From positions 1-25,922 of the forward strand of contig UQNV01000032.1 in NCBI GenBank assembly GCA_900542505.1: a stretch of DNA of 25,922 nucleotides, written 5' to 3'. The first letter of the stretch is position 1, and the number at the start of each line of letters is the position of its first letter. Shown piece after piece: positions 1-25,922 of this stretch. The translations under genes were made by a program, and so were the position numbers. Source of the DNA: an uncultured Alistipes sp. (lineage in GTDB: Bacteria; Bacteroidota; Bacteroidia; Bacteroidales; Rikenellaceae). The notes beneath the pieces were generated by a model, which was given only the letters and a program-made list of their open reading frames with translations, was not told the DNA's origin and did not search any database.

Positions 1-53
1 CCGAGATCTACACACTGCATATCGTCGGCAGCGTCAGATGTGTATAAGAGACA
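1..53 (+). other. Illumina Nextera i5 adapter remnant (not genomic)
   Basis: Bases 1-13 match the 3' end of the Illumina P5 sequence. Bases 14-21 (ACTGCATA) sit where the i5 index belongs and match an index I recognise (S506-type). Bases 22-35 are the Nextera read-1 adapter core, and 36-53 are the Tn5 mosaic end lacking only its last G. This is library-preparation sequence left on the contig end, so genomic sequence begins around base 54. Confidence 0.97.
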
Positions 54-243
54 AGTGTAAGGAGTGGTCGTTGGCTGCGGTTGAAGTGGAGGGAGGAGGC
101 TGCGGTCGGAGTGAGGGCGAGAATGTGGTTCAAGCGGGCATTGTTTGACCGGATTTAAGCGCTTGCAGGGGAGGGTGACACGGTTTTTGGCTACTCCCGG
201 CTCTGCCTCTCCGGCCTGCTCCCACTCCCGGCTCCGCATTGTC

Positions 244-285
244 TCCCGTTCCCGTTCCCGTTCCCGTTCCCGCTCCCGCTGCCGC
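244..285. repeat. Hexanucleotide tandem repeat (TCCCGT/TCCCGC)n
   Basis: There are four copies of TCCCGT (244-267), two of TCCCGC (268-279) and one degenerate TGCCGC (280-285). Both strands are open through the repeat, but the encoded runs look like artefacts. Its copy number could vary between strains or be mis-assembled. Confidence 0.9.
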
Positions 286-358
286 CACGGCTTTTCGCCC
301 CACCCCATTCTCGGCCTGCCGCCTCTTCCCTTGCCTTCCGCCGCTGCCGTATCTGCGC

Positions 359-395
359 AAAAAAACTCCGGGCCCCCCAAATGGGTCCGGAGTTG
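359..395 (-). terminator. Rho-independent terminator of the M16 peptidase gene
   Basis: Read on the minus strand, AACTCCGG-ACCC pairs with GGGC-CCGGAGTT, and the stem is followed directly by a run of T. It starts about 45 bases past the peptidase stop codon. Confidence 0.85.
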
Positions 396-440
396 AGTTC
401 CGAAGTGCTCGGGAGGCTGCCTCCCCAAGCATGCGGTGGA

Positions 441-3266
441 TTACTTTTCTTCGGCAGGTGCCGGGCGCATGATGACCTTCACCAGGTTGCCGTCATCGAG
501 CACCTTGCGGGCCATGGCCTGTACGTCGGCGTTGGTTAGGGCCTCCACGGCGCTCTTGTACTCGCGTGCGTAGTCCAGACCGCTGCTGTACTTCGACTGG
601 AGGTAGCCCATCCAGCTGCCGTTCTGCTCGAGCGTGTTCTGCCAGTTCTTGAGCAGGAACTCGCGCGTCTTCTCGATATCCTCGGTCAGCGGGCCGTTGT
701 CGGCAATCTGCTGCAGTTCCTTCATGACAATCTCACGCAGCTCGTCGGCCATCTCCTCGTTGGTGTCGAAGTTGATGTGCATCTCGTAACGCTCGGCGGG
801 GATATAGTCCGTCGTGCCGTAGACCTGCACGCCGTAGGTGCCGCCCTTCTCCTCGCGAATCGAAACAAGGTAGCGCGAGTTGAGCGCCTGCGTGAGGAAC
901 GTCAGCGCCAGCTTGTCCTTGAAGGTGTAGGGCATCTCACCCGAGAAGAGGTAGTGCACGTTGACCTTCGGCTGCTGCATCGCCACGCGGAAGTCCTCCG
1001 TCACATCGCCCTTGACCACCGAGGCCTTGTCGTCGACGAAGTCCGTCTTTTTCGATGCGGGAATCGAACCGATGTACTTCTCGACCAGCGGCTTGAGCGT
1101 CTCCAGGTCGACGTTGCCCACGAAGATGAAGGTGAAACTGTTGGCGTTGGGGTAGAGCTTGTCGTAGATGGCGGGCAGCTTGGCGAAGTCGAACTTCGAA
1201 ACGAGCTCCGACGAAATCATCTGACGGCGCGGGTTGTTGCCGTAGCAGACCTCGAGGAAGCGCTTCTGGGCCAGGTAGTCGGGATTCGTCTCGACGTTGG
1301 CCAGCTGGGCGTTGAGCGTGTTGATGAGCGTGTTGTAGTCGTTCTGGTCGAAACGCGGCGAGGTGAAGTCGAGGTAGAGCAGCTGGAGCATCGTCTCGAG
1401 GTCCTTGGGCGAGCAGCTGCCGTTGATGGCGCTGGCGTACTCCGAGGTGCTGTTCTGAACCGTTGCCGACTTGCCCGAGAGCTGCTTGCGGAGCTCCGTG
1501 GCCGAGAAGCGGCCGATGCCCGACATGGCGTTGATGCTCGGCATCATCTCACCCATGTAGTACTCCTCGTCGGTCAGCAGCGAAAGACCGCCCTTTGCCG
1601 TAGCGCTCATGCGCACTTCGTCGGCCTTGAACGTCGTAGGCTTCACGACGATGCGCGTGCCGTTGGCCAGCGTCCACTCGGTCGTGCCCAGCACCTCGTC
1701 GGTCGTGGTCTCCTTTACGGGCGAGCCCTTCAACTCGGTTCCCTCGGGAATCAGCGGCTCCTTGACGACGTTGTCCTCGTAGGCCTCGACCTCCGACGAC
1801 ATTACCTTGTCGCGGATGGCCAGCAGCTCCTCGGCCGTCGGGTTGACGATGCCCTCCTTCTCGGGTGCCGAGACGAAGATGACCTGGTTGGTCGGGGTGA
1901 TGAACTGCTGAGCCACGGCATTCACGGCGTCGACCGTGAGGTTGCGGATGAGCATGCTGTCGAGCTGCCATTCGGTCTTGGCGTCGGGCACGGGCGAGTT
2001 CTTGCGGTAGTTGGCCAGGTAGAGCTCGACGTAGTCCTCGTTGGTGCGGTCGTTGCGGTTGGCATAGTTGCGCTCGGCGCTGCGCATCAGGGTCTCCTGG
2101 GCGCGCTCGAACTCACCCTGCGTGAAGCCGTAGCGGCGCATCTTCTCCATCTCGGTATAGAGAGCCTCGAAGCCCCGTGCCAGCTGGCCGTCCTGGGTTG
2201 CGGCGGTGAAGATGGTGGCCTCGAGCGTAGGAATCACACCGATGACATCGCCCGAACCCATGCCGGCGCCGAGGAACGGTGCGTCGGGTTGCATGCGAAG
2301 CTCCTCCAGACGGGCGTTCTCCATGACGGCCATGTAGGAGTTGATGACGTCGAGCATCTCGGCCTGTACGGTGTTGTTGAGCTGCTCGGGCAGTGCGCTG
2401 CGCTTGATGAAGAGCTGAACGCGCGAACCCTGCATCTCGGGGTCGGTGAAGATGCTGACGATGGGCTCCTCGTTGTCCGGAACGATAATCTCGGCCTTCT
2501 GCGGAGCGTCGGCTGCCGGTGCCGGGATGTCGGCCATCAGCGTCTTGATTTGCTGCTCGATGGCGTCGACGTCGATGTCACCCACGACAATCACGGCCTG
2601 GTAGTCGGGACGATACCACGACGTGTAGAACTTCTCCAGCTCGTCGTGGTGGAAGTTCTTCAGGCCGTCGAGGTAGCCAATCAGGTTGCGGTGCTCGTAG
2701 GGCGTACCCTTGCCCAGCGCCTTGAGCATGCTCATGGTCGAACGCCACGAGGCGCCGTCACGCGTGCGCAGCTCCTCCATGATGACGCCGCGCTCCGAGT
2801 CAATCTCCTCGGGACGCAGGGCGATGAAGTGCGACCAGTCGTGCAGGATGAGCAGGGCGCTGTCGATGATGCCCTGGCGCTGAGTCGGCACGTCGGAAAT
2901 GTTGTAGCAGGTGTAGTCCCACGACGTTCCGGCGTTGAGGTTGTAGCCGAACTTCACGCCGACGGTCTCCAGATACTCAATCATCTGTTTGCCGGGGAGG
3001 TTCTTCGTACCGTTGAATGCCATGTGCTCGAGGAAGTGGGCCAGACCCTGCTGCGAGTCCTCCTCCTGGATGGCGCCCACGTCGTGGAGTATGTAGAAAT
3101 CGGCCTGGTTCTTCGGCTTTTCGTTGTGCCGGATGTAGTAGGTCATGCCGTTGTCCAGCTTGCCCGTACGGAGTTCGGGGTCGGCCGGAATCGGAGTCAT
3201 CGGCCCCTGGGCCATGACGCTCGCCGTTGCCGTCAGGGCGACGAGGAGCATTGTCAGTTTTCTCAT
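441..3266 (-). CDS. Secreted M16-family zinc metallopeptidase (pitrilysin/PqqL type)
   Basis: This 941-residue protein starts with a signal peptide (residues 1-20, ending ASVMAQ), so it should act in the periplasm or at the outer membrane. The inverted zinc motif HFLEH lies at residues 77-81. The expected third ligand is Glu158, 77 residues after the second His, as in insulysin. The second half carries the GGTYGVQVYGT segment and a downstream Arg-Tyr, typical of the inactive M16 half that helps bind substrate. Length and two-lobed layout fit single-chain M16 peptidases. The substrate cannot be read from the sequence. It is the last gene of a minus-strand run (DUF2975, XRE, peptidase; gaps of about 57 bases) and ends at a clear terminator, so co-transcription is plausible. 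No -7 promoter element is obvious directly upstream. Confidence 0.95.
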   Translation of the reverse strand: MRKLTMLLVALTATASVMAQGPMTPIPADPELRTGKLDNGMTYYIRHNEKPKNQADFYILHDVGAIQEEDSQQGLAHFLEHMAFNGTKNLPGKQMIEYLETVGVKFGYNLNAGTSWDYTCYNISDVPTQRQGIIDSALLILHDWSHFIALRPEEIDSERGVIMEELRTRDGASWRSTMSMLKALGKGTPYEHRNLIGYLDGLKNFHHDELEKFYTSWYRPDYQAVIVVGDIDVDAIEQQIKTLMADIPAPAADAPQKAEIIVPDNEEPIVSIFTDPEMQGSRVQLFIKRSALPEQLNNTVQAEMLDVINSYMAVMENARLEELRMQPDAPFLGAGMGSGDVIGVIPTLEATIFTAATQDGQLARGFEALYTEMEKMRRYGFTQGEFERAQETLMRSAERNYANRNDRTNEDYVELYLANYRKNSPVPDAKTEWQLDSMLIRNLTVDAVNAVAQQFITPTNQVIFVSAPEKEGIVNPTAEELLAIRDKVMSSEVEAYEDNVVKEPLIPEGTELKGSPVKETTTDEVLGTTEWTLANGTRIVVKPTTFKADEVRMSATAKGGLSLLTDEEYYMGEMMPSINAMSGIGRFSATELRKQLSGKSATVQNSTSEYASAINGSCSPKDLETMLQLLYLDFTSPRFDQNDYNTLINTLNAQLANVETNPDYLAQKRFLEVCYGNNPRRQMISSELVSKFDFAKLPAIYDKLYPNANSFTFIFVGNVDLETLKPLVEKYIGSIPASKKTDFVDDKASVVKGDVTEDFRVAMQQPKVNVHYLFSGEMPYTFKDKLALTFLTQALNSRYLVSIREEKGGTYGVQVYGTTDYIPAERYEMHINFDTNEEMADELREIVMKELQQIADNGPLTEDIEKTREFLLKNWQNTLEQNGSWMGYLQSKYSSGLDYAREYKSAVEALTNADVQAMARKVLDDGNLVKVIMRPAPAEEK

Positions 3267-3322
3267 AAGTTCTGGTATTAAGTGGTTTTTGCGTGTTTTG
3301 TCTGTATCATGCCGCGGATGTC

Positions 3323-3544
3323 CTACTCCGCGTGGTCGGCCTCGGGCCGATATTCGATGATGTCGCCCGGTTGGCAGTCGAGCTCGCGGCAGATGGCCTC
3401 GAGCGTGGAGAAGCGGACGGCTTTGGCCTTGCCGTTCTTGAGAATCGAAAGATTGGCCGGCGTGATGTCCACCCGCTCGGCAAGCTCCCCGAGCGAGATT
3501 TTGCGCTTGGCCATCATGACGTCAATGTTGATGATTATCGCCAT
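3323..3544 (-). CDS. Small XRE/Cro-C1 helix-turn-helix regulator (YozG-like)
   Basis: The 73-residue protein is almost entirely one Cro/C1-type helix-turn-helix (about residues 12-65). It contains ISLGELAERVDITPANLSIL as the DNA-binding core and a PGDIIEY C-terminal signature common in small YozG-like regulators. The gene directly upstream encodes a DUF2975 membrane protein. This DUF2975 plus small XRE pairing is widespread (for example YoaS/YozG in Bacillus), so the two probably work together, perhaps as a membrane sensor and its regulator. That role is inference. A run of nine G (minus strand, 3546-3554) sits one base before the ATG, which is unusual for a translation start and could vary in length. 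Confidence 0.9.
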   Translation of the reverse strand: MAIIINIDVMMAKRKISLGELAERVDITPANLSILKNGKAKAVRFSTLEAICRELDCQPGDIIEYRPEADHAE

Positions 3545-3602
3545 ACCCCCCCCCTTGTGTTATACGTATTTATATGAGTGAAAATCATGGTCTTCGGCGT
3601 GC

Positions 3603-4316
3603 TTATATGGTGAGTTTCTGCTCTTCGCTGAGCTGTGTGCCCACCACGAGCACCTCGGCCATGAAGAGCATCAGGATGCCGACGATGATGTTCCAGTAGT
3701 TGACCGGGAACGTGGTGTCGACCTGCAGCGCCGTGCCCTGGAGCAGCGTGGCGGCTTCGCGGATGTTGATATACTTGATGAGCGTCTCGCTCAGTGCGGC
3801 CACGAGCATCAGGATACCGATGGCGCGCGTGCGGCCGATGTTGCCGTGGCGCAGCGGCTGCTCGTCGCGGATGGATTTGCGCAGCGAGTTGATGATGAGT
3901 GCGATGAGCACGAAAATCGCCAAATAGGAGGCGATTGTGAGCATCGAGAGAAGATAGGCGAATCCGTTGTTGGCCATCACCTTGACAGAGTTCGAGACCG
4001 TATACTTCTCGGGTACCGAGACGTGCAGCTGGACGTTGTCCATCCGGACCTCGATGTTTTCATCGAGCCCGTCGATGGGTGATAGCTCCTGGCCCGAAGC
4101 GCGGAGCGGGGCGTAGACGTAATAGGTGCGTACGTCGCCCTGCGTGAAGTCGGTGTCCATCGTCTGCTGCGCCTGGCGCCAGCCCGACGAGAAGCTCGGA
4201 GCGATGGTCGAGACGAACCCGATGAGCAGCGCCACGAAATAGAAGACGTAGATAATCATCAGGTGTTTGTAGAGTCGTCGCTTGTTCTGCATGTGCGTTC
4301 GTGTGAAGGTTTCCAT
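3603..4316 (-). CDS. DUF2975-domain membrane protein
   Basis: The product has 237 residues if started at the ATG at 4316. It has four predicted membrane segments: near the N-terminus (HLMIIYVFYFVALLIGF), in the middle (LLSMLTIASYLAIFVLIALI), after the Arg-rich loop (IGILMLVAALSETLI), and near the C-terminus (NIIVGILMLFMAEVLVVG). A soluble loop separates the first two. This is the DUF2975 layout, and the small XRE regulator downstream supports it. The frame stays open to 4397, but a full promoter at 4319-4350 lies inside that extension, so the longer form is unlikely. The -7 element ends only two bases before the 4316 ATG. The transcript may therefore be leaderless, or the true start may be the next ATG at 4292. 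Function is unknown. Confidence 0.85.
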   Translation of the reverse strand: METFTRTHMQNKRRLYKHLMIIYVFYFVALLIGFVSTIAPSFSSGWRQAQQTMDTDFTQGDVRTYYVYAPLRASGQELSPIDGLDENIEVRMDNVQLHVSVPEKYTVSNSVKVMANNGFAYLLSMLTIASYLAIFVLIALIINSLRKSIRDEQPLRHGNIGRTRAIGILMLVAALSETLIKYINIREAATLLQGTALQVDTTFPVNYWNIIVGILMLFMAEVLVVGTQLSEEQKLTI

Positions 4317-4318
4317 TG

Positions 4319-4350
4319 CAAATGTACGATTAGTTTTTTTGAAAAACAAA
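4319..4350 (-). promoter_or_regulatory. Bacteroidetes promoter for the DUF2975 gene
   Basis: On the minus strand TTTG (4347-4350), a 20-base spacer and TACATTTG (4319-4326) match the phylum consensus TTTG-N19/20-TAnnTTTG. It decides against the longer reading frame. Confidence 0.75.
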
Positions 4351-4491
4351 TAATATTTATCGTTTTTCGATAATTTTTTGCTGCCGTCATGCCTCAAAGT
4401 AGGGTGAGGCGGCGTTTGGGACGGTCGCCGGGCCGTCGCGACGGAGTGCGGCGGGGCATTCTTTTTTTTCGGTCGGCTCCGCTTTTTTCAC

Positions 4492-4499
4492 TATATTTG
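4492..4499 (+). promoter_or_regulatory. -7 element of the acyl-ACP thioesterase gene
   Basis: TATATTTG is an exact TAnnTTTG match, 33 bases before the ATG at 4533. A weak TTCG about 20 bases upstream could serve as the -33 element. Confidence 0.6.
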
Positions 4500-4532
4500 T
4501 TGCATCGAGTATTCAAAAACGAGCACGTAACA

Positions 4533-5264
4533 ATGGGTCAGAAATCCACCTATTCATATCGGGTCGAGCCTCAGGATGTGGACTTTACCCTTCGGGCGAC
4601 GCTTCCGGCACTCGGGTCGTCCATCCTCAATGTGGCGGGCGCCGACGCCCACGGCAAGGGCTTCGGGGTCGATGCGCTCAATGCCGACAACCATTCGTGG
4701 GTCCTTTCGCGCATGGCCATCGAGGTCGACGAGCGTCCGACGCAGTATACCGACTACACCGTTGCCACCTGGATTAACGAGTACGGGCGTGTCCTTTCGA
4801 CGCGTAATTTCACGCTCACCGACTCCTCGGGCCGCGAGTTCGCGCGGGCCGTCACGCAGTGGGCGATGATTGACCTCACGACGCGTGCGGCCGTCGACCT
4901 CTCGTGGGTGGGCCGTGCCCACAGCGAAGCGATTGTCGACGCGCCGTCGCCGGCCGAGAAGCCGCGCAAAATCCGCTCGGTCGAACCCGAACGCTTCGTC
5001 GAGCACCGTGTGGTCTACAGCGACATCGACTTCAACCGCCACGTCAATACGATGCGTTATATCGAGATGTGCCTCGACATGCTGCCCGTCGACTCTTTTG
5101 CCCGTGAGGAGGGCGTGCGGCTCGACATCCACTTCCTCCACGAGTGCCGCTACGGCGAGCTGCTCCGCGTAGGATGTCAGACGCTCGACGACGCAACGCT
5201 CTTCGAAATCCGCAACGAGGCGGGCGAGGCCGCCGTGCGTGCCTCCATAGCCTGGCGCGCGTAA
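4533..5264 (+). CDS. Acyl-ACP thioesterase (FatA/FatB-like, double hotdog)
   Basis: This 243-residue protein would hydrolyse fatty acyl-ACP in the cytoplasm and release free fatty acids. It has two hotdog halves. The second contains SDIDFNRHVNTMRYIE (residues 163-178), which carries the Asp-x-Asn-x-His-x-Asn arrangement of the plant and bacterial acyl-ACP thioesterase active site (D166, N168, H170). The first half has the matching NHSWVLSRMAIEVDERP stretch. Length fits bacterial members. The frame is open from 4389, but the upstream part has no family similarity and contains the -7 element at 4492, so I chose the ATG at 4533. It is transcribed divergently from the DUF2975 gene. Chain-length preference cannot be told. 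Confidence 0.92.
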   Translation: MGQKSTYSYRVEPQDVDFTLRATLPALGSSILNVAGADAHGKGFGVDALNADNHSWVLSRMAIEVDERPTQYTDYTVATWINEYGRVLSTRNFTLTDSSGREFARAVTQWAMIDLTTRAAVDLSWVGRAHSEAIVDAPSPAEKPRKIRSVEPERFVEHRVVYSDIDFNRHVNTMRYIEMCLDMLPVDSFAREEGVRLDIHFLHECRYGELLRVGCQTLDDATLFEIRNEAGEAAVRASIAWRA

Positions 5265-5344
5265 GGACAGAGGCGGCCAATCCGTCCTGTGCACGTTGTG
5301 CGTGAAAAAATCGGGCCGCCGCAGCCGGAGGTCCGATTTTGTCG

Positions 5345-5352
5345 TATCTTTG
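5345..5352 (+). promoter_or_regulatory. -7 element of the glycosyltransferase gene
   Basis: TATCTTTG is an exact -7 match about 70 bases upstream of the ATG at 5424. No good TTTG is seen at the -33 distance. It also argues against starting the gene at 5289, where the frame opens. Confidence 0.55.
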
Positions 5353-5423
5353 CAAAAAACACGCGGGCGCGTGGACGGCCGAGACCGTTGCCCGCCGCCC
5401 GCAAGCCAACCAAAAACTTCGCT

Positions 5424-6569
5424 ATGAAGATTACCGTACTGGGCCCGGCCCATCCCTTCCGGGGAGGTCTGGCCTCCATCATGGAAATCATGGCCCGCAC
5501 CTTTCAGCAGCGGGGCAACGAGGTCGACATCCGGACCTTCACGGTGCAGTACCCTTCGCTGCTCTTTCCCGGCAAGAGTCAGACCGTCTCCACGCCGCCG
5601 CCGGCCGACCTGCGGCTCCGGCGCTGCGTCAACACGATGAACCCCTTCAACTGGCTCCGCGAGGGGCTGCGCTTGCGCCGCGATGCGCCCGATTTCGTGC
5701 TGCTCAAGTACTGGACGCCCTTCATGGCCCCCTGCTTCGGGACCATTGCCCGGCTGGCGCGGCGTAACGGCCATACGAAGGTGCTCTGCCAAATCGACAA
5801 CGTCGAACCGCACGAGCATCACCTCATCGACCGCCCCTTCAACCGCTACTTCCTCTCGGCGGTCGACGGCTTCGTCTACATGTCGGAACAGGTCCACGGC
5901 GAGCTGAAGGAGTATACCTCTGCTCCGGCGCTCTTCTCGCCCCATCCCCTCTTCGAAAACTTCGGGTCGCGTACCGACCGGGGCGAGGCCTGCGTACGCC
6001 TGGGGCTCGACCCGCAGATGGGCTATGTCCTCTTCTTCGGGCTGATTCGCGACTACAAGGGGCTCGACCTGCTGCTCGAGGCGTGGCGGCAGCTGCGCGA
6101 TGCGGGGCAGACCGCCTCGCGGCGGCTGCTCGTTGCCGGCGAGTTCTACGCTCCGCGCGAGCGCTACGTGCGGCAGATTGCCGAGAGCGGCCTCGAGGGG
6201 GAGGTGCTGCTCCACGACCGTTTCATCCCCGACGAGCTGGTGAAGTATTACTTCTCGGCGGCCGACTTCGTCGTGCAGCCCTACAAGAGCGCCACGCAGA
6301 GCGGCGTGACGCAGATTGCCTACCAGTTCTGTACGCCGATGGTCGTCACGGCCGTCGGAGGCCTTCCCGAGATTGTCCCCGACGGTCGGGTGGGGTATGT
6401 CTGCCCGCCGACGGCCGAGGGGGTTGCGGCCGCCATCGGACGCATGTACGAGGGCGATGTCCTCGCACGTTTCCGCGAGAACTGCCTCGAGGAGCGGCGC
6501 CGCTTCTCGTGGGAGGAGATGTGCAACCGCATTACGGAGCTCTACGGCATTGTCTCGGCTGCGAAGTAA
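5424..6569 (+). CDS. GT4-type glycosyltransferase
   Basis: The 381-residue protein has the two-Rossmann (GT-B) layout. The N-terminal acceptor lobe begins MKITVLGPAHPFRGGLASIM, with the glycine-rich loop typical of family-4 enzymes. The C-terminal donor lobe includes VLFFGLIRDYKGLDLLLEAW and the late motif SGVTQIAYQFCTPMVVTAVGGLPEIV, where the nucleotide-sugar donor is bound. It should transfer a sugar to a cell-surface glycan or lipid acceptor. Neither sugar nor acceptor can be read. The gene stands alone on the plus strand, with no other polysaccharide gene nearby, and ends before a strong hairpin at 6649. The start is set by similarity and by the promoter element upstream. Confidence 0.92.
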   Translation: MKITVLGPAHPFRGGLASIMEIMARTFQQRGNEVDIRTFTVQYPSLLFPGKSQTVSTPPPADLRLRRCVNTMNPFNWLREGLRLRRDAPDFVLLKYWTPFMAPCFGTIARLARRNGHTKVLCQIDNVEPHEHHLIDRPFNRYFLSAVDGFVYMSEQVHGELKEYTSAPALFSPHPLFENFGSRTDRGEACVRLGLDPQMGYVLFFGLIRDYKGLDLLLEAWRQLRDAGQTASRRLLVAGEFYAPRERYVRQIAESGLEGEVLLHDRFIPDELVKYYFSAADFVVQPYKSATQSGVTQIAYQFCTPMVVTAVGGLPEIVPDGRVGYVCPPTAEGVAAAIGRMYEGDVLARFRENCLEERRRFSWEEMCNRITELYGIVSAAK

Positions 6570-6648
6570 CCCTTGCCGGCGGCCTGCGATACGGGCGCAT
6601 TCGGAGCCGTATTCGCCGCGGTCCGCTCCGGTCGGCGCAACGCAATAG

Positions 6649-6682
6649 AAGAGCCGTCTTCCCGCACGGGAAGACGGCTCTT
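6649..6682. terminator. Bidirectional terminator between glycosyltransferase and MFS genes
   Basis: A perfect 16-base inverted repeat (AAGAGCCGTCTTCCCG and its complement) lies between two convergent genes, about 80 bases past the glycosyltransferase stop and 22 past the MFS stop. The T-runs are weak but present on both sides. Confidence 0.85.
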
Positions 6683-6704
6683 GACATTTATCGGGCTGCA
6701 GATG

Positions 6705-8075
6705 CTATTTGCGGATATTCGGCAGTTCGAGGCCGTAGCCTTTGCGGCGGTCCTCAATCTTGAGGTAGAGGCTGAAGATGAAGGCCAGCACGCCGAACGA
6801 CGAGAAGATAACCATCGGCATCACGTAGCCGCCCGTGGCATCGAGCACCTTGCCGATGAGCAGCGGCACGAGGCAGAGGCCGATGTTCTGAATCCAGAAG
6901 ATGACGCAGTAGGCCGAGCCGAGCACCTTTTCGTCGATAATCTTCGGCACCGAGGGCCACAGGGCTGCCGGTACGAGCGAGAACGAGACGCCCAGCGTGA
7001 CCACCAGCAGCAGCGCAAGCCACTTCGAGGGGAACATCGGCAGCAGGAAGGCGAAGCTCAGGTGGCAGGCAATCATGATGACGGCGCCGACCATGAGCAT
7101 CGTGGCGCCCTTGCCGCGGAAGTCAAGCAGCGCACCGAGGAACGGGGTGAGCACCATGGCCAGAATCGGGAAGCAGCTGAAGAGGCGTGCGGCCGACTCG
7201 GCGTCGATGTTCAGCGTCACCTCGAGGAAGTTGGGCGCATAGCGCTGGAAGGGGAAGATGGCCGAGTAGTAGAGTACGCAGAGCAGCGCCACGAGCCAGA
7301 ACATCTTGCTCGAGAAAATCTTGCCCAGGTCGCGCACGTGGAACTCCTCGTCGGACGATTTCTCCAGCTTCAGTTCGCCCGAGGCAATCATCTGCCGGTC
7401 GAGCTTGCGGTCCATCAGCACGAAGACGCTGAAGCAGAGCAGGCCGATGACCAGCAGCGCCGTGCAGAAGGCAACGGGAGCGACAATCGACTTGTCGAAC
7501 ATGTTCGAAACCATCGGTGCGAGCCACATCACGGCGAAGACGCCCAGACGGGCAATGGCCATCTCAAGTCCCATGGCGAGGGCCATCTCCTTGCCCTGGA
7601 ACCACTTGGCGATGGACTTCGATACGGTGGTTCCGGCCATCTCGCAGCCGCAGCCGAAAATCATGAAGCCCAGCGAGGCAACCTTGGCGCTGCCGGGGAA
7701 CGAGACCCACCAGCTGTTGAGCCAGGCGCAGAATTCGGTCGTCTGGAACCAGTCGGAGATGCCGACCAGCTTGATGGCCGCTCCCGCTACCATCAGCGAG
7801 GCCGAGAGCATGCCCGTGAAGCGGATGCCCATCTTGTCGAGGATGATGCCCGCGAAGATGAGGAAGAAGACGAAGACATTGAGGAAGTACTCCGATGCGG
7901 CGTAGGTTCCGAAGGTTCCGCTGTCCCAGCCACGGGCCGATTCGACGAGCGATTTGAGCGGAGACATCACGTCCACGAACATGTAGGCGAAGAACATCAT
8001 CAGCGCGATGAGCACCAATGCCGTCCAGCGGGCGGCCGCCGAGTCGTTGAGTTTGCGTTGGATAGTTTCTACCAT
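6705..8075 (-). CDS. Major facilitator superfamily (MFS) transporter
   Basis: This 456-residue inner-membrane protein is strongly hydrophobic throughout, with the length and spacing of a 12-helix MFS carrier. The loop DKMGIRFTG (residues 80-88) corresponds to the MFS motif A between helices 2 and 3. A charged central loop (about residues 215-240, rich in Lys, Glu and Asp) separates the two six-helix halves. The substrate is unknown and the neighbours do not reveal it. The ATG lies 27 bases after the stop of the TPR gene on the same strand, so the two are probably co-transcribed. The gene ends at a strong terminator. Confidence 0.9.
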   Translation of the reverse strand: MVETIQRKLNDSAAARWTALVLIALMMFFAYMFVDVMSPLKSLVESARGWDSGTFGTYAASEYFLNVFVFFLIFAGIILDKMGIRFTGMLSASLMVAGAAIKLVGISDWFQTTEFCAWLNSWWVSFPGSAKVASLGFMIFGCGCEMAGTTVSKSIAKWFQGKEMALAMGLEMAIARLGVFAVMWLAPMVSNMFDKSIVAPVAFCTALLVIGLLCFSVFVLMDRKLDRQMIASGELKLEKSSDEEFHVRDLGKIFSSKMFWLVALLCVLYYSAIFPFQRYAPNFLEVTLNIDAESAARLFSCFPILAMVLTPFLGALLDFRGKGATMLMVGAVIMIACHLSFAFLLPMFPSKWLALLLVVTLGVSFSLVPAALWPSVPKIIDEKVLGSAYCVIFWIQNIGLCLVPLLIGKVLDATGGYVMPMVIFSSFGVLAFIFSLYLKIEDRRKGYGLELPNIRK

Positions 8076-8102
8076 AAGTCGAGTTATTGTTTGGATGATT
8101 TG

Positions 8103-10094
8103 TTATTCGTCGTTGTCGGTCTTGGAGTAGTGTTTCAGGATGTCGTACGCCTCCGCGATGCCCAACTCGCCGGCTTTCGAGAGGTCGAGGCATCCCTTGC
8201 GCGTATCCTTCATGAATATCTGGACGATGCCACGGTTGTAGTATGCCTCGGCAAAGTCGGGATTGAGCTCGATGGCCTTCGTGTAGTCCTCGAACGCCTC
8301 GGGCAGACTGCCCGAGAGGGCGCGCAGCGTGGCGCGGTTGTAGTAGCTGTAGGCGAAGTCGGGGAAGAGCTTGATGGCCTTGTTCAGGTCGGCGATGGCC
8401 TCGTCGTAGCTGTAGGTGCGCTTGCTGTTGTTGTTGAGCCGGTTGGCCGGGTCGGCATTGATGGAAATCCGCTGGTAGGAGTTGTCGATGGAGGAGATGA
8501 AGTCAATCATCTCGGCTCGCGTGGTCGAACGGTTGAAGTAGAGGAACGGATTGGCAGGATTGAGGTCGATGGCGCTCGAATAGGTGTTCACCGAGTTGGT
8601 GTACTGCTTGATGAGCGACTGGGTCACGCCCCGCTCGAAGAGCAGCGTCCACGACGACGAGGCGTTGTTGCGCAGCTGCTGCAGGTAGCGCTGGTCGAGC
8701 ATGACGAGCGTATCGGCCGGAATGTTGCTCGGCCGGCACGAAACCGTCAGGTAGCGGTTGCCGATGCGGCGCTTGAAGTCCTCGGCACGCTGGACGTGAT
8801 AGGGACGGGCCACCAGCGCCGTATCGGGCTGCATGAGCGTGAACTTGAAGAGCGGCAGCAGACGCAGCTCCTCGTCGCTGCCGTTGTATCCCGTGAAGCG
8901 GCCGCCGCCCGAGAGCTTGCTGTCGAACGAGAGCAGGCGGTCGAAACGCTGGGTCGTATCGGCGAAAATCGAATAGGTGCTGTCGCTCAGCCGCGAGCGG
9001 TATTCGGCGATTTTGCGGCGTGCGATGGCGCGGTCCTCGCTTGCGCCTTTGGGGTCGCGCAGCAGCTCGCGCAGCGAGCCGCGGTGGAGGTAGGCGTTCG
9101 CGAAGTCGGGGTAGAGTTCGATGGCCGAGGTGTAGTCCTCGACGGCCTTCTCGATTTCGCCCAGCTCGGCGTATACTCCCGCACGGTTGTAGTAGACCAG
9201 CACGTTGTTGGGCGAATAGAGCGCCACATGGTCGTAATCCTCGAGCGCACGGTTGTAGTCGCCGATTTGCGCGCGGAGCATCGCCCGGTTGAAGTATCCG
9301 AGCGAGTTGGTCGAGTCGAGCCGCACGACGGTGTCGAAGTCGGAGAGGGCAAGCATCGGGCGGTTGGTGTTCGAGTAGACCAGCGCGCGGTTGAAGTAGG
9401 AGGGAACGTAGGCCGAATCGCAGTCGATGGCCTTGTTGAAATCGGCTTCGGCCTCCTTGTAGCGCTCCTGCTGCATGTAGAGGCTGCCCCGGTGGTTGTA
9501 GCCGTCGGGGTTCTCGCGGTTGGTGCGGATGGCCTGGTCGAAGTTCTCGTAGGCGCGCACCGTATCCTTCAGGTAGAGGTAGCCGATGCCCCGGTTGATG
9601 TAGGCGCCGGCGACCTTGTTCTCCTGGCGGATGAACTTGTCGAAATCCTCGACCGCCAGGGCATACTGCTTGTCCTGCAGCCGTGTGATGCCGCGGTAGA
9701 AGTAGGGGGCCGGCAGGTCGGGCCGCAGCTCGATGGCCTCCTGGAAATCCTTCAGCGCATCGTCGTAGTTGCCCAGCTGCGAGCGGGTGAGCGCGCGGTA
9801 GGTGTAGGCCTGCGTGTAGACGGGATTTTTGCGGATGGCGGTCGAGAAGTCGGCCTCGGCGCCAATCAGGTCGTCGAGGTTGTATTTGGCGATGCCCCGC
9901 AGGAAGTATCCCTCGAAGGCATCTTCGTCGAAACGCAGCAGGGTGTTGAGCGTGCGGATGGCCTCCTGATAGTTGTTGTCCATCATGCAGCGCTGTCCCA
10001 TCCAGAAGAAGTACTCCTTGTTATATTGGGCCTGGGCCTGCATGCAGCAACCGAGCAGAAGCGCTCCGATGATTCCTGTGATGAACTTGCGCAT
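8103..10094 (-). CDS. Large exported tetratricopeptide-repeat (TPR) protein
   Basis: This 663-residue protein starts with MRKFITGIIGALLLGCCMQAQAQ. That is either a signal peptide cut after AQAQ or a lipoprotein signal with Cys16 or Cys17 as the anchor. Roughly ten TPR units fill residues 23 to about 340, recognisable by repeated patterns such as AYINRGIGYLYLKD and EAIADLNKAIKLFPD. A less regular linker with no clear domain follows, then three or four more TPRs to the C-terminus. TPR arrays are protein-binding scaffolds. The partner is unknown. The gene lies between era (99 bases upstream) and the MFS gene (27 bases downstream), all on the minus strand. Confidence 0.93.
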   Translation of the reverse strand: MRKFITGIIGALLLGCCMQAQAQYNKEYFFWMGQRCMMDNNYQEAIRTLNTLLRFDEDAFEGYFLRGIAKYNLDDLIGAEADFSTAIRKNPVYTQAYTYRALTRSQLGNYDDALKDFQEAIELRPDLPAPYFYRGITRLQDKQYALAVEDFDKFIRQENKVAGAYINRGIGYLYLKDTVRAYENFDQAIRTNRENPDGYNHRGSLYMQQERYKEAEADFNKAIDCDSAYVPSYFNRALVYSNTNRPMLALSDFDTVVRLDSTNSLGYFNRAMLRAQIGDYNRALEDYDHVALYSPNNVLVYYNRAGVYAELGEIEKAVEDYTSAIELYPDFANAYLHRGSLRELLRDPKGASEDRAIARRKIAEYRSRLSDSTYSIFADTTQRFDRLLSFDSKLSGGGRFTGYNGSDEELRLLPLFKFTLMQPDTALVARPYHVQRAEDFKRRIGNRYLTVSCRPSNIPADTLVMLDQRYLQQLRNNASSSWTLLFERGVTQSLIKQYTNSVNTYSSAIDLNPANPFLYFNRSTTRAEMIDFISSIDNSYQRISINADPANRLNNNSKRTYSYDEAIADLNKAIKLFPDFAYSYYNRATLRALSGSLPEAFEDYTKAIELNPDFAEAYYNRGIVQIFMKDTRKGCLDLSKAGELGIAEAYDILKHYSKTDNDE

Positions 10095-10193
10095 TTCCTT
10101 GCTATCTCTCCGTATCGTTTATTTCGTTAAACGGGCCGATGCCCCTTTTTCGTATTCCGGGTCGGAGGGATTCCCCCGCCCGGCGGATGCCTT

Positions 10194-11075
10194 TTACTCC
10201 AGTTCGTAGCCGAAGCGGCGCAGCTGCCGCTCGTTGTTGCGCCAGTCGTCGCTCACCTTGACGAAGAGCTGCAGGAACACCTTCTTGTCGAGGAACTTCT
10301 CGAGGTCCTCGCGTGCAAGTTGTCCCACGCGCTTGAGCTTTTCGCCCTTGTGGCCGATGACGATGCCCTTCTGCGATTCGCGCGAGACGTAGATGGTCGC
10401 CGCGATGCGGTCGATGGCGGGCTCCTCCTTGTAGGACTCGATTTCGATTTCGCAGCAGTAGGGAATCTCCTTGTCGTAGGTGCGGAGAATCTTCTCGCGG
10501 ATAATCTCCGAGGCGAAGAAGCGCAGCGTCTTGTCCGTGAGCGTATCCTTGGGGTAGAAGGCCGGGCCCTCGGGCAGCACCTCGAGAATTTTGGCGAAGA
10601 GTCCCTCGATGTTGAAGTTCTCGCGTGCCGAGACGGGGACAATCTCCGCCTCGGGCAGGATGCCGTGCCACCGCTCGACCAGCGCGTCGAGCGCCTCGGG
10701 AGTCGAGAGGTCGATTTTGTTGATGACCACCAGCGTCGGGATGCCGCTCGTACGGATGCGCTCGAGGATGTCGGCCGAGCGGTCGCTCTGCTCGACGGTG
10801 TCGGTGACGTAGAGAATCACGTCGGCGTCGGAGACGGCCCCGGTGACGAACTTCATCATCGACTCCTGCAGTTTGTAGGAGGGCTTGAGGATTCCCGGCG
10901 TGTCGGAGTAGACAATCTGGAAATCGTCGCCCGAGACGACGCCCAGGATGCGGTGGCGCGTGGTCTGGGCCTTGGAGGTGATAATCGAGAGGCGCTCGCC
11001 GACGAGCGCGTTCATGAGCGTCGACTTGCCGACGTTGGGATTTCCGATGATGTTGACGAAGCCCGATTTATGCAT
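10194..11075 (-). CDS. era: GTPase Era, 30S ribosome assembly factor
   Basis: The 293-residue protein has the full Era layout. The G domain shows G1 GNPNVGKS (residues 11-18), G3 DTPG (58-61), G4 NKID (119-122) and G5 SAR (149-151). The C-terminal KH RNA-binding domain has its GHKGEKLK loop at 241-248. Era binds the 3' end of 16S rRNA and helps 30S maturation. The frame extends to a TTG at 11099, but an exact -7 element (11097-11104) overlaps that codon. Transcription would begin downstream of it, so I chose the ATG at 11075. It is probably the first gene of a transcript continuing into the TPR and MFS genes. Confidence 0.97.
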   Translation of the reverse strand: MHKSGFVNIIGNPNVGKSTLMNALVGERLSIITSKAQTTRHRILGVVSGDDFQIVYSDTPGILKPSYKLQESMMKFVTGAVSDADVILYVTDTVEQSDRSADILERIRTSGIPTLVVINKIDLSTPEALDALVERWHGILPEAEIVPVSARENFNIEGLFAKILEVLPEGPAFYPKDTLTDKTLRFFASEIIREKILRTYDKEIPYCCEIEIESYKEEPAIDRIAATIYVSRESQKGIVIGHKGEKLKRVGQLAREDLEKFLDKKVFLQLFVKVSDDWRNNERQLRRFGYELE

Positions 11076-11096
11076 GGGGTTGCGGTTTTTGACTTC

Positions 11097-11104
11097 CAAA
11101 GGTA
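11097..11104 (-). promoter_or_regulatory. -7 element of era
   Basis: TACCTTTG on the minus strand is an exact TAnnTTTG match, 21 bases before the ATG at 11075. The -33 position is AT-rich without a clear TTTG. It overlaps the alternative TTG start and so excludes it. Confidence 0.65.
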
Positions 11105-11210
11105 GGAATTAATCTCGATTATTCCTATCTTTGGCAAAAATTAACCCCTAACCCCGAATGCCTATGATGTAATACGGAAGCGAATTTTTGTTATCCATTG
11201 GATTCATACA

Positions 11211-11411
11211 GTGCCGTCACCGCACGAAAAGCGCCGGCACGAACATATAAAAAGCGTTAACTTTACACTTGTCTTTCGAAATCTGGAAAATTTCAAGCAC
11301 AACAAGAGTAAGGTATAAACGCTCACGTTCCGCGTGGGCTTTACTCTGTTTGTTGTGCACGGTTATTCCAGAACCTCGAAAGGCAAACAAAAGTTCTGTC
11401 CCACGTTTTTT
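11211..11411 (+). ncRNA. Candidate structured RNA or leader, AT-rich island
   Basis: The stretch 11105-11484 holds no convincing gene but is dense in inverted repeats. The largest is 11297-11358: eight base pairs (GCACAACA with TGTTGTGC), a three-base bulge, seven more (AGAGTAA with TTACTCT), then an inner hairpin of GCTCACG with CGTGGGC around a TTCCG loop. Smaller hairpins lie at 11211-11240, 11278-11294 and 11369-11398. CCCACG followed by six T (11400-11411) looks like a terminator half and could pair with CGTGGG at 11333-11338. This could be a small RNA or a leader of the secreted-protein gene at 11485. The strand is inferred from the T-run. No good promoter is visible on plus; TAACTTTA at 11258 is only a near match. 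Confidence 0.45.
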
Positions 11412-11484
11412 ATATGCATCTATGAACGATTTTAAGTCGAGGGACACGGCGAGTAATATATATGCGAAATATAAAGAATTTGGT

Positions 11485-11787
11485 ATGAAAAAGTTTGTTT
11501 TGGCTTCTTTGATTTTTGCAGCATGCACTGTTGCTGGAGTAGGTCATGTCACAGCAAATACAGATCTATTTAGCATTGAGTCTATAATAGAAAATACGTA
11601 CTTAGGGAAAGTAAATCTATGTGATGGAAATGGAATAGTATGTTATGTTGGCGAAGCTTTCAAGAGTTCTAACGGTAGAATTTATGTGTCACTGGACAAT
11701 GCTACGTATTGGGCTCAGACATCGAATGATTCCCGATGGGCATATATGATTCGGTATAATAATAATTGGTGCTATTTTAATTTATAA
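11485..11787 (+). CDS. Small secreted cysteine-containing protein, unknown function
   Basis: The 100-residue protein begins MKKFVLASLIFAACTVAG, a clear export signal, probably cut near residue 24. The mature part (about 76 residues) has Cys46, Cys53 and Cys96 and is rich in Asn, Tyr and Trp. I do not recognise a domain. The overall form (short signal, small Cys-containing mature peptide) resembles the NVEALA-type exported peptides of Bacteroidetes, but the motif itself is not there. Base composition is far more AT-rich than the housekeeping genes on both sides, suggesting foreign origin. The frame is open upstream to 11269, but that part runs through the folded block and has no signal-like start, so the ATG at 11485 is preferred. 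It ends five bases before a bidirectional terminator. Confidence 0.7.
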   Translation: MKKFVLASLIFAACTVAGVGHVTANTDLFSIESIIENTYLGKVNLCDGNGIVCYVGEAFKSSNGRIYVSLDNATYWAQTSNDSRWAYMIRYNNNWCYFNL

Positions 11788-11791
11788 TATA

Positions 11792-11825
11792 AAAAGAGGC
11801 GGCTGATTTCCGGCCGCCTCTTTTC
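11792..11825. terminator. Bidirectional terminator between the small secreted gene and ffh
   Basis: AAAAGAGGCGGC (11792-11803) pairs with GCCGCCTCTTTT (11813-11824), giving T-runs on both strands. It serves the two convergent genes. Confidence 0.9.
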
Positions 11826-11852
11826 TGTATATCTGCGTTTATCTTTCCTGCG

Positions 11853-13187
11853 TTACCGCCGCCGGAGCATGCCGCCGGGCATCTTCGGCATCTTCATGTT
11901 GCCGCCCGCTACGGCCTTCATCATCTTGCGCGTATCCTCGAACTGCTTCATCAGCCGGTTCACGTCGGCCATCGTCGTGCCCGAACCCTTGGCGATGCGC
12001 TCGCGTCGGCGTGCGTTGATGATTTCGGGATGCTCGCGCTCGGCCGGCGTCATCGACGAGATGATAGCCTCGGTCTGCTTGAAGACATCGTCCGGAATGT
12101 CGACGTTCTTGAGCATCTTGCCCATGCCCGGAATCATCGAGGCGAGGTCCTTCAGGTTGCCCATCTTCTTGATTTGCTGAATCTGGGCGATGAAGTCGTT
12201 GAAGTTGAACTGGTCCTTGACCAGCTTCTTCTTCAGCCGGCGCGCCTCCTCCTCGTCGAACTGCTCCTGGGCCCGCTCGACGAGCGACACGACGTCGCCC
12301 ATGCCGAGGATGCGGTCGGCCATACGCTCCGGGTGGAAGACCTGCAGCGCGTCCATCTTCTCGCCGCTCGAGATGAACTTCAGCGGCTTGTCCACCACCG
12401 AACGGATTGAGATGGCGGCACCGCCGCGCGTATCGCCGTCGAGCTTGGTGAGCACCACGCCGTCGAAGTCGAGGCGGTCGTTGAACTCCTTGGCCGTGTT
12501 GACGGCATCCTGGCCCGTCATGGCGTCGACCACGAAGAGCGTCTCCGAAGGCTTGACCGCAGCCTTGATGGCCGTAATCTCCTGCATCATCGCCTCGTCG
12601 ACGGCCAGACGTCCCGCCGTATCGACGATGACCACGTTGTAGCTCTTCTGCCGTGCATACTGGATGGCGTTCTGGGCAATCTCGACCGGATTGCGGTTGC
12701 CCTCCTCGGTGTAGACCTCGACGCCAATCTGGCCGCCGAGCACCTTCAGCTGGTCGATGGCCGCCGGACGGTAGACGTCGCCCGCCACCAGAAGCACCTG
12801 ACGTCCGCGCTTGCTCTTGAGCATCGCGGCGAGCTTGCCCGAGAAGGTCGTCTTACCCGAGCCCTGCAGACCGGCGATGAGAATCACGGCCGGCGTACCC
12901 TCGAGCCGGATGTCGGTGGCCGTGCCGCCCATGAGCTGCGCCAGCTCGTCGCGGACGATTTTGGTCATCATCTGGCCCGGCTTCACGGCCTTGAGCACAT
13001 CCTGTCCCAGCGCCTTCTGCTTCACCTCGTCGGTAAAGCTCTTGGCGACCTTATAGTTGACGTCGGCGTCGATGAGCGCACGGCGAATCTCCTTGAGCGT
13101 CTCGGCGACGTTGATTTCGGTGATGCGGCCCTCGCCCTTGAGAATCTTGAACGACCGTTCGAGTTTGTCGGTTAAGTTTTCAAACAT
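11853..13187 (-). CDS. ffh: Signal recognition particle protein Ffh (SRP54)
   Basis: The 444-residue protein is the GTPase that binds signal sequences of nascent membrane proteins together with 4.5S RNA and delivers them to FtsY. An N-terminal helical bundle is followed by the G domain: GLQGSGKTT (106-114), DTAGR (189-193) and TKLDGDTRGG (247-256). The Met-rich M domain (about 310-444) contains GSGTTMADVNRLMKQF, the RNA-binding helix pair, and ends in a Met/Gly/Pro-rich tail. Length is standard. The ATG at 13187 lies about 28 bases behind a consensus promoter. Confidence 0.98.
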   Translation of the reverse strand: MFENLTDKLERSFKILKGEGRITEINVAETLKEIRRALIDADVNYKVAKSFTDEVKQKALGQDVLKAVKPGQMMTKIVRDELAQLMGGTATDIRLEGTPAVILIAGLQGSGKTTFSGKLAAMLKSKRGRQVLLVAGDVYRPAAIDQLKVLGGQIGVEVYTEEGNRNPVEIAQNAIQYARQKSYNVVIVDTAGRLAVDEAMMQEITAIKAAVKPSETLFVVDAMTGQDAVNTAKEFNDRLDFDGVVLTKLDGDTRGGAAISIRSVVDKPLKFISSGEKMDALQVFHPERMADRILGMGDVVSLVERAQEQFDEEEARRLKKKLVKDQFNFNDFIAQIQQIKKMGNLKDLASMIPGMGKMLKNVDIPDDVFKQTEAIISSMTPAEREHPEIINARRRERIAKGSGTTMADVNRLMKQFEDTRKMMKAVAGGNMKMPKMPGGMLRRR

Positions 13188-13215
13188 GGTGGTGTGATGT
13201 TGCTTGTTTTGCGCG

Positions 13216-13247
13216 CAAAGATACGAAAAGTCGGGCGCAGAGACAAA
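13216..13247 (-). promoter_or_regulatory. Consensus promoter of ffh
   Basis: On the minus strand TTTG (13244-13247), a 20-base spacer and TATCTTTG (13216-13223) match the Bacteroidetes consensus exactly. Confidence 0.85.
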
Positions 13248-13347
13248 CCGAAAACGAAGTTTTCCGCCGATGATTCCTCCGGCCGCCCTCCGTCAGCCTT
13301 TCCGACCTCCATTCGTTCGCCCTCCGGCCGCCTTTTCGGCCCTCCTT

Positions 13348-13403
13348 CCGTCTGCCCTCCGTCTGCCCTCCGATTGCCTTTCCGTCTGCCCTCTGTCTGC
13401 CTT
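13348..13403. repeat. Degenerate 11-12 bp tandem repeats in a pyrimidine-rich stretch
   Basis: The 309-base gap between ffh and the DUF4294 gene (13188-13496) holds the ffh promoter and a pyrimidine-rich tract (about 13260-13440). Within it CCGTCTGCCCT occurs at 13348, 13359 and 13382, with variants at 13370 and 13393. The same CCCT/CCTT and CGGCC words recur on both sides. Frames through it encode low-complexity Pro/Ser/Arg or Gly/Arg runs. I see no gene here. Confidence 0.75.
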
Positions 13404-13496
13404 TCCGGCCCTTCTTCCGGTTGCCCCGGAGGCGCCGGAAGAGGCGTAACGGCCGTTTTATCCGCGGCATGGGCGGGGCTCCACGCTCCGGCGGCC

Positions 13497-14087
13497 TCAG
13501 AGCCAGCCGGCTTCGTAGTAGATGACGATTTGTTCAATCATGCGGTCCTCCCCCTCGCGGTCGTACTGCGACTTGAGGTCCTGACCGAAGACCTTCGAGA
13601 CCCCCTGCCAGAAGCCCGCCACGAATCCGCCGCGGAATTCGCGCAGCACCTCGTAGGCCGTATACTCCGTTTCGCGGTCGATGAGCTTGAGCAGTACGCG
13701 CCCCTGCGTGCGGGTCATGCGTTTGAGTACGGGGGTGTACTCCTCCTTGATTTCGTGGTAGATGCGTCGGATGTACTCCTTCTGCGCCTTTTTGGTCGGC
13801 AGGCGGCTCAGCTCCTCCTCCATGTCGGCCATCTTGGCCTTGGCCGTCTGGGCGATGGGGTAGACCTTCTTCACGGCGTCGACCAGCCGGCGGTAGCGCC
13901 GCAGGTCGACCTTGCGGTTGAAGACGTAGACCGGCAGGATGTGCACCAGCGGAATCGAGTCGCCGCGGTCGATGCTCCACTCCTGGTGCCAGAAGCCGTG
14001 GCGCTGTTGTGCCGCGGCCTGCGCGGGGAACAGCAGTGCGGCAAGCAGGGCCGCCAGAAGCAGGTATGTGGGTCGGAACGGACGCAT
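13497..14087 (-). CDS. DUF4294-domain exported protein
   Basis: The 196-residue protein has a signal peptide (about residues 1-26, ending AQAAAQ), then a conserved region beginning SIPLVHILPVYVFNRK and rich in charged helices (residues 60-150). This is the DUF4294 family found in Bacteroidetes, whose function is unknown. The ATG at 14087 is used rather than the TTG at 14093, because the -7 element at 14091-14098 overlaps the latter. That element lies only three bases before the ATG, so the mRNA may be leaderless. The gene diverges from the thioesterase at 14248. Confidence 0.88.
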   Translation of the reverse strand: MRPFRPTYLLLAALLAALLFPAQAAAQQRHGFWHQEWSIDRGDSIPLVHILPVYVFNRKVDLRRYRRLVDAVKKVYPIAQTAKAKMADMEEELSRLPTKKAQKEYIRRIYHEIKEEYTPVLKRMTRTQGRVLLKLIDRETEYTAYEVLREFRGGFVAGFWQGVSKVFGQDLKSQYDREGEDRMIEQIVIYYEAGWL

Positions 14088-14090
14088 GCA

Positions 14091-14098
14091 CAAAAATA
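14091..14098 (-). promoter_or_regulatory. Possible -7 element of the DUF4294 gene
   Basis: TATTTTTG on the minus strand matches TAnnTTTG exactly and ends three bases before the ATG. No good TTTG lies at the -33 distance, so this is a tentative call. Confidence 0.45.
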
Positions 14099-14217
14099 CG
14101 TTTTTTCCTGAAAACGGCTGCGGCCGTGCTTTTATTTTTTCGGCGTGTGCGGGGCGCTGTGCGGCGGCGATTCGGAGCCTCTGTGGCCGAGGGGTTCGTT
14201 ATTTCGCGCGGAAATGC

Positions 14218-14225
14218 TATCTTTG
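14218..14225 (+). promoter_or_regulatory. -7 element of the FlK-type thioesterase gene
   Basis: TATCTTTG is an exact match, 22 bases before the ATG at 14248. TTCG (14195-14198) at a 19-base spacing is a plausible weak -33 element. Confidence 0.65.
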
Positions 14226-14247
14226 TCCCAAACATACCGAAACGATT

Positions 14248-14622
14248 ATGCTGGAAAAAGGATTGTCTGCACAGAGCGTCGCCACCGTATGCGACGCCAA
14301 TACGGCCGCCGCGATGGGTTCGGGCGACCTGCCCGTCTTTGCCACTCCCGCGATGGTGGCCCTGATGGAGAATGCCGCGATGACGGCCGTAGCGGCCGCA
14401 CTGGATGAGGGAGCCACCACGGTTGGCGCCGAGATGAACGTCACCCACATCAAGCCCTCGGGCATCGGTGCCGAAATCACGGCTACGGCCGTGCTTACGG
14501 CTGTCGAGGGGCGCAAGCTCACCTTCAACGTGGGGGCCCGCGATGCCGAGGGGATGATTGGCGAGGGTGTCCACATCCGCTATGTGGTCGACCGCACCCG
14601 CTTCATGGCCAAGGTGAAGTAG
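14248..14622 (+). CDS. Hotdog thioesterase of the FlK (fluoroacetyl-CoA thioesterase-like) family
   Basis: The 124-residue single hotdog protein has Thr33, Glu41 and His67. Their spacing (8 and 26) equals the Thr42-Glu50-His76 catalytic triad of FlK. The surrounding text also fits the family: ATPAMVALMENAA, TTVGAEMNVTHIKPSGIGAE, VEGRKLTFNVGARD and a C-terminal VDRTRF. It should hydrolyse a small acyl-CoA in the cytoplasm. Most relatives are not fluoroacetate-specific and the real substrate is unknown. The frame is open much further upstream, but family similarity and the promoter place the start at 14248. It ends before a bidirectional terminator. Confidence 0.92.
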   Translation: MLEKGLSAQSVATVCDANTAAAMGSGDLPVFATPAMVALMENAAMTAVAAALDEGATTVGAEMNVTHIKPSGIGAEITATAVLTAVEGRKLTFNVGARDAEGMIGEGVHIRYVVDRTRFMAKVK

Positions 14623-14646
14623 GCCGGGCGGCACACCGTCCCGAAA

Positions 14647-14683
14647 AAGAGAGGCGCTCCGGTTGTTCCGGGGCGCCTCTCTT
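14647..14683. terminator. Bidirectional terminator between thioesterase and nhaD
   Basis: AAGAGAGGCGC pairs with GCGCCTCTCTT around a further CCGG-type inner stem, in the gap between two convergent genes. Confidence 0.85.
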
Positions 14684-14710
14684 GTGTCGGGTCGTCATTG
14701 GGGCGAGGGG

Positions 14711-16048
14711 TCAGAGTCCGAAGAGCAGATGCTCGAGGAAGATGACGGCCATACCTCCGAAGTAGCCGGCCACTGCGAGTAAGGCGATGCGCTTGAAGTA
14801 CCACGAGAAGGTGATTTTCTCAAGTCCCATGGCCACGACGCCCGCCGCCGAGCCGATGATGAGGATGCTGCCGCCCACGCCGGCGCAGTAGGCCAGCAGG
14901 TGCCAGAAGAGACCGTCCTGGACGAACGACTGCAGATAGGAGGGGTCGATGCTCGAGGCGACCGCTGCGGCATCGGCCACCGGGTACATGCCCATGCAGG
15001 CCGCCACGAGCGGAACGTTGTCGATGACCGACGAGAGCACGCCGATGATGCCCGTGATGGTGAAGACCTCGTGGATGTTCCGGTCGAGGAACTGGGCCAC
15101 GTCGGTCAGCACGCCGGCGCTCTGGAGCGCGGCCACCGACATCAGGATGCCGAGGAAGAAGAGGATGGTCGGCATGTCGATGTGTTTGAGCACCTTCGAT
15201 ACGCGGTTCTTGATGGACTCCTCGATGCCGCGCTTCTTGTCGTAGATGATTTCGGTGAGTACCCACATCACGCCGAGCGAAATCATCATGCCCATGTAGG
15301 GCGGCAGATGGGTGATGCTCTTGAAGACGGGTACGAAGAGCAGGCTGAGGATGCCCACCACAAGGATGAATTTGCTCAGGCGCGGCCCGACGCCCTTGGG
15401 CAGCCGGCTTTCGGACACCGTTGCCGCCATCGGCGTGGTCGACTTGCGGGCGATGTACCGCGCGGTGATGGCCGTCGGGATAACCGTCGAGGTGAGGGCC
15501 GGCAGGAAGAGCGAGCCCATGAGCGCACCCGAGGTGACGTTGCCGCGCATCCAGAGCATGATGGTCGTCACGTCGCCGATGGGCGACCATGTACCGCCGC
15601 TGTTGGCCGCGATGACGATGACGCTGGCAAAGAGCCAGCGCTCCTTGCGGTTGGCGATGATGCGGCGCAGCAGCATGACCATGATGATGGTCGTGGTCAT
15701 GTTGTCGAGCGCGGCCGACATGAAGAAGGTGATGAGGGCCAGCAGCCAGAGCAGCTTGTGCTTGTTGTGGGTGGTGATGTGGTCGGTGATGACGCCGAAT
15801 CCTCCGTGGGAGTCGATGAGGTCCACGATGGTCATCGCACCGATGAGGAAGACCAGAATCTCGCAGGTGTCGCCCAGATGGTCAATCAACTCGTGGGTGA
15901 TGTTCTCGTCGTGTCCGAGGAGGCTGAAGATGGTCCAGATGGCACCGCACATCAGCAGTGCGATGGCCGCCTTGTCGATTTTGATTTTGTGCTCCATGGC
16001 GATGAAGGCATAGCCTATCACGAAGAGCAGAATCATGGATAGAATCAT
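14711..16048 (-). CDS. nhaD: Na+/H+ antiporter, NhaD type
   Basis: The 445-residue inner-membrane protein belongs to the ion transporter superfamily with NhaD and ArsB. About 11-13 hydrophobic segments are visible. The signature residues are in place: DNMTTT (115-120) in one helix, and NSGGTWSPIGDVTTIMLW (149-166), the NhaD hallmark with the Asn and Asp needed for transport. It exchanges Na+ (or Li+) for protons and serves sodium and pH homeostasis. The ATG at 16048 gives a short N-terminus before the first helix; an ATG four codons later (16036) is possible. No clear -7 element lies upstream. A run of eight G on plus (16086-16093) sits about 40 bases upstream of the start. Confidence 0.94.
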   Translation of the reverse strand: MILSMILLFVIGYAFIAMEHKIKIDKAAIALLMCGAIWTIFSLLGHDENITHELIDHLGDTCEILVFLIGAMTIVDLIDSHGGFGVITDHITTHNKHKLLWLLALITFFMSAALDNMTTTIIMVMLLRRIIANRKERWLFASVIVIAANSGGTWSPIGDVTTIMLWMRGNVTSGALMGSLFLPALTSTVIPTAITARYIARKSTTPMAATVSESRLPKGVGPRLSKFILVVGILSLLFVPVFKSITHLPPYMGMMISLGVMWVLTEIIYDKKRGIEESIKNRVSKVLKHIDMPTILFFLGILMSVAALQSAGVLTDVAQFLDRNIHEVFTITGIIGVLSSVIDNVPLVAACMGMYPVADAAAVASSIDPSYLQSFVQDGLFWHLLAYCAGVGGSILIIGSAAGVVAMGLEKITFSWYFKRIALLAVAGYFGGMAVIFLEHLLFGL

Positions 16049-16209
16049 GTTGTATGGCGTTTTTGCGGTTGCCGACCTTCAAGTAGGGGGGGGAGGAACG
16101 CCGGACGGACCGTCCGGTCCGGGTCCGCGGAAGCCTGCCGCGCGTACCGCAGGTCGGAGAACGGTGCGGCGGAACAGGAGGCTTAGTCCCGGCGGGAGGG
16201 GTGCGTCCG

Positions 16210-16587
16210 CTAAATTACGATGCGGCGCAGGGCATAGACATAACGGTCGGCCGGGCGCGGACAGGGGAGCTCCGCACGGAGAGACCGTTCTCCGCGCGAC
16301 GGCCGAGGGGCATTGTGGAGCGTTGCCGCCGAGCGGCGCAGTGCCGCATGATGGACGTTCTGCTCCTTGACGGCGATGCTGCAGACCGGGGTTTCGGCCG
16401 ATTCCGTGGCGGCGAGCAGCATGACTGACGCTGCGGCCAGCAGCGAAGCCTCCTCGCGATGCCAAGCATCGGCCCGGGACGCGGAGTGCACGCAGGCATC
16501 GCGCTCGACGGTTTCACGGATGCCGCACAGCGCTGTCGGCAGAGCCGTACAGAGCAGCAGAGCGCATATGGTTACCCATTTTCCCAT
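16210..16587 (-). CDS. Putative small secreted protein, unknown function
   Basis: This 125-residue frame opens with MGKWVTICALLLCTALPTALC, a plausible signal peptide. The rest is Ala/Arg/Ser-rich with three scattered Cys and no domain I recognise. Support comes from an exact -7 element (16593-16600) five bases before the ATG and from the signal-like start. Against it, composition after residue 60 is generic and such frames arise easily in GC-rich DNA. The frame continues upstream to 16776, but that extension is antisense to tRNA-Gln and is not coding. It is transcribed divergently from the tRNA. Confidence 0.5.
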   Translation of the reverse strand: MGKWVTICALLLCTALPTALCGIRETVERDACVHSASRADAWHREEASLLAAASVMLLAATESAETPVCSIAVKEQNVHHAALRRSAATLHNAPRPSRGERSLRAELPCPRPADRYVYALRRIVI

Positions 16588-16592
16588 CGTTG

Positions 16593-16600
16593 CAAAATTA
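16593..16600 (-). promoter_or_regulatory. -7 element of the small secreted protein gene
   Basis: TAATTTTG on the minus strand is an exact TAnnTTTG match. It lies five bases before the ATG at 16587 and supports that start. Confidence 0.5.
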
Positions 16601-16673
16601 GCCAAAAAGGGAGAATCTTTTTTCACCGTAGAGCTATTTTTATGTTCAAAATTGGAAAATCCCTTTTTTTGCG

Positions 16674-16681
16674 TATCTTTG
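16674..16681 (+). promoter_or_regulatory. -7 element of tRNA-Gln
   Basis: TATCTTTG lies 20 bases before the tRNA, with ATTG (16651-16654) at a 19-base spacing as a near-consensus -33 element. Confidence 0.7.
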
Positions 16682-16701
16682 CAGTCGCTTTCGAGCCGGA
16701 T

Positions 16702-16775
16702 TGAGCTATGGTGTAATGGTAACACGTCAGATTTTGGTTCTGAAATTCCAGGTTCGAATCCTGGTAGCTCAACCA
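16702..16775 (+). tRNA. tRNA-Gln (anticodon UUG)
   Basis: The cloverleaf is complete. The acceptor stem TGAGCTA (16702-16708) pairs with TAGCTCA (16765-16771). The D-arm contains GTGTAATGGTAAC. The anticodon stem TCAGA/TCTGA encloses a loop with TTG at positions 34-36. The T-arm contains GGTTCGAATCC. The discriminator is A (16772) and CCA is encoded (16773-16775). The opposite strand gives the familiar false peptide beginning MVELPGFEPG, an artefact of antisense tRNA reading. Confidence 0.98.
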
Positions 16776-16776
16776 A

Positions 16777-16807
16777 CCCCGCCGATGTCCGGCGGGGTAT
16801 TTTTTTG
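16777..16807 (+). terminator. Rho-independent terminator of tRNA-Gln
   Basis: CCCCGCCG pairs with CGGCGGGG around ATGTC and is followed by TATTTTTTT, immediately after the CCA end. Confidence 0.95.
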
Positions 16808-16842
16808 TTGTGCCGCGTCCGTTCGGACGGGGCATATCCGCG

Positions 16843-16877
16843 ACGAAACCCGCACTGAAGACCAGTGCGGGTTTCGT
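16843..16877. repeat. Perfect 15-bp inverted repeat (hairpin)
   Basis: ACGAAACCCGCACTG (16843-16857) and its exact complement (16863-16877) flank a five-base spacer. It lies between the tRNA terminator and the 3' end of the TSCPD gene and probably ends that gene's transcript, but no long T-run follows on either strand. Confidence 0.8.
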
Positions 16878-16944
16878 TTGTGGCGGGAGCCCTCCGAGTG
16901 ACGTTTGAGTGATGCCGGTGCGGCGAGCGGAGCGGCCCCGACGG

Positions 16945-17193
16945 TCAGAGCATGCTGCGCAGGGCGCGGGCCAGCTGGTCGGGGCACGAGGTTCCCTTGC
17001 CGCGGCAGTCGATGCCTTCGAGCCGGGCGATGGCCTCCTCGACCTTCATGCCGCGCACCAGTGCGGCGATACCCTGCGTATTGCCGTGACAGCCGCCCGT
17101 GAAGGTCACGCGGCGGATGATGTCTCCGTCGGTTTCGATGTCGATTTGTCGCGAGCAGGTGCCCGTGGTGGTATAGGAGAGTCGGTTGAGCAT
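16945..17193 (-). CDS. TSCPD-domain protein (TIGR03905-like)
   Basis: The 82-residue protein ends with the name-giving TSCPDQLARAL motif (Thr68, Ser69, Cys70, Pro71, Asp72). It also has GTCSRQIDIE, FTGGCHGNTQGI and a GIDCRGKGTSC segment, so four Cys could bind a metal. The TSCPD module also occurs as a C-terminal piece of some ribonucleotide reductases. As a free-standing small protein it matches the TIGR03905 type, whose role is not known. The ATG at 17193 is the start with a full domain. A longer frame runs upstream through yajC in another phase and is a shadow. Confidence 0.88.
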   Translation of the reverse strand: MLNRLSYTTTGTCSRQIDIETDGDIIRRVTFTGGCHGNTQGIAALVRGMKVEEAIARLEGIDCRGKGTSCPDQLARALRSML

Positions 17194-17241
17194 ATGATGC
17201 GTGTTTGGGTGTGGTTTGCGTTGGGGCGGAAGACAAAGAAA

Positions 17242-17273
17242 CCCCTTCCGGGAGTCCGGAAGGGGAGTTTTTT
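17242..17273. terminator. Terminator hairpin downstream of yajC
   Basis: CCCCTTCCGG (17242-17251) pairs perfectly with CCGGAAGGGG (17256-17265). TTTCTTTG follows on the minus strand and AGTTTTTT on plus. It lies 21 bases past the yajC stop. Confidence 0.85.
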
Positions 17274-17285
17274 GCGAAGCGACGC

Positions 17286-17606
17286 TTAGCGCTGCTGCAG
17301 GTCGGTGTTGTCGGCCACGACCATGTTCTTGTCGATGCGCAGCGTGACGTTGCTGTCGACTTCGATGAGCAGCGACGTCTCCTTCACCTCCTTCACGGTG
17401 CCGTAGATACCGCCGGCGGTGATGATTTTGTCGCCCTTCTTCAGACCGTTGCGGAACTCCTGCATCTGCTTGCGGCGCTTGGCTTCGGGGCGCCACATGA
17501 AGAGCCAGAGCACGAGCACCATCAGTGCAATCATGATGAGGAAGCTGTACTGCTGCATGAAACCCGGTTCGGGCTGAGCAGGGGCTGCATTCAGGAAATT
17601 AATCAT
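17286..17606 (-). CDS. yajC: Preprotein translocase subunit YajC
   Basis: The 106-residue protein has one N-terminal membrane segment (about residues 20-38, ending LWLFMWRPEAKRRKQ). A short cytoplasmic domain follows, with the YajC signature LKKGDKIITAGGIYGTV (residues 55-71). YajC is an accessory partner of SecDF in the Sec translocon. The upstream DUF1573 lipoprotein and nusB are in the order usual for Bacteroidetes. An own promoter (17640-17647) lies in the 66-base gap, so it can be expressed apart from nusB. Confidence 0.96.
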   Translation of the reverse strand: MINFLNAAPAQPEPGFMQQYSFLIMIALMVLVLWLFMWRPEAKRRKQMQEFRNGLKKGDKIITAGGIYGTVKEVKETSLLIEVDSNVTLRIDKNMVVADNTDLQQR

Positions 17607-17639
17607 TGTTTTTCGGTTTTAGCTTGTTAGTTAATGATG

Positions 17640-17647
17640 CAAATATA
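17640..17647 (-). promoter_or_regulatory. -7 element of yajC
   Basis: TATATTTG on minus is an exact match 33 bases before the yajC ATG. CTTG at a 19-base spacing is a near -33 element. Confidence 0.65.
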
Positions 17648-17672
17648 CGCATAATTGTCGAATCTGCAAGAA

Positions 17673-18113
17673 TTACTCCACATCGGCCTCGATGAAGAGC
17701 CGGAGCGGTTTGCGCCCGCCCGCCAGCGTCACGTCGATGAACTTGAGCTGCCAGCCGTATTCGCCCCGCGAGTCGAACGTGAGCGAGCATTCGCGGCTCT
17801 GGCCGGGGGCGATGGGGCGCGCCTCGGCCTCGAGCGTCGTGCATCCGCAGCTCCGTTCGCTTGCGACGACGGCCGTCGGGCGCGACGACGCGTTGAGCAG
17901 ATGGAAGCGCATGACGGCGATTTCGCCCGAGTGCAGCCGCCCGAACCGGATGGTGTCGGTGCCCCCTTCGGCGAGGGTGCGGTCCGAGATTTCGATGATG
18001 CGGCCGCGGGGAGCCGTATCGTCGGCCTTTTTGCGCGGCGATGTGCCGCAGCCGGCGAGTGCCGCCAGCAGTGCCAGCGCGAGCGCCGGTCGGAGAAGTG
18101 GTCGGAGGGTCAT
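17673..18113 (-). CDS. DUF1573-domain lipoprotein
   Basis: The 146-residue protein starts with a lipoprotein signal: a hydrophobic stretch then LAALAGCG, with Cys22 as the lipid anchor. The mature part is a DUF1573 module, an immunoglobulin-like fold, with its hallmark SERSCGCTTLEAE (residues 85-97) and the RGEYGWQLKFIDV strand near the end. It should sit in the periplasm on the inner or outer membrane. Function is unknown. The frame is open far upstream antisense to the flavoprotein gene, but the lipobox fixes the start at 18113. It lies between nusB and yajC. Confidence 0.92.
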   Translation of the reverse strand: MTLRPLLRPALALALLAALAGCGTSPRKKADDTAPRGRIIEISDRTLAEGGTDTIRFGRLHSGEIAVMRFHLLNASSRPTAVVASERSCGCTTLEAEARPIAPGQSRECSLTFDSRGEYGWQLKFIDVTLAGGRKPLRLFIEADVE

Positions 18114-18141
18114 GGGGTCGGACGAGGCATTGGTGGATGAA

Positions 18142-18173
18142 GAAAATGCCGTCCGGTTGAACCGGGACGGCAT
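18142..18173 (-). terminator. Terminator or attenuator between nusB and the DUF1573 gene
   Basis: On the minus strand ATGCCGTCC pairs with GGACGGCAT around an inner GGTT/AACC stem, followed by TTTTCTTC. It would reduce readthrough from nusB into the lipoprotein gene. Confidence 0.7.
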
Positions 18174-18262
18174 GATGTGCGTTGTGGCCGTGCAGGGCCG
18201 GGTGCCGCCTGCTGCGGGTCGGAGGGTGTCTTCCGTGCGTTCGCCGGAGGCGCGTCGGTGCG

Positions 18263-19198
18263 TCAGATAAGGCCGCGGCCCGCCTTCTTGATGCGGCCTT
18301 CGGCCGTCAGCGACTCGACAATCTTGTCCAGCACGCCGTTGATGAAGACGCTGCTGCCCGGCGTTGAGTAGTATTTCGAGATTTCGATGTACTCGTCGAG
18401 CGTCACCTTGACCGGAATCGACGGGAAGTTGAGCAGCTCGGCCATCGCCGTGCCGATGATGAGGTTGTCCATGAAGACGATGCGCTCGATGTCCCAGTTG
18501 GCGGTGAACTTCTCGATGTAGCGCTGGTATTCGCCGAAGTTGACCAGCGTCTTCTCGAAGAGCGTCTTGACGAACTGGGGGTCCTCCTCGCTCTTGAACT
18601 TCGAGGCAACCTTCAGCTCGGTGTGCGACGGGCGCATGTTGGAGAGCGTGCGCAGAATCATCATGATGATGTATCCCAGGTCGTCGTCCCAGAGAATCGA
18701 CATCTCCTCGAGCACCGTGTCGAGCGCCTCGCACTCCTGCATGTTCCGGAAAAACTCCTCGAGCAGGGCGCGGTCCTCGGTAAAGGAGCGCTCGCCGCGC
18801 TGCATGTAGCTCTTGTAGTAGTCGCTTTCGGTGAGTTGGGTGTAGAGCGTGCGGATGAGTTCGGGGTAGAGGCTCCAGTTGAGTTTGCGTGCGGCCGTGT
18901 AGTCGTTCACCGCGTCGCTGTTGGCGATGATGCGGATGACGGCGTTGTCGACGAACTTGGTGTTGGGGTTGAGGTCCTCGTAGGTAGGCAGCTTCTTCTG
19001 TCGGGCCAGTTCCTGACGCTGCTCGGCATAGCGGGCGATTTCGACCGGCAGGGTCAGCATCAGGTGGTAGAGGTCGTAGGCCTTGTCCACCGACGCCATC
19101 AGGTTCTTTTCCGATGCCATCATGCTGTCGGCTCCCGACTTGAGGTGGGCGAACAGCGCCTTGATGACCTTGATACGAAGTAATCTTCTGCTCAGCAT
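18263..19198 (-). CDS. nusB: Transcription antitermination factor NusB (long Bacteroidetes form)
   Basis: The 311-residue protein begins MLSRRLLRIKVIKALFAHL, the NusB opening helix. It ends with the family signature around DNLIIGTAMAELLNFPSIPVKVTLDEYIEISKYY in two parts, then SSVFINGVLDKIVE. NusB binds boxA RNA with NusE (ribosomal protein S10) in rRNA antitermination. It is about twice as long as the E. coli protein because of a large middle insert (about residues 50-200), a known feature of Bacteroidetes. The frame extends to a TTG at 19225, but the -7 element at 19223-19230 overlaps it, so the ATG at 19198 is used. It diverges from the flavoprotein gene. Confidence 0.94.
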   Translation of the reverse strand: MLSRRLLRIKVIKALFAHLKSGADSMMASEKNLMASVDKAYDLYHLMLTLPVEIARYAEQRQELARQKKLPTYEDLNPNTKFVDNAVIRIIANSDAVNDYTAARKLNWSLYPELIRTLYTQLTESDYYKSYMQRGERSFTEDRALLEEFFRNMQECEALDTVLEEMSILWDDDLGYIIMMILRTLSNMRPSHTELKVASKFKSEEDPQFVKTLFEKTLVNFGEYQRYIEKFTANWDIERIVFMDNLIIGTAMAELLNFPSIPVKVTLDEYIEISKYYSTPGSSVFINGVLDKIVESLTAEGRIKKAGRGLI

Positions 19199-19222
19199 AA
19201 CTCTTGCGACTTTTGACGGGCG

Positions 19223-19230
19223 CAAAAGTA
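19223..19230 (-). promoter_or_regulatory. -7 element of nusB
   Basis: TACTTTTG on minus matches TAnnTTTG exactly and lies 24 bases before the ATG at 19198. It overlaps and excludes the TTG start at 19225. The -33 position is only T-rich. Confidence 0.65.
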
Positions 19231-19442
19231 CAACTAAAAATCAAGATTTGAAAATTAAAACGACATGAGCATCCGTGAACCGGACCGCCGGGCCGATTTT
19301 TGCCGTCCGTTTCCCCGCCCCCGGCCCTTTTCCGGTGCCGGGCACAGGCCGGGGAGCCGCTCCGCGGGCGGCCAGGGTCGGCTCCCGGCGGCCGAGGTGC
19401 GAAAAAAAAGGGTGCCGGAGGTCGGCTCTGCTGAAATGTTGT

Positions 19443-19450
19443 TATCTTTG
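19443..19450 (+). promoter_or_regulatory. -7 element of the flavoprotein gene
   Basis: TATCTTTG is an exact match ending seven bases before the ATG at 19458. It implies a leaderless or near-leaderless mRNA. No clear -33 element is visible. Confidence 0.6.
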
Positions 19451-19457
19451 CGGCTGT

Positions 19458-20738
19458 ATGGAACAACTCAGGGAAGAATACGCCGATAACTCCTGCGACG
19501 TAATCGTCGTGGGGGCGGGTGCCGCCGGCATGATGGCGGCCGGTACGGCCGCGCGCAACGGAAAGCGTGTGCTGCTGCTCGAAAAGATGGAGAAATCGGG
19601 CCGCAAGGTCCGCATTACGGGCAAGGGTCGCTGTAACGTGACCAACGCCCGGCCTCCCGAGGAGTTCGCCTCGCAGGTGCGCACCAATGCGGAGTTCCTG
19701 GCACAGGCCTTCTCCGAGTTCAACAACCGGGCGACCATCCGCTTCTTCGAGCGTCGCGGCGTCAAGCTCGACATCGAGCGGGGCGACCGCGTCTTTCCCC
19801 ACAGCGGCAAGGCGTGGGACATCGCCAATGCGCTGCTGGATTACTGCGTTGAGAACGGGGTGAAAATCCTTTATAATACGCGCGTGACCGAACTCATGAC
19901 GCTCGGCGGCCATGTTTTCGGTGTCCGTTACCGCAACAAGCGCGGCTTTGAGCGCAAGGTCGAGGCGCCGCAGGTGATTGTCGCCACGGGCGGCCTCTCC
20001 TATCCGGCGACCGGTTCGACGGGCGACGGCTATCGCTTCGCCGCCGACCTGGGCCATACGGTCGAGCCGGTGCGTCCGTCGCTCACTCCGCTCGTCTCGT
20101 CGCACAACCAGATGAAATACCTCCACGGCCTTTTGCTGCGCAACGTGCGGGCGACGCTCTGGGTCGACGACACGCCCGTGCGCGAGGAGTTCGGCGAGTT
20201 GGGCTTCTCGGAGCGGGGCATCGAGGGGGCCGTGGCGCTGCGCGTGAGCCGCGATGCGGTCGATGCGCTCATCGACGGCCGCCGCGTCAAGCTGGTGCTC
20301 GACCTCAAGCCGGCGCTGACCGAGGAGATGCTCCTCCACCGCATCGAGCGCGAGCTGGCCGAGATGGAGCCGACGGAGTTCTTCGCCGAACTGTTGCGCA
20401 AGCTGGTTCCCCGGCCGCTGGTGATGCCGCTGGCCGAGGAGCTCGACATCCATTCGAAGAACTACGTGAGCAAGCTCACCGATGCCGAAAAGCGGCGCCT
20501 GGTGAAGACGCTCAAGGGGCTGACCTTCCCCATCGTGGATTATGCGCCGTTCGAATATGCCGTGGTGACGGCCGGCGGCGTGCGCTGCGACGAGGTGAAT
20601 CCCTACACGATGGAGTCGCTCAAGGTCCGCGGGCTCTACTTCGCGGGCGAGGTGCTCGACCTCGATGCCAATACGGGCGGTTACAACCTGCAGATTGCCT
20701 TTTCGACGGGGCATCTGGCCGGCATGTTGAAAAAATAG
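19458..20738 (+). CDS. NAD(P)/FAD-dependent oxidoreductase, HI0933/YhiN family
   Basis: The 426-residue flavoprotein has the N-terminal FAD-binding Rossmann motif VIVVGAGAAGMMAA (GxGxxG at 19-24) with the acidic LLLEK strand end. Next is the family hallmark SGRKVRITGKGRCNVTN (47-63). The C-terminal half closes the FAD site with GGVRCDEVN and LYFAGEVLDLDANTGGYNLQ. Length fits the family. Members are soluble flavin enzymes with poorly known substrates; relatives include the bile-acid enzyme BaiN. The open frame extends to 19275, but similarity and the -7 element place the start at 19458. The next gene starts 11 bases after the stop. Confidence 0.94.
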   Translation: MEQLREEYADNSCDVIVVGAGAAGMMAAGTAARNGKRVLLLEKMEKSGRKVRITGKGRCNVTNARPPEEFASQVRTNAEFLAQAFSEFNNRATIRFFERRGVKLDIERGDRVFPHSGKAWDIANALLDYCVENGVKILYNTRVTELMTLGGHVFGVRYRNKRGFERKVEAPQVIVATGGLSYPATGSTGDGYRFAADLGHTVEPVRPSLTPLVSSHNQMKYLHGLLLRNVRATLWVDDTPVREEFGELGFSERGIEGAVALRVSRDAVDALIDGRRVKLVLDLKPALTEEMLLHRIERELAEMEPTEFFAELLRKLVPRPLVMPLAEELDIHSKNYVSKLTDAEKRRLVKTLKGLTFPIVDYAPFEYAVVTAGGVRCDEVNPYTMESLKVRGLYFAGEVLDLDANTGGYNLQIAFSTGHLAGMLKK

Positions 20739-20749
20739 GGCTGAGAGCG

Positions 20750-21262
20750 ATGCGGTTGCGTGAACGTAAAATCGGACGGAGCATCTACGGGCGGGTCGCC
20801 GAATTGAAGAACCGCCTGGTGCGGGCGCGCTATTTCCGGGGGCACGGCGTCCACTCACCCTTTGTATATACGATTGTCCGCGAGGTCTTCATGCGCCGCG
20901 AACTGCTTCCCGGAAGCCGGACGCTCTACGAGGCGCTGCTTGCCGTCGGCGTGGAGCCGCGGCGAGCCGTCCAGTTGCAGAATCTCTTCATCCACTGCGG
21001 CTATGCCACCTTTGCGCTGAATCGCGCGGGGGATGATTTCTGCGTCGTGACCGAAGCGTTGCCGGCCGGTGAGGTGCCGGCATTGGTCGACGAGGCGCGG
21101 CGCTGCGGCACGACTCTTGCGGTGTTGCATCCCTATGCCGACGAGGAGCGCCTCAGGTTGTGCCGCCGGATTGTGGCCGGACATCGGTGCACGACGGTCG
21201 ATAACCGGGCCTATCTGCTCGTCTTCAATAATTATCTGCCTAAACAACACTTCAGAATATGA
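20750..21262 (+). CDS. Conserved 'HGVHSPF' protein, shortened methyltransferase-like
   Basis: The 170-residue protein has near its N-terminus RARYFRGHGVHSPFVYTIV (about residues 25-43). I recognise this as the opening of a family of about 240-260-residue Bacteroidetes proteins often called SAM-dependent methyltransferases. This copy lacks a visible glycine-rich SAM-binding loop, and its middle is shorter, so it may be a non-catalytic or reduced version. The C-terminus (RAYLLVFNNYLPKQHFRI) resembles a terminal strand pair. It sits in an operon, 11 bases after the flavoprotein gene and overlapping the adenosyltransferase by four bases (ATGA). Function is unknown. Confidence 0.8.
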   Translation: MRLRERKIGRSIYGRVAELKNRLVRARYFRGHGVHSPFVYTIVREVFMRRELLPGSRTLYEALLAVGVEPRRAVQLQNLFIHCGYATFALNRAGDDFCVVTEALPAGEVPALVDEARRCGTTLAVLHPYADEERLRLCRRIVAGHRCTTVDNRAYLLVFNNYLPKQHFRI

Positions 21263-21810
21263 AAGTCTACACCAAAACGGGTGACCAGGGAACCACGTCG
21301 CTCATCGGCGGCGAGCGGGTCTTCAAGAGCGACGAGCGGGTCGAGGCCTATGGCTCGGTCGATGAGCTGATGGCCTTCACGGCGCTGTTGGGCGACCACA
21401 TGCGGGGCGAGGAGGGGCTGGCCCCCTATGTCGACGACATTGCGCAAATCACCTCGCGCCTGATGACGGTTTCGGCGCTGCTGGCCGTGGGGGAGTCGGG
21501 CAGCGACAAGGTGGCGCCGCTTGACGCTTCGACCGTCGAGTGGCTTGAACACCGCATCGATGCCATGCAGGCCATCGTGCGGCCCATCGACAAGTTTACC
21601 ATCCCGGGCGGCAATGCCGTGGTATCGATGTGCCATGTATGCCGTACGGTGTGCCGTCGTGCGGAGCGCGCCACCTTGCGTGCCGGACAGAAGTACGGGG
21701 TGGATGCTACGGCGCTGGTCTATCTCAACCGCCTGTCGGATTACTTCTACCTGCTGGGCCGGGTTCTGACCGAGCATTTCGGGGTCGAGGAGCTGCTGTG
21801 GATTCCGTAA
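21259..21810 (+). CDS. Cob(I)alamin adenosyltransferase, PduO type
   Basis: The 183-residue enzyme transfers the adenosyl group of ATP to cob(I)alamin or cob(I)yrinic acid a,c-diamide, making coenzyme B12. The N-terminal ATP site is clear (KTGDQGTTSLIGG, residues 6-18), followed by ERVEAYGSVDEL (26-37). The C-terminal active-site helix carries CRRAERATL (132-140) and LNRLSDYFYLLGR (156-168), where the conserved Arg and Asn residues of PduO enzymes fall. Length is typical. The start overlaps the preceding stop (ATGA), which indicates translational coupling. Confidence 0.95.
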   Translation: MKVYTKTGDQGTTSLIGGERVFKSDERVEAYGSVDELMAFTALLGDHMRGEEGLAPYVDDIAQITSRLMTVSALLAVGESGSDKVAPLDASTVEWLEHRIDAMQAIVRPIDKFTIPGGNAVVSMCHVCRTVCRRAERATLRAGQKYGVDATALVYLNRLSDYFYLLGRVLTEHFGVEELLWIP

Positions 21811-21864
21811 GTCGTTGCGAATCGGTGCAAATTTCGTCATTCCTGGATGTTTTGCCCGAATTTG

Positions 21865-21894
21865 TTTGTTTTTCTCGTTTTTTTTATACTTTTG
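21865..21894 (+). promoter_or_regulatory. Promoter of the DUF2795 gene
   Basis: TTTG (21865-21868), an 18-base spacer and TACTTTTG (21887-21894) resemble the consensus. A leader of about 70 bases follows, containing a CATCCGG/CCGGATG hairpin (21909-21928). Confidence 0.65.
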
Positions 21895-21970
21895 CACGAC
21901 TACTTCCGCATCCGGCCCAGACCGGATGTTCGGAACGGACTTTTGATTAGGGACTTAAAAGTTATGACCT

Positions 21971-22192
21971 ATGTATTGGACGCTTGAACTGGCCTCGAAG
22001 CTCGAAGATGCACCGTGGCCTGCAACGAAAGACGAGTTGATTGATTATGCGGTCCGTTCGGGAGCCCCGTTGGAGGTTCTCGAAAACCTGCAGGAGATAG
22101 AGGACGAAGGTGAAATCTACGAATCAATCGAAGACATCTGGCCCGACTATCCCTCGAAGGACGACTTCTTCTTCAACGAGGAAGAGTATTGA
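21971..22192 (+). CDS. DUF2795-domain small acidic protein
   Basis: The 73-residue protein begins MYWTLELASKLEDAPWPATK and contains the helix pair DELIDYAVRSGAPLEVLENL typical of DUF2795 proteins. The C-terminus is very acidic and aromatic (ends DDFFFNEEEY). Function is unknown. It is cytoplasmic, with no signal or membrane segment. It has its own promoter and leader. An ATG seven bases upstream in another frame encodes only seven codons. It is the last gene of chromosomal character before the mobile element; composition falls just after its stop. Confidence 0.9.
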   Translation: MYWTLELASKLEDAPWPATKDELIDYAVRSGAPLEVLENLQEIEDEGEIYESIEDIWPDYPSKDDFFFNEEEY

Positions 22193-22223
22193 CGCTCTTC
22201 GAATAGATTAAACAATTAAATAT

Positions 22224-22260
22224 CAGCGCGATAAACAATGAAAATTTGTTTGTCGCGCTG
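22224..22260. terminator. 15-bp inverted repeat: DUF2795 terminator and/or recombinase site
   Basis: CAGCGCGATAAACAA (22224-22238) pairs with TTGTTTGTCGCGCTG (22246-22260) with one G-T wobble, around a seven-base loop, followed by GTGTTTTA. It can terminate the DUF2795 transcript. The right arm also contains a TTTGTTTGTC box shared with the repeats upstream of the integrase. Confidence 0.7.
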
Positions 22261-22285
22261 GTGTTTTATGGCCTCAAATGGTGCG

Positions 22286-22345
22286 GTTTGTTTGTCTAAA
22301 ATACGGTTTTTCTTCCCAAAATCGGAGTTTGTTTGTCTAAAATAC
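22286..22345 (+). repeat. Direct repeats GTTTGTTTGTCTAAAATAC, candidate integrase arm sites
   Basis: Two exact 19-base copies lie at 22286-22304 and 22327-22345. A third partial copy (TTTGTTTGTC) is at 22245-22254, giving a spacing of 42 and 41 bases. Such spaced boxes beside an integrase gene suit arm-type binding sites. The last copy ends three bases before the integrase -7 element. Confidence 0.85.
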
Positions 22346-22347
22346 AT

Positions 22348-22384
22348 TACCTTTGTTTATCCTCGGGAATATTAAAACAGGAGG
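22348..22384 (+). promoter_or_regulatory. Integrase -7 element and Shine-Dalgarno sequence
   Basis: TACCTTTG (22348-22355) matches the -7 consensus. AGGAGG (22379-22384) lies eight bases before the ATG at 22393, a strong Shine-Dalgarno that is rare in this window, and it fixes the integrase start. Confidence 0.7.
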
Positions 22385-22392
22385 AAAAACAT

Positions 22393-23754
22393 ATGGGAAG
22401 ACCGAAAAGACTATACCCGCTTGGCAGATACCGGCTCCGTGTCCCCAAAGATGCGGAAGCGGACAAAGCCTACCCTGTCGTATTGGAATATACCTGGAAC
22501 CGACAGATTATCCGTAAAACGACAAACGTCTTTGCAAAGATTGCCGACTGGAACCAGAACGGGAATCAAGGACGTGGTGAGCTGCGTGTCAGTTACGGAA
22601 GCGAGTATAAACGTCTTAACCAGCTTCTGCTGGCCCGTGTTGAACGGATTGACAGTCTGCTTGCGGAGTATAATGAGAGGAATCCGAATCAGATTACAGC
22701 CGAAGTTGTGGCGGGCTTCCTTGCAGACAAGCCGCTTGCACGGCGAGACCAAGGGAAGGATTTTGTGGAATTTACTTTGGAGCGCCTTTCGTCCGATTAC
22801 TCCCGAAACAGAATTGGCAGGAGCCGTTATGAAAATGGCAAGAGTTGCATGAATATCTTCCAGACCTTTCTACGGGCAACCAAACAAGGGTCCTATCGAC
22901 CCGATGCAATCTATGTAGGCGATATGACTCCGGAACTGCTGGACAGCTACATAGCTTGGCGTAGAGACGTAAAGTTGAACAGTGATGCGACAATTAACCA
23001 TGCCTTGACGCCGATATTGAAAGCTTGCGCCTATGCGAGCGAGCTGGGTATGATGGAACCTGCAGTCAATGCCAGAATTCAGGATATGCGTATTGTGTCA
23101 AAAGTTTCGCTTTCGGAAGAGGAAGTTGAGTTTGATGGCAAAAGTCTGTCCAAGGAGCAAATGTTATCTCTTCTTGAATATTACAAGACATGTCTTGAAC
23201 CTCGCCGTAAGGAGTTTCTGGAAATGTTCTTATTTGCTTTCCATGCCTGCGGACTCCGTGTAGTGGATGTGATGACCTTGCAATGGAAACATATCGATTT
23301 TTCCCGGAAAGAGTTGCGGAAAATCATGATTAAGACGAACAAACGTCACGTGATTCCACTAACGGAACCTGCCTTGCATATACTACATCGGTGGCAGGAG
23401 AAACGTGCCGGATGCCGGTATGTATTCAACTTAGTAAAGGATGATCTGGATCTTGATGATGCAGAGGCTCTGTACAAAGCCCGTAACAATGCAACGAAAT
23501 GTATCAATCAATCGCTGGCGGTTGTCGGAGAACAGATAGGGCTTCCGTTTACCCTCTCAATGCATGTGGCCCGGCATTCGTTTGCGGTCTTTGCACTGAA
23601 CAAGGGACTTTCCATGTCGGTTGTCAGTCGTTTGCTCGGCCATGGAAGTACGGATGTCACCGAAAAGGTATATGCCAAATTCCTGCCCGAAACGCTGTCG
23701 GCGGAAGTGGCACGTCTGAAAGAGGATTTTGCATCTCTGGAAATTGTCTCATGA
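22393..23754 (+). CDS. Tyrosine recombinase / integrase of the mobile element
   Basis: The 453-residue protein has an N-terminal arm-binding domain (about 1-120), a SAM-like core-binding domain (about 122-230) and a C-terminal catalytic domain. The catalytic set is complete: Arg289 in ACGLRVVDV, a Lys in the KTNKRHVIPL hairpin (314-323), HVAR (His391, Arg394), His417 in LLGHGST, and the nucleophile Tyr427 in EKVYAKF. It should cut and rejoin the element's att sites. The frame opens at a TTG at 22333, but the Shine-Dalgarno and domain start favour 22393. Codon use differs from the chromosomal genes upstream. The arm-like repeats lie directly upstream. Confidence 0.96.
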   Translation: MGRPKRLYPLGRYRLRVPKDAEADKAYPVVLEYTWNRQIIRKTTNVFAKIADWNQNGNQGRGELRVSYGSEYKRLNQLLLARVERIDSLLAEYNERNPNQITAEVVAGFLADKPLARRDQGKDFVEFTLERLSSDYSRNRIGRSRYENGKSCMNIFQTFLRATKQGSYRPDAIYVGDMTPELLDSYIAWRRDVKLNSDATINHALTPILKACAYASELGMMEPAVNARIQDMRIVSKVSLSEEEVEFDGKSLSKEQMLSLLEYYKTCLEPRRKEFLEMFLFAFHACGLRVVDVMTLQWKHIDFSRKELRKIMIKTNKRHVIPLTEPALHILHRWQEKRAGCRYVFNLVKDDLDLDDAEALYKARNNATKCINQSLAVVGEQIGLPFTLSMHVARHSFAVFALNKGLSMSVVSRLLGHGSTDVTEKVYAKFLPETLSAEVARLKEDFASLEIVS

Positions 23755-23807
23755 ATGTAGATGGCTATTGAAAACATTCATTAATTTTACACCTAAATTG
23801 ATTTGAG

Positions 23808-24482
23808 ATGACTATTACGCAGGTATTCCTATTGTTGGTGTGTGCATTTGTTCTGGTATTGTTACTTTCTATCCTATTCAAACGATACCATAGAATAATC
23901 ATGTGGTCTGCTGCAATAGTCTTTTTCATAGGGACTTTGCTTCTTATAGGTCTTGGGATAATTGATCCGGTAAAAGACAACAACCATCCTGATCCTGTCG
24001 TAATAACAGGCATTTTCACCGCCCTTGTCTTATCGGGTGTATTTGCATACGGAGCGGAAAAGTTACGCATCAAACTTAGGGAAAAGAACCAGCAAACCGT
24101 TCAACCCATAGATAATCATTCTGAATGTCCGGATTCCCCCAAAGGGGTTGTATTGTCGGGAAGGCTTGATACTTCACTTGCCCGTACAATCTTTGCGAAA
24201 GCAATAGAAGCCGGATATATTGAAGAGGTCGGGTCCCATTATAGCTGGAAAGGGACAAAGGCTCTTCTTGCCTATATGTGTGGTCGAATATATTGCGGCG
24301 ATTATCCTGAATATTCCAAATACGAACAGAAGACTTTTTGGGAGTTCGGCAACGGACTCTTCCCCGATGTCGAACTTAACGCACTATTTGAACAAACCGG
24401 TATCGGACAGTCCCGGCAGAACAGGAGGGATATGCCCGTCCCTAACAATGCCGGAGAAATCGACAAGTTTTTTCAGAAGTGA
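23808..24482 (+). CDS. Element-encoded membrane protein, unknown function
   Basis: The 224-residue protein has three hydrophobic segments in its first 85 residues: VFLLLVCAFVLVLLLSILF, IIMWSAAIVFFIGTLLLIGL and ITGIFTALVLSGVFAYG. A soluble C-terminal domain (about 110-224) follows, with SGRLDTSLARTIFAKAIEAG and a Trp/Tyr-rich middle (SHYSWKGTKALLAYMCGRIY). I do not recognise the family. The C-terminal part looks like a small winged-helix or adaptor domain, but that is a guess. It follows the integrase by 53 bases on the same strand and may be co-transcribed. In position it corresponds to the small orfs after int in NBU-type elements. Confidence 0.82.
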   Translation: MTITQVFLLLVCAFVLVLLLSILFKRYHRIIMWSAAIVFFIGTLLLIGLGIIDPVKDNNHPDPVVITGIFTALVLSGVFAYGAEKLRIKLREKNQQTVQPIDNHSECPDSPKGVVLSGRLDTSLARTIFAKAIEAGYIEEVGSHYSWKGTKALLAYMCGRIYCGDYPEYSKYEQKTFWEFGNGLFPDVELNALFEQTGIGQSRQNRRDMPVPNNAGEIDKFFQK

Positions 24483-24822
24483 CAAAAAACTAAGAGTATT
24501 ATCTTCGTTCTTGGCAAGTCTTAGTTTCTGGCTTGTTATGCATTTTGTTTTGCATCATCTGGCAATCTTCGATTTTTTCAATTTTATTTTTCTCTTTTTT
24601 ATTGCTGGTAATCAATAGGTTATATGTAAAGTTGTGGCAGAATCATAACTTTCCATAACACCTGTCCTAACATTGGATAATTTATTGTAACTTATTAGTC
24701 CTCAGCTATTTCATACATTCGTGCCGTGATTCTGGTGCGATGTGCACAATCGTACCATATCGTATAACCAGGCTGAAGGTCTGAGTGTGCATCAGGGCAA
24801 TCGGCCATAATTGTTTTTAAGT
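24483..24822. other. AT-rich gene-free region with operator-like repeats
   Basis: These 340 bases hold no convincing gene. A nine-base inverted repeat (AAACTAAGA 24487-24495, TCTTAGTTT 24519-24527) could end the upstream transcript. A near-palindrome at 24735-24755 has arms GTGCGAT and ATCGTAC around GTGCACA, and ATCGTAT follows at 24759-24765. These may bind the HTH protein encoded next. No exact -7 promoter element was found. Confidence 0.5.
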
Positions 24823-25152
24823 ATGGCTAAAGAAACGAATGTAGAGAAGCTATGCGACCGGGAATTGCTTGAAAAGATTCTCAGCATAGTGGAGAGACAA
24901 GAGAAACTGCCGCCTCCGGCTCATGAAGGCGGACTCCGTCTATATGACAACAAGTCTTTGATGGAGAAATTGAACATCAAAGAAAAGTATCTGAAAAAGT
25001 TGCGAGACAACGGCTATCTCGGCTACTCGCGTGAAGGTGATAAATACTGGTACACGCAGGAAGACGTAGACCGCTTTCTGCGTCGTTTCCATTATGAAGC
25101 TTTCGCTATTGGTGATGAACTTCCCAAACAGGAAGGAGGTGGCTATGTTTAA
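24823..25152 (+). CDS. Helix-turn-helix DNA-binding protein, excisionase-like
   Basis: The 109-residue protein has a MerR/excisionase-type winged helix at about residues 42-92: YDNKSLMEKLNIKEKYLKKL, then DNGYLGYSREGDKYWYTQED and VDRFLRRF. The N-terminal 40 residues are a charged helix. Proteins of this type accompany integrases in Bacteroides elements and act in excision or as regulators. That function is inferred. The frame opens at a TTG (24811), but the ATG at 24823 is preferred. Its stop overlaps the start of the next gene by eight bases, implying translational coupling. Confidence 0.88.
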   Translation: MAKETNVEKLCDRELLEKILSIVERQEKLPPPAHEGGLRLYDNKSLMEKLNIKEKYLKKLRDNGYLGYSREGDKYWYTQEDVDRFLRRFHYEAFAIGDELPKQEGGGYV

Positions 25153-25922
25153 CACCGTTCATTTGACCAATATGCTTCGTTCTGAAGTGGAAGGCATTCC
25201 GGAAACAGGTCTTCCGTTGGATGCCTTCCCGGACAAGATACAGGAGATTATCCTCAATCTTGCCAGATACGAAAATTTCAATGTGGAATATACTGCGTCT
25301 ATTGTTCTTTCTGCTGTTGCTACTGCAATAGGCAACTCTTGTCATATCCGTATAAAGGGCGAGTGGAAAACTTGCCCATCCCTTTATATGATGCTGGTCG
25401 GACGTCCCGGGCTTGGAAAGACTCCTCCCCTCGGTTTTATCTATAAGCCGATTAATGAGTATGATGACCGGCTGCATGAGAAATATAACGAGGAATATGA
25501 CGAATATGAAAGAGCCATGTCAGCAGGCAAGCACGGAAGTGACGGGGAAGAACAACTGCTCAAGAAACCGAATTTTGTAACGACGGTCATTTATGATTCC
25601 ACCCCGGAGGCGATGATGAATATTCATCAGCATAATCAGCGTGGGATAACATTGGTCGTCGATGAAATCCTGGCTTTGTTCAATTCCGTCAAAAGGTACA
25701 ACAGCAAGAACAACCTCATTGAAGATCTGCTGACAGCTTATAGTGGACAGCCGTTAAAGATTATCCGCAAATCAGAATCACGTCCTGTTCTAATCAAGAA
25801 TCCATGTATAAATGTCATCGGTTCAGTACAGACAAATATGCTGCAGGAAGTCTTCCGTGCAGAGTTCCTTGCCAACGGATTGCTTGACCGTTTTCTGTTT
25901 GTCTATCCCAAAAACAGGAAGA
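25145..25922 (+). CDS. DUF3987-domain P-loop protein (partial, cut by window end)
   Basis: The frame is open to the last base: 259 codons are visible and the 3' end is missing. Near residues 86-93 is a Walker A motif, GRPGLGKT, and further on ITLVVDEILALF serves as a Walker B. This is the DUF3987 arrangement, a family common on Bacteroidetes mobile elements where it occupies the place of the primase/helicase gene. In NBU1 the equivalent gene takes part in replication or excision; that role here is inference. Its ATG lies inside the preceding gene. Confidence 0.9.
   Translation, partial: MFNTVHLTNMLRSEVEGIPETGLPLDAFPDKIQEIILNLARYENFNVEYTASIVLSAVATAIGNSCHIRIKGEWKTCPSLYMMLVGRPGLGKTPPLGFIYKPINEYDDRLHEKYNEEYDEYERAMSAGKHGSDGEEQLLKKPNFVTTVIYDSTPEAMMNIHQHNQRGITLVVDEILALFNSVKRYNSKNNLIEDLLTAYSGQPLKIIRKSESRPVLIKNPCINVIGSVQTNMLQEVFRAEFLANGLLDRFLFVYPKNRK

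What the first reader, a model, noticed from the sequence alone, without database searches (positions are those of the whole stretch)
11211..11411. Dense nest of inverted repeats: candidate novel structured RNA
Within 200 AT-rich bases there are four hairpins. One is a 22-base-pair composite stem (11297-11358) with a three-base bulge, an asymmetric internal loop and a five-base apical loop. This is far more order than expected in an intergenic region, and neither flanking gene explains it. It ends with a T6 tract, consistent with a small RNA of roughly 140-200 nucleotides on plus.
Basis: partly seen in the sequence, partly recalled or inferred. Interest (0 to 1): 0.72.

Follow-up and report, generated by a model that had tools for sequence, protein, structure and literature searches.

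The report
Phylum-wide structured leader RNA, swappable genes
The repeats are one long RNA hairpin just ahead of a small secreted-protein gene; hundreds of relatives in the Bacteroidota phylum sit ahead of many different genes and match no family in the standard RNA library, which points to an undescribed regulatory RNA.

Summary
It belongs to a multi-copy RNA family present in 71 of 71 genomes (at least 90% complete) of the nearest genus, 1-24 matches each, and across Bacteroidota. Covariation is strong (50 of 53 pairs change on both sides across 88 sequences). No Rfam 15 family matches.

It is probably not a free sRNA ending at T6. It lies between a promoter-like box and a same-strand gene (68 nt downstream here, median 54). 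A bulge covaries with sequence beyond T6. In the genus set, 69 of 71 copies with an upstream CCTATG have a 1-6-codon reading frame there, and 76 of 94 downstream proteins look secreted against 60 of 273 controls. Elsewhere SusC receptors, sigma factors and mobile-element cargo follow.

Unexpectedly, hairpin and gene recombine: between era and ffh, near-identical hairpins (95-99%) precede unrelated genes, with homology mostly ending at the hairpin's 3' edge.

Best reading: a portable cis-acting leader controlling translation of accessory genes. Signal and mechanism are inferred; there is no transcript or functional evidence.

The parts
11126..11133 (+). TATCTTTG, match to the Bacteroidota -7 promoter box TAnnTTTG; transcription would start near 11139 (inferred)
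   Evidence: sequence; similar boxes are visible upstream of many copies, not counted; consensus quoted in PMC9723704 passages
11159..11172 (+). TGCCTATG with micro-ORF ATG ATG TAA (11164-11172)
   Evidence: 69 of 71 copies with CCTATG stop in frame after 1-6 codons
11211..11240 (+). small 5' hairpin GTGCCG...CGGCAC; only part of the copies have it
   Evidence: fold; copies
11244..11416 (+). main hairpin of the RNA family
   Evidence: 166.7 bits against model R1, whose training set includes it; folds and covariation
11244..11257 (+). closing helix P1, 5' arm (3' arm 11403-11416, holding T6)
11269..11279 (+). helix P2, 5' arm (3' arm 11376-11386)
   Evidence: 8 of the 11 pairs of this helix have double changes
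11282..11288 (+). helix P3, 5' arm (3' arm 11366-11372), flanked by conserved internal loops
   Evidence: 99.5% of cells paired, no G.U cell (one U.G cell)
11297..11312 (+). helix P4, 5' arm (3' arm 11340-11347 and 11351-11358, 3-nt bulge 11348-11350)
   Evidence: inner part counted
11321..11339 (+). apical helix P5, strongly conserved GCTCACG...CGTGGGC with a U.G pair
11397..11402 (+). bulge TGTCCC, pseudoknot strand 1
   Evidence: own-partner complementarity above shuffled partners
11441..11446 (+). GGGACA, pseudoknot strand 2, possibly in the loop of hairpin 11436-11450
   Evidence: (I13); that loop hairpin is not in the window's minimum-energy fold
11485..11787 (+). downstream gene: 100-aa secreted-looking orphan protein
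   Evidence: 3 clusters found, its own included; no Pfam match

Best explanation
It is a cis-acting structured 5' leader of a Bacteroidota-wide RNA family, placed in front of accessory genes. Here it fronts the small secreted-protein gene 11485-11787. Shown computationally: the structure, the covariation, the bulge-to-downstream pairing, the micro-ORF, the spacing to the gene and, in the genus set, enrichment for secreted products. Inferred: transcription starts near 11139; the micro-ORF loads or pauses a ribosome at the leader's start; the rod folds and its bulge pairs with a sequence ending 38 nt before the start codon, holding the initiation region closed or open; something binding the conserved internal loops beside P3 tips the balance. 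Hairpin and gene behave as separate modules that evolution recombines.
For: Family: 71 of 71 genus genomes; 51 of 392 in a phylum sample with six candidates scored per genome, a lower bound; all 80 listed records of a pattern scan are Bacteroidota to my knowledge (one genus looked up). Covariation: searches (30 sequences; 88 distinct), 0 of 500 shuffles as high on the covariation score; both structures lean on these sequences. Pseudoknot: genus set matched 14.54 vs mismatched 12.51, sd 0.20, highest of 200 shuffles 13.01; other set 12.29 vs 11.29, sd 0.16; variants TGTCCC/GGGACA, CAGTTCC/GGAACTG, GGTCCG/CGGACC, ATCGACTCC/GGAGTCGAT. Gene: ORF of 40+ aa starting +15 to +130 on the same strand in 94 of 107 genus-set copies, mirror control 35 of 107; signal-like 76 of 94 vs 60 of 273. 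Micro-ORF: 69 of 71 vs 31 of 71 in frame +2.
Against: No transcript was seen. In the other set nearby ORFs are not enriched for signal-like starts (25 of 76 vs 125 of 420), a start within +15 to +130 is only 76 of 140 against 53 of 140 mirrored, and SusC-like genes begin about 190-400 nt away. Seven of 22 listed G049 copies have no close gene. 37 of 108 genus-set copies lack CCTATG, and frame +1 also stops within six codons in 55 of 71 because ATGA contains TGA. The downstream loop hairpin is not in the window's own best fold. Downstream genes are diverse: 108 clusters among 180, unlike a one-ligand regulon. Copies are related, so the statistics overstate independence.
Confidence: 0.6

Rival explanations
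1. A trans-acting sRNA (or protein-binding RNA) family: the hairpin is released by termination at T6 or by processing and acts on other transcripts.
For: Multi-copy; seven of 22 listed G049 copies without a nearby gene, most with a promoter box right at the hairpin; strongly conserved apical helix P5; multicopy sRNAs exist in Bacteroides (FopS, PMC11697453 passages). The terminator scan cannot judge a long rod.
Against: The pairing with sequence beyond T6 covaries; same-strand gene at set spacing in the genus set.
Confidence: 0.13
2. A small mobile or gene-converting hairpin (MITE-like or retro-copied), conserved because it spreads, with any regulatory effect secondary.
For: Near-identical hairpins whose flanks are unrelated apart from short motifs (L005/L039/L017/L048; mobile-type leaders); hairpin identity not correlated with era identity at one locus, rho -0.14, p 0.36 over 45 non-independent pairs.
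Against: Promoter box, micro-ORF, spacing and pseudoknot partner lie outside the hairpin yet are kept; secreted-gene enrichment. Target duplications and a mobilising enzyme were not searched for.
Confidence: 0.14
3. An RNase III or mRNA-stability element: the long duplex is cut or shields the 5' end of the gene's mRNA.
For: Long near-continuous duplex ahead of the gene.
Against: Conserved internal loops, almost pure Watson-Crick P3 and the pseudoknot go beyond what a cut site should need.
Confidence: 0.08
4. A folded single-stranded-DNA recombination site (attC-like) that marks where cargo genes enter.
For: Homology between loci is mostly lost at the hairpin's 3' edge with different genes beyond it.
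Against: G.U-type pairs exceed A.C-type 566 to 99, which favours RNA; no second such element seen by eye at the cargo 3' ends shown; no integrase link tested.
Confidence: 0.05

Closest known systems
Structured cis-regulatory leaders (riboswitches, ribosomal-protein leaders)
   Same: conserved structure ahead of a gene's start on the same strand
   Different: many copies per genome, diverse downstream genes, gene exchange at the hairpin edge, micro-ORF upstream; no Rfam match
Flavo-1 (RF01705)
   Same: Bacteroidetes structured RNA of unknown function; hits coincide with several 5' transcribed regions in F. psychrophilum (PMC9723704, section 19)
   Different: RF01705 was not reported in any locus examined, at gathering or at E up to 10
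FopS/GibS sRNAs of Bacteroides (GibS is RF04182)
   Same: multi-copy Bacteroidota RNAs linked to SusC expression (PMC11697453 passages)
   Different: FopS are about 65-70 nt, a single-stranded 5' stretch plus terminator; the only GibS hit lies off the element, over the terminator further down, far below gathering
Leader-peptide attenuators
   Same: short upstream ORF before an RNA structure and a gene
   Different: the ORF here is 1-6 codons with variable residues and no run of one amino acid
Integron platforms (recalled, not tested)
   Same: a fixed promoter-bearing module followed by exchangeable genes
   Different: no integrase identified; pair types favour RNA

Membership tests
Any Rfam 15 family | covariance-model score above gathering on the element | tested here: not met
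   window; 18 further loci at gathering, only a tmRNA in L119; 9 loci at E up to 10, all hits below gathering
6S RNA / 6S-flavo (RF00013, RF01685) | match to the Rfam model | tested here: not met
Flavo-1 (RF01705) | match to the Rfam model | tested here: not met
FopS/GibS sRNA | short RNA: single-stranded 5' seed then terminator | tested here: not met
   173-nt nested rod; no GibS match on the element
cis-regulatory leader RNA | covarying structure with a same-strand gene at set spacing behind it | tested here: met
   genus set; much weaker in the other set
cis-regulatory leader RNA | changes expression of the downstream gene | not testable with these tools
   needs reporter assays
metabolite riboswitch | binds a ligand; regulon shares one pathway | tested here: inconclusive
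   binding not testable; downstream genes fall in many families
leader-peptide attenuator | short ORF with regulatory codons | tested here: inconclusive
   ORF present, codons variable
integron attC/attI | integrase and matching sites at cassette ends | not tested
   only the cargo 3' ends shown were inspected by eye

The most novel reading that the evidence does not exclude
The hairpin is both a regulatory leader and the fixed edge of a gene-exchange platform used across Bacteroidota: accessory genes (secreted proteins on chromosomes; resistance, DUF4433 and lipoprotein-like genes on plasmids or mobilizable units) are swapped in directly behind it, and hairpin types are themselves swapped between loci, giving a cassette system without a known integrase.
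Probability: 0.2. Interest if true: 0.92.

Novelty: new variant of a known kind. Interest (0 to 1): 0.77.

Why it matters
A conserved, multi-copy RNA across a dominant gut and environmental phylum, matching nothing in Rfam 15, would be a missing layer of gene control for surface proteins, nutrient receptors and acquired genes. It gives a concrete test of how a roughly 3-codon reading frame and a long-range pairing set translation in bacteria that largely do without Shine-Dalgarno pairing (recalled), and the independent exchange of leader and gene suggests a route by which acquired genes get working expression signals at once.

Tried and rejected
Rfam at gathering and at E up to 10: in the window only chance matches below gathering (one, AfaR, overlaps the element; many lie over the terminator near 11795-11824), apart from the tRNA elsewhere. 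blastn of the window's leader in phages and plasmids: none; a mobile-type leader did match seven plasmid records. SRP RNA because ffh is next door: no Rfam match. Minus-strand gene: not conserved. RNAalifold on the MAFFT alignment gave only 24 pairs because P4 was misaligned; I set the structure by hand from the window's fold and the pair counts. A pseudoknot partner for the SusC class within 400 nt was not convincing. A second local hairpin AAAGC-GUUA-GCUUU that would compete with P1 was seen but not tested.

Sets and dropped rows. The 'genus set' is 108 non-redundant copies: the window (assembly not held, genus assumed), 106 copies from genus genomes, and L014, which comes from another family of the order and was kept by my numbering rule. 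The 'other set' is the rest of 252; a few named contigs in it may belong to the genus. Antisense twin hits were removed and identical cores collapsed (227 to 214; 252 with added loci). The per-genome counts may include a few antisense twins. One search was given 99 of 115 loci plus the window; 90 sources; 112 of the 125 references (13 short or cut ones left out by eye). L043 counts as a micro-ORF exception although one search shows ATGAATAAATAA further upstream. My signal-peptide rule is a simple script, not SignalP; its ORF picker missed genes behind L065 and L244 that one search found. The downstream picks take the longest ORF within 420 nt, which favours long genes, and the upstream control is cut at 1300 nt, so that comparison is rough.

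Literature: searches (one search was rejected for its wording). Seen as passages only: PMC8040213, PMC2864571, PMC11697453; passages plus section 19: PMC9723704. Supplementary lists of PMC8040213 (3161 predicted RNAs) could not be opened, so this RNA may be among them unnamed.

Full report
What is there. The inverted repeats are real and nest into one 173-nt rod, 11244-11416, folding far better than shuffles on the plus strand (z -7.2, 0 of 200 as good) and less so on the minus strand (z -4.9). Its parts, checked letter by letter, are closing helix P1, a bulge CTGTCCC, helices P2, P3 and P4, and an apical helix P5 with the strongly conserved letters GCTCACG...CGTGGGC. A small hairpin (11211-11240) precedes it. 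The flanks are era and ffh, both on the minus strand, and an overlooked plus-strand gene, 11485-11787, starting 68 nt after the rod.

A family. The window's own assembly is not held; relatives were drawn around the nearest genome, G001. blastn with 221 bases found matches in 44 of 150 relatives. A covariance model from 30 copies matched 71 of 71 genus genomes at least 90% complete, 486 matches in all, median 6, range 1-24; candidates were capped, and a few matches may be antisense twins. In a phylum sample 51 of 392 genomes matched with only six candidates scored per genome.

Structure. On the hand-set structure the 30-sequence alignment has 90.4% of cells paired against 82.5% in shuffles. The 88-sequence model-fitted alignment has 89.7% against 71.3%, with 50 of 53 pairs showing double changes; slid controls fall to 40-49%. 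P3 pairs in 99.5% of cells with no G.U cell there (one U.G), while other helices have many. G.U-type cells outnumber A.C-type 566 to 99. The fitted alignment leans towards the structure, so the controls matter more than the raw percentages.

A pairing beyond T6. The bulge (TGTCCC here) is complementary to a sequence downstream of the hairpin (GGGACA, 11441-11446). In the genus set own-partner complementarity averages 14.54 against 12.51 (sd 0.20) when partners are shuffled, and none of 200 shuffles exceeds 13.01; the other set gives 12.29 against 11.29, sd 0.16. The letters change together in many ways. A stem of 4 or more pairs surrounds the partner in 40 of 68 genus-set cases against 23 of 68 at random places, and in 28 of 53 against 17 of 53 in the other set, suggesting a hairpin loop and so a pseudoknot; in the window a competing fold wins in silico. 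The pairing argues that the working RNA extends past T6.

A micro reading frame. Of 108 genus-set copies, 71 have CCTATG upstream; 69 of these stop in frame after 1-6 codons (46 at exactly three), against 31 of 71 in frame +2. Frame +1 gives 55 of 71, mostly because ATGA itself contains TGA. The window has ATG ATG TAA. Because the lengths vary yet stay in frame, translation explains this better than a fixed motif; relatedness among copies inflates the significance (binomial 1e-22 against the frame +2 rate).

The genes behind it. In the genus set a same-strand ORF starts +15 to +130 after the element in 94 of 107 copies (median 54) against 35 of 107 in the mirrored control; 76 of 94 look signal-bearing and 41 of 94 have a lipobox-like motif, against 60 and 16 of 273 control ORFs (my own simple predictor). 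The other set shows no such enrichment (25 of 76 against 125 of 420) and a weaker positional signal (76 of 140 against 53 of 140). There the longest ORF starting within 420 nt matches a SusC-type TonB plug domain in 30 of 112 scanned, with sigma-70, response-regulator and thioredoxin-like families in 4-6 each; among 117 upstream ORFs at most one can carry the plug domain, since it is not among the 25 commonest families listed, a rough control. The window's own protein is an orphan: three clusters, its own included.

Leader and gene recombine. The window and nine genomes share the element between era and ffh. Window, L032 and L040 hairpins are 95-97% identical and L010, L036 and L008 95-99%, but within each trio no two genes cluster together, and L040 has no convincing gene. 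Alignment is mostly lost after TTTATATG; L010, L036 and L008 still share a short stretch at the pseudoknot partner. L010 and L032, with different hairpin types, have related genes. Hairpin identity does not follow era identity (rho -0.14, p 0.36, 45 non-independent pairs): window and L032 have era 0.77 and hairpin 0.97, window and L008 era 0.85 and hairpin 0.76. Elsewhere near-identical hairpins (L005, L039, L017, L048) have flanks unrelated apart from short motifs. Against full independence, hairpins before the same gene family are somewhat more alike than the rest (mean 0.72 against 0.66), and many of the most similar pairs do share their gene. One leader type precedes erm(F) in genome G001, the beta-lactamase MUN-1 on pBUN1 of B. 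uniformis, a DUF4433 gene on a P. distasonis plasmid and lipoprotein-like genes on two others; in L284 no gene starts close behind it. Strong selection on the hairpin with fast-decaying flanks could mimic part of this; the mismatch with era divergence is harder to explain that way.

Verdict. The most likely reading is a portable cis-acting leader RNA family of Bacteroidota. Structure, pairing, micro-ORF and context are supported by computation, best in the genus set; expression, control of translation and the signal are inference. No Rfam family matches, and my literature searches found no description, though an unnamed entry in supplementary lists cannot be excluded.

Noticed in passing
L072 (genome G001, C2), L279, L280, L281, L282: One near-identical leader type stands before different cargo genes: erm(F), beta-lactamase MUN-1, a DUF4433 gene and lipoprotein-like genes; in pBUN1 (L280), and by DNA similarity in L072, the end of a MobV relaxase gene lies just upstream.
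   Followed up: partly
G049 loci L239, L242, L245-L249: Element copies without a secreted gene behind them; those readable start at a promoter box directly at the hairpin (TTTG, then TCCCA, TCGCA or TCGTA, then GACAT).
   Followed up: partly
L118, L127, L088, L095, L103, L203, L227: Flavobacterium-type copies: TTTGCGATnCTTC upstream could pair with GAAGCATTCGC, and a SusC-like receptor ORF starts 189-225 nt downstream; the stretch in between is similar in some pairs only.
   Followed up: no
ORFs upstream of the other-set copies: Upstream neighbours often carry Cro/C1-type HTH domains (9 of 117 HTH_26), some AAA_15/AAA_21 ATPases and transposases, suggesting island locations.
   Followed up: no
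window 22333-23754 and 16702-16772: A tyrosine-recombinase-like integrase ORF (recognised by eye, not scanned) and a tRNA gene, about 5.5 kb apart.
   Followed up: no
L236, L237, L238 (viral contigs): Three viral-collection contigs carry the element; in L236 it precedes a secreted-looking ORF.
   Followed up: no
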